DNA from: Ruminococcus sp.
Lineage (GTDB): Bacteria > Bacillota > Clostridia > Oscillospirales > Ruminococcaceae
NCBI GenBank assembly: GCA_020860605.1
Contig: JAJBTZ010000034.1
Location: 1 to 41,695, forward strand
Direction of reading: 5' to 3'
DNA length: 41,695 nucleotides
How positions within the stretch are numbered: position 1 is the first letter of the stretch; the number at the start of each line of letters is the position of its first letter. The position numbers and the translations under genes were made by a program. The notes below the pieces were generated by a model, which was given only the letters and a program-made list of their open reading frames with translations, ran no database searches and was not told the origin of the DNA. Of the stretch, positions 1 to 41,695 are shown in pieces.

Positions 1-26
1 CAGACCGAAACCTCGTGCTAATTAAA

Positions 27-129
27 CCCTCCCCCCAAGGGGGAGGGGGGACCGCCGGCGAAGCCGGTGGTGGAGGGGTGCTTTTTTCGGCGAAGCCGAA
101 AAAAGCGCAGTTCAACGAAGTCGAACTGC
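27..129. repeat. Palindromic repeat, family A (copy 1)
   Basis: This is a chain of hairpins. A CCTCCCC/GGGGAGG stem is followed by a CCGGC-gaa-GCCGG stem, the constant linker TGGAGGGGTGC, a stem built on TTTTTTCGGC/GCCGAAAAAA, and a terminal GCAGTTC/GAACTGC stem. The same order of modules recurs at about 1905-2013, 21030-21151 and 36352-36470 in the opposite orientation. It lies just upstream of the dCMP deaminase promoter and contains no convincing gene. The function is unknown. Confidence 0.8.
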
Positions 130-148
130 AATTGCCATGCGATTTATC

Positions 149-177
149 TTGCATCTCATGAAAAAATGTGCTACACT
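149..177 (+). promoter_or_regulatory. Sigma-A-type promoter for the dCMP deaminase-tsaE-tsaB genes
   Basis: TTGCAT at 149-154 and TACACT at 172-177 are separated by 17 bases. The predicted start is near 184, about 26 bases before the deaminase start codon. Confidence 0.6.
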
Positions 178-209
178 ATAATAAAACATCCCATGAGAGG
201 AGCGATATT

Positions 210-695
210 ATGCGGAGGGACAAGATTAATTATTATCTCGACATTGCAGATTCGGTTTCTGAAAGAGGGACCTGCCTGAGACGGCGGTATGGCGCGGTGA
301 TTGTCAACAACGACCAGATCATCTCGACGGGCTATGTCGGAGCGCCACGTGGCAGGAAGAACTGTTCAGATCTCGGCTACTGCGTCCGCCAGCAGCTCAA
401 TATTCCCAGAGGTGAGAGATATGAGCTCTGCCGCTCTGTTCATGCCGAAATGAACGCCATCATCAACGCTCCTCGTGAGAGCATGATCGGCGCTTCGCTC
501 TATCTTTGCGGAAGGGAATCCTCGACTGGCGAGTACATCAAAAACTCCTCCTGCTGCTCAATGTGCAAGCGAGTCATTATCAACTCTGGCATCGAGCGGG
601 TTATCATCCGCGATGACGACGAAAACTACCGCGTGATCGACGTCTTCGACTGGGTGCTGAATGATGATTCAATAGAAGGAAAGTTCGGCTATTAA
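210..695 (+). CDS. dCMP deaminase (ComEB-like)
   Basis: 161-residue zinc-dependent cytidine/deoxycytidylate deaminase. Enzymes of this family convert dCMP to dUMP in the cytoplasm, feeding dTMP synthesis. The zinc site is visible as VHAEMNA (His ligand plus the proton-shuttling Glu) and a later SCCSMC segment supplying the two Cys ligands (C-x-x-C). The ATG at 210 is chosen because GAGAGGAG lies 7 bases upstream; an in-frame ATG at 168 would place the start before the predicted transcription start. The stop overlaps the tsaE start by one base (TAATG), so the genes are probably translationally coupled. The dCMP deaminase call is firm at family level; substrate specificity is inferred from similarity to ComEB/dCMP deaminases. 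Confidence 0.9.
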   Translation: MRRDKINYYLDIADSVSERGTCLRRRYGAVIVNNDQIISTGYVGAPRGRKNCSDLGYCVRQQLNIPRGERYELCRSVHAEMNAIINAPRESMIGASLYLCGRESSTGEYIKNSSCCSMCKRVIINSGIERVIIRDDDENYRVIDVFDWVLNDDSIEGKFGY

Positions 696-1144
696 TGGAA
701 AATATTTTTATAACAAATTCCGCTGAGGAGACGAGTTCTCTCGGAGAATCTGTGGGGAAGCTCCTCCACGGCGGAGATGTCATTGCCTTTCGTGGAGGGC
801 TCGGCGCCGGGAAGACGACCTTCACTCACGGCCTGGCAGTCGGTCTTGGCCTTCGTGACGACGTCAGTAGCCCCACTTTTGCGATAGTAAACGAGTATTC
901 CGAGCCTAAGAAAACGCCTCTTTATCACTTCGATATGTACAGGATTGCAGATTCGGACGAGCTCGAGTCGATCGGATTCTATGATTACTTGGAGAGCGAC
1001 GCTATTCTGGCGATTGAGTGGAGCGAGAATATTGCAGGCGATCTCCCTGAGAACACGACAGTCGTCGATTTTGAAGTGACAGGGGAGAGCTCCCGAAAGA
1101 TAACAATAATCGGAGATGACAGATTTGACAATATTAGGAATTGA
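695..1144 (+). CDS. tsaE: tRNA threonylcarbamoyladenosine biosynthesis ATPase TsaE
   Basis: 149-residue P-loop ATPase of the TsaE (YjeE/YdiB) family. It works with TsaB and TsaD to transfer threonylcarbamoyl from threonylcarbamoyl-AMP to A37 of ANN-decoding tRNAs. The Walker A is GGLGAGKTTFTHGL at about residues 33-46, followed by the family-typical SSPTF segment and a C-terminal AIEWSE. Length matches the family (about 150). The start ATG overlaps the deaminase stop by one base, and the 3' end overlaps tsaB by 29 bases, so the two tsa genes are tightly coupled. tsaD and rimI, often the next genes, are not here. Confidence 0.95.
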   Translation: MENIFITNSAEETSSLGESVGKLLHGGDVIAFRGGLGAGKTTFTHGLAVGLGLRDDVSSPTFAIVNEYSEPKKTPLYHFDMYRIADSDELESIGFYDYLESDAILAIEWSENIAGDLPENTTVVDFEVTGESSRKITIIGDDRFDNIRN

Positions 1145-1808
1145 TACCTCCGGCAAAACCGCCTCCTGCGCCGTCTATCGCGACGGAATAATACTGGGGC
1201 AGACCACAGTTTACACGAAGCTCACCCATTCGCAGGTGATTCTCCCGTTCATCGAGAAGCTTCTTTCGGACACCGAGGTCGCTATCAGCGACGTCGACCT
1301 CATCGCTGTCTCGAACGGCCCTGGCTCCTACACAGGCCTGAGAATCGGCGTTGCCCTCGTGAAGGGTCTGAGAGCCATGGGTGGCAAGTGCCTTGGAGTA
1401 TCTACTCTCGAAGCTCTCGCAGCGAACTCGATGGCAGCGAAGGCGACAATCTTCGCGACCCTGAAGGCTCGTCCCGAGGTCGTCTACTTCGGCGCCTACT
1501 CTTCTGACGGCGAGACCTTGACAGAAGTACAGCCCGACTCGGTCACCGGCTACGATGCCGTGAAGGCTCTTGCCGACGCGACCGACGGCGACATCATCCT
1601 CACCGGCGACGCTGCCGAAGACATCAAGTCGAAGCTCTTCGTAGAAGACCCAAGGGCCCGCCTCGCCCCCATCCAGAACCGCCTCCAGCAGGCGACAGGG
1701 GTAATCGCGGTGGCGCTTGGGCACCTCGAAGAGGCAGGAACGGCGGAAGAGCTGAGGGTGAGGTATTTGCAAATAACCAAAGCTGAAAAAGATCGGTTGG
1801 AAGCGTAA
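1116..1808 (+). CDS. tsaB: tRNA threonylcarbamoyladenosine biosynthesis protein TsaB
   Basis: 230-residue ASKHA-fold protein of the TsaB (YeaZ) family, the catalytically inactive partner that dimerises with TsaD in t6A synthesis. The N-terminal phosphate-binding strand reads LGIDTSG, and the family signature SNGPGSYTGLRIG is present near residues 67-79. Its length fits the family. It overlaps tsaE by 29 bases. The C-terminus ends in RYLQITKAEKDRLEA, as is common in TsaB proteins. The downstream intergenic region carries two kinds of palindromic repeats before rpiB, so rpiB may be transcribed separately. Confidence 0.95.
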   Translation: MTDLTILGIDTSGKTASCAVYRDGIILGQTTVYTKLTHSQVILPFIEKLLSDTEVAISDVDLIAVSNGPGSYTGLRIGVALVKGLRAMGGKCLGVSTLEALAANSMAAKATIFATLKARPEVVYFGAYSSDGETLTEVQPDSVTGYDAVKALADATDGDIILTGDAAEDIKSKLFVEDPRARLAPIQNRLQQATGVIAVALGHLEEAGTAEELRVRYLQITKAEKDRLEA

Positions 1809-1832
1809 TTGGAGGATGCCTAGCAACTGTAG

Positions 1833-1894
1833 GGGCGGATATTATCCGCCCGCTACGGATTGCTGGAGGGTTTTCGGGCGGATGATATCCGCCC
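1833..1894. repeat. Pair of short palindromes, family C
   Basis: Two near-palindromes with GGGCGGAT and ATCCGCCC arms, at 1833-1851 and 1876-1894, flanked by GTAGG and CCCCCAC. A third copy lies at 4796-4814. The pair is adjacent to a family A repeat in the tsaB-rpiB spacer. Confidence 0.8.
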
Positions 1895-1904
1895 CCACAT
1901 GGTT

Positions 1905-2013
1905 CGGCTCCGATGGCTTCGCCATCTCCGCCGAAGCGATTTCGCCGAGGCGAAATCGCACCCCTCCACCGTCGCCTTCGGCGACGGTCCCCCTCCCCTT
2001 CGGGGGAGGCTTT
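1905..2013. repeat. Palindromic repeat, family A (copy 2, reverse orientation)
   Basis: Modules appear in reverse order to copy 1: a GATGGCttcGCCATC stem, a GATTTCGC/GCGAAATC stem, the constant GCACCCCTCCACC linker, a variable CGTCGCcttcGGCGACG stem, and a CCTCCCC/GGGGAGG stem. It ends about 45 bases upstream of rpiB. Stem sequences differ from the other copies but remain self-complementary. Confidence 0.8.
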
Positions 2014-2058
2014 AACTGCTCTATACAAAAAATTAACTTAGGAAAGGTGAAGACAACT

Positions 2059-2502
2059 ATGAAAGTAGGAATCGGAAATGACCATGCTGGTGCGGAGCTC
2101 AAGATGGAGATTGTGAAGCACCTGGAGGAGATTGGGGTCGAGTATATCGACTATGGCGTTGCGGTTGGGGAGAAGATCGACTACCCTGACGCTGCGGAGA
2201 GAGTCTGCCGGGAGGTTGTCGCTGGGAACGTCGACCGCGCGATTTTAATCTGTGGCACTGGCATCGGCATCTCGATCGCTGCGAATAAGATCAAGGGCAT
2301 CCGCGCCTGCGCCTGCTCCGACTCCTTCTCGGCGAAGTACACCCGCCTCCATAACGACGCCAACGCCCTCTGCCTCGGTGGCCGAGTAGTCGGCCCCGGC
2401 CTCGCCAACGAACTCGTCGACCTCTTCCTCACCACCGAATTCGAAGGTGGAAGGCACCAGAGAAGAGTGGATCTGATTACGAAGTTGGAGGAGAAAAACT
2501 GA
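2059..2502 (+). CDS. rpiB: Ribose-5-phosphate isomerase B
   Basis: 147-residue RpiB/LacAB-family sugar-phosphate isomerase that interconverts ribose-5-phosphate and ribulose-5-phosphate in the pentose phosphate pathway. Visible family segments are GNDHAGAELK at the N-terminus, the active-site loop ILICGTGIGISIAANK with its Cys, and NDANALCLGGRVVG. Start ATG 2059 has a purine-rich GGAAAGGTGAAG upstream; an in-frame upstream extension would read through repeat DNA and is rejected. The last 26 bases overlap the 3' end of the convergent metal ATPase gene. Confidence 0.95.
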   Translation: MKVGIGNDHAGAELKMEIVKHLEEIGVEYIDYGVAVGEKIDYPDAAERVCREVVAGNVDRAILICGTGIGISIAANKIKGIRACACSDSFSAKYTRLHNDANALCLGGRVVGPGLANELVDLFLTTEFEGGRHQRRVDLITKLEEKN

Positions 2503-4351
2503 GTAAAAGAGCAGAATTAATAATAACCAGCACCGACCCGGCATTGTGGACGAGCGCGCCTACAACGGGGTTCAGGGTGCCGATGATGGCTAAGATTATC
2601 GCGACGAGGTTCAGGGTCATCGAAAACGTGAGATTCAGCCTGATGGTCTTCATCATCCGTTTTGACAGGGCTATGAGGTGGGGAAGCTGCGAGAGGTCGT
2701 CGCCGACGAGGGCGATGTCGGCAGCGTCAATCGCAATGTCGCTCCCGATGCCTCCCATGGCGATGCCAACGTCAGCTTTCCTGAGAGAAGGCGCGTCGTT
2801 CACGCCGTCGCCAAGCATGAGAACTTTGTCGCCTCCCGACTGGAGCTTATCGATTACCCTGAGCTTGTCTTCCGGCAGACAATCGGAATATACTTTATCA
2901 ATTCCAAGACCATGAGATACCGCTTCGGCGGTATTTTTGTTGTCTCCCGTGAGGAGAACTGGCTCCACGCCTGAGCTTCTGAGGCTTTCAAGCATGTTTC
3001 TGCTCTCTTCCCGAATCGTGTCCGAAAGGGCGATGAGCCCGATAATTTCAGTCTCATTCGCGACATAGATGACAGTGCAGCCAGCTTTGAGATACTTTTC
3101 CGCCTCGGCTGCCTCGTTTTCTCTGAGAGAAATTTCCGCTTCGGCGAGCATTTCCTGATTGCCGGCAAGAATCCTCTGCCCGTTCACTTTGGCCTGAACT
3201 CCCCGTCCCGGGAGCATCGAAAAATCTTCGCAAGCGGGAAGCTCGCCATTATATGAGCTCACGATTGCTTTTCCGAGAGGATGCTCGGACATCTGCTCCG
3301 CAGTGGCACATAGCCTGAGAATATCTTCGTCAGAATAGCCTTCCCGGAGGCTTACCGAAGCCGAAACGGTAGGTGTGCCATAAGTAAGAGTGCCGGTCTT
3401 GTCAAAAGTTGCAACGGTGACGTCAGCAAGTCGTTCGAGAGCGTCGCCCTCTTTTACGAGGAAACCGTGCCTGGTGGCGTTGCCGATGGCTGCCATGATG
3501 GCGGTCGGGGTCGCTAAGACAAGAGCGCAAGGGCAGAATACGACTAAGATAGTGACCGCTCTGAGAATCTCACCGCTTATTGCCCAGGTCAGGGCAGTGC
3601 TCACGAGCGCGATGACGACGATCCAGGTCGCCCACCTGTCGGCAAGCCCGACAATCTTCGCCTTTCCGGCATCCGCCGACTGCACAAGCTGAATGAGGCG
3701 CTGAATCGAGCTGTCCGAGCCGACCTTCGTTGCTCTCATGTCGAACGCTCCGAACTGGTTCACGGTTCCGCTCGAGACCTCGTCGCCAACCGTTTTATCG
3801 ACGGGCAGTGATTCACCCGTCATGACCGCCTGATTTATCGAGGTCTGCCCTGAGATGATGACTCCGTCGACGGGAATTGTCTCTCCGGGAAGAACCCTGA
3901 GAATATCGTCGATGACGACTTCCTCGGCAGGAATTATCCGTTCCGTCTCACCTGAAATGACCCTTGCCGTCTGTGGGGTGAGCTTCACGAGTCGCTCTAT
4001 TCCGGCTCTCGCCTTCGCGACGGTGAGCTCCTCTAAGAGCCCGCCAAGCTGCATTATGAACGCAACTTCTCCCGCAGCGAAGGTTTCTCCAATGCAGACC
4101 GACGCGATGAGCGCAAGCGAAACGAGGACATCCGCCTTGATGTCGAACGCTGTCACCAACCCGATTATCGCCTCTAAGATTATCGGAATTCCGCAAAGAA
4201 TTATCGCAAACCAAGCGATGTCAAACGGCAGGGGAAGCCCGATAAGACTCAGTATAAGCGACACTCCCGAAACCGCCAACAGCGCGATATCCTTCCTCGT
4301 TCCGCCGATAGCGAGCAACGATTCAAGCTTCTTCATAGCTTTTTTAATCAT
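2477..4351 (-). CDS. P1B-type heavy-metal-transporting ATPase (copper-type context)
   Basis: 624-residue membrane ATPase exporting a transition metal at the cost of ATP. Visible P-type motifs in order: MTGES (actuator domain), FCPCAL (membrane metal site), FDKTGTLT (phosphorylated Asp), EHPLGKA (nucleotide domain HP motif) and GDGVNDAPSL (hinge). There is no N-terminal CxxC heavy-metal-binding domain. Six or more hydrophobic segments are present, including a pair at the N-terminus. The ATG at 4351 follows AAGAGGTG; longer in-frame starts would run through the promoter and operator. The upstream CsoR-type gene and operator point to Cu(I), but the C-terminal helix (HNAGSVLVIINSALL) is not the classic CopA sequence, so the metal is not certain. 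Confidence 0.9.
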   Translation of the reverse strand: MIKKAMKKLESLLAIGGTRKDIALLAVSGVSLILSLIGLPLPFDIAWFAIILCGIPIILEAIIGLVTAFDIKADVLVSLALIASVCIGETFAAGEVAFIMQLGGLLEELTVAKARAGIERLVKLTPQTARVISGETERIIPAEEVVIDDILRVLPGETIPVDGVIISGQTSINQAVMTGESLPVDKTVGDEVSSGTVNQFGAFDMRATKVGSDSSIQRLIQLVQSADAGKAKIVGLADRWATWIVVIALVSTALTWAISGEILRAVTILVVFCPCALVLATPTAIMAAIGNATRHGFLVKEGDALERLADVTVATFDKTGTLTYGTPTVSASVSLREGYSDEDILRLCATAEQMSEHPLGKAIVSSYNGELPACEDFSMLPGRGVQAKVNGQRILAGNQEMLAEAEISLRENEAAEAEKYLKAGCTVIYVANETEIIGLIALSDTIREESRNMLESLRSSGVEPVLLTGDNKNTAEAVSHGLGIDKVYSDCLPEDKLRVIDKLQSGGDKVLMLGDGVNDAPSLRKADVGIAMGGIGSDIAIDAADIALVGDDLSQLPHLIALSKRMMKTIRLNLTFSMTLNLVAIILAIIGTLNPVVGALVHNAGSVLVIINSALLLSFSPPTS

Positions 4352-4375
4352 AAAGCACCTCTTTGTATCAAAACT

Positions 4376-4431
4376 ATACCCATAGGGGTATCTATAGCTT
4401 ATATTATACTCATACAGGTATAGGTTGTCAA
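4376..4431 (-). promoter_or_regulatory. Promoter of the metal ATPase with CsoR-type operator
   Basis: On the minus strand, TTGACA (4431-4426) and TATAAT (4408-4403) are separated by 17 bases, a perfect sigma-A promoter. Just downstream lies the inverted repeat ATACCC-CTAT-GGGTAT (4391-4376), which matches the general form of CsoR operators and would cover the early transcribed region. A weaker related sequence (ATACCTGTAT) lies in the spacer. CsoR binding here would block ATPase transcription until the metal is bound. Confidence 0.85.
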
Positions 4432-4436
4432 GAGGC

Positions 4437-4463
4437 AAAATACAACCGCCCGAATTGGGCGGT
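4437..4463 (-). terminator. Probable terminator of csoR
   Basis: On the minus strand, an ACCGCCC-AATTC-GGGCGGT hairpin is followed by a T-rich stretch. It sits between the csoR stop and the ATPase promoter, implying separate transcription of the two genes. Confidence 0.6.
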
Positions 4464-4474
4464 GATATTTCAGG

Positions 4475-4750
4475 TTATCCCATATTCGCAAATCTCTCCA
4501 CCGCTTTGGTGAAGTCTGCAATAGTCTTATCAGCGTCTCCGTGCTCGATGCCATCGCGGACACAGTGGTTGATGTGGCCTTCAAGGACGACCTTTCCGCA
4601 GCCATGAAGTGCTGACTTTGCAGCGTTAATCTGTGCCAGGATATCTTCACAGGGAATATCCTCGTCAATCATCCTGTCAATAGCCTCAACCTGCCCGATA
4701 ATCTTTTTCAGTCTGCGGTGCAGGTTCTCGGAATCCATACATTGCTTCAT
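4475..4750 (-). CDS. CsoR-family metal-sensing repressor
   Basis: 91-residue all-helical repressor of the CsoR/RcnR family. The segment RLKKIIGQVEAIDRMIDED matches the family start. The ligand set is visible as Cys in PCEDIL, then His and Cys in EGHINHC (H-x3-C), giving the X-C-H-C pattern known for Cu(I)-sensing CsoR rather than the pattern of Ni/Co-sensing RcnR or of CstR. ATG 4750 is preceded by GGAGG at good spacing. It lies upstream of, and in the same direction as, the ATPase gene, whose promoter carries a CsoR-like palindrome, so it very probably represses that gene. Cu(I) as the inducer is inferred from the ligand pattern. Confidence 0.88.
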   Translation of the reverse strand: MKQCMDSENLHRRLKKIIGQVEAIDRMIDEDIPCEDILAQINAAKSALHGCGKVVLEGHINHCVRDGIEHGDADKTIADFTKAVERFANMG

Positions 4751-4795
4751 ATTAAACCTCCAAAACAAATAACTGGGTTTAATCGTACAGATGGC

Positions 4796-4814
4796 GGGCG
4801 GATGATATCCGCCC
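4796..4814. repeat. Short palindrome, family C (copy 3)
   Basis: A near-palindrome with GGGCGGAT and ATCCGCCC arms followed by CCTACAA. It is the same sequence type as the pair at 1833-1894. It lies between csoR and the NYN-domain gene. Confidence 0.75.
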
Positions 4815-4822
4815 CTACAAAT

Positions 4823-5584
4823 TCAGCTCTCCCAATACCCATCCCTGATCATCTTATCCCAGACCGGCACGACGATTTTTACATTCCTCATGCCCTGCCT
4901 GGACCTCATGGGCTGGACCTTCTGGCAGACGTAGCCGTCTTCTATCAGCTTCTGGAGGGCGTCGCGGATGCTGTCCTCGGGGACGTTGTTCTTCTGTGAA
5001 ACAGCTGAGACGACCGTTCTGAATGTGGGCACAACATTCGGATTGTTCGCGATTCGGGCGAAGTTTTCAATAATCATATTGCTGTAGCTCTTCTGGAGGA
5101 CGTCCTCCGCAGGAAGCGTGACGACCTTTGCCGCAGCGAGCTGAAGCTGCCTCGAGAACGAACCCTTGATACCATATACGACCACTGTCTTTCGCAAGGT
5201 CTGATTTATGTACTTCACAACCGACTGAAAATGTCCGTCACCGGTGAAAATAATGATTGCGTCGACGTTTTTGCGATGGTTGACCGTCTGATAAATGTAG
5301 TCGAGCATGATGAAGTCGGTCATGTCCTTTTTGCGGTGAGAATCGGTGTTGCCGGTCTCAACTATTGTGTTGGTGACTGTACGAAGCTTCGGAAGCTGTG
5401 AGCTTATGCTCGGCTCCGAAAAGTCGCCGAAAATCATGACATCCCTAAGGTCAAATTCCTTCTCAAGCTCCTTGCGCCAGGCGAGCGGGTCTGTGTCAAT
5501 ACTGTAAAAATTCTGATAGGTATAGTACCAGTATTCATAATCCACGAATGCTATTGCCGTTTTTCTTCTTCTAAAAATACTCAA
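4823..5584 (-). CDS. NYN-domain (PIN-like) putative ribonuclease
   Basis: 253-residue protein with an N-terminal NYN/DUF88 (LabA-like) domain: AIAFVDYEYW carries the first acidic residue, KKDMTDFIMLDYI the middle acidic pair, and IIIFTGDGHFQSVVKY the TGDGHF segment that closes the metal site of this PIN-like fold. Such proteins are predicted or shown to be metal-dependent ribonucleases. The C-terminal ~80 residues look like a helix-turn-helix/LOTUS-type module (residues from about 175: FARIANNPN through LQKLIEDGYVCQ). The start is TTG at 5584, with AAAGGAGG six bases upstream; no better ATG exists. The RNA target is unknown. It lies 34 bases from the dipeptidase gene, which it follows in transcription. 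Confidence 0.85.
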   Translation of the reverse strand: MSIFRRRKTAIAFVDYEYWYYTYQNFYSIDTDPLAWRKELEKEFDLRDVMIFGDFSEPSISSQLPKLRTVTNTIVETGNTDSHRKKDMTDFIMLDYIYQTVNHRKNVDAIIIFTGDGHFQSVVKYINQTLRKTVVVYGIKGSFSRQLQLAAAKVVTLPAEDVLQKSYSNMIIENFARIANNPNVVPTFRTVVSAVSQKNNVPEDSIRDALQKLIEDGYVCQKVQPMRSRQGMRNVKIVVPVWDKMIRDGYWES

Positions 5585-5618
5585 AGTTTACCTCCTTTCA
5601 AATGGATTTTTTGCGGGA

Positions 5619-7022
5619 TTATTCCCCACAAACACGAAGTATCGCCAGAGCAAACATCTTTGCGTTGAGGACGAGCTGGCTGAGCTTTATTGACTCGTCA
5701 GCCGAATGCATGTGGTTGTCCTCGCCCATAAATTCTGCTCCGAAGGCGACTCCGCCTTCTATATCATGAACGTAGGTGCCTCCGCCGATCGCAATGCACT
5801 CGCCCTTCTCGCCAATGACCTCTTCGTAGACGCCAAGGAGCGTCTTGACAAACGGGCTGTCCGAGGGGACATAGTGTGGCTCCATACCCATGCTTCTGTG
5901 GGTACTAAAGCCCTTCGATTCAAGCTTGGGCTTGTAAACGTTCAGAATATCGTTGACCGTAAAGCTTACAGGAAGCCTTATATCGTTGCAGCCTTTAAGA
6001 TTGCCATTTTCGTAATCCAAAATACTTAAAAGACATGTGAGCTCGCCCGACTGCTCGTCCTTAAAGTCGATCCCAACGCTGTGGCCGTTGGTCTCGCCAT
6101 AGGGGAAGAGCTCGCAGAGCGCCTCGATCTTCTCGCCGATTTCGCCATCGAGACTCAGCTTGTTCAGGAGCTCAAGAAGAGCCGTTACCGAATTCTTGCC
6201 CATCTCAGGAGTTGAAGCGTGAGCGCTCACGCCGTGAGCCTCGATAGTGATGCTGTCGCCATTCTCAGAAAGTGCAAACCAGACTTCGGAATTAAGCTCA
6301 GTTACAGCCTTCGAAATCTCATCGGCGCTGACTTCCTTGACAACCGCCGAAGCGAGTTCAGGAACAGCGTTGACAATCTTTCCACCGTGGAATTCCACGA
6401 GAGTTCTGCCTTCGCCTACAGGAATCTCACACTCAAACGCGCCACGAATCATGCCCTTTTCGATGTTGATGACGGGGTAGCAGCCGTCAGGAGTGAAGGA
6501 GTACTTGGTGGGCTTCTCCTTCGAGAAGTAGTATCTCATGCAGCCAGAGCCGTTTTCCTCGTTGGTGCCTAAGATAAGGCGAACGCCTTTCTTGAGGGGA
6601 ATATTCAGGTCCTTCAAGGCCTTCATAGCGTAGATAACGGAGACAGCCGGGCCCTTGTCGTCGATTGCTCCTCTGCCATAGAGCTTGCCGTCAGAGATTC
6701 TTGCGGTGTAGGGGTCGCTCGTCCAGCCGGTTCCCTCAGGAACGACGTCCAAGTGAGCCAGAATTTCAAGCTCAGGCTCGCCTTCTGTGAAGGTAACGGT
6801 GCCGGCATAGCCGTCAAAATTGCGGGTCTTCATCCCAAAGCTCTCGCAGACCGCCAGAGCATGGTCAAGGCACTCCCTTACAGGAGCCCCAAACGGAGCA
6901 CCCTCCTCCGCCTCCTGCTGATAGCTCGGAAACGAAATCAGCTCCGACAGCGTCGAAATCATCTCGCCCTCAAGGGTGTCGATGTAGGCAAAAAGCTTTT
7001 CTTTGGTTTCATTTTGGGTCAT
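5619..7022 (-). CDS. PepV-like M20-family dipeptidase
   Basis: 467-residue metallopeptidase of the M20 family, PepV/Sapep subgroup, expected to hydrolyse dipeptides in the cytoplasm. Metal-site motifs: EILAHLDVVPEG (His ligand and adjacent Asp), GRGAIDDKGP (bridging Asp), TNEENGS (catalytic Glu pair). The dimerisation/lid domain sits between about residues 190 and 350, and the C-terminus contains HMHSADE with the last His ligand. There is no signal peptide. Length is as expected for PepV (about 470). The start at 7022 has AGAAAGAAG upstream. Natural substrate range cannot be read from the sequence. Confidence 0.9.
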   Translation of the reverse strand: MTQNETKEKLFAYIDTLEGEMISTLSELISFPSYQQEAEEGAPFGAPVRECLDHALAVCESFGMKTRNFDGYAGTVTFTEGEPELEILAHLDVVPEGTGWTSDPYTARISDGKLYGRGAIDDKGPAVSVIYAMKALKDLNIPLKKGVRLILGTNEENGSGCMRYYFSKEKPTKYSFTPDGCYPVINIEKGMIRGAFECEIPVGEGRTLVEFHGGKIVNAVPELASAVVKEVSADEISKAVTELNSEVWFALSENGDSITIEAHGVSAHASTPEMGKNSVTALLELLNKLSLDGEIGEKIEALCELFPYGETNGHSVGIDFKDEQSGELTCLLSILDYENGNLKGCNDIRLPVSFTVNDILNVYKPKLESKGFSTHRSMGMEPHYVPSDSPFVKTLLGVYEEVIGEKGECIAIGGGTYVHDIEGGVAFGAEFMGEDNHMHSADESIKLSQLVLNAKMFALAILRVCGE

Positions 7023-7036
7023 AATTATGCTTCTTT

Positions 7037-7642
7037 CTATTTTTTAGTACATGCTCTCAGCATGAGCTCATCCATCAAAGAATAATCTTTCTCGTAAGAA
7101 AGCGCGCTTGCTTCGAGCATTTCATCTTCGCTGATTTGTGAGAAATCCAAGGTGTAACCGGCACTGTCGGCAAGGGTTTCGATAAACAAGCGCTGAGTTC
7201 TGCCGTTTCCCTCACGGAACGGATGGATGACGTTTATTTCACCGAGATAGTAAGAGAGCCTTCTGCTGATTTCCAGCACACTAGCGCAATTTTTGAGATA
7301 ATTCTCTTTTTTCAGAGAATCGAACAGTGCCAGGAGCTGTGGCTCTATATAGTCGGCACGGCAAAACTCGTTGCCTTTTGAAATATTTACCTTCCTGAAT
7401 TGTCCTGCCCAAGGATAGATGTCCTCAAACAGAAACCTGTGCATCCTCTTGAGATGAGTGATCCCAAATCTGCCACGGATTCTGACGAGGCTAGCTTGTG
7501 CCATTTTGAGAGAGGTAATGGCACGTTCGGCTTCTTCAAGCTCTGATTGGTCGGTAATGTTCAGCTTGTTCTTGAGTACATGTGAATGAGAGTAGCAGTA
7601 TTCGCTGTCCCACTCATATTCGTAGTAGTATCTTTGATTCAT
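7037..7642 (-). CDS. Fic-family toxin (AMP-transferase type)
   Basis: 201-residue Fic-domain protein. The catalytic loop HPFREGNGRTQR matches HxFx(D/E)GNGRxxR exactly, with the catalytic His and the ATP-phosphate-binding loop intact, so it is predicted to modify proteins with AMP using ATP. The preceding FEDIYPWAGQFRKV segment is the typical Fic flap region. It has no inhibitory (S/T)xxxE(G/N) motif of its own; that motif is in the small protein encoded just upstream, which makes this a class I Fic pair. Its start overlaps the antitoxin stop by 4 bases (ATGA). The C-terminus is highly charged. Targets are unknown; gyrase/topoisomerase IV are known for the related VbhT and FicT. Confidence 0.92.
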   Translation of the reverse strand: MNQRYYYEYEWDSEYCYSHSHVLKNKLNITDQSELEEAERAITSLKMAQASLVRIRGRFGITHLKRMHRFLFEDIYPWAGQFRKVNISKGNEFCRADYIEPQLLALFDSLKKENYLKNCASVLEISRRLSYYLGEINVIHPFREGNGRTQRLFIETLADSAGYTLDFSQISEDEMLEASALSYEKDYSLMDELMLRACTKK

Positions 7643-7806
7643 ACTGATTTCCTGTAGCGGTTTATGAGCTCATCGACCGTAGCCTCAAACGACTTCTTTC
7701 CGCTGAGACAAAGGAGAAGCCTTTCTTTATCTTCATCCGTAAGAGGCATACCCTCCATGGACATAGTGGCATTGACATTTTTTATTATTCTTTCCGATTC
7801 ACTCAT
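7639..7806 (-). CDS. VbhA-type antitoxin of the Fic pair
   Basis: 55-residue antitoxin. The segment TMSMEG fits the (S/T)xxxE(G/N) inhibitory motif whose Glu blocks productive ATP binding in the partner Fic protein. The rest (LTDEDKERLLLCL and an ELINRYRK tail) fits the three-helix VbhA family. ATG 7806 is chosen because GGAGG lies 8 bases upstream; the in-frame ATG at 7821 overlaps that ribosome-binding site. The stop overlaps the toxin start by 4 bases, so antitoxin is made first and translation is coupled. Confidence 0.88.
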   Translation of the reverse strand: MSESERIIKNVNATMSMEGMPLTDEDKERLLLCLSGKKSFEATVDELINRYRKSV

Positions 7807-7830
7807 GTGGAGTACCTCCATTTCTACCCA

Positions 7831-9714
7831 CTATTTCAATTTCTTCAACACCATCGCCGAAATCGGAGGGACGAAAACGCCTTCGCAGTAGGTGGCGAGA
7901 GGGGTCAGGGACGCCTTGATGTCTGTAATATGCAGCTGCCATTCGCCGTCGGGGAGGCCGATCATCTTGGCTCTCGGAATCGGGTTCACAAGGATCAGAA
8001 GCTCCTCGTTCTCATCAAAAAGATGAATCATGATGGTGCCGTCGGGGGAGGGGAGAGTCTCTGAGTGTGAGAGAACCTCTGCTCTCATCGACAGCCTCAG
8101 CAGGTGGTGAGCCTTTCTGAAGGCGATGAGGCCCTTGTAGTAGTCGACTGTCAGCTTGTTCTCGGCGACAGACCACCACTTGAGCGAGTTGACGCTGTCT
8201 GGCGAGCGGTAGCTGTTTCGGTCATAGTCGCCGTTGCCTAAGGGCTTCGAGCGGAGGAATTCCTGCCCCGCCTGAATGAACGGGATTCCCTGTGCCAGGA
8301 AGACGAGCGCTGCTGCAAGCCTTGCCATCTTCCGCCTGTCGCGCTCGTGAGCGCTGCTCGAAAGAGTCAGCTTGTCCCAGAGGGTCAGGTTGTCGTGAGC
8401 CTCGACATAGTTGACAATCTGGCAGGGATTGCAGTTCCAGTCCTGCTTGCCGAGTAGCCCATCCGCAACCAGCTGCCTTAAGTGGAAATTACCGCTTATG
8501 TAGCCGGTCGCCTTGTCGACAAAGGTTCCGCCTTTGATGGCGTCACGATAGTTGTCGTTGAAGTAGGCAGCGTAGGGGGTCATGTAGGAATTATATTTGT
8601 TTGCAGACTTTTCGCCCTCTAATGCCGAAGCTCCGCCTGTCCAGCCTTCGCCGTAGAGGATGACGTTCGGATTAATCTTGGTCAGGCGCTTCGAAATCTC
8701 GTTGATAGTGTCGATGTCGAGGCAGGCCATCAGGTCGAACCTGAAGCCGTCAATCTTATACTCAGTCGCCCAGTAGACAACCGAATCGACGATGTATTTT
8801 CTCACCATTGCCCGCTCAGACGCGATCTCGTTTCCGCAGCCGGAGCCGTTCGAGAGCTTGCAGTCCTGATATCTGTAGTAGTATCCGGGATAGGAGTTGC
8901 TCAAATAAGAGCCGAACGACTTGAAGGTGTGGTTATAGACAACGTCCATGACGACTCCGATGCCGTTCTTGTGAAGAGCCATCACGAGCTCTTTGTACTC
9001 TTTTATTCTCACCGAAGGGTCGAACGGGTTCGTCGAATAGGAGCCTTCGGGGATGTTGTAGTTCTCCGGGTCATAGCCCCAGTTGTAGGAGCTCTCGGGA
9101 TGAGCCTCATCGAGCCTGTCGAAGTCGAACACCGGCATCAGCTGAACATGGGTGACGCCAAGGTCTTTTACATGGCTGAGGCAAGTCGGTTCTCCGCCAT
9201 GGGTTTTACTATCTTCAATAGTAAATGCAGGGAACTTGCCCCTGAACTCCGGCTCGATTCCGCTCGAATCGTCAACCGAGAAATCTCTCACGCTGACTTC
9301 GTAAATAATCGCGTCGGTGTTGGCCTTGAGGGTGACGTAAGAAGTGTCCTCCCAGCCTTCGGGATTGAGAGTTGTTGGGTCAACAATGCAGCCCTTGTCG
9401 CCGTTGACACCGGCAGCCCGGGCATAGGGGTCAACTCCTTCGGTGGTCTTGCCGTTATAGGTGTATTTATAGGTGTAAAAAGTGCCGTAAAGGGGCTCTG
9501 GATGAGTGTATCTCCAGACGCCGAGGTCGGACCTCGTCATAGCGACGGTGAGGTAAGGGTGCTCGTCCTCATTATGCTTATAGAGGCAGGTAGCCACCGC
9601 CTCCGCCTCAGGAGCCCATACTGAGAAATCAGTCTCAAGTTCAGAAACAGAGGTCCCCAAAACCCCGTCATACTTAAAATTCTTATCAATATATTCTGCC
9701 TTTTTGGAATCCAT
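7831..9714 (-). CDS. Type I pullulanase / glycogen debranching enzyme (GH13)
   Basis: 627-residue GH13 alpha-glucan debranching enzyme cleaving alpha-1,6 bonds. An N-terminal CBM48-like domain (FSVWAPEAEAVA near residue 30) is followed by the (beta/alpha)8 barrel. The pullulanase signature YNWGYDP, DVVYNHT (region I), GFRFDLM (nucleophile Asp), YGEGW (acid/base Glu) and VEAHDNLTL (third acidic residue) are all present in order. No signal peptide is visible, so it acts in the cytoplasm on glycogen or imported maltodextrins. ATG 9714 has GAGGAG seven bases upstream; the ATG at 9729 does not. A large palindromic repeat lies immediately upstream. Confidence 0.92.
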   Translation of the reverse strand: MDSKKAEYIDKNFKYDGVLGTSVSELETDFSVWAPEAEAVATCLYKHNEDEHPYLTVAMTRSDLGVWRYTHPEPLYGTFYTYKYTYNGKTTEGVDPYARAAGVNGDKGCIVDPTTLNPEGWEDTSYVTLKANTDAIIYEVSVRDFSVDDSSGIEPEFRGKFPAFTIEDSKTHGGEPTCLSHVKDLGVTHVQLMPVFDFDRLDEAHPESSYNWGYDPENYNIPEGSYSTNPFDPSVRIKEYKELVMALHKNGIGVVMDVVYNHTFKSFGSYLSNSYPGYYYRYQDCKLSNGSGCGNEIASERAMVRKYIVDSVVYWATEYKIDGFRFDLMACLDIDTINEISKRLTKINPNVILYGEGWTGGASALEGEKSANKYNSYMTPYAAYFNDNYRDAIKGGTFVDKATGYISGNFHLRQLVADGLLGKQDWNCNPCQIVNYVEAHDNLTLWDKLTLSSSAHERDRRKMARLAAALVFLAQGIPFIQAGQEFLRSKPLGNGDYDRNSYRSPDSVNSLKWWSVAENKLTVDYYKGLIAFRKAHHLLRLSMRAEVLSHSETLPSPDGTIMIHLFDENEELLILVNPIPRAKMIGLPDGEWQLHITDIKASLTPLATYCEGVFVPPISAMVLKKLK

Positions 9715-9742
9715 TAAGAATCTCCTCATATTAAGTTGTAAA

Positions 9743-9945
9743 GTCGCCTTCGGCGACCGCTGCTTCGCAGCGCCCTCTCAGTCTGCGCCTGCGGCGCAGC
9801 CAGCTCTCCCAGAGGGAGAGCCAAGAACTTCGCTCTCGCAAGAGCTTTCGGAAATCGCACAACTCGGCTCCCCCTCTGGGGGAGCTGTCAGCCGAAGGCT
9901 GACTGAGAGGGCGCGACCCGAAGGGGCGCGGTCGGCGAAGCCGAC
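9743..9945. repeat. Large palindromic repeat, family B (copy 1)
   Basis: Outer arms carry GCGCCCTCTCAGTC near 9769-9783 and GACTGAGAGGGCGC near 9901-9914. Inside are AGCTCTCCCAGAGGGAGAGCC and a mirror copy GGCTCCCCCTCTGGGGGAGC. Further small GTCGCCttcGGCGAC-type stems sit at both ends. This is the only content of the stretch between the pullulanase gene and the rnpB promoter. Partial relatives occur at 36508-36560 and 41601-41695. Confidence 0.8.
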
Positions 9946-10050
9946 ACATAGCCAATCTGTATTATACACTACTTCTCACAATTTTTCAAGCCCATTGTGA
10001 CAGTAAGCTGAAAAAGGTGTTGGGGTTTAAGAAAAATATTGTAAATAGGG

Positions 10051-10079
10051 TTGACTTTTTCGGGATAACATTGTAAAAT
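10051..10079 (+). promoter_or_regulatory. Sigma-A promoter of rnpB
   Basis: TTGACT at 10051-10056 and TAAAAT at 10074-10079 with a 17-base spacer. The predicted start near 10086 coincides with the 5' end of the RNase P RNA. Confidence 0.8.
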
Positions 10080-10084
10080 ATATC

Positions 10085-10442
10085 CGTCTGCGAGTAAGCT
10101 ATACGGCAGCGGACGACGTGTTTTCACGTCGGATGAGGAAAGTCCGAGCATCACAGAGCAAAACAGCTGATAACGTCAGCCGAGGGCGACCTTAGGGAAA
10201 GTGCAACAGAAATAAACCGCCTGGGTTTCCAGGTAAGGATGGAAAGGCGAGGTAAGAGCTCACCGGGGCGTGGGAGACCACGCTGCCATGTAAACCCTGT
10301 TTGATGCAACACCATTTGGAACGGAATATCAACGTCTGCTCGGCGGGTATTCTGTAATAGGTGGCTTGAGCTCTTCGGCGACGAAGAGCCTAGATAGATT
10401 GCCGTACACGACAGAACTCGGCTTACAGGCTTAGTCGCAGAG
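10085..10442 (+). ncRNA. rnpB: RNase P RNA, class A
   Basis: Catalytic RNA of ribonuclease P, which removes 5' leaders from pre-tRNAs. Conserved blocks appear in order: GAGGAAAGTCCGAGC (P4 5' side region), AGGGCGACCTTAGGGAAAGTGC with ACAGAAATAAACCGCC, GGTAAGAGCTCACCGG (P10/P11), and the 3' block GATAGATTGCCGTACACGACAGAACTCGGCTTACA split over 10393-10428. The terminal P1 helix pairs CTGCGA (10088-10093) with TCGCAG (10435-10440). Length and elements fit the ancestral (A) type rather than Bacillus type B. Ends are accurate to a few bases. Confidence 0.95.
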
Positions 10443-10516
10443 AATGAATATTAACCTTTAAAAAAGGAAGAATAAAAATATCATCCTGCCATTTTTGGCG
10501 GGAGACGGAGGCTTTT

Positions 10517-11239
10517 ATGCTGAAAAAGAAATCAAGAATTATCGCCTGCCTGATGGCAGCTATGATGGTGTTTTGCGCCTTCACCGGCTGCGGAAACACT
10601 GTTGACCCCGACAGCGACGTTGAAAACGCCACAATCGACACCCCTGAGACCTCCGAGGAGGGCACCAAAGAGGGTTCTAACGAAGACGACTTGACCCTGG
10701 GACTAAGTAACGGCGACCAATACGTCTCAAGAGCTGATTATACCCTACTCGGCGACTACTATTATGTCGAATCCTATAGAATCGAGACCTCAGACGGCGT
10801 TATGACCGAGCTTGGGCTCGATATGTATCTTACCTATGACGAAGAAAACGGCTATTCCGACCCTGACGGAGTTCTCGCCATCTACTACGGCGATGACGGC
10901 AATATCACGAGCTATGAAGCCTATATCGGCCTCTCTCCCGTAAGAGCAACCGTCAACTATCAGGTCGGAACCGACTGCTCCTACTTCACCTGCATCTGCA
11001 TGGATGAGGACAGCGTTATGACCCAGGTCATCTGGGACAACTACGTCTACAACTCCGAAACCGGCGTCGCCACCTACTACACCGGCATCGAGACCTACTA
11101 CGAAGGCGGTTCCACCGAAAGAAATTACGAAGAGCAGTACACCGTCGCTGAGGACGGAACCCTCACTCTTTCGAAGACAATAACGAAAGAATACGACGAG
11201 GAAGGAAACCAGACCGTCAACGATACCGTTGAATATTAA
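10517..11239 (+). CDS. Acidic lipoprotein of unknown function
   Basis: 240 residues. The N-terminus MLKKKSRIIACLMAAMMVF leads into a lipobox-like AFTGC, so Cys25 or thereabouts should be lipidated and the protein anchored outside the membrane. An acidic, Ser/Thr/Glu-rich linker (about residues 30-60) precedes a domain rich in Tyr, Asp and Thr (about 70-240). The repeated short strands with YYV, YLTYDEE, YYGDD, YYTGIE patterns suggest an all-beta fold. ATG 10517 follows ACGGAGG. I recognise no family. It stands alone between rnpB and a terminator-preceded MATE gene. Confidence 0.75.
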   Translation: MLKKKSRIIACLMAAMMVFCAFTGCGNTVDPDSDVENATIDTPETSEEGTKEGSNEDDLTLGLSNGDQYVSRADYTLLGDYYYVESYRIETSDGVMTELGLDMYLTYDEENGYSDPDGVLAIYYGDDGNITSYEAYIGLSPVRATVNYQVGTDCSYFTCICMDEDSVMTQVIWDNYVYNSETGVATYYTGIETYYEGGSTERNYEEQYTVAEDGTLTLSKTITKEYDEEGNQTVNDTVEY

Positions 11240-11292
11240 GTTTGGGCAAATCTGAGGCCTCTTAAGTTCGCATTTCTTGGGCAAAATGCCTC

Positions 11293-11321
11293 TTGACAGT
11301 TTAGCTCCAAAATGCTAAAAT
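11293..11321 (+). promoter_or_regulatory. Sigma-A promoter upstream of the MATE gene
   Basis: TTGACA at 11293-11298 and TAAAAT at 11316-11321, spacer 17. The predicted start is near 11328, about five bases before an intrinsic terminator hairpin. Confidence 0.75.
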
Positions 11322-11332
11322 AATATCACAGT

Positions 11333-11375
11333 GAGTTGCAAACGGCGTAAATCCGGCTGTTTGCAGCTCTTTTTT
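11333..11375 (+). terminator. Promoter-proximal terminator/attenuator before the MATE gene
   Basis: A 14-bp stem with two G-U pairs joins 11333-11346 and 11356-11369, and is followed by six T residues. It sits between a strong promoter and the MATE start codon, so transcripts would either stop after about 48 bases or read through. It is also far from the lipoprotein stop (about 95 bases), with the promoter in between. Confidence 0.75.
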
Positions 11376-11413
11376 GTTTGTAAAAATATATATTTATTAT
11401 AGTGGAGGATTAT

Positions 11414-12784
11414 ATGGAAGAAAAAGTACAAACAAACAAGATGGCGACTATGCCTGTTCCGAAGCTCATGCTGTCGATGGGCATACCGATGATTCTGTCG
11501 ATGATGCTTCAGGCACTCTATAATATCGTTGACAGCGCATTCGTCTCGAATATGGCGGAAAGTGGCGAGCAGGCTCTCAATGCTCTTACCCTTGCGTTCC
11601 CGATGCAGATGCTCATGGTTGCAATCGGTGTCGGAACGGGCGTCGGAGTAAACGCTCTTGCAGCAAGATGCTTAGGGCAAGGCAACAAGGAGAAGGCAAG
11701 CGAGGTTTCCGGCAACGCATTGTTCTTGGGCTGTGTAATCTACGTCGTGTTCTTGCTTTTCGGACTGTTCGGCGTTAAGTTCTACATCGGAACTCAGACT
11801 GATAACCCGGAAATCTACGAAATGGCGGTTTCCTACTTACAGATTTGCTGCACCATGTCGATGGGCATCGTCTTCTATTCGATACTTGAAAAGCTTTTGC
11901 AGGCAACCGGCAACGCTCTTTATTCGACAATCGCTCAGGTTGCGGGAGCCATCACAAACATTATCATGGACCCTATACTGATTTACGGCCTTCTCGGCTT
12001 CCCCGAGATGGGAGTTCAGGGTGCTGCATATGCAACCGTAATCGGTCAGCTCGTGTCGTTCGCACTGGCATTGATATTCCACCTGAAGGTGAACAAGGAC
12101 CTCTCGAAGAGCGTCCGCTATATGAAGCCGTCATGGCAGATTATCAAGGGCATCTACACAATCGGACTTCCCGCAATCATAGCACAGGCTCTCATGTCAC
12201 TTATGACCTATGCTTTAAACGTAATACTCGTCCAGATAAGCGAGCAGATGGTAACCGCATACGGCCTCTTCTACAAGATTCAGCAGTTCATCCTCTTTGC
12301 AGCGTTCGGACTCCGTGACGCAATCACGCCTGTCGTCTCCTATAGCTACGGCATGAACGACAAGAAGCGTATCAGGGACGGAATCAAGTTTGGTATGCTC
12401 TATACGGCTGTAATCATGCTCATCGGAACCCTTATTGTTGAGCTTCTTGCGAACCCGCTTTCGGGCATCTTCGGGCTCTCTGGCGAGACCCAACAGCTCT
12501 GCATCGAGGCTATGAGAGTAATCGGCATCAGCTTCATTCTTGCTGGCGCAAACGTTGCTTTCCAGGGAGTGTTCCAGGCCCTTAACGGAGGAACAGAATC
12601 GTTGGTCGTTTCCGTTTGCAGACAGCTTATCTTCGTTCTCCCTGTCGCATGGGGACTGACACAGGTCGTCAAGGCAACCGGGCTTAACTGGGTCGTCTGG
12701 CTCACCTTCCCGTTTGCGGAGCTCGTTACAGTTATAATCGCGTTCTTCCTGATGAGAAGAATCCAGAAGAAGATTAATTTCTGA
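11414..12784 (+). CDS. MATE-family efflux transporter
   Basis: 456-residue integral membrane protein with about 12 hydrophobic helices arranged as two homologous halves, as in MATE Na+/H+-coupled drug exporters. Family segments include PMILSMMLQALYNIVDSAFVS in helix 1 (split here as PMILSMML / QALYNIVD), GVGTGVNALAAR in the first half and GANVAFQGVFQALNGG in the second. The start is ATG 11414, five bases after GGAGG; the in-frame GTG at 11402 overlaps that site. It is monocistronic: promoter plus attenuator-like hairpin before it, strong terminator after it. The substrate is unknown. Confidence 0.9.
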   Translation: MEEKVQTNKMATMPVPKLMLSMGIPMILSMMLQALYNIVDSAFVSNMAESGEQALNALTLAFPMQMLMVAIGVGTGVGVNALAARCLGQGNKEKASEVSGNALFLGCVIYVVFLLFGLFGVKFYIGTQTDNPEIYEMAVSYLQICCTMSMGIVFYSILEKLLQATGNALYSTIAQVAGAITNIIMDPILIYGLLGFPEMGVQGAAYATVIGQLVSFALALIFHLKVNKDLSKSVRYMKPSWQIIKGIYTIGLPAIIAQALMSLMTYALNVILVQISEQMVTAYGLFYKIQQFILFAAFGLRDAITPVVSYSYGMNDKKRIRDGIKFGMLYTAVIMLIGTLIVELLANPLSGIFGLSGETQQLCIEAMRVIGISFILAGANVAFQGVFQALNGGTESLVVSVCRQLIFVLPVAWGLTQVVKATGLNWVVWLTFPFAELVTVIIAFFLMRRIQKKINF

Positions 12785-12804
12785 CCCCTCCGATATTATT
12801 TCGC

Positions 12805-12841
12805 AAAAATTCCGTGTGGATTAAACCTACACGGAATTTTT
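12805..12841 (+). terminator. Intrinsic terminator of the MATE gene
   Basis: The stem AAAAATTCCGTGTGG pairs with CCTACACGGAATTTTT with one bulged base; the arm's own T-run provides the release tract. Confidence 0.85.
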
Positions 12842-12898
12842 ATCTGTCGGATTGGATAGGTTTAACGTAAAATAAATCAGGATTTTATGAAAAATTAC

Positions 12899-12927
12899 TT
12901 GCAACAAGTGAAGATTTCTGGTATGCT
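12899..12927 (+). promoter_or_regulatory. Promoter (extended -10) for the phospholipase-like gene
   Basis: TTGCAA at 12899-12904, 17-base spacer, and TATGCT at 12922-12927 preceded by TGG, an extended -10. The start codon follows at 12947. Confidence 0.6.
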
Positions 12928-12946
12928 ATAAAGTGGTGATGTAAAA

Positions 12947-13810
12947 ATGCCTTCTACTTACGCGCATTATGTTTTGGGCAGAGACCTTCTCCGCCAGTAT
13001 TCGGATGATCTCAAAGACGTCCTCAGAAACAATCTTAAAATCTATCAGATAGGCCTCCATGGGCCGGATATACTCTTTTACTACAAGCCTCTCGCTAAGA
13101 ATCCCATAAGGCAGCTCGGCGGTGCAATCCATGACCGACCTGGGGCCGAATTCTTCGGAAATGCAAAAAAAGTCGTGAACTCGGCTGATTCCTTAGAAGA
13201 GAGAAACCGCAGGCTTTCCTATGCCTTAGGCTTTGTCGGGCACTTCTCGCTTGACAGCATGTGCCACGGCTATGTCGAGAAGAAGCTCACCGTCAGCGGA
13301 GTTACTCACTCCGAAATCGAGGTCGAGTTCGACAGGTATCTTATGCTCAAGGATGGCCTCAACCCCGTCACCCATCACTTGACAGGTCATATTCACCCGA
13401 CGGATGAAAATGCCCGGATTATGGCTCTGTTTTACGATGATGTCTCCTCCAGAGAGGCAAAAACGGCGATTCGTTCGTTTGTGACTTACAACGGCTTACT
13501 GGTCGCGCCGAATGACATGAAGCGACTTCTGATATACTCCGTTCTTGCGGCGTCCGGTAATTATAGAGGTATGCACGGAATGGTCGTCAATAAGAAACCC
13601 AACCCGAAGTGTGAGGACTCAAACTTAAGGCTCGAAAAGCTCATGAAAAAAGCCGAAGGGCTCTGTTTGAAACTCAGCGACAATTTTCTCAAGTTTGCAA
13701 ACGGTGAGGAGGAGCTCCTCCCGTGGTTCGAGAAGACCTTCGAGAAGGGTGACGACTGGCAATCAATTCCGATACTAACCGCAATGGAGGAAAGACATTA
13801 TGAAGTTTAA
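12947..13810 (+). CDS. Zinc-dependent phospholipase C-family protein
   Basis: 287-residue protein of the Zn-dependent phospholipase C/S1-P1 nuclease-like fold. The N-terminal MPSTYAHYVLG and LHGPDILFYY supply early ligand-type His/Asp residues, and FVGHFSLDSMCHGYVE with THSEIEVEFDRYL supplies the helical His/Glu ligands. No signal peptide is visible, so unlike secreted clostridial PLCs it is probably cytoplasmic; enzymatic activity is not established for this subgroup. The 3' end overlaps the UMF1 transporter gene by 11 bases, indicating an operon and possible functional coupling. Confidence 0.78.
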   Translation: MPSTYAHYVLGRDLLRQYSDDLKDVLRNNLKIYQIGLHGPDILFYYKPLAKNPIRQLGGAIHDRPGAEFFGNAKKVVNSADSLEERNRRLSYALGFVGHFSLDSMCHGYVEKKLTVSGVTHSEIEVEFDRYLMLKDGLNPVTHHLTGHIHPTDENARIMALFYDDVSSREAKTAIRSFVTYNGLLVAPNDMKRLLIYSVLAASGNYRGMHGMVVNKKPNPKCEDSNLRLEKLMKKAEGLCLKLSDNFLKFANGEEELLPWFEKTFEKGDDWQSIPILTAMEERHYEV

Positions 13811-15059
13811 AATGACTCCGCAGGAGAAAAAGTGGGTTCTCTATGACGTCGGAAACTCGGCGTTCACGATGCTGGTGGCGACTCTGCTGCCCATCTACTT
13901 CCACGTTCTTGCGGCAAGCGAAGGAATCTCGGAGACCGATTATCTGGCGTATTGGGGCTACACCACATCGATCGCCACAATCATAGTTGCAGTCTTAGGG
14001 CCAACTCTTGGAACCGCTTCCGATATCAAGGGCGTCAAGAAGATAATTTTCATGGCTGCGATGTTCATAGGAGCAATCGGCTGCATAGCACTCGGCTTCA
14101 TCCAGTCGTGGCTCTGGTTCTTGATTCTTTTCGCAATCGCGAAGATCGCATATCAGCTGAGCCTTGTTGTTTACGATTCAATGCTCACCGACGTCACTTC
14201 GGACGAGCGAATGGACGAGATTTCCTCTCAGGGCTATGCCTGGGGCTACATCGGCAGCTGCGTGCCGTTCATCATCTGCATCGCAATCTATGCTCTTCAG
14301 ACAATGGGAATTCTCCCGATAAGCCTGGGAGTTGCTATGGCGATCGACTTTATCATCACCGCCGTGTGGTGGGTTGCGATGGCGATTCCGCTCGTCCGCA
14401 GCTACAAGCAGGTTCACTACGTCGAGAAGACCGACAAGCCCGTTGTTTCCAGCCTCAAACGCCTCGGTGGCGTTTTCAAAGAGCTTGGACAGAATAAAAA
14501 GGCTCTCTTCTTCCTCATAGCATTCTTCTTCTATATCGACGGTGTCTACACCATCATCGACATGGCGACTACATATGGCGAATCGCTTGGCCTGAGCAGC
14601 ATCGGCTTGGTACTGGCGCTTCTTGTCACCCAGTTCGTCGCCTTCCCGGCAGCGCTCTTCTTCGGAAGACTTTCAAGAAAGTACGAGTCGGGCAAGCTCC
14701 TGATAATCTGCATCGTCGCCTACTTCTTCATCGTCGTCTACGCGATATTCTTAAGACAGCTCTACCAGTTCTGGATTTTAGCGGTAGCAGTTGGACTCTT
14801 CCAGGGCGCAATCCAGTCGCTCTCACGTTCATATTTCGCGAAGATAATTCCTCCCGAGAAGTCTGGCGAGTACTTCGGAATCTATGATATCTGCGGCAAG
14901 GGCGCCAGCTTCATCGGCACGACCTTGGTCGCCGTCATAACCCAGATTACCGACAGCTCGAGCATCGGTGTCGGAGGACTGGCTGTTATGTTTGTAATCG
15001 GCCTGATTTTCTTCATCGTAACCGACAGGACGCCGGCAGTATCCGAAAAGAAACAGTAA
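13800..15059 (+). CDS. UMF1-type MFS transporter
   Basis: 419-residue membrane protein with about 12 helices. The N-terminal YDVGNSAFTMLVATLLPIYF is typical of the UMF1/Atg22-like branch of the major facilitator superfamily, and a later RSYFAKIIPPEKSGEYFGIY segment is characteristic of the same branch. Some members are placed with amino-acid or other small-solute export, but the substrate is not known. ATG 13800 follows GGAGGAAAGACATT and overlaps the upstream gene by 11 bases. Confidence 0.88.
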   Translation: MKFKMTPQEKKWVLYDVGNSAFTMLVATLLPIYFHVLAASEGISETDYLAYWGYTTSIATIIVAVLGPTLGTASDIKGVKKIIFMAAMFIGAIGCIALGFIQSWLWFLILFAIAKIAYQLSLVVYDSMLTDVTSDERMDEISSQGYAWGYIGSCVPFIICIAIYALQTMGILPISLGVAMAIDFIITAVWWVAMAIPLVRSYKQVHYVEKTDKPVVSSLKRLGGVFKELGQNKKALFFLIAFFFYIDGVYTIIDMATTYGESLGLSSIGLVLALLVTQFVAFPAALFFGRLSRKYESGKLLIICIVAYFFIVVYAIFLRQLYQFWILAVAVGLFQGAIQSLSRSYFAKIIPPEKSGEYFGIYDICGKGASFIGTTLVAVITQITDSSSIGVGGLAVMFVIGLIFFIVTDRTPAVSEKKQ

Positions 15060-15084
15060 ATCCCCCGACTGCGAGGTGAACTCC

Positions 15085-15438
15085 GTGGGCTTGAAAAGAG
15101 ACCTGCAAACCCTTAAAACCTTCTCCGACAATCCCTACGACGCGAAGTATCGTCCGAAAAAAGAGATGATAAAGCTCTTTATCTTCCTCGAGATATCGCT
15201 TCTTCTGCTTCTGGGATTTTCAGCCCAGGTCTACATAATCGTGACGGGACCCTTGTCGATCTACTGGATAGTAATCTTCTGGCGCTCCCGCGAATACTGG
15301 AAGGACCTTGGCTGGAAGATGCGCTACTACTACCTCCCCACCCTCGCCGTTTTCATCCTGGGCCTCTACCTCTGCATCCAGCAGTACTTCATCAAGGGAA
15401 TCGAGTGGTTTGTGAATAAGTATATGTTTTATATATGA
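15085..15438 (+). CDS. Small membrane protein of unknown function
   Basis: 117 residues if it starts at GTG 15085, which has GAGG eight bases upstream; GTG 15076 or TTG 15091 are alternatives. The N-terminal ~35 residues are basic and soluble (LKRDLQTLKTFSDNPYDAKY), followed by three hydrophobic segments at about residues 35-60, 60-72 and 90-112. It lies 25 bases after the UMF1 gene and ends at a strong terminator, so it is probably the third gene of that operon. I recognise no family. Confidence 0.65.
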   Translation: MGLKRDLQTLKTFSDNPYDAKYRPKKEMIKLFIFLEISLLLLLGFSAQVYIIVTGPLSIYWIVIFWRSREYWKDLGWKMRYYYLPTLAVFILGLYLCIQQYFIKGIEWFVNKYMFYI

Positions 15439-15442
15439 GAAT

Positions 15443-15474
15443 AAAAATCAGGGACCCCATGTCCCTGATTTTTT
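15443..15474 (+). terminator. Terminator after the small membrane protein gene
   Basis: Stem AAAAATCAGGGAC / GTCCCTGATTTTT with a five-base loop and T-run. Nearly the same stem recurs at 16627-16658 on the other side of the YhcG gene. Confidence 0.9.
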
Positions 15475-15480
15475 GTGGCT

Positions 15481-15516
15481 ATTAAATTTTGCAGCAGGCT
15501 GCTGCAAAATTTTAAT
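15481..15516. repeat. Inverted repeat overlapping the YhcG stop codon
   Basis: Arms of 17-18 bases built on AATTTTGCAGCAG / CTGCTGCAAAATT around a single G; one base is bulged. The TAA stop of the minus-strand YhcG gene (15514-15512) lies inside it. It may act as that gene's terminator. Related palindromes sit inside the gene (16217-16239) and upstream of it (16671-16697). Confidence 0.75.
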
Positions 15517-16525
15517 TCAAACGGCTTTCGATGTCTTCGATTGTTGGGATATTATCCTGTAACTCTTTATTAATCTGATTTGATAGCTTGTATTCACTGA
15601 CTCCCATAGGCTTATTTACATCTCGCAGTGCATACTCTGCTACCAATTTATCTTTGCCTTTACAAAGCAAAAGTCCTATAGTGGGGTTATCTGTAGGAGA
15701 TTTTAGTTCGCCATCAATTGCAGACAAATAGAAAGATAATTTCCCAGCAAATTCAGGCTCAAATTCTACAGTTTTTAATTCCACAACAAAATAGCAATGC
15801 AGTTTCACATTGTAGAACAATAAATCGATATAAAAGTCTCTGTTTCCAACTTTTATGGGATATTGTCTCCCCATGAAAGCAAATCCAGTGCCAAATTCTA
15901 GAAGTAGCTTTGTAATTTGTTGAACCAGAGCATCTTCTAATTCTACTTCTTTCATTTTCTTAGCATTAGGAATAAAGTCGAAAATGTAAGGGTCTTTGAT
16001 TATTTCCGCCACTTGTTCATTATAAGGATCGGCAAGTTGTGTATCAAAATTTGTTGTTTTATCAGCTAAAGCTTGACGCTCGTACAAACCGCTTTCTAAT
16101 TGGTGTACAAGTACAGTTGTTGACCATCCATTTTCAAGACATTGCCGGGTGTACCAGAGATATTCTTCCAGTGTTTCAGTTTTGTCAATCAAGATCATTA
16201 TGGCTCGCCAACTGATTTTTGCAGCAACCTGCTGCAAAATTTCTTCGGACGTTATTCTCTGTGCAAATTGCTTCATATAGTTTAAATTCCGCACTGAATA
16301 TCCTTCGACATTTGGATAAGATAGTTTCAAATCCTTTGACAGCGTCTCAACAAATCGGTTTCCCCATGAGCTATACTCGATGATGACATTTCCTATATTC
16401 CAATAGAGAATATTTCTTTCTATATTTGCGCTTGTCATTACTTGGTACTGCGCCTGAGTGATTTTGCTTTTAACTTTTTCAAGTGCATCAAAATAATCAG
16501 CCATAGCAATTTCAGATTTACTCAT
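15512..16525 (-). CDS. YhcG/DUF1016-family PD-(D/E)XK nuclease
   Basis: 337 residues. The N-terminal DUF1016 helical domain (about 1-165) contains YWNIGNVI and the YSVRNLNYMKQF segment typical of the family. The C-terminal PD-(D/E)XK nuclease domain shows RDFYIDLLFYN (Asp234) and FVVELK (Glu249, Lys251), i.e. an intact D-ExK site. ATG 16525 has GGAGG six bases upstream; the upstream in-frame start is weaker. The gene is visibly more AT-rich than its neighbours, which suggests acquisition. YhcG proteins are often found near restriction-modification loci, and here the R-M pair is 1.2 kb away. No precise role is established. Confidence 0.88.
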   Translation of the reverse strand: MSKSEIAMADYFDALEKVKSKITQAQYQVMTSANIERNILYWNIGNVIIEYSSWGNRFVETLSKDLKLSYPNVEGYSVRNLNYMKQFAQRITSEEILQQVAAKISWRAIMILIDKTETLEEYLWYTRQCLENGWSTTVLVHQLESGLYERQALADKTTNFDTQLADPYNEQVAEIIKDPYIFDFIPNAKKMKEVELEDALVQQITKLLLEFGTGFAFMGRQYPIKVGNRDFYIDLLFYNVKLHCYFVVELKTVEFEPEFAGKLSFYLSAIDGELKSPTDNPTIGLLLCKGKDKLVAEYALRDVNKPMGVSEYKLSNQINKELQDNIPTIEDIESRLN

Positions 16526-16626
16526 GTGATACCTCCGTCGCAAGATCATTATTCATAGTTTGTTGATATTATATCACATTTGTATTGCGATTTCAAGGCC
16601 ATTGTAAATGCAGAGAACGCATTGAT

Positions 16627-16658
16627 CAAAATCAGGGACTTGGGGGTCCCTGATTTTT
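16627..16658 (-). terminator. Terminator upstream of YhcG, downstream of the APH-like gene
   Basis: Stem AAAATCAGGGAC / GTCCCTGATTTT, able to work in both directions because T-runs lie on both sides. On the minus strand it would stop read-through from the APH-like gene into YhcG. The stem is nearly identical to 15443-15474. Confidence 0.75.
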
Positions 16659-16709
16659 TTGTTTCTATGAAATTTTGCACCCACCTGATGCAGAATTAGC
16701 GACATCCTT

Positions 16710-16749
16710 CATTGAAAATTATTGCCCAAAGGGGCAATAATTTTCAATG
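16710..16749. repeat. Perfect 18-bp inverted repeat at the APH-like gene stop
   Basis: CATTGAAAATTATTGCCC (16710-16727), loop AAAG, and its exact complement (16732-16749). The TGA stop of the minus-strand kinase-like gene lies within one arm. There is no T-run, so it may stabilise the mRNA 3' end or act with the terminator at 16627-16658. Confidence 0.85.
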
Positions 16750-17634
16750 GCCACGTTCAGATTTCTTAAGCCACTCCAATATCTCCCTCATCACCCTAAA
16801 ATCCTCCGTCTCCCTGACCTTCTCCTCGTCCTTAAAGGACACAAACATCGAGTACTGGCAGAAGGCGGAGATGGTGGTGTCGAGGGAGAACTGCTGCTTT
16901 GTGATGGCAAATTGCGGGTTCTGGCTCATTGTCTCGTAGTAAGCTTCGAGAAACGCCATCGCCGAGTCGGTGGGGATGTAGCGCTGGCTCTCTTCGTAGC
17001 CGACAAAGGCGAAGCGGGCGAGGTCGAGGAAGTAGGGGAGGATGTCGGCATAGGTCCAGTCGATGAGCCAGGCGGTTTTGCCGTCAAGAAGGGCGTTTAT
17101 CGGGAGAAAATCGTCGTGGATGAGCGTTCTGGGCGCTGAGAAGAATCGGTCTTCGATCGCCTCGAAGACGTGGTCGTATTCAGGAAAATACCTCCGCGAC
17201 TTCTCCCAGAACCTGAGAACCTTCCTCTCGAAATAGTTCCTGCAACCTTCGGGATTGGTGCCAGCGCCGAGATAGTGGCTCTGAATCCTCGCAAGCTCCC
17301 TGCCGACGAGGCTTGCCTCTTCGGGAGAGCAGTCCCTCGCGTCGGTCCCGTCAATAAACGGCATGGTCACCCAGCAGTCGCCGCCAATCTCAAAGCTCGA
17401 GACGATAGGCGGCACCGAGAAGTCGTGCCCCAAAAAATACCGCTCAAACTTCTCCTTGTCCCGTTCCGCCTTCTTCAGGACGAGATTTCCAGGCAGCAGG
17501 AAAACGTCGTAAATCTTATTCAGCCGAGTGTCGACAAATCTTTCGACAGAATCCTCATGTGAAAACCCGATTTTCTCAAATACAGGCGCGAATTCAGCCT
17601 GTTCCTCAGTTGTAAGTATGCGTTTTTCGGTCAT
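16744..17634 (-). CDS. Aminoglycoside/choline kinase-like phosphotransferase
   Basis: 296 residues of the APH/choline-kinase fold. The catalytic loop reads LIHDDFLPINALL, matching HxDxxxxN with Asp as base and Asn for metal, and is followed by AWLIDWTYADI with the metal-binding Asp of the DFG-equivalent. N-terminal lobe segment NLVLKKAERDKEKFERY gives the ATP-binding Lys region. Substrate is unknown: such proteins in clostridia include antibiotic kinases but also many small-molecule kinases, and the loop is not that of a known resistance enzyme. It begins seven bases after the restriction-enzyme stop, so it may be co-transcribed with the R-M genes. Confidence 0.75.
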   Translation of the reverse strand: MTEKRILTTEEQAEFAPVFEKIGFSHEDSVERFVDTRLNKIYDVFLLPGNLVLKKAERDKEKFERYFLGHDFSVPPIVSSFEIGGDCWVTMPFIDGTDARDCSPEEASLVGRELARIQSHYLGAGTNPEGCRNYFERKVLRFWEKSRRYFPEYDHVFEAIEDRFFSAPRTLIHDDFLPINALLDGKTAWLIDWTYADILPYFLDLARFAFVGYEESQRYIPTDSAMAFLEAYYETMSQNPQFAITKQQFSLDTTISAFCQYSMFVSFKDEEKVRETEDFRVMREILEWLKKSERGH

Positions 17635-17641
17635 TTGGGAA

Positions 17642-18524
17642 TCACCCTTTGCTGGCCTTCCAATCCATATTGAACCATTGCCTTTGTGTCAGCCAATAGT
17701 TGGCTGCTTCAATAGCATGGCGCTTGAATGTGGTAAAATCAATATCAAGTGGATAGATGCGATCCTGTGTATACTGGTCTGAGAAGACATACATGCCATG
17801 CCAGCCATTATGCTGGTGTTCTGATGTTCCACCATTGACCATAGTGATAAATTTTGGATTTTTCAAAAATTCACCATCCAACACGATAATTGTGCTCCAG
17901 AAGAAGGACTGCATAGCCTGCATGGATGGTTCCCTGTCACGGGTAACGCGATCACGGATGCTTGTTTTGCTTTGGATACAGCCAAAGCAGTATTTCTTAT
18001 CGCCTCTATGTACGATAGCATACAAATCGAAAATGCTCTCCCTGATTTGCTCCTTCAGCCAGCTGATATCCCGAGGCTCGTTATCCAGCTCACCAGCCTT
18101 GATGAGGGTGTTCAGGTCACGCTGCAGAATGATATCGATTCCGCTGTCTTGCAGAGCAGCTGTTCCCAATATTTTTACCATTTCTTCAAACGCGTGTCCG
18201 CTCGATTTTTTCCAACTTTGATCTGCACTTATAACCTTCGCAATGGTGTCAGCGCTGTCAATACCACTTTTTCTGTGAACATGAATTTCATATACCGCTC
18301 GCCAGATGGCAGCTGCCTCAATGTCGGGATATTGGCGGATTCCGCAAATGGTTGCCTGCTTGATGGCTTTCCTTCTGGGCTGCCGTCTCAATATCGTTAG
18401 CCTTGCCTTCACCGACATTTCCGTTGCGCGATAGAGAGACAGCTTCTTCCAGAAGTCGTTCCCTTTCTGATGTATAGATGTTTGCGTACACCTCGGAGCA
18501 ATACTTTTTAAACGTCTCAGCCAT
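17642..18524 (-). pseudogene. Type II restriction endonuclease (BsaWI-like), frameshifted
   Basis: The start ATG at 18524 follows GGAGGAG and opens a frame beginning MAETFKKYCSEVYANIY. That frame stops after 68 residues, while the frame offset by one base carries the rest. Removing one base near the GGG at 18377-18379 (CCC on the coding strand) gives an uninterrupted 293-residue protein. The C-terminal part has a Q-x-K nuclease core (CFGCIQSKTSIRDR) preceded by an acidic stretch, then REPSMQAMQSFFWS and NGWHGMYVF. I recall these features from BsaWI-type endonucleases, but this subfamily call is tentative. It overlaps the methyltransferase 3' end by 8 bases. As sequenced the enzyme should be inactive unless the frame is recoded or the base is an assembly error. 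Confidence 0.75.
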
Positions 18525-19714
18525 TGGCGTTCTCCTCCAGAATTTTTACTATATCTTTTCCCCAAGCATATGCCAGAAGCGGTGGGACAGCGTCTCCGAT
18601 TTGCTCGTATTTGTCCTGAACGGTTCTGTCTATGTGAGGAACCAGATAGGGACCACCACAGAAATCATACGAATCAGGGAAGGATTGCAAGCGAGCACAC
18701 TCGCGTACTGTCAATGCCCTGTCATACACCGGGTGAACAAATTCATCAAGACAATGGCTCGTAACAGTTGGTGATGCTTCATCCAGTTTCAAACGATAAT
18801 TGCGTTTGATAAACATCTTCTTTGGCAAAACACGTCTCGATTGCAGGTCTTCTCTTTCTTCTCCCGTGTATCTTTCAAACAGGTCTTTCAGGCTTTCGCC
18901 AGGCTTCAGCAGTGAAAACCTCTCGAGTGTACATGCCCTATGCTTCATAGGCATCTGGTAGGTCAGTGTGTTATTTGTGCCATTTCCGCGTTTCCAGAAA
19001 GAATCGTCCCGCATAAGGTTGCTGAATGCGGAGCTTTCGCTCGTATACTCCGTCTCTTCCTGCCCGCTGTTAGGGATTACGTTTGGCAATCCTGCCAACG
19101 CTTCAGCAACAGTGGTTTCAACGCCTTGCGTTGGTGGGGGAGCGGACAATTTCCATTCTGGATAACGGCAGGCCAGAATAAAGAACCTGTTTCTTCGCTG
19201 CGGTACACCATATTGCGTGGAATTTAAAACGATTTCAATATAATTCCCATATCCAGCTTCTGCGAGCTCTTTTTTTTAGCACATTTACAATAAGCTCATC
19301 AGACTGCTTTGCAACTGTTTTGGTAGTGATGGCTGGGACATTTTCAAACAAAATCAGCTTGGCATTTGTCATTTTTGCGATCCTTATGCCTTCACGGAAG
19401 AGGAACTGCCTGTCATCGTAAAAAGAGCGTGAAGTATTGCCTGCGGTTGAAAAAGTTTCGCAAGGCATACCTGAAGACACAATATCGACTCCGCCAGCAG
19501 GAATATACGGCAAAACCTGATCTTCTTTTACATCCCTGATGTCGGAATAGATTACATGAACGTCAGGATGATTTGCAGAATATGTATCCACACAGCTTTT
19601 TATATATTCAATTGCAACAAGTGTTTTCAGCCCGGCAGCATGAAACCCAGTGCAGATTCCACCGGGACCGCTGAAGCAGTCTATGTGTGTGAAATTCATT
19701 GTGTTGTCAGACAT
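18517..19714 (-). pseudogene. DNA (cytosine-5) methyltransferase, frameshifted in an A8 tract
   Basis: Partner methylase of the R-M pair. Part one (19714 to about 19270) has motif I CFSGPGGICTGF, the catalytic Pro-Cys motif SSGMPCETFS and ENVPAI (motif VI). Part two carries QYGVPQRRNRFF (motif VIII), the target-recognition region, RECARLQSFP (motif IX) and QIGDAVPPLLA (motif X). They are joined only if one A is removed from the run of eight A (plus-strand T at 19270-19277); then 1197 bases encode 398 residues with every motif in frame. ATG 19714 is ten bases after GGAGG; GTG 19738 is an alternative. Phase variation, transcriptional slippage, decay or assembly error are all possible. Confidence 0.85.
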
Positions 19715-19737
19715 GGTCTCACTTCCTCCTTCCTGCA

Positions 19738-19769
19738 CAGTATACTACTATCAGTATACCATGGTATAG
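19738..19769 (-). promoter_or_regulatory. Operator-like repeats upstream of the R-M genes
   Basis: A perfect 14-bp palindrome TATACCATGGTATA (19755-19768) and two CAGTATAC direct repeats spaced 14 bases (19738-19745, 19752-19759) sit directly before the methylase start. This arrangement resembles control-protein or methylase-autoregulation sites of type II R-M operons. No control-protein gene is seen in the window. Confidence 0.45.
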
Positions 19770-19866
19770 CAAAAAAATCAACAACCCCCCGAAAAAATCG
19801 ACCTTCCGAAGCTGCCAACAATTTTCCCCCACATCTTGATTTTTCCCAAGATTTCATGTATCATAG

Positions 19867-21030
<1,164 letters not shown>

Positions 21031-21033
21031 TCG

Positions 21034-21151
21034 GCTTTGGGCGACTTCGTCGCCTCCGCCGAGCGATTTTCGCCGAAGGCGAAAATCGCACCCCTCCACC
21101 ACCACGCTTCGCGTGGCGGTCCCCCTCCCCCTTCGGGGGGAGGCTTTTACT
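21034..21151. repeat. Palindromic repeat, family A (copy 3, reverse orientation)
   Basis: Stems GGCGACttcGTCGCC, CGATTTTCGCC/GGCGAAAATCG, the constant GCACCCCTCCACCAC linker, the variable stem CACGCttcGCGTG, and CCTCCCCC/GGGGGGAGG. It fills the tgt-HAD gene spacer. Confidence 0.8.
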
Positions 21152-21187
21152 GCCTCAGGATAACTATTTACAGATGGGAGAGATATT

Positions 21188-21853
21188 ATGCTTACAAAAA
21201 TAAAATCCCTGATTTTCGACCTCGATGGCACCCTTGTCGACACCGCTGACGACCTTGGCGACAGCGTCAGTGCTGCTCTTATGGAGCTTGGGCTGCCGAC
21301 TCATACGATCAAGGAGTACATCTCCTTCGTGGGGAACGGGACTTTGATGCTGGTGAAGAGGTCGCTTCCTGAAGAGCTTCGGGAGGACGAGGCTCTTCTC
21401 AACAAGGCTCACGACCTCTTCTGCGACCACTATTCGAAGCACTATCTCGACAAGTCGAGGGTCTACGATGGCATCCCGGAGGTTGTGAAGGCACTCAAGG
21501 CCTCTGGCCTCAAGCTCTATGTCCTCACAAACAAGCCCTACCAGTTCGCGAGCGAGATTATCTCGCAGTGCTTCCCAGAGGGGACTTTTGAACTGGTCGG
21601 TGGCAGTGGCCAAGGCTTCCCACGCAAGCCCGACCCAAGCTACGAGAATCATCTCATAGAGCTTTCGGGCTCCGACAAGTCCGAAACCCTCCACATCGGC
21701 GATTCAGCCACCGACATCGAAACCGCCCACAACGCCGGAATCAAGTGCATCGCCTGCACCTGGGGCTTCAGAAGCAGGGAGTCGCTGATAGCTGCAGGAG
21801 GGGATTTTATCGTGGATAGGCCGGAGGAAATTTTGGATGTAGTTCAAGCTTGA
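21188..21853 (+). CDS. HAD-family phosphatase (phosphoglycolate phosphatase-like)
   Basis: 221-residue haloacid-dehalogenase-superfamily hydrolase. Motif I FDLDGTLVDT carries the nucleophile Asp and acid/base Asp; motif II is VLTNKP; motif III Lys lies in PRKPDP; motif IV is HIGDSATDIETA. An alpha-helical cap occupies about residues 18-80, as in the Gph/PpaX group. Substrate is inferred only from resemblance to phosphoglycolate phosphatases. ATG 21188 has GGGAG upstream. A hairpin terminator follows. Confidence 0.9.
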   Translation: MLTKIKSLIFDLDGTLVDTADDLGDSVSAALMELGLPTHTIKEYISFVGNGTLMLVKRSLPEELREDEALLNKAHDLFCDHYSKHYLDKSRVYDGIPEVVKALKASGLKLYVLTNKPYQFASEIISQCFPEGTFELVGGSGQGFPRKPDPSYENHLIELSGSDKSETLHIGDSATDIETAHNAGIKCIACTWGFRSRESLIAAGGDFIVDRPEEILDVVQA

Positions 21854-21990
21854 CCTAAAAGAAATCCCCACCGAGAGCTGAATACCAATAAGTAACTGAC
21901 AAAACCTACCAACTATTAGCTAACAGAATAGTGTGTACAGTATGCAGTTGGATATAAATTCAACAATATTGTGCAAAAGACAAAACAAAG

Positions 21991-22033
21991 AAAGAACCGA
22001 TTGTTATCAATCAGAAAGCAATTGGTTCTTTTT
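21991..22033. terminator. Bidirectional-type terminator between HAD and tetR genes
   Basis: Stem AAGAACCGATTG / CAATTGGTTCTT with a 15-base loop, one G-T pair, and T- and A-runs on the two sides. It lies between convergent genes. Confidence 0.7.
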
Positions 22034-22096
22034 GCTACATAATCTTTGATGCTTATTGTTTTACCAAAACGCCCGCAACTGATTTACCCATTTCTC

Positions 22097-22660
22097 TCAC
22101 ATCTCACTCTCCCTCCCAATATACCCCCTCACCCCTCCATACACCAACTTCTGCATCAGCTCGCTGATTTCTTCCGGGCTGATGTCTTTGTTTTTTTCAT
22201 GCCAACGTTCGAGGAGGCCGAACATGGCGGAGTTGACGAATGTGACGAGGTAGTCGAAGTTCTCTGAGTCGGGGTGGACGGGGAGGTATTGGGACGCAAG
22301 GGGGACCAGTTCGGTCCTGACCCTCGGCAGAAAGCTTGAATCGCCGTTTGGGCCCAGGAGAATATAGATTTCCTCGTTCATGGCGGAGAATACCATTCCA
22401 AAGAACGAAGTCGGCGAACTGTCATCCGACAAGGACTCCTGAGCTACCCCCTTGACCTTTTCTATAAGCTTGTCCTCAACATAGGACAATAAATCGTCGG
22501 TGTCCAAAAAGTATTCATAGAACGTGCTGCGATTGTAACCGGCAAGGCGGGTGAGCTCACTCACCGCAATCTTCGAGATGGGCTTTTTCTTTGCCAGAGC
22601 CCAAAAGGCGTCGACAAACTTCTGCCTTGTTCTATCTGTGATTTCTGGTTGTTTTTTCAT
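22097..22660 (-). CDS. TetR/AcrR-family transcriptional repressor
   Basis: 187 residues. The N-terminal helix-turn-helix spans about residues 8-55 (TRQKFVDAFWALAKKKPISKI, continuing VSELTRLAGYNRSTFYEYF), a clear TetR-type DNA-binding domain; the remainder is a helical ligand/dimer domain. The start at 22660 is followed by MKKQPEITDR. Its own promoter (minus strand TTGACA 22772-22767, TATAAT 22748-22743, 18-base spacer) contains the inverted repeat CAACA-GGT-TGTTG in the spacer, so autorepression is likely. The same repeat controls the divergent operon and the ABC operon at 27097. The inducer is unknown. Confidence 0.9.
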   Translation of the reverse strand: MKKQPEITDRTRQKFVDAFWALAKKKPISKIAVSELTRLAGYNRSTFYEYFLDTDDLLSYVEDKLIEKVKGVAQESLSDDSSPTSFFGMVFSAMNEEIYILLGPNGDSSFLPRVRTELVPLASQYLPVHPDSENFDYLVTFVNSAMFGLLERWHEKNKDISPEEISELMQKLVYGGVRGYIGRESEM

Positions 22661-22710
22661 TTAAAGTCGCCTCTTCTTGATTATCCAACAGTTTTGAAAA
22701 AAATTGGGGG

Positions 22711-22772
22711 TTGATAACGCCTCCATACTGAGTATAATATATATTATACAACAGGTTGTTGGTTAATGTCAA
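22711..22772. promoter_or_regulatory. Divergent promoters with shared TetR operator (site 1)
   Basis: Plus strand: TTGATA 22711-22716, 16-base spacer, TATAAT 22733-22738. Minus strand (tetR): TTGACA 22772-22767, 18-base spacer, TATAAT 22748-22743. The inverted repeat CAACA-GGT-TGTTG at 22749-22761 lies in the tetR spacer and ten bases past the plus-strand -10, so a single bound repressor would block both. A half-site with the same flank (TGTTGGATAAT on the minus strand, 22690-22680) lies in the tetR leader. Confidence 0.85.
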
Positions 22773-22815
22773 GACAAATCTTCCCGTATTTTTTGTCGGA
22801 GAGGAGGGCGGATGT

Positions 22816-23157
22816 ATGAGTAGCTCAGGAGGTGGATATGCTGTAAGCATATTCAAAGAATGGCTCAAGTGGCGAAAAGATTGGGATTCCCTTTGCACTC
22901 GCTGCGGAAAATGCTGTTACACCCGCTCTATCGACTCCGACGGAAAGGTTGTCATTCACTATGATAATCCCTGCGAATATCTTGACACGAATACGAACCT
23001 GTGCCGTGTGTATGAGGAAAGATTCAAGAGGTGCAATCACTGTGGAAAGCTTACTTTATACACAGCGCTGTTCAATACCACCTTGCCGGAGGATTGTCCT
23101 TATGTGACAACATTCCGGGTGTGGGAACGGGCTCAGGACCAAGGCAAAGATAACTGA
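22816..23157 (+). CDS. Cysteine-cluster protein (YkgJ/CxxCxxCC family)
   Basis: 113-residue small protein with CTRCGKCC at residues 27-34 (C-x2-C-x2-CC), then a Cys in NPCEYL, one in NLCRVYEER and further Cys in RCNHCGK and EDCPY. This is the pattern of the YkgJ/UPF0153 family thought to bind a metal or Fe-S cluster. Function is unknown; some family members accompany modification or redox enzymes. The ATG at 22816 is chosen because GAGGAGGG precedes it; the in-frame ATG at 22756 lies inside the operator. First gene of the TetR-controlled operon, 23 bases before the first nitroreductase gene. Confidence 0.82.
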   Translation: MSSSGGGYAVSIFKEWLKWRKDWDSLCTRCGKCCYTRSIDSDGKVVIHYDNPCEYLDTNTNLCRVYEERFKRCNHCGKLTLYTALFNTTLPEDCPYVTTFRVWERAQDQGKDN

Positions 23158-23180
23158 TATATTAATAAGGAGGAGTTCAT

Positions 23181-23711
23181 ATGCAAACATTGGAAGCAAT
23201 TGCAAAAAGAAAGTCGACGAGAAACTTTGACCCAAACAAGGCTGTTTCGAAGGAAGTCATTGACACAATAGTCAAGGCAGGCTGCCAGGCTCCTATCGGC
23301 GGAGGCAAGAGAGATTCTCTTCACCTGACTGTATGCACAAACAGGGAGATACTCGAAGAAATCAATGAGGCTACCTGTGCAGCAATGAAGATGCCCGCAA
23401 GAGATTTCTTCTACGGAGCACCTGCGGTTATCATTGTTTCCGCTTCGGAGGAACAGATGGCGCCAGGAATTGAGTATGCTAACGCTGCTTGCGTTATTGA
23501 GAACATGCTCATAGCTGCTACAGACGCAGGAGTTGACAACATCTATCTCTGGGGATCTGTTCAGGGTCTCGCAAGAAACAAGGACTTGTGTGCAAAGATG
23601 GGCATCCCGGAGGGCTTCAAGCTTGTTTCCGCTGCTGCAATCGGCTATAGCCTGAACGGCGAAGCAGAGGCAAGAGACCTCACTGTTTCCCTCAGCACAA
23701 ATTACGTCTGA
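23181..23711 (+). CDS. Nitroreductase-family flavoprotein 1
   Basis: 176 residues. The N-terminal AIAKRKSTRNFDPNKAVSKE contains the R-(S/K)xRxF phosphate-binding start seen in FMN-dependent nitroreductases, and the central LIAATDAGVDNIYLWG corresponds to the family segment that contacts the isoalloxazine ring. It should bind FMN and use NAD(P)H to reduce a nitro, quinone or similar compound. ATG 23181 has GGAGGAG upstream. Its place in a TetR-controlled operon with a second nitroreductase suggests detoxification or redox response. The substrate is unknown. Confidence 0.88.
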   Translation: MQTLEAIAKRKSTRNFDPNKAVSKEVIDTIVKAGCQAPIGGGKRDSLHLTVCTNREILEEINEATCAAMKMPARDFFYGAPAVIIVSASEEQMAPGIEYANAACVIENMLIAATDAGVDNIYLWGSVQGLARNKDLCAKMGIPEGFKLVSAAAIGYSLNGEAEARDLTVSLSTNYV

Positions 23712-23744
23712 TAAAATCACCGAAAGAACAAGGAGGTTAATATC

Positions 23745-24419
23745 ATGGCAATAACTATGAAAGAAGCAATGACAGAGCGGCACACCGTCAGAAAGTATAA
23801 GACTGACAAGCTCCCGGGGGATATTGTAGCGAAGCTCAACGAAAGAATCGATGAGAATAACTCGAGATATGCCCTGAACATCCAGCTCGTCACCGACAAC
23901 AAGGAGGCGATGCCTGGAATCATGGCTGCAACCATGTCGAAAAACGTCCTCAACTACATGATCTTAGCCGGACCCGACAAGGCTTCTACAGAGGAAATGC
24001 TCGGCTATGCAAGCGCCGACCTCATGCTCTATGCCCAGACCTTAGGTCTCAACACCTGGTGGATTGGCGGAATGTACAGCAAGAAGAACGCAAGGAAGAA
24101 TTCCATCTCTCCCGAAGGCTCGAAGATCATCGGAGTTGTCGCAGTTGGCTACGGCATGGAGCAGGGAGTTCCGCATAAGTCAAAGTCGATGGGTGAAGTT
24201 TCCACCTATGAGGGAGTCATCCCCGACTGGTTCAAGGCAGGAGTTGAGGCAGCACTCTTGGCTCCAACAGGAATGAACCGCCAGGAGTTCACAATCAAAG
24301 GCACCGGAAACGAAGTTTCGATGACCGTTCCAGAGGGCTCGTTCTCGAAAGCAGACCTCGGAATCAGCAAGTATTTCTTCGAGCTCGGTGCGGGAAAAGA
24401 GAATTTCAACTGGAAGTAA
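23745..24419 (+). CDS. Nitroreductase-family flavoprotein 2
   Basis: 224 residues. The N-terminal MTERHTVRKYKTDKL is the FMN-phosphate-binding start of the family; LMLYAQTLGLNTWWIGGMYSKK matches the segment lining the flavin, and the second half (PDWFKAGVEAALLAPTGMNRQEF) repeats a nitroreductase-like core as in the TM1586-type group. It is 33 bases after nitroreductase 1 with AAGGAGG before the ATG, so both are in one transcript. It is clearly not a recent duplicate of the first. Substrate is unknown. Confidence 0.87.
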   Translation: MAITMKEAMTERHTVRKYKTDKLPGDIVAKLNERIDENNSRYALNIQLVTDNKEAMPGIMAATMSKNVLNYMILAGPDKASTEEMLGYASADLMLYAQTLGLNTWWIGGMYSKKNARKNSISPEGSKIIGVVAVGYGMEQGVPHKSKSMGEVSTYEGVIPDWFKAGVEAALLAPTGMNRQEFTIKGTGNEVSMTVPEGSFSKADLGISKYFFELGAGKENFNWK

Positions 24420-24482
24420 ACAAAGTCGCAGTTACGCTCAGCCAGCCCACATGGCTGAATGTCAGCATATAGATAAAGCATC

Positions 24483-24512
24483 GCCCACCGAATAAGCAAC
24501 GATTTGGTGGGC
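24483..24512 (+). other. Intercistronic hairpin between nitroreductase 2 and the first Sir2 gene
   Basis: GCCCACC (24483-24489) pairs with GGTGGGC (24506-24512); there is no long T-run, so it may be an mRNA processing or partial attenuation site rather than a full terminator. The gap is 135 bases, while all later junctions in the operon overlap. Confidence 0.5.
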
Positions 24513-24554
24513 TGGTGTTTATAAACTGGTTTTTATAAATGAGGAGAAGAATTT

Positions 24555-25304
24555 ATGAGATACGAATCAGATCAGTTAAGAGAATACATGGATAAAAGCA
24601 GCAAAACTGTGGCTGTCACAGGCGCCGGTATCTCCTATTTATATGGTATGAGACGCCTGAAGCAGAGCGTTGGGCTGATGAATTCAAGACAGGTGCTCTC
24701 CCCTTCGTTTGTGAGAAGCAGCCCGGAGGATTTCTATAAAATAGTCAAGACTTCATTTTTAGACGCCACATTCGAGAAGGGTCCGAGCGAGGTTCACAAA
24801 CAGCTTGCTACTCTCGAAAAGAACGGTTTGCTTTACGGAATAGTCACCCAGAACATGGACTGCCTGCACACTATCGCCGGCTCGAAGAATGTCGTCGAGT
24901 TTCAGGGAAGCTTCGGAGACAATATCTGCGTGGACTGCGGAGCAAGATACCTTAATTATAAAATCTGGAATCATGGTCATGCTCCGAGATGCGAAAAGTG
25001 CGGTTCACCGCTGATGCCGACAATGTTCTGCCGGGAAAACAAGATAAGTGAGCAGGTATCGAAGGAAAGCATGAAAAAAGCCCAGGAAATGATTTCCGAG
25101 GCGGATCTGGTTATAATCATCGGCACCACTGGATTCAGAAGTGACGAATATCTCAAGAAGATGAGAAAAGATACAAAGCTTGTTCAGATAAATCCTTCGG
25201 AAACACCGCTTGATTCTGTTGCAACCTGGAATATCCACGCCGATGCTGCAGAGGTCCTGGGCGAAGTAATAGACGGATGGGAGAAGATAACTGATGTTCT
25301 CTAA
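24555..25304 (+). CDS. Sir2-family protein, SirTM-like (copy A)
   Basis: 249 residues. NAD-binding motif TGAGIS at 22-27, then TQNMDCLHTIAG at 98-109, and zinc Cys at 125, 128, 146 and 149. The catalytic His of protein deacylases (HG) is Gln117 here (EFQGS), and the usual GIPDFR segment after GAGIS is absent. In the SirTM (class M) sirtuins of staphylococci and streptococci, Gln replaces this His and the enzymes ADP-ribosylate a lipoylated GcvH-like protein. I therefore infer an ADP-ribosyltransferase rather than a deacetylase. No GcvH-L or lipoate ligase gene is nearby. The stop overlaps copy B by 11 bases. Confidence 0.88.
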   Translation: MRYESDQLREYMDKSSKTVAVTGAGISYLYGMRRLKQSVGLMNSRQVLSPSFVRSSPEDFYKIVKTSFLDATFEKGPSEVHKQLATLEKNGLLYGIVTQNMDCLHTIAGSKNVVEFQGSFGDNICVDCGARYLNYKIWNHGHAPRCEKCGSPLMPTMFCRENKISEQVSKESMKKAQEMISEADLVIIIGTTGFRSDEYLKKMRKDTKLVQINPSETPLDSVATWNIHADAAEVLGEVIDGWEKITDVL

Positions 25305-26004
25305 ATCAGGCAATGACGACAAGATTCAGCAGTTTGCAAAATACATCGACGACAGCCATGCTATCGTCGCTATAACCGGCGCTGGGATATCGATTTCCGG
25401 CGGTGGAGTGACCTATAGCCAGCTTTCCCGAAGCCTCAGGCCCGGAGGCTTTGAAAGCGAGTCGTTCCTGAAATCCTATGTCAAGACTATGCATCACTAC
25501 AAGCCGAGCCTCAGCCACTATGCTCTGGCAGACCTGGAGCGTGAAGGCAAACTCATCGGGGTTATCACCACGAATGAGGACTGTATGCACACGATTGCGG
25601 GCTCTCAGAATGTCGCCGAGATTCAGGGCAGCTTCCAGATCAACCGCTGCAAGGATTGTGGCAAGCATTATGACGGCTATGAAATATGGAATCAGGATGA
25701 GCTTCCCAAATGTGAGGCCTGTGGCGGAACGATACTCCCGTGGGAGCTCTACAGCCACATCGGACTCTGGGACGATGGCGTCAGAGACGCTCAGAGGTGG
25801 ATTTCAAAAGCCGACCTCATAATAGTAATCGGCACCAACGGCTACTACGGCGGTGCCTATTGGGGCTACCGCAGAAGCGACGCCGTGATTGTGCAAATCA
25901 ATCCGGGCCACACGGCATTTGACCGTGTCGCAGATTTAAATATCCGTGAAGAGTCGGATGACGTTTTTAAGCGTGTCAAGAATTGGAGAGATAAAAATGC
26001 CTGA
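25294..26004 (+). CDS. Sir2-family protein, SirTM-like (copy B)
   Basis: 236 residues. TGAGIS at 28-33, then TTNEDCMHTIAG at 92-103, Gln111 in place of the catalytic His (EIQGS), zinc Cys at 119, 122, 140 and 143, and GTNGYYGG then QINPG in the NAD-binding fold. Compared with copy A it has Thr where sirtuins have the conserved Gln of TQN, so the two are diverged and may form a heterodimer or divide substrates. GVTYSQL after GAGIS resembles the corresponding SirTM segment. It overlaps copy A by 11 bases and the PARG gene by 8, a tight three-gene unit. Confidence 0.87.
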   Translation: MFSKSGNDDKIQQFAKYIDDSHAIVAITGAGISISGGGVTYSQLSRSLRPGGFESESFLKSYVKTMHHYKPSLSHYALADLEREGKLIGVITTNEDCMHTIAGSQNVAEIQGSFQINRCKDCGKHYDGYEIWNQDELPKCEACGGTILPWELYSHIGLWDDGVRDAQRWISKADLIIVIGTNGYYGGAYWGYRRSDAVIVQINPGHTAFDRVADLNIREESDDVFKRVKNWRDKNA

Positions 26005-26977
26005 TGAAGAAAAGATGAAAGAGCTCGCCGAAAAGATGCGTGCAGCTGAAAATAAAGGCCTTACCGAAGAGCAAATCAAGGCCCGTGACGAAGAAAGAGA
26101 GAAACGCAGGCTCGAAAATATCCGTATTCTTGAGGACACACTCAGCATCCTTGAGAAGGGTTCTTATGAGAAGGACGGCAGAGAAGTTAGCCTTGGATTC
26201 TCTTCTGGTGAGATGAAAGACGCGAAGGTCTATCTTCCTGAGGATATCAAGGCCCTTGAAAAGTCGGCACCAGTCGGAAAGTGTGCTACGGAACGCGATA
26301 TCAGCTGGATTCTAAGCTGCGAAAACGAGGACGCGCTTGCTCTGGCGAAGAGAAGATACTCGGAAATGAAGAGTGCTGGGGATTTCAGCCCGAAGGTGCT
26401 GGTTCTCAATCTTGCCTCAGCCACCGAGCCAGGTGGCCACACCCGCAAGGGCGCAAGTGCTCAGGAGGAAGACCTCTGCAGGCGTTCAAGCCTCCTCTGG
26501 TCGCTCGAGAGCGAAGGCGCAAAGAAGTATTACGACTATAACAATTCCATGAAGACCCACCTGGGCTCAGACGGAATTGTCCTGTCGAAAAATGTCGAAG
26601 TTTTTAAAAGTCAGGCTTCTGAGACAATCCTTGACCCGTTTTCTATTACGGTCTTGAGCTGCGCTGCGCCGATGATCAGAATGGGACTTGAGGGACTGTC
26701 ACAGAGCGAGTATGAAGAGCTGCTGAGGGGAAGAATCCGTGGGATTCTGACGGTTGCAGCAGCTGAAAATTATCGCCATCTGATTTTAGGCGCCTTTGGC
26801 TGCGGAGTTTATGGAAACGATGCAAGCCTTGTGGCGAAGCTGTTTTATGAGGAAATTTTGGGCTTCTCCTATGCTGGAAAGCCTTCGGAAGCGCTCTTTG
26901 ACTCGATAGACTTCGCCGTCCTCTGCAAGCCTGAAAAGGATTATAATTACAAAGAATTTTGCAAGTATTTTTCGTGA
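25997..26977 (+). CDS. Microbial-type PARG (TIGR02452-like macrodomain)
   Basis: 326-residue ADP-ribose-removing enzyme candidate. A charged helical N-terminus (about 1-55, probable coiled coil) precedes a family domain with LNLASATEPGGHTRKGASAQ then EEDLCRRSSLL at 138-167. This fits the bacterial PARG signature GGG-x6-8-QEE, except that the third Gly is His148. FGCGVYGNDASLVA near the C-terminus is the second loop, binding the distal ribose. ATG 25997 has GGAGAG just upstream; the in-frame ATG at 25946 is deep inside the Sir2 gene. Next to two SirTM-like proteins it is the likely eraser of their mark. The role is inferred. Confidence 0.88.
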   Translation: MPDEEKMKELAEKMRAAENKGLTEEQIKARDEEREKRRLENIRILEDTLSILEKGSYEKDGREVSLGFSSGEMKDAKVYLPEDIKALEKSAPVGKCATERDISWILSCENEDALALAKRRYSEMKSAGDFSPKVLVLNLASATEPGGHTRKGASAQEEDLCRRSSLLWSLESEGAKKYYDYNNSMKTHLGSDGIVLSKNVEVFKSQASETILDPFSITVLSCAAPMIRMGLEGLSQSEYEELLRGRIRGILTVAAAENYRHLILGAFGCGVYGNDASLVAKLFYEEILGFSYAGKPSEALFDSIDFAVLCKPEKDYNYKEFCKYFS

Positions 26978-27021
26978 ATGAACCGATTGCGAACTATCCG
27001 ACACTTTGGGAATTGTTGGGG

Positions 27022-27072
27022 TTGACACCCAATTTCAGGCGAGTATAATATTAAGCATACAACAGGTTGTTG
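27022..27072 (+). promoter_or_regulatory. Promoter with TetR operator (site 2) for the ABC operon
   Basis: TTGACA 27022-27027, 16-base spacer, TATAAT 27044-27049, and the inverted repeat CAACA-GGT-TGTTG at 27060-27072. The -10-to-operator gap is ten bases, exactly as at site 1, and the shared block GAGTATAATAT plus ATACAACAGGTTGTTGG shows the two control regions are homologous. Expected effect: co-repression with the nitroreductase-Sir2-PARG operon. Confidence 0.87.
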
Positions 27073-27096
27073 GATAATAACAAGGAGGAAACTTTA

Positions 27097-28011
27097 ATGC
27101 CGGTAATTTCTGTAGACCATCTGACAAAGGACTACGGCCATGGCCGTGGCGTGTTTGATGTGTCTATTCAAGTTGAAAAAGGCGAATGTTACGGCTTTCT
27201 GGGACCGAACGGTGCCGGAAAGACGACTACGATACGACATCTTATGGGCTTTTCAAAGCCCGAAAAAGGCAAAACCTCTATTTCTGATATGGACAGCTGG
27301 GAACACTCGGCAGAGCTCAAGAACACCGTCGGCTATCTCCCCGGAGAAGTCACTCTCCCGCAGGGACTCTCGGGCACAGGCTTCCTTAAGATGATGGAGG
27401 GAATGCGGAACACAAAAAACGACGATTACCTGAAAATGCTGCTCGACAAGTTCGACCTCGACCCAAACATCAGCATCAAGAGAATGAGCCTTGGCGTCAA
27501 AAGAAAGCTTGCGGTTGTCACGGCTTTCATGCATGACCCGGATATTCTGATCTTGGATGAACCCACTTCAGGTCTTGACCCCGTAATGCAGGAGACTTTT
27601 ATAGACTTTGTAAAAGAGGAAAAAGCCAGAGGCAAGACAATCTTCCTCTCGTCCCACATCTTCCATGAGGTTGACGCTTCATGCGACAGGATTGCGATAA
27701 TCCGCGACGGCAAGATTGTCTCAGAATTCAAGTCGGACGAACTCAAGGCGAGCCACGACAGAATCTATCGCGTCACATTCAAGGACGAAGCCTCATACTT
27801 AAGATTCATCGAGAAGCCGTTCAGGTTTACATCGAAGAACCATGGAAAGCTTCGTGCAAGAGTTCAGATTGAGGCTGACAGAGTCGGAGAGCTGACACAG
27901 TGCCTTAGCGATTACGAAATCGCCGATTTCGTCGAGATTCCGTTTACTCTTGAAGACTACTTCATGAGTTTCTACGACACAGGTCATCATTTCGAGGGGG
28001 TGAGCAGATGA
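27097..28011 (+). CDS. ABC transporter ATP-binding protein 1
   Basis: 304 residues. Walker A GPNGAGKTTTIR near residue 38, signature region NISIKRMSLGVKRKLAVV (MSLGVKRK in place of LSGGQ), Walker B DILILDEPTSGLDP, and switch His in SSHIFHE. The C-terminal ~80 residues form an accessory domain typical of ABC-2 exporters. ATG 27097 follows GGAGG at 8 bases and gives MPVISVDHLTKDYG. Its ATGA overlap with the next ATPase gene and that gene's overlap with the permease gene define a three-component transporter. Substrate unknown; the TetR control favours export of a toxic compound. Confidence 0.9.
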   Translation: MPVISVDHLTKDYGHGRGVFDVSIQVEKGECYGFLGPNGAGKTTTIRHLMGFSKPEKGKTSISDMDSWEHSAELKNTVGYLPGEVTLPQGLSGTGFLKMMEGMRNTKNDDYLKMLLDKFDLDPNISIKRMSLGVKRKLAVVTAFMHDPDILILDEPTSGLDPVMQETFIDFVKEEKARGKTIFLSSHIFHEVDASCDRIAIIRDGKIVSEFKSDELKASHDRIYRVTFKDEASYLRFIEKPFRFTSKNHGKLRARVQIEADRVGELTQCLSDYEIADFVEIPFTLEDYFMSFYDTGHHFEGVSR

Positions 28012-28907
28012 GCGACTCAGTTATTTCCGTTCAGCATCTCACAAAGGACTATGGCATGAAGCGTGGAGTGTTTGATATATCCCTCGATATCAAGAAGGGC
28101 GAGGTTTTCGGATACTTAGGAACCAACGGTTCCGGCAAGACCACTACTATTCGGCACATGATGGGCTTTTTAAAGCCTGATTCTGGCGAAGTGGATGTAA
28201 ACGGCATCAATCCTTGGAAGAACGCTCCTGAGGTCATGAAAAACGTGAGCTACATCCCGGGCGAAATCGCCTTCCCGGATGTCAAGACTGGAACTGATTT
28301 CTTCAGAGTTCAGGCTGAGTTCCTTGGCGTCAAGGACTTCACATATATGAACTATCTTATCGATAAGCTCGGTCTCGACCCTTCTGCTAACCTGAAGCGA
28401 ATGAGCAAGGGCATGAAGCAGAAAACCGCCATAGTTGCAGCTCTGATGGGTGACAAGGAAATCCTCATAATGGACGAACCGACTACTGGTCTTGACCCGT
28501 TGATGAGAGAAACCTTCCTTGAGCTTGTCCGTGAGGAGAAGCAAAAAGGCAGAACCATCTTCATGTCGAGCCACATCTTCGAGGAAATCGAGGACGTCTG
28601 CGACAGAGTTGCCATCATAGGTAACGGCAAGATCGAAAGCGTTCTGAGCCTTTCAGACCTGAGGCATGGAACAAAGAGAAACTTCAGAATCGCTTTCGGA
28701 AACGAGGCTTCTGCCAAGAAATTCGCAGAGAGAATGCCTGAAGCAGTTCTCGATAAGCTCGAAGCTAGAGTAAGCCTTCTTGCAAGCGAAACCGACGGGC
28801 TTTTCAAGGCGCTTCGGAACCTTGAAGTAATCTCGGTTGACGAGAATCACGAGAATCTGGAGCAATACTTCATGAACATATACACAGAAGAGGAGAAAAA
28901 GAAATGA
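28008..28907 (+). CDS. ABC transporter ATP-binding protein 2
   Basis: 299 residues, paralogous to the preceding ATPase (both begin with a VxHLTKDYG segment). Walker A GTNGSGKTTTIR, signature LKRMSKGMKQKTAIV (MSKGMKQK in place of LSGGQ), Walker B EILIMDEPTTGLDP and switch His SSHIFEE are all present, so both ATPases look catalytically competent and may form a heterodimer on one permease. Start and stop both overlap neighbours by 4 bases (ATGA). Confidence 0.9.
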   Translation: MSDSVISVQHLTKDYGMKRGVFDISLDIKKGEVFGYLGTNGSGKTTTIRHMMGFLKPDSGEVDVNGINPWKNAPEVMKNVSYIPGEIAFPDVKTGTDFFRVQAEFLGVKDFTYMNYLIDKLGLDPSANLKRMSKGMKQKTAIVAALMGDKEILIMDEPTTGLDPLMRETFLELVREEKQKGRTIFMSSHIFEEIEDVCDRVAIIGNGKIESVLSLSDLRHGTKRNFRIAFGNEASAKKFAERMPEAVLDKLEARVSLLASETDGLFKALRNLEVISVDENHENLEQYFMNIYTEEEKKK

Positions 28908-30085
28908 AAGTAACGAAAGTATTTTCCTGGCCACTGTTCAAGCAGAGCCTCAGAGCTAACAGGGTTCTTTTGATAGCCTGCACTGTGGTCTTGTGCCTGA
29001 TGACGATTGTCACCACCTATGCCGGAAACCTTATCGCTGGTACTGAGTCGACTGACTACACTGATGCCCAGACCGATTTCTACAGCCATCTGTACGTCTT
29101 AGCAGCCTACAACGAGATGATGGGAACCGACTTAAGCTACGAAGACTTCGCATCTTCTGACGACACCAGCATGTACGAGACCGTTTTCGAGATGATGTCG
29201 GTACAGTCGGATGAGCTGGATTTATCAGTCGAGAAGTTTGCCGAATCGGCTGAGCTTCTTGCAGAGTCAGACGTAGGACTTGATGTTTATATCACAAACT
29301 TCGAGTATGTCTATGCCCTGGGCGCCACTGAAGGCGTCTTCACAGGCGACACTCTCGACGTCAGCACCATGATGACAAACATGTTTGAGATGATGGGAAT
29401 GTCGAGCGATATGCTCAACACCATGACCGAGATGGACACTTCGGCAATGCTCAATCAGATGTACTTCACCATCATGTGCTTGCTGCCGATTATCTTATTC
29501 ATCATCTTCGCCGGAAACGAGCTTTTCGTTGACCAGGTCGACAAGGGTTCAATGGCTTACGTCTTATCAACCCCGACAAAGAGAAGCGCTGTTGTTATCA
29601 CTCAGCTCATTTACATGATAGTCACTCCCCTTATAGTGGTCGGTTGCGGATTCATTACAAGGCTTGTGGCAACTCAGGCATTTGCAGGAGACGTTGATAT
29701 TGCGAAATATGCAGCCCTTTATGGCGGAATATATCTGCTGGCAGAAGCTATGGCGAGCATCTGCTACATGGCAAGCTGTGTCTTCAACCTCAGCAAGAAT
29801 GCTATGGCTCTCGGCGGAGGACTCAACGTATGGTTCTTCCTCTGCTCACTGTTCGGAATGTTCGGCTCCGAGACGATGGTCAGCATGGGAATGGGCGCCG
29901 AAATGCTTGGAGTCTTCAACAATCTGACTATTGTCGGACTCTTCGATGTTGAAGCACTTGGAACAGTAGGCTCAGAAGCCGTTGATTATGCTTTCGTTCC
30001 GAAACTTATAGCTTTGGTTGTAATAGCTGTGGTCTGCTACGCCATTGGCGCTGTAAGATTCCAGAAGAAAGATTTACCTCTGTAA
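28904..30085 (+). CDS. ABC-2-type permease
   Basis: 393 residues. One hydrophobic helix near residues 18-40, a long acidic extracellular-type region (about 45-180, rich in Asp, Glu, Met and Ser), then about five helices from 185 to 390. A segment FIIFAGNELFVDQVDKGSMAYVLSTP fits the cytoplasmic coupling region of ABC-2 permeases (split as FIIFAGNELF / VDQVDKGSMAYVLSTP). It is the only permease with the two ATPases. The predicted large external domain is unusual for simple drug exporters. Confidence 0.82.
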   Translation: MKVTKVFSWPLFKQSLRANRVLLIACTVVLCLMTIVTTYAGNLIAGTESTDYTDAQTDFYSHLYVLAAYNEMMGTDLSYEDFASSDDTSMYETVFEMMSVQSDELDLSVEKFAESAELLAESDVGLDVYITNFEYVYALGATEGVFTGDTLDVSTMMTNMFEMMGMSSDMLNTMTEMDTSAMLNQMYFTIMCLLPIILFIIFAGNELFVDQVDKGSMAYVLSTPTKRSAVVITQLIYMIVTPLIVVGCGFITRLVATQAFAGDVDIAKYAALYGGIYLLAEAMASICYMASCVFNLSKNAMALGGGLNVWFFLCSLFGMFGSETMVSMGMGAEMLGVFNNLTIVGLFDVEALGTVGSEAVDYAFVPKLIALVVIAVVCYAIGAVRFQKKDLPL

Positions 30086-30199
30086 TCATAAGATCACATT
30101 AAGGGAAGTGATGCGTGGACTTAAAAAAGGTGAAGGGAAAACAGGACGGTAGTAAGTTTGAGTTTGAAAATATAGATTTTATTGGAGGAATGTTTTCAT

Positions 30200-31996
30200 A
30201 TGCTTCATATTTTTGGAAATATGAAGACCAAGGACAGGTGGCTCGCACTTCTGTGTGTGCTGCTTGTTTGCGGTCAGGTTTATTTTGATTTGCGCCTGCC
30301 CGATTACACCGCTGAAATCACAGTTCTTATAAGCAGTGAAGTAACCGAGCTGTCGCAATACTTCGTAGCAGGCGGAAAGATGCTCGCCTGTGCCTTGTGC
30401 AGTGCTTTGCTGACGGTTATAGTCGGATATCTGTCCGCTATGATTGCAGCTGACTTCTCTTATGACGTCAGAGCGAAGCTCTTTGACAAGGTCACTTCCT
30501 TCGGCCCCGGTGAGATAAAGAAGTTCTCAACCGCAAGCCTCATCACCCGTACCACCAACGATATTACCCAGATTCAGATGATAATCTCGATGGGCCTTCA
30601 AATGCTCATCCGTGCCCCCATTATGGCTATCTGGGCGATTATCAAGATAGTCGGCAAGAGCTGGGAGCTCTCGGTTGTCGTAGCCTCGGCAGTCGTTATC
30701 GTCGTCGGAGCGCTGATTGTTATACTCGCGATTATGATTCCGAAGTTCAGAATCGTCCAGAAGCAGATTGATGACGTCAACAGAATCACCGAAGAAAACC
30801 TGAACGGCATCAGAGTTGTCAGAGCTTTCAATGCTGAGGATTATCAGGAGTCGAAGTTCGACAAGGCCAACACAAACCTCATGAAGACACAGCTCTTCAC
30901 AGGTCGCGGAATGGCGGTTCTGTCGCCGATTATGATGTTTGTGCAGAGTGGCGTCAGCGTTGCTATCTACTATGTCGGCGCAATTCTCATTAACAATATT
31001 GAAGTTCCGTTAAGTGGCACTGCTGCTGAAATCGCAACCGCAATTTCCGAGCGCTCGAATATGCTCGGCGAAGTCGTCTCGTTCAGCTCGTATGCGCTCT
31101 ATGTCATCATGTCGTTCGTAATGCTTCTGATGATATTCATGCTCCTTCCCCGTGCACAGGTTTCTGCAGCCAGAATCAACGAGGTCCTCGATTCGGATAT
31201 TGCCGTCAAAGAGGGCAGCGAAACCGCTTCAGACGAAACCGGCACAATAGAATTCAAGGATGTCTCCTTCCGCTATCCCGATGCTTCTGAGGATTGCCTC
31301 AAGCATATAACCTTCTCGGCTAAGAAGGGCGAAACAGTCGCCGTCATCGGCGCCACTGGTTCAGGTAAATCGACCTTGGGCGGACTCGCTGCAAGGCTTT
31401 ATGATGCCACTTCGGGAACGGTTCTTCTCGATGGCAAGGAAATCTCGAAATACGATTTTGAAACGCTTTATAAGAAAGTCGGATATATTCCCCAGAAGGC
31501 GACTCTGTTCTCAGATACCGTTGAGGGCAACCTGAAGTTCGGCTCAACGAGAAACAATATCACCTATGAGGAAATGGAAAACGCCATGGACATCGCCCAG
31601 GCTTCCGACTTTGTCCATGCTATGGATGATGACGTCCAGAGCAGAATTGCTGCAGGCGGTTCAAACGTCTCAGGCGGTCAGAAGCAGCGTCTTTCAATCG
31701 CCAGAGCGGTTGCAGGCAAGCCGGAAATCCTCATCTTCGACGACTCCTTCTCGGCTCTTGACTATAAGACCGACCGTGCACTCCGTCAGAGAATCAAGAC
31801 TGACCTTGACGGCACGACCTGCCTCATCGTCGCCCAGAGAATCGGAACCATCCGCCATGCCGACAAGATTATCGTTTTGGATGATGGTGCGGTTGCAGGA
31901 ATCGGCACTCATGATGAACTCATGAAGAATTGTACCGTTTACCAGCAGATAGCTTTGTCACAGCTCTCGGAAGACGAGCTTGCGGTGAATGCATAA
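30200..31996 (+). CDS. Heterodimeric ABC exporter subunit (degenerate site)
   Basis: 598 residues: six-helix ABC exporter membrane domain (about 1-330) plus nucleotide-binding domain. Walker A GATGSGKSTLGG, signature VSGGQKQRLSI, and Walker B LIFDDSFSALD in which the catalytic Glu is Asp. This is the degenerate half of a heterodimeric multidrug-type exporter such as LmrCD, BmrCD or TM287/288; the next gene has the intact half. ATG 30200 lies 11 bases after GGAGG; the in-frame TTG at 30182 has no ribosome-binding site. About 115 bases separate it from the ABC-2 permease gene, with no terminator seen, so it is probably in the same TetR-controlled transcript. Confidence 0.9.
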   Translation: MLHIFGNMKTKDRWLALLCVLLVCGQVYFDLRLPDYTAEITVLISSEVTELSQYFVAGGKMLACALCSALLTVIVGYLSAMIAADFSYDVRAKLFDKVTSFGPGEIKKFSTASLITRTTNDITQIQMIISMGLQMLIRAPIMAIWAIIKIVGKSWELSVVVASAVVIVVGALIVILAIMIPKFRIVQKQIDDVNRITEENLNGIRVVRAFNAEDYQESKFDKANTNLMKTQLFTGRGMAVLSPIMMFVQSGVSVAIYYVGAILINNIEVPLSGTAAEIATAISERSNMLGEVVSFSSYALYVIMSFVMLLMIFMLLPRAQVSAARINEVLDSDIAVKEGSETASDETGTIEFKDVSFRYPDASEDCLKHITFSAKKGETVAVIGATGSGKSTLGGLAARLYDATSGTVLLDGKEISKYDFETLYKKVGYIPQKATLFSDTVEGNLKFGSTRNNITYEEMENAMDIAQASDFVHAMDDDVQSRIAAGGSNVSGGQKQRLSIARAVAGKPEILIFDDSFSALDYKTDRALRQRIKTDLDGTTCLIVAQRIGTIRHADKIIVLDDGAVAGIGTHDELMKNCTVYQQIALSQLSEDELAVNA

Positions 31997-32011
31997 GGAG
32001 GTGCTTTGATT

Positions 32012-33853
32012 ATGCCAGAATCTAATTCAAGACCGATGGGTCGTGGACCCGGAGGAAGAGGCCCCATGGGAGGTGGCAGAGGCATGTCAGGCGGTAAAGC
32101 TAAGGACATGAAAGGCGCCCTCTTAGGACTTCTCAAATATATCAGCAACCAGACGGGAATCATAGTGTTCGCACTTGTTTTAGCTGCAGCAGGTGCTATT
32201 CTCACTATTATAGGACCGAACCAGCTCAGCCGTCTTACAGACTACATCTATGATGGCTTGACGACTTCAATAGACATGGACGGCGCTCTGAGCGTCGCAT
32301 TGCTCCTGCTCGGCCTGTACCTTGCAAGTGCGGTATTCAGCTTTTTGCAGCACTACATCATGCAGACTGTCACCCAAAGAACCTCTAAGAGGCTCCGTGG
32401 CGACATCAGCTCGAAGATCAACAAACTTCCTCTGAAATACTTCTCAGGCAACGCTGCCGGTGATGTACTTTCGAGAATGACCAACGATGTCGATATGATA
32501 GGTCAGGCTATGTCAAACAGCCTTTCAAACCTCGTCACCGCAATCGCTCAGTTCATCGGCTGCCTCATCATGATGTACTACACCAACGCCATCATGGCGA
32601 CAACAACCGTTCTTGCGACAATAGTCGGAATGATCTTCATGGTAGTAATCATGAGCCATTCGCAGAAATACTTCACAGCAAGACAGGAGAACTTAGGCAT
32701 CCTGAACGGCTATATTGAAGAGATGTACAACGGCCACGATGTTATAAGAATCCTCAATGCTGAGGGCGAGGTCAAGGACACCTTTACATCCATGAACAAG
32801 GCTGTCAAGAACGCCAACTTCCGCTCACAGTTCCTTTCGGGACTTATGCAGCCTATCATGACCTTCATCGGCAACTTCAGCTATGTCGCTGTCTGCGTTG
32901 TCGGTGCAGCATTGATTATTGACGGTCAGATAACCTTCGGCGTCATCACCGCTTTCCTGATCTATACAAGACTCTTCGAGTCTCCACTCCGCCAGATTTC
33001 TCAGGCTATGACTCAGGTTCAGTCCTGTGCAGCAGCTTCTGAAAGAGTATTTGAATTCCTGGCAGAAGATGAGATGGAAGACGAGTCGGATAAGACCCAG
33101 AAAATCGAGAACGTTAAGGGCAAAGTTGAATTTAAGAATGTCAAGTTCGCCTATCCGAATGCTCCTGAGAAGGAAATCATCCATAACTTCAGTGTGAAGG
33201 TCGAGCCTGGACAGAAGGTCGCAATCGTCGGACCCACTGGTGCCGGCAAGACGACTATGGTCAACCTCCTGATGCGATTCTTCGAGCCCACAGGCGGAGA
33301 AATTCTCATCGACGGCATTTCGACCCAGGACGTTCCGAGAAGCAATGTCCACAACCAGTTCGGAATGGTTCTTCAGGACACATGGCTCTTTGAAGGAACC
33401 GTCAGGGAGAATCTCCTCTACAACACGGAAGGAGTAACAGATGAACAGATGGAGGCAGCCTGCAAGGCTTGCGGAATCCACAGCTTCATCAAGGCGCTCC
33501 CGAACGGCTACGATTCAGTCCTCAGCGACAACACAGCAATTTCTGCTGGCCAGAAGCAGCTGATGACTATCGCAAGAGCAATGATCCAGAACAGCCCGAT
33601 GCTTATCTTGGATGAAGCGACCTCGAGCGTCGACACGAAGACCGAGATGATCACTCAGGAGGCTATGGATAAGCTGACTGATAAGCGCACCAGCTTCGTC
33701 ATCGCCCACCGCCTCTCGACCATCAAAAACGCCGACATCATCCTCGTCATGCGAAACGGCGACATCGTCGAGCAAGGCACCCATGATGAGCTCCTCGCCA
33801 AAGGTGGCTTCTACGCCGAGCTGTATAATAGCCAGTTTGAAGAGGTGGCGTAG
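32012..33853 (+). CDS. Heterodimeric ABC exporter subunit (catalytic site)
   Basis: 613 residues. A Gly/Met/Arg-rich N-terminal tail (PMGRGPGGRGPMGGGRGMSG, about 8-27) precedes the six-helix membrane domain. The NBD has Walker A GPTGAGKTTMVN, signature ISAGQKQLMTI (ISAGQ replaces LSGGQ) and Walker B LILDEATSSVD with the catalytic Glu. It complements the degenerate partner encoded 15 bases upstream. ATG 32012 is preceded by AAGGAGG; TTG 32006 is a close alternative. A long hairpin and a terminator follow. Confidence 0.9.
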   Translation: MPESNSRPMGRGPGGRGPMGGGRGMSGGKAKDMKGALLGLLKYISNQTGIIVFALVLAAAGAILTIIGPNQLSRLTDYIYDGLTTSIDMDGALSVALLLLGLYLASAVFSFLQHYIMQTVTQRTSKRLRGDISSKINKLPLKYFSGNAAGDVLSRMTNDVDMIGQAMSNSLSNLVTAIAQFIGCLIMMYYTNAIMATTTVLATIVGMIFMVVIMSHSQKYFTARQENLGILNGYIEEMYNGHDVIRILNAEGEVKDTFTSMNKAVKNANFRSQFLSGLMQPIMTFIGNFSYVAVCVVGAALIIDGQITFGVITAFLIYTRLFESPLRQISQAMTQVQSCAAASERVFEFLAEDEMEDESDKTQKIENVKGKVEFKNVKFAYPNAPEKEIIHNFSVKVEPGQKVAIVGPTGAGKTTMVNLLMRFFEPTGGEILIDGISTQDVPRSNVHNQFGMVLQDTWLFEGTVRENLLYNTEGVTDEQMEAACKACGIHSFIKALPNGYDSVLSDNTAISAGQKQLMTIARAMIQNSPMLILDEATSSVDTKTEMITQEAMDKLTDKRTSFVIAHRLSTIKNADIILVMRNGDIVEQGTHDELLAKGGFYAELYNSQFEEVA

Positions 33854-33868
33854 GAATCCCTCTATGGG

Positions 33869-33900
33869 CACACGACTTTCCCAATGGAAAGTCTAGTGTG
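33869..33900 (+). other. Hairpin after the ABC exporter operon
   Basis: CACAC-GACTTTCC / GGAAAGTC-TA-GTGTG with a CAAT loop and two unpaired bases. It is followed by TTATACCTTT, so it may contribute to termination. Confidence 0.6.
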
Positions 33901-33951
33901 TTATACCTTTGCAAAATAGTCGTCGGACGAAAACGAAATATTGTATTACAA

Positions 33952-33984
33952 AAGGGAGCCAATTGGGGCTCCCTTGTTGTTTTA
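33952..33984 (+). terminator. Intrinsic terminator of the ABC operon
   Basis: AAGGGAGCC / GGCTCCCTT stem with a six-base loop followed by GTTGTTTTATT. Confidence 0.8.
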
Positions 33985-34231
33985 TTCGGCTGTTTTGGAA
34001 AGGTATATCAGGCTCCCACTTGTCGCTTCTTTCCGAATATCTTCATTACGAACAGGACAAATCGCTCGCGATACTCTGTGTTGATGACGATATGCGTATA
34101 GAAGCACTAAGGCAAACAAATTACGTCAAGTAAATAGTAACAGCTCAAGGCAAGATGGATTTAGAACGCAAGGGAAAGCAGAGCTACCAAGGATATATGT
34201 TTGCAAGGCTTTTAGGACCCGCAAGTATTGT
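33985..34231. other. Stretch without a recognised gene
   Basis: The only open frames are short and unlike any family I know. The DNA may include decayed sequence from the same element as the recombinase remnant that follows. Confidence 0.5.
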
Positions 34232-34597
34232 ATGGCCGTAGCATATATACATCTCTGTGAAGAAGCATCCTCAAGCTCAAAGGACTTGCATGAGATTTAT
34301 CGGATGTGGTGCGAGGAGAACTCCCTTATCCCACTCAAGTCCCGAAGCTTCAGCGATTGCATGGTAGCGAATGCCGACAAGTGTTACACCGACATCATCT
34401 TCCCAAGTCTTGATGTGCGATTCATCGCTATTAACGACGGAGTGGACAGCGAAAAGGGAGACTCAGACGGCTTCTCCGCTATAAGAAATCTGTTCAACGA
34501 ATGGTATCTCAGGGACACCAGAAAAAAGATTCGGGCAGTTTTCAGGCAGAAAGGCACGAGTGGAAAGCACATCGGAAATCCTGTTTTCGGCTATTTT
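34232..34597 (+). pseudogene. Remnant of a large serine recombinase
   Basis: About 122 residues show resemblance to the Tn4451/TnpX-type serine recombinases: FIAINDGVDSEKG, then RNLFNEWYLRDTRKKIRAVF and GTSGKHIGNPVFGYF, which match the conserved block after the catalytic domain (typically RFIAINDxVDS, NEWYxRDTSKKI, GKHxxxxPPYGY). The N-terminal YIHLCEE would align with YxRxSxE, so the catalytic Arg and Ser positions appear to be His and Cys, and most of the catalytic domain is missing. Past residue 122 the frame enters unrelated DNA. A dead fragment of an integrative element; the exact left end cannot be set. Confidence 0.75.
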
Positions 34598-34640
34598 TTA
34601 TTGCGGAACCAATCGTCTACGAGCAACCGCAAAGAAACAG

Positions 34641-34669
34641 AAAAACGGCGTGACCGTGTGGTCACACCG
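34641..34669 (-). terminator. Terminator of the RelB antitoxin transcript
   Basis: Minus strand: CGGTGTGACC-ACAC-GGTCACGCCG with one mismatch, followed by TTTTTCTG. It lies 50 bases beyond the truncated toxin stop. Confidence 0.75.
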
Positions 34670-34720
34670 CTTTCTTGGCTGATAGTTACTTGTGGGTATT
34701 TAACTAATGGTGGGGATTGT

Positions 34721-34876
34721 TTATTTCTGCTTAAGAATATCCAAGAGCTCTCTTGCCGTTACAATAAACGGTTTCACAAGAAAATGCTTCAGGTTTCCAG
34801 TAACGAGGTAAGCTCCACTGTCCTGTTTATCGAGAACCACTTCGTAGAAGGGCAGGTCTTTCAGTCTTCGTCCCTC
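34721..34876 (-). pseudogene. C-terminal remnant of a PIN-domain toxin
   Basis: Downstream of, and overlapping by a few bases, the antitoxin stop, one frame encodes LKDLPFYEVVLDKQ, DSGAYLVTGNLKHF and TARELLDILKQK before a TAA at 34723-34721. This is the end of a COG1569-type PIN toxin: VLD and LVTGN..HF carry late acidic and structural positions. Upstream in frame there is a stop (TGA) and no start codon, so roughly the N-terminal 80-90 residues, including the first catalytic Asp, are missing. An internal deletion appears to have fused the antitoxin end to the toxin C-terminus. Confidence 0.78.
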
Positions 34877-35160
34877 TCACTTCTTGCAAGCCTGATTTCT
34901 TCGTTGATTTCGTCAAGGCTCAGGTCCTGAACGCCGTTTTCCTTGGCCTGATCGCGAAGCGTGGTGAAGGCTTGCATCCCGGTCTGTCTTGTGACTTCAT
35001 CTGAAGCCTGAATCTCGAACGGAATCCTTCTTTCTCTGACCACGGCGCGGGCAAAGACGTTGAACGCGGTGGTCGCGTTCATGCCAAAATCGGCACAGAG
35101 GGCGTCAAACTGCTTTTTCAAGCCCTCGTCCATTCTTACACTGAAAGTTGATAAAGCCAT
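34861..35160 (-). CDS. RelB/DinJ-family antitoxin (orphan)
   Basis: 99 residues. The N-terminal ribbon-helix-helix ALSTFSVRMDEGLKKQFDALC (split as ALSTFSVRMDEGLK / KQFDALC) with FGMNATTAFNVFARAVV is characteristic of RelB/DinJ antitoxins that bind DNA as dimers, and the acidic C-terminus would bind a toxin. The protein is intact; its PIN-type toxin is only a fragment. The start at 35160 has GGAGG (minus strand) about seven bases upstream. Its promoter carries two palindromic operators, so autoregulation is expected to persist. Confidence 0.88.
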   Translation of the reverse strand: MALSTFSVRMDEGLKKQFDALCADFGMNATTAFNVFARAVVRERRIPFEIQASDEVTRQTGMQAFTTLRDQAKENGVQDLSLDEINEEIRLARSERDED

Positions 35161-35182
35161 ATCAACACCTCCTCGTACTTAT

Positions 35183-35233
35183 ATTATAACCTGACAGGTG
35201 CGAATTGTCAACAAAAAAGAACCTGTTAGGTTC
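35183..35233 (-). promoter_or_regulatory. Promoter and twin operators of the RelB antitoxin
   Basis: Minus strand TTGACA (35211-35206) and TATAAT (35188-35183), spacer 17. The perfect palindrome ACCTG-T-CAGGT (35199-35189) fills part of the spacer and GAACCT-AAC-AGGTTC (35233-35219) lies just upstream of the -35, sharing the ACCT..AGGT core. Fits autorepression by a ribbon-helix-helix antitoxin. Confidence 0.85.
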
Positions 35234-35303
35234 AAAAATTTGCTCTTATCAGAGCTGTGAACAGCTTTTTGAATAGAGTTGGTAACTAATCACAAATTAC
35301 CCC

Positions 35304-35332
35304 TTGATTTCGTTCGAAAAATGTGTTATAAT
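35304..35332 (+). promoter_or_regulatory. Promoter of the PRTase-like gene
   Basis: TTGATT 35304-35309, 17-base spacer, TATAAT 35327-35332. Confidence 0.7.
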
Positions 35333-35373
35333 TGCTACTATCACTAAAACTATCTTTGAAGGAGGATAAATTT

Positions 35374-36003
35374 ATGGAAGGCAGAGCAAAAATTATTGAA
35401 TCGAGAAAGAATCGTAAGATTAAAATCAGCGTAATTCCCGGGCATTTTGCCACCAATCACTCTCATATCAACAACTATATCGATATGACCAAGATCAAGA
35501 CCAGCCACAAGATGGCCAAGGACGCTGCTATGCAGATTGCTGCTACGTACTCCTCGACCCCCATCGACACCATCATTTGCATGGAGGGAACCGAGATGCT
35601 GGGAGCATTTTTGGCTGAGAGCCTCTCTTCTGGCGGAATCAACCAGGGCGAGGACGTCGCCGTCATCACTCCTGAGCTCAACTCGAACGGTCAGCTCATC
35701 TTCAGAGACAACACCCAGAAGATGATCTGGGGCAAGAGGGTTCTACTCCTCATCTCGTCTGTTTCAACAGGCAAGACCATCAGCAAGGCGCTTGAGTGCC
35801 TGAACTACTACTCTGGCGAGCTGGTCGCGATTTCGTCCATCTTCTCGGCAATCACCGAGTCGAACGGAATCCCTGTCCACAGCGTCTTCACTCCCGACGA
35901 CATCACAGGCTATCAGACCTTCGTCCAGCGCGAGTGCCCGATGTGCCAGGCAGGGCAGAAGGTTGACGCCATCGTCAACAGCTTCGGCTATTCAAAAATC
36001 TGA
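35374..36003 (+). CDS. Phosphoribosyltransferase-like protein (orotate PRTase-like)
   Basis: 209 residues with a type I PRTase fold. The strand-loop VLLLISSVSTGKTISKAL near residues 125-142 occupies the PRPP-binding motif, but the usual acidic pair before TTG is replaced by SS, and the ending loop is STGKT. IDTIICMEGTEMLGAFLAE gives the pyrophosphate loop region. C-terminal RECPMCQAGQ holds a Cys pair. Proteins like this are often named orotate phosphoribosyltransferase, but the missing acidic residues make catalysis uncertain; a regulatory or different base substrate is possible. ATG 35374 follows GGAGG. Confidence 0.72.
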   Translation: MEGRAKIIESRKNRKIKISVIPGHFATNHSHINNYIDMTKIKTSHKMAKDAAMQIAATYSSTPIDTIICMEGTEMLGAFLAESLSSGGINQGEDVAVITPELNSNGQLIFRDNTQKMIWGKRVLLLISSVSTGKTISKALECLNYYSGELVAISSIFSAITESNGIPVHSVFTPDDITGYQTFVQRECPMCQAGQKVDAIVNSFGYSKI

Positions 36004-36010
36004 TTTTCTT

Positions 36011-36039
36011 AAAAAGAGGGCGCTTGCGTCCTCTTTTTT
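36011..36039 (+). terminator. Terminator of the PRTase-like gene
   Basis: AAAAAGAGGGCGC / GCGTCCTCTTTTT stem with a two-base turn (one mismatch) and T-run. Confidence 0.85.
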
Positions 36040-36061
36040 CTGAATTTTTGTGAAAAAACTG

Positions 36062-36090
36062 TTGCAATCGGGTTTCAAGCGTGTTATAAT
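36062..36090 (+). promoter_or_regulatory. Promoter of the pheST T-box leader
   Basis: TTGCAA 36062-36067, 17-base spacer, TATAAT 36085-36090. Predicted start near 36097. Confidence 0.8.
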
Positions 36091-36096
36091 AACATC

Positions 36097-36350
36097 GTAT
36101 ATGAAACGCTGTGACGAAGAGAGTAGAGGGCAGGGTGCTTTAAAGAGAGTCCCACACGGCTGAGCCGTTGCTGAGAGTGGGATAATCCATCTCCCATCGA
36201 AGTTCACTTCCGAGCGGTTTTGCTGAAGTCGTGCAAACGATTGTAGGCGAAAACGGTTACGCCACGTTAAGGCGTTAAGGAGTGTCGGCTCCCGAAAAAT
36301 GGGTGGTTGCAGGCGAAGCTTGTCCCGTTTGGGATGAGCTATTTTTAATT
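36097..36350 (+). promoter_or_regulatory. T-box leader (phenylalanine type) of pheST
   Basis: Stem I elements are visible: the lower GACGAAGAGAGTAG strand, AGAGAGTCCC and GCTGAGAGTGGGA of the distal stem. The candidate specifier codon TTC (36203-36205, context GAAG-TTC-ACTTCC) would pair with tRNA-Phe. The 3' part has GGGTGGT (36301-36307) as the tRNA acceptor-binding TGGN, with T matching an A discriminator. The terminator stem AGCTTGTCCC/GGGATGAGCT (36317-36340) is followed by ATTTTTAATTT. Uncharged tRNA-Phe should favour antitermination and pheST expression. The T-box bulge is less canonical than usual (TGGTTGCAGG). Confidence 0.82.
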
Positions 36351-36351
36351 T

Positions 36352-36575
36352 GTCGGCTCCGATGGCTGGCGCCATCTCCGCCGACGCCATTTCAGGCTTC
36401 GCCTGAAATGGCACCCCTCCACCACCGGCTTCGCCGGCGGTCCCCCTCCCCTTGACAGGGGAGGCTATAGCAGCCTTAGGCAAGAGGTTGCGAGAGGAGC
36501 AGTTATGGCTCCCCTGTCAAGGGGAGCTGGCAGTCGCGAAGCGACTGACTGAGGGGTGCTATTTTCGCCGAAGGC
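36352..36575. repeat. Composite palindromic repeats (family A then B) between T-box and pheS
   Basis: Family A copy 4 in reverse orientation (stems GATGGCtggcGCCATC, GCCATTTCAGG/CCTGAAATGGC, CCGGCttcGCCGG, CCTCCCCT/AGGGGAGG) runs to about 36470. It is followed at 36508-36560 by a family B part: GGCTCCCCTGTCAAGGGGAGC with CAGTCGCgaaGCGACTG and the GAGGGGTGC end. The two copies share CCCCTtgaCAGGGG arms in inverted orientation, so the block can fold as one long hairpin. It separates the leader terminator from pheS by about 290 bases. Confidence 0.8.
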
Positions 36576-36641
36576 AAACTTCAATAGTCGCAGTGAATCA
36601 GCCGCTTCGACACACTTCAAATGGAAAGGAAATGAATAACC

Positions 36642-37664
36642 ATGATTAGTAACGACCTTCAGGACATCGAAAGACGGGCCAAGGAAGAACTCGAAAAAGA
36701 CCAGGGTGCTCAGGACCTCGAAAACCTTCGCGTCAGATTTTTAGGTAAGAAGGGCGAGCTCACTGCTATCTTGAAGCAGATGTCCACTCTTCCGGCAGAG
36801 GAGAGGCCTGTCGTCGGACAGTTAGCAAACAGGATTCGCGCGAATATCGAGCAGGCTATTTCGGCAAGAGGTGCTGAAATCTTAGCTATTTCTGCTGCAA
36901 AGAAGCTTAAGGACGAAAAGCTTGATGTAACTCTTCCGGGACATCACCACGATATTGGAAATCTTCACCCCATCAACTCAGTTCTTCACGAGGTTGAGGA
37001 GATATTCCTCGGCATGGGATTCTCTATCGCCGAAGGTCCCGAGGTCGAGTATGACTACTATAACTTCGAGGCTTTGAACCTCCCGCCAGATCACCCTGCA
37101 AGAGACACTCAGGACACATTCTATATTTCGGACAAGGTTCTCTTAAGAACCCAGACCTCTGCAATCCAGATCAGAGTTATGGAGAACCACAAGCCTCCGA
37201 TAAGAGTCATCGCTTCAGGAAGAGTTTACCGCTCAGACGCCGTTGACGCCACTCACTCACCGATATTCAATCAGGTCGAGGCCTTGGTTGTCGACAAGGG
37301 AATCACTATGGGAGATTTGATCGGCACGCTCGAGCTTCTCATGAAGAGACTTTATGGCGAGGACGCGAAGATCAGACTCCGTCCCCATCACTTCCCGTTC
37401 ACCGAGCCTTCGGCAGAAGTTGACATCCAGTGCTTCAACTGCGGTGGCAAGGGCTGCAGCATGTGCAAGGGCGAAGGTTATGTCGAGCTTTTGGGTGCCG
37501 GAATGGTTCACCCGAAGGTTCTTGAGACCTGCGGAATCGACTCGACGGTTTACTCCGGCTTCGCTTTCGGCTTGGGACTTGAAAGAATCGCAATGCGTAA
37601 ATACGGAATCAACGACATGAGACTTCTCTATGAGAATGATCTTCGGTTCCTTGAGCAGTTCTGA
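36642..37664 (+). CDS. pheS: Phenylalanine-tRNA ligase alpha subunit
   Basis: 340-residue class II aminoacyl-tRNA synthetase subunit that forms the alpha2-beta2 enzyme charging tRNA-Phe. N-terminal coiled-coil segment (about 1-85), then motif 1 with HPI, motif 2 FRV-type segment VIASGRVYRSDAVDATHSP, and motif 3 GFAFGLGLERIAM near the C-terminus; the PHE-binding segment HPARDTQDTFY is intact. A CFNCGGKGCSMCKGEG insertion with four Cys is present, as in several bacterial PheS proteins. pheT starts 15 bases downstream. Expression is probably set by the T-box. Confidence 0.97.
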   Translation: MISNDLQDIERRAKEELEKDQGAQDLENLRVRFLGKKGELTAILKQMSTLPAEERPVVGQLANRIRANIEQAISARGAEILAISAAKKLKDEKLDVTLPGHHHDIGNLHPINSVLHEVEEIFLGMGFSIAEGPEVEYDYYNFEALNLPPDHPARDTQDTFYISDKVLLRTQTSAIQIRVMENHKPPIRVIASGRVYRSDAVDATHSPIFNQVEALVVDKGITMGDLIGTLELLMKRLYGEDAKIRLRPHHFPFTEPSAEVDIQCFNCGGKGCSMCKGEGYVELLGAGMVHPKVLETCGIDSTVYSGFAFGLGLERIAMRKYGINDMRLLYENDLRFLEQF

Positions 37665-37679
37665 GGGGGGTTGAAATAG

Positions 37680-40070
37680 ATGGATTTATCAATGAAATGG
37701 CTCCACGATTATGTGGACGTTGACGAGCCGATAAAGAACTTCTGCTACGACATGGCCATGACTGGCTCCAAAGTCGAGGGCTATGAAGAGGAAGGCTCAA
37801 AGATAACTAACACCGTTGTCGGTAAGATTCTTTCGAAGGGCAAGCATGAGAACGCCGATGCGCTCTTCGTCTGCTCTGTCGATATCGGTAAAGACGAGCC
37901 GGTGCAGATTGTCACCAACGCTAAAAACGTAAAAGAGGGCGACCTCGTTCCTGTAGCACTCGATGGCGCAAGCCTTCCTGAGGGCAAGATAAAGAAGGGC
38001 AAAATCAGGGGAGTAGAGAGCTACGGCATGTTCTGTGGCCTCGACACCTTGGGCCTCACCACTCACGACTTCCCCTATGCCGACCTTGAGGGCGTCTTCG
38101 TTCTTGAGGAGGACTGCAAGCCTGGCGACGATATCCACACTGCTATTGGCCTTGACGACACAACCGTCGAGTTCGAAATCACCTCGAACCGTGCCGATTG
38201 CCTCTCCGTTTTAGGCCTCGCAAGAGAAGCAGCTGCTACATTTAACAAGCCCTTCAACTACAAGTACCCCGAATACAAGGGCGTTGAGGACGACATCAAC
38301 AAGTATCTCGACGTAAAAGTCGAAAACACCGACCTTTGCCACAGATATATCGGTGGCGTTGTCAAGAATATAAGGATCGCTCCCTCTCCGAGATGGCTTC
38401 GTGAGCGTCTTCGTGCAAGTGGCGTAAGACCTATTAACAACCTTGTCGACATCACAAACTACGTCATGCTCGAATATGGCCAGCCGATGCACGCTTTCGA
38501 CATAAAGTACCTCGAAGGCGGAAAGATCAGAGTCAGAAACGCCGTTTCAGGCGAGAGTATCACCACTTTGGACGGAGTTGTAAGAGAGCTCAGCCTTGAA
38601 ATGCTCGTTATCGCTGACGAGAAGAAGCCTGTCGCCGTTGCCGGAGTCATGGGAGGCGAGTACAGCGGAATTATGGACGACACCGAAACGGTCGTCTTCG
38701 AGTCCGCCTGCTTCGACGGAGCATCAGTAAGAAGAACCGCAAAGAAGCTCGGCATGAGAACCGAATCTTCAGCCCGTTTCGAAAAGGGCCTTGATGCTCA
38801 CGGCTGTATGCCTGCAATACTTCGGGCATTTGAGCTCTGCGAGCTCCTCGATTGTGGCGATCCTGTCAGAGGTGTAATTGACTGCGACTACAATACAAAG
38901 CCTCAGTCAACAGTGCCTTTTGATCCCGACTGGACAAACAAGTTCCTTGGCACCAATATCCCTGCTGAGGACATGATAAAGTATCTTGAGAAGCTCGAAT
39001 TCGAGGTCAAGGACGGAATCATCTATGCTCCCTCCTTCAGAATCGACATCGAGTCGAAGGCGGATATCGCTGAGGAGATCGCCAGATTCTATGGCTATAA
39101 CAACATTCCCGGCACCATCATCAAGGGTGTTGCCGATGCTCAGAGAACTCCGAAGCAGAAGCTCGTCCTCAATACTGAGAACGCTTGCACGGCTCTTGGC
39201 TTCAACCAGATCAACACTTTTGCGTTCATCTCTCCGAAGTACTACGACAAGATTATGCTTCCTGCCGATTCGAAGCTCCGTAAGTGTGTCGTCATCACAA
39301 ATCCTCTTGGCGAGGACACCTCCGTCATGAGAACGACTATCATGCCTTCGATGTGTGAGACACTTGCTCGCAACTATAACTACCGTAACCCGAAGGCAAA
39401 GCTCTTCGAGGTTGGAAACGAGTATATCCCGACCGACAATATCGACGAGCTCCCGAGTGAGCCCTTAAGACTTGCTCTTGGAATGTACGGCGACAATTGC
39501 GACTTCTACGACATCAAGGGTGCTGTCGAGGATCTCATGTCGAGCCTTGGCTATGATGACTGCGAATATGCAGCACCCGATAGCGACTGCATCTTCGACG
39601 AAGTTGCGGCCTTCCATCCAGGAAGAGTTGCCGTCATGACCTATGAGGGCAAGCAGCTTGCGATTTTGGGCGAGCTTCACCCCAATGTTCTTCAGAACTA
39701 CGGAATCGACACGAGAGCATACTTTGCAAAGGTCAACATCACCGAGCTTCTTGAGACAGTCGCTCCTGAGAAGACCTATAAGCCTCTTCCGAAGTATCCG
39801 GCAATCTCAAGAGACATAGCTCTCGTCTGCGACGACGAAATCCCCGTTGCAAGCCTTGAGAAGATGATAGCATCTGCTGTCGGCTCAAACCTTGAGAAGA
39901 TCACCCTCTTCGACGTCTACAAGGGCAAGCAGATCACCCTCGGTAAGAAGTCGGTTGCGTTCTCGATTGTGATGCGTTCACATGATGGAACCCTGACTGA
40001 TGAGCAGGCTGACGCAGCTCTCAAGCGCGTCAGGAAAGCGCTTGCCACCGTCGGTGCCGAGATCAGATAA
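37680..40070 (+). CDS. pheT: Phenylalanine-tRNA ligase beta subunit
   Basis: 796 residues, the usual bacterial PheT length. In order: EMAP-like OB-fold (about 40-150, VTNAKNVKEGD), B3/B4 editing domain (about 205-380, including HRYIGGVVKNI and GVMGG), B5 domain (about 400-470), inactive synthetase-like core with NPLGEDTSVMRT and FEVGNEY, and the C-terminal anticodon-binding FDX-ACB domain (about 700-796: KYPAISRDIALVCDDEIP and SVAFSIVMRSHDGTLTDEQA). No truncation or frameshift is seen. Confidence 0.97.
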   Translation: MDLSMKWLHDYVDVDEPIKNFCYDMAMTGSKVEGYEEEGSKITNTVVGKILSKGKHENADALFVCSVDIGKDEPVQIVTNAKNVKEGDLVPVALDGASLPEGKIKKGKIRGVESYGMFCGLDTLGLTTHDFPYADLEGVFVLEEDCKPGDDIHTAIGLDDTTVEFEITSNRADCLSVLGLAREAAATFNKPFNYKYPEYKGVEDDINKYLDVKVENTDLCHRYIGGVVKNIRIAPSPRWLRERLRASGVRPINNLVDITNYVMLEYGQPMHAFDIKYLEGGKIRVRNAVSGESITTLDGVVRELSLEMLVIADEKKPVAVAGVMGGEYSGIMDDTETVVFESACFDGASVRRTAKKLGMRTESSARFEKGLDAHGCMPAILRAFELCELLDCGDPVRGVIDCDYNTKPQSTVPFDPDWTNKFLGTNIPAEDMIKYLEKLEFEVKDGIIYAPSFRIDIESKADIAEEIARFYGYNNIPGTIIKGVADAQRTPKQKLVLNTENACTALGFNQINTFAFISPKYYDKIMLPADSKLRKCVVITNPLGEDTSVMRTTIMPSMCETLARNYNYRNPKAKLFEVGNEYIPTDNIDELPSEPLRLALGMYGDNCDFYDIKGAVEDLMSSLGYDDCEYAAPDSDCIFDEVAAFHPGRVAVMTYEGKQLAILGELHPNVLQNYGIDTRAYFAKVNITELLETVAPEKTYKPLPKYPAISRDIALVCDDEIPVASLEKMIASAVGSNLEKITLFDVYKGKQITLGKKSVAFSIVMRSHDGTLTDEQADAALKRVRKALATVGAEIR

Positions 40071-40094
40071 TCTCAAAATTATTCGATTTAGCTC

Positions 40095-40123
40095 TTGCTA
40101 TTTTGTCACAAAAGAGTTATAAT
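40095..40123 (+). promoter_or_regulatory. Promoter of ireB
   Basis: TTGCTA 40095-40100, 17-base spacer, TATAAT 40118-40123. Confidence 0.75.
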
Positions 40124-40161
40124 AGAGACATCGTTGTAATCTTTAAAAGGAGTTGACCCAC

Positions 40162-40407
40162 ATGCATGACCAGACAATGACATTTTCTGTAAAACAGGAT
40201 CGTAAAGACGAGATTAAGAACACTCTCAACATCGTGTATGAGGCACTTCTTGAAAAGGGCTATAATCCTGTCAACCAGATTGTCGGCTACATCCTCTCCG
40301 AGGACCCTACCTATATAACCACCTACAACAACGCAAGAAGCCTTATCCGCCACATCGACAGAGACGAGCTTTTGCAGGAAATGGTTAAGAGCTATTTAAA
40401 TTCGTAA
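40162..40407 (+). CDS. ireB: IreB-family regulatory protein (UPF0297)
   Basis: 81-residue IreB/UPF0297 protein. The block [28 protein letters not shown] (here split as [19 protein letters not shown] / LSEDPTYIT) and [15 protein letters not shown] are diagnostic. In enterococci IreB is a substrate of the PASTA kinase IreK and dampens cephalosporin resistance. The ATG at 40162 has AAGGAG nine bases upstream. It is often followed by ruvX and a DUF1292 gene, but here it is monocistronic, with a terminator directly after it. Confidence 0.93.
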
Positions 40408-40447
40408 GTCCAAATGTTAAGTTGTTCTATAACTCCTATCTACAAAG

Positions 40448-40477
40448 AAGGCTGTACCAATTGGTGCAGCCTTTTTT
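40448..40477 (+). terminator. Terminator of ireB
   Basis: AAGGCTGTACC / GGTGCAGCCTT stem with an AATT loop (one mismatch) and a six-T run. Confidence 0.9.
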
Positions 40478-40609
40478 GTAATCATTCTGTAGTTGAATTT
40501 TCGTGTCGATTTTTGTAGAATTGATATAGAAGAATCTGCCGATCATAATTCGGCCCCAGTGAGAGATATTATTTCTGCGAGAATTCGCAAATTTTGAAGG
40601 AGGGAACGT

Positions 40610-41599
40610 ATGAAAACAGCTAAAATCTTAGCTTTGATGACGGTCTGCACGCTTCTTTTGGGACTTTTGGCCGGCTGTGCCGAGATATCCGACGGATACT
40701 ACAGTGACGGCACCGAGGCGACGACTTCCGTGAGCGAGGCCACAACGTCTGCGACGACCACCACCGAAGCGACTACAACCGAACCCGTGACCACCACTGA
40801 AGAGGTCACCACAACCGAAACAACGACAGTTCCCGAAGAAACCGAGCCTGAAGAGTCTTCAACCGATGTTGAGGACGTAATAGAGCCCATCTCGACAGAG
40901 CCAAGCTGGGACTACTCCACTCTCTCAACCGAAAGTAACGGTTACGGCCAGGGAGTCCATTTCGACGACCTTAACCGCCCGAGGGGAGCTCTCAATTTCA
41001 ACGAGTCCTACTCTCAGTACAGCACCGAAGCGATTCAGGACACCGAGGAGAAGGTCATCATGCTGACCTTCGACCAGGGCTACGAGAACGGCTACACCGC
41101 CTCCATCCTCGACACCCTTGCCGAAAAAGGCGTGAAAGCTACGTTCTTTATAACCTATGACTACGTCTCGAGGAACCCTGAGTTAGTCCAACGGATGATT
41201 GACGAGGGTCACACCGTTGGCAGCCATTCCTGGCACCACTACTCGATGCCTGAGCTAAGCGTAGAAGAGATGACCGAAGAAATCATGTATCTTCACGACT
41301 ACATGATCGAGAATTTCGGCCTCCAGATGACGCTATTCCGACCGCCGAAGGGCGAGTATAGCGAACTGAGCCTCGCCGTAACCGGTGACCTCGGCTACAC
41401 CACCGTCCTCTGGAGCTTCGCCTACGCCGACTGGGACACCGATAACCAACCCGACCCCGAAGAGTCTCTTCAGAAGCTGATAGACCGTGTTCATCCGGGA
41501 GCAATATATCTTCTTCATTCAGTCTCAGAGACGAATACTGAGATACTTGGGGAGTTTATAGATGCAGTGATGGCGGAGGGGTATGAGTTTGTGGCGTAA
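40610..41599 (+). CDS. PdaA-like polysaccharide deacetylase lipoprotein
   Basis: 329 residues. Signal peptide with lipobox LLAGC (about residues 19-23), a Thr/Glu-rich linker (about 35-90), then a NodB-homology domain. Motifs: TFDQGYENGYT (motif 1), GSHSWHH (motif 2, His pair), RPPKGEYS (motif 3), ADWD, and YLLHSVS (motif 5). The YENGYT extension is typical of PdaA, the muramic delta-lactam deacetylase of spore cortex; PdaA lacks the second Asp of TFDDG, as here where it is Gln. Cortex or peptidoglycan deacetylation outside the membrane is inferred. ATG 40610 follows GGAGGGAACGT. Confidence 0.88.
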   Translation: MKTAKILALMTVCTLLLGLLAGCAEISDGYYSDGTEATTSVSEATTSATTTTEATTTEPVTTTEEVTTTETTTVPEETEPEESSTDVEDVIEPISTEPSWDYSTLSTESNGYGQGVHFDDLNRPRGALNFNESYSQYSTEAIQDTEEKVIMLTFDQGYENGYTASILDTLAEKGVKATFFITYDYVSRNPELVQRMIDEGHTVGSHSWHHYSMPELSVEEMTEEIMYLHDYMIENFGLQMTLFRPPKGEYSELSLAVTGDLGYTTVLWSFAYADWDTDNQPDPEESLQKLIDRVHPGAIYLLHSVSETNTEILGEFIDAVMAEGYEFVA

Positions 41600-41600
41600 T

Positions 41601-41695
41601 TAGTCGCCACTTCGTGGCGACGCGACCCCTGCGGGGTCGCCGCTCGCTTCGCTCGCGCCCTCTCAGTCAGCCCCTTCGGGGCTGCCAGCTCTCCC
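41601..41695. repeat. Palindromic repeat, family B (copy 2, cut by window end)
   Basis: GTCGCCACttcGTGGCGAC, CGACCCctgcGGGGTCG and CGCTCGCttcGCTCGCG-type stems, then GCCCTCTCAGTCAGCC, GGCTGCCAGCTCTCCC, which corresponds to the left half of the repeat at 9743-9945. The right half lies beyond the window. Confidence 0.75.

Follow-up and report, generated by a model that had tools for sequence, protein, structure and literature searches.

A TetR-family regulator predicted to link a sirtuin–PARG operon with ABC exporters in Ruminococcus

The window analysed here, a stretch of 41,695 nucleotides from Ruminococcus sp., carries a tetR gene divergent to an operon for a cysteine-cluster protein (CxxC), two nitroreductases (NR1, NR2), two Sir2-fold proteins and a poly(ADP-ribose) glycohydrolase (PARG), which is followed by a five-gene ABC exporter operon (Table 1). 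It is likely, and we hold this with good confidence, that one TetR jointly governs both operons, which would then form a predicted joint regulon. The preliminary description of this DNA had proposed a single repressor acting on itself and on both operons; operator placement, conservation and the pairing of the operator with homologous TetRs bear this out, whereas binding of the protein and a common response of the two operons are what we infer from them. Keyword searches of the open-access literature returned no description of efflux paired with redox and ADP-ribosylation functions under one repressor.

Table 1. Predicted features of the block (coordinates refer to the window)
Feature	Position	Strand	Basis
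tetR, TetR-family regulator (TetR_C_8), predicted to repress its own gene and the two operons; recognition helix AGYNRSTFYEYF	22097..22660	-	PF14278 1.8e-9, PF00440 4.1e-4; HTH in homologues
TATAAT box, ten bases and predicted operator A	22733..22766	+	13-mer 22749-22761; extended palindrome about 22744-22766
tetR promoter TTGACA-18-TATAAT, operator A in spacer	22743..22772	-	sequence reading; relatives' sequences
CxxC, YcgN-type cysteine-cluster protein, putatively Zn/Fe-chelating, 113 aa	22816..23157	+	NF003504 1.9e-18 (below cut-off); PF03692 3.2e-4 (below gathering score)
NR1, nitroreductase	23181..23711	+	PF00881 1.4e-17
NR2, TM1586-type nitroreductase	23745..24419	+	PF14512 2.4e-59
Conserved attenuator- or terminator-like hairpin that separates the nitroreductase genes from the sirtuin genes	24477..24524	+	sequence conservation
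SirA, Sir2-fold; catalytic HG changed to QG (EFQG), GIPDFR segment replaced	24555..25304	+	motif reading
SirB (B2 subfamily), second Sir2-fold with QG (EIQG)	25294..26004	+	profile and motif reading
PARG, microbial type; QEE kept, GGG reads GGH	25997..26977	+	PF10021 1.1e-27; 3sig 1e-28
TATAAT box, ten bases and predicted operator B	27044..27077	+	13-mer 27060-27072
abcA, ABC-2-type exporter ATPase	27097..28011	+	PF00005 1.7e-22
abcB, ABC-2-type exporter ATPase	28008..28907	+	PF00005 1.7e-23
abcC, ABC-2 membrane permease	28904..30085	+	PF12679 2.1e-14
abcD, MsbA-like ABC half-exporter, probably forming a heterodimer with abcE	30182..31996	+	TIGR02203 2.4e-90 (below cut-off); PF00664, PF00005
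abcE, second MsbA-like ABC half-exporter, probable partner of abcD	32006..33853	+	TIGR02203 8.3e-127 (below cut-off)

The TetR protein passed the gathering score of PF14278 (38.1 bits against 26.1) and scored 20.5 bits with PF00440, below the 24-bit cut-off. SirA and SirB overlap by 11 nt and SirB and PARG by 8 nt, which suggests that their translation is coupled. The true start of abcD probably lies near position 30200. No Rfam family matched the hairpin, and between 21900 and 34300 the only match to a known RNA element was one at chance level below the gathering score. Six proteins submitted to PADLOC yielded no match to anti-phage defence systems. The region 34232-34930, which on reading had suggested a serine recombinase, had no Pfam match.

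Operator repeat and promoter geometry

The repeat CAACAGGTTGTTG occurs twice, each time ten bases past a TATAAT box (22733-22738 at site A, 27044-27049 at site B), and the coordinates given for both copies in the preliminary description proved correct. The corresponding -35 boxes, TTGATA at 22711-22716 and TTGACA at 27022-27027, are both separated from the -10 box by a 16-base spacer. The tetR promoter, on the minus strand, consists of TTGACA (22767-22772) and TATAAT (22743-22748); its 18-base spacer encloses the entire first repeat, and the earlier remark that this copy sits in the tetR promoter spacer was therefore right. A genome-wide search, which had been suggested at the outset, found the exact 13-mer only at the two known sites in the whole 2.28-Mb genome, with no copy of the reversed control. 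Within the window, the two CAACA-N3-TGTTG sites compare with a shuffle mean of 0.01, and none of 100 shuffles reached two. When up to two mismatches were allowed, three sites were found (the third at 16222-16234) against a shuffle mean of 0.84, a count reached in 6 of 100 shuffles; since this is not clearly above chance, it is the two exact copies that carry the argument. In the relatives the palindrome extends beyond the 13-mer and reads TTATaCAACAggtTGTTGgATAA.

According to the mechanism that we propose, TetR would bind this palindrome at both places. At site A it would block its own promoter, where the operator lies within the -35/-10 spacer, and also the promoter of the CxxC-NR1-NR2-SirA-SirB-PARG operon, where the operator starts ten bases past the -10 box, while at site B it would block the abcA-E promoter in identical geometry. 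TetR-controlled ABC efflux operons are a general class, in which the operator overlaps the promoters and tetR is divergent and autoregulated. The block resembles this class in its divergent, predictedly autoregulated tetR, in the overlap of operator and promoters and in its ABC-2 and MsbA-like exporters, but differs from it in that a nitroreductase–sirtuin–PARG operon would come under the same regulator through a further operator, located about 4.3 kb away.

Conservation of the block and its pairing with TetR

The order of tetR, CxxC, nitroreductases, two Sir2 genes, PARG and abcA-E is the same in the window and nine relatives, NR1 being absent in three of the nine, and the neighbourhoods flanking the block are mostly different among carriers. 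The preliminary description had made its proposal depend on retention of the operators in relatives; operator and gene set are indeed kept together in ten genomes, with site B recognisable in all ten and site A in nine. In the remaining genome, G001 (locus L038), site A has lost one base and may be damaged, an observation that counts against the regulon. Compared with the window, the 13-mer of the nine relatives is changed at 6 of 117 positions at site A and 1 of 117 at site B, and the 70 upstream bases at 105 of 630 and 191 of 630, respectively (gaps scored as differences; site B of L033 represented by its last 72 bases only). The median dS of the genes tested was 0.5 to 2. Searches of 20 of the 31 genomes of the genus located sites with up to two mismatches only in the cassette of the ten carriers (site B alone in G001) and at the tetR of G008, and matches with three mismatches elsewhere in these genomes were about as frequent as matches to a control pattern. 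TetR is present in 11 of the 31 genomes and the Sir2 pair in ten, all among those 11 (Fisher p 2.5e-7, uncorrected for kinship).

Further afield, the same half-sites, allowing one mismatch, occur in the 220 bp upstream at 15 of 20 loci of the family with TetR homologues (two of these belong to this genus), compared with a mean of 0.3 and a maximum of 3 in shuffles. Five loci (L130, L131, L136, L141 and L142) are without a site of 3-nt spacing: in L131 and L136 the half-sites of the operator are spaced by 2 nt, L141 and L142 have changed recognition helices, and L130 lacks the site yet has an ordinary recognition helix. At L079 and L108 the site carries two mismatches.

The flanks of sites A and B resemble each other and share an upstream ATCC(G/A)ACA box. 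Site B possibly arrived with a duplicated promoter, so that its presence alone is no proof of selection for co-regulation. TetR might then be a plain efflux repressor for the ABC genes, with the sirtuin/nitroreductase operon hitchhiking via a duplicated tetR-abcA promoter and serving a separate physiological role. Several loci fit this picture: tetR and its operator stand with abcA-E alone in L204 (G192), tetR accompanies abcD-E in L205 and abcABC in L206 and L208, and elsewhere sirtuin modules are faced by Rrf2 genes. We nevertheless consider it rather unlikely, as ten genomes retain an operator at each of the two promoters (site A being altered in one) at the dS values given above, and the order of the block is kept despite its changing neighbourhoods. 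It is also opposed by three loci, L079, L088 and L108, in which the gene for a TetR of 57–61% identity stands divergent to a sirtuin operon, and by a genome of another genus (G333), in which abcABC-NR1-NR2-SirA-SirB1 form one run behind a single tetR with a 2-base-spaced operator.

One genome of the genus, G008, has tetR-operator-CxxC-NR2-abcA-E behind one operator, with no Sir2 or PARG gene and no promoter B in the block; this arrangement of regulator and exporters favours control of efflux alone and counts against the joint regulon.

Outside the genus, an Rrf2 gene faces the sirtuin module at 21 of 47 loci and a TetR of at least 50% identity at 2 of 47; abcABC are near the sirtuin–PARG module at none of 30 loci and abcD/E of at least 70% identity at 7 of 30. 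The module is wider than the TetR regulon. Because of the Rrf2 genes and the paucity of abc genes, its control by TetR together with the ABC link looks like a local, lineage-specific recruitment and, given also the two TetR loci, the functional tie is not universal.

The sirtuins and PARG of the module

The catalytic HG is changed to QG in all 174 scorable Sir2 ORFs (180 in total, six not scorable). The preliminary description had called the Sir2 pair SirTM-like. SirTM operons combine a class M sirtuin gene with a Zn-macrodomain gene (Rack et al. 2015, PMC4518038; Ariza et al. 2024, PMC11490716), and the block shares with them the HG to QG change, the location of a sirtuin gene beside a macrodomain-type gene for removal of ADP-ribose and the linkage to flavin oxidoreductases. 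The class M locus of the same genome, too, holds an apparent nitroreductase, judged by reading alone. However, identification of the pair as SirTM was abandoned on motif, clade and partner. The GVGxNTP motif is absent (GTTGFRS in SirA, GTNGYYG in SirB, as against GVGFNTP in the class M protein of this genome). In a tree of 58 chosen rows, SirA, SirB and SirC formed one clade (99/100) and class M another (100/100). Sirtuin rows came from 16 chosen of 81 loci, leaving out ORFs of up to 200 aa and L104_12 and L113_4, which show no subfamily pattern; the eight class M rows came from the 9 of 23 Zn-macrodomain loci with a BLAST match, minus the divergent L159, and 12 of 19 loci supplied the canonical rows. 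One common origin of every QG form, with class M as sister, was not rejected (p-AU 0.55). Unlike class M, the Sir2 proteins of the block are tandem paralogues, with 20–22% mean identity to that class.

The partner differs as well, being a PF10021 PARG (97.6 bits, cut-off 23.5) instead of a Zn-macrodomain protein; the Zn-macrodomain protein of this genome (NF003163, over cut-off) is encoded on another contig (G000:C1), beside its own SirTM. Unlike SirTM operons, the block adds ABC exporters and TetR, and no GcvH-L or LplA2 gene was seen in it. No GCV_H match was found in the source genome (G000) or in G019, G029 and G008, and the other seven of 11 genomes gave weak partial matches (E about 5e-4). 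Unlike the canonical bacterial sirtuins CobB, Sir2Tm and Sir2Af, SirA and SirB are without the catalytic His and GIPDFR, and their GTS loop is altered. Class M structures were not named among the 50 fold matches listed, which carries no weight either way. All plasmid and phage matches to SirA were below 60% identity, the best listed being 33% and 36%, respectively (best 8 of 67 plasmid and 35 phage records), and no relative was confirmed in viral contigs.

In the PARG family the QEE pair was found by pattern in 47 of 64 ORFs, the remaining 17 falling outside the pattern and being unscored. The family and the QEE pair are shared with microbial PARGs of solved structure, 3sig, which we take to be the Thermomonospora curvata enzyme, and 5zdf, presumably that of Deinococcus radiodurans; unlike in these, the third Gly of the preceding GGG is replaced by H, Q or R in all 47 scorable proteins (H in the window). 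This departure from GGG counts against the regulon. In the consulted part of the D. radiodurans study (PMC11833690), the PARG operon partners are ligase and kinase-phosphatase genes, whereas in the block they are sirtuins.

Median dN/dS was 0.062 for SirA, 0.041 for SirB and 0.119 for PARG (nine pairs each), and 0.079 for TetR (eight pairs). Both Sir2 genes and PARG are under purifying selection. Loss of the catalytic His throughout the scorable ORFs and of GIPDFR in SirA and SirB would fit sirtuins that are inactive, or that sense NAD or ADP-ribose instead of acting as enzymes. The strength of selection on SirA and SirB makes this quite improbable, as does the common loss of GIPDFR in class M, where an enzyme that likewise has Gln in place of His shows transferase activity (PMC4518038).

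Proposed response and its implications

Both operators would be freed by an inducer, for which the likeliest candidates are hydrophobic or electrophilic xenobiotics, such as nitro compounds or quinones, and stress metabolites. The nitroreductases would then reduce the compound or related products and the two exporters would pump it out, while the QG-type sirtuins would ADP-ribosylate a target using NAD+, from which PARG could clear ADP-ribose. Taken as a whole, proposed enzymology included, a single autoregulated stress and efflux regulon seems to us a fairly probable description of the block.

ADP-ribosylation of small molecules has a model in Arr, the rifamycin ADP-ribosyltransferase. By analogy, the QG sirtuins could modify the inducer itself, the operon being a kit for xenobiotic inactivation in which PARG limits side reactions. 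The exporters under the same regulator would suit such a role, and the wider module adds an AMP-binding enzyme at 18 of 45 loci. A GNAT acetyltransferase and an esterase commonly accompany it, and small molecules could be modified by all three. We give this idea little credence: these additional genes are absent from the block in the window, PARG is expected to act on macromolecular ADP-ribose, and tandem Sir2 paralogues suggest protein complexes or several targets.

Returning to reversible ADP-ribosylation of a cellular target, we tentatively suggest that the non-class-M QG sirtuins (SirA, SirB1, SirB2 and SirC) could be a second class, namely ADP-ribosyltransferase sets reversed by a GGx-type PARG. 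Such a module would have spread in anaerobic Clostridia, wired to nitroreductases and flavodoxin. With different regulators in control, Rrf2 in some cases and TetR in others, it would join reversible ADP-ribosylation to redox or xenobiotic stress in one programme, which in a single genus would also include multidrug efflux.

In this group of anaerobic gut-type Clostridia, one repressor and two matching DNA switches appear to switch drug-type export pumps jointly with redox and NAD-using enzymes, whose probable role is the addition and removal of ADP-ribose. If so, sirtuin-driven reversible ADP-ribosylation in bacteria would extend beyond the SirTM/Zn-macrodomain pairs, and gut anaerobes would have a stress module that recurs among them, made up of a distinct clade of QG sirtuins and PARG erasers. 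Here a single repressor that senses small molecules would couple its expression to multidrug-type export. What triggers ADP-ribosylation in bacteria could then be tested, because a compound that lifts TetR from the 23-bp site should switch the module on.

Predicted operators of the tetR block and their conservation

The repeat CAACAGGTTGTTG is present at both places named in the preliminary description, between tetR and CxxC, which encodes a YcgN-type cysteine-cluster protein (site A), and before abcA (site B). The promoter geometry proposed there also proved right, with TTGATA-16-TATAAT-10-repeat read at site A and TTGACA-16-TATAAT-10-repeat at site B, and the whole first repeat does lie within the 18-base spacer of the minus-strand tetR promoter, between TTGACA and TATAAT. 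A search of the entire genome (2,280,560 bases) retrieved exact copies at these two positions only; allowing two mismatches gave a third match in the window, a count not clearly beyond chance. Alignment of the intergenic regions of ten genomes placed the repeat within a longer palindrome, TTATaCAACAggtTGTTGgATAA. Both promoters share, in addition, an ATCC(G/A)ACA box that is conserved in relatives and present also at some other TetR loci. Judged by its sequence, the box looks like a lone half-site, and is perhaps a second, widely spaced putative TetR site.

Features in and around the block (window positions unless a contig is named)
Feature	Coordinates	Remark
Repeat, site A	22749-22761	between tetR and CxxC
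Repeat, site B	27060-27072	before abcA
ATCC(G/A)ACA box, site A promoter	22683-22690	~20 bases above -35
ATCC(G/A)ACA box, site B promoter	26996-27003	~20 bases above -35
GC-rich hairpin	24477-24524	strong; separates nitroreductase from sirtuin genes
RelB-type antitoxin gene	34861-35160	just beyond 3' end of block
Class M SirTM/Zn-macrodomain locus with neighbours (L148)	G000:C1:81421-82194	other contig of the same genome

Searches with the first Sir2 protein as query against 99 genomes, its own included, identified a Sir2 pair of high identity in 10 of the 31 genomes of the genus (SirA 87–94% in nine relatives). The order tetR, CxxC, (NR1), NR2, SirA, SirB, PARG, abcA–E is unchanged in these nine, the nitroreductase gene NR1 being absent from three (L036, L039 and L040). 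That relatives would keep the operator at both positions is borne out by the aligned intergenic regions: site B is retained in all ten genomes, with a mismatch in one; site A is recognisable in nine, with half-sites exact or carrying one mismatch, and that of L038 has lost one base. Across the nine relatives the 13-mer differs at 6/117 positions (site A) and 1/117 (site B), and the upstream bases differ more (105/630 and 191/630, respectively). In a comparison of 11 genomes, only four pairs had outer flanks in common: the left flanks of G027 and G030, the right flanks of G001 and G019, the right flank of G008 with the left one of G013, and the left flank of G001 with the right one of G024. Several of the flanks compared are short contig ends (<900 bases). 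Either the block or its surroundings have therefore moved, with the interior intact. Median dN/dS values against the nine relatives were 0.062 for SirA, 0.041 for SirB, 0.119 for PARG, 0.079 for TetR (eight pairs) and 0.03–0.05 for the three ABC genes tested. These ratios are rough, as some of the genes approach saturation at synonymous sites, but the genes are clearly retained.

At L033 (G030:C26) abcA–D are doubled, and the first copy adjoins both a stretch of N and a chimeric promoter; this perhaps reflects a recent duplication or an assembly effect. G057, from another genus of the family, carries SirA (67%), SirB, PARG and NR2 on one contig and a SirA–PARG pair on another. Its NR2 match is split across two frames and the PARG stretch tried contains one stop codon (L042, L112); this copy may be decaying.

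TetR and its predicted operator across the family

A TetR search of 297 family genomes, a subset of a larger group, resulted in 20 loci in 19 genomes, two of the loci being from this genus. CAACA-N3-TGTTG with at most one mismatch was found within 220 bp upstream at 15 of the 20; in shuffled sequences, a mean of 0.3 and a maximum of 3 of the 20 loci had the half-sites. L131 and L136 possess half-sites set 2 bases apart, L141 and L142 lack a 3-base-spaced site and differ in their recognition helices, and L130 has an ordinary recognition helix yet no such site within 220 bp upstream. An ABC gene related to abcA–E is located in the fetched flank of 11/20 loci (four at only ~30% identity), L204 having abcA–E alone and L205 abcD–E alone. 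TetR is encoded in 11 of the 31 genus genomes, ten of which contain the Sir2 pair. In the 20 of these 31 genomes that were searched, sites with up to two mismatches occur only at the cassette (ten carriers) and at the tetR of G008; the only such cassette site in G001 is site B.

Two ARRANGEMENTS bear on the interpretation. G008 has tetR, a single operator, then CxxC, NR2 and abcA–E as one run; neither a match for NR1, Sir2 or PARG nor a second operator was found at this locus. In G333, from another genus, abcABC, NR1, NR2, SirA and SirB1 form one run next to a divergently oriented tetR, the operator of which has its half-sites 2 bases apart; no PARG match lies within the fetched stretch. At L079, L088 and L108 a TetR of 57–61% identity is divergent to an NR/CxxC–SirA–SirB1–PARG operon. 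Thus, as G333 and these loci indicate, the link of this TetR family with nitroreductases and sirtuins recurs outside the genus.

Operator-like promoters were seen by eye directly before SirA in L083 (upstream of 3112) and L074 (upstream of 10001), with no close tetR homologue beside them, which suggests putative control in trans. Some Clostridia (L053–L123) contain several sirtuin–PARG modules, in which as many as four Sir2 subfamilies are represented, together with an AMP-binding enzyme, GNAT and esterase. An Rrf2 gene is divergent from the module in 21/47 loci.

PARG and the intergenic hairpin

The final gene of the operon encodes a PARG of microbial type. QEE is kept, by pattern, in 47 of 64 ORFs, the remaining 17 being outside the scoring, and the GGG motif described in PMC7050489 has H, Q or R in place of its third Gly in each of the 47 scored ORFs. 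According to PMC11833690, bacterial PARGs also clear ADP-ribose from RNA, and the predicted substrate is therefore not necessarily protein. The class M locus L148 includes an apparent nitroreductase and a flavin/ferredoxin-like protein.

The hairpin matched no Rfam family. Its motif lies behind 37 of 78 examinable nitroreductase ORFs (22/53 NR1, 15/25 NR2), and often before SirA (window; L044–L123). Among 21 sequences picked for having the motif, 6 of 10 consensus pairs display double-sided changes in one or more sequences, several pairs are disrupted in as many as six, and covariation contributes little (term -0.42). From sequence, the hairpin is a possible attenuator that may reduce transcription into the sirtuin genes.

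Probable joint control by one repressor

A keyword search of open-access literature yielded class M work and reviews; it returned no description of operons of QG sirtuin, PARG and nitroreductase genes, nor of such genes and exporters under one TetR. The literature cited for comparison comprises PMC4518038, PMC11490716, PMC7050489, PMC11833690 and PMC9503650.

The simplest account would be an inducible repressor with two operators. It is likely that TetR binds both and co-represses both operons, and somewhat probable that the sirtuins carry out ADP-ribosyl transfer; for a xenobiotic or electrophile as inducer the chances appear even. Release of TetR would free the efflux genes and the NAD-dependent redox/ADP-ribosylation operon together.
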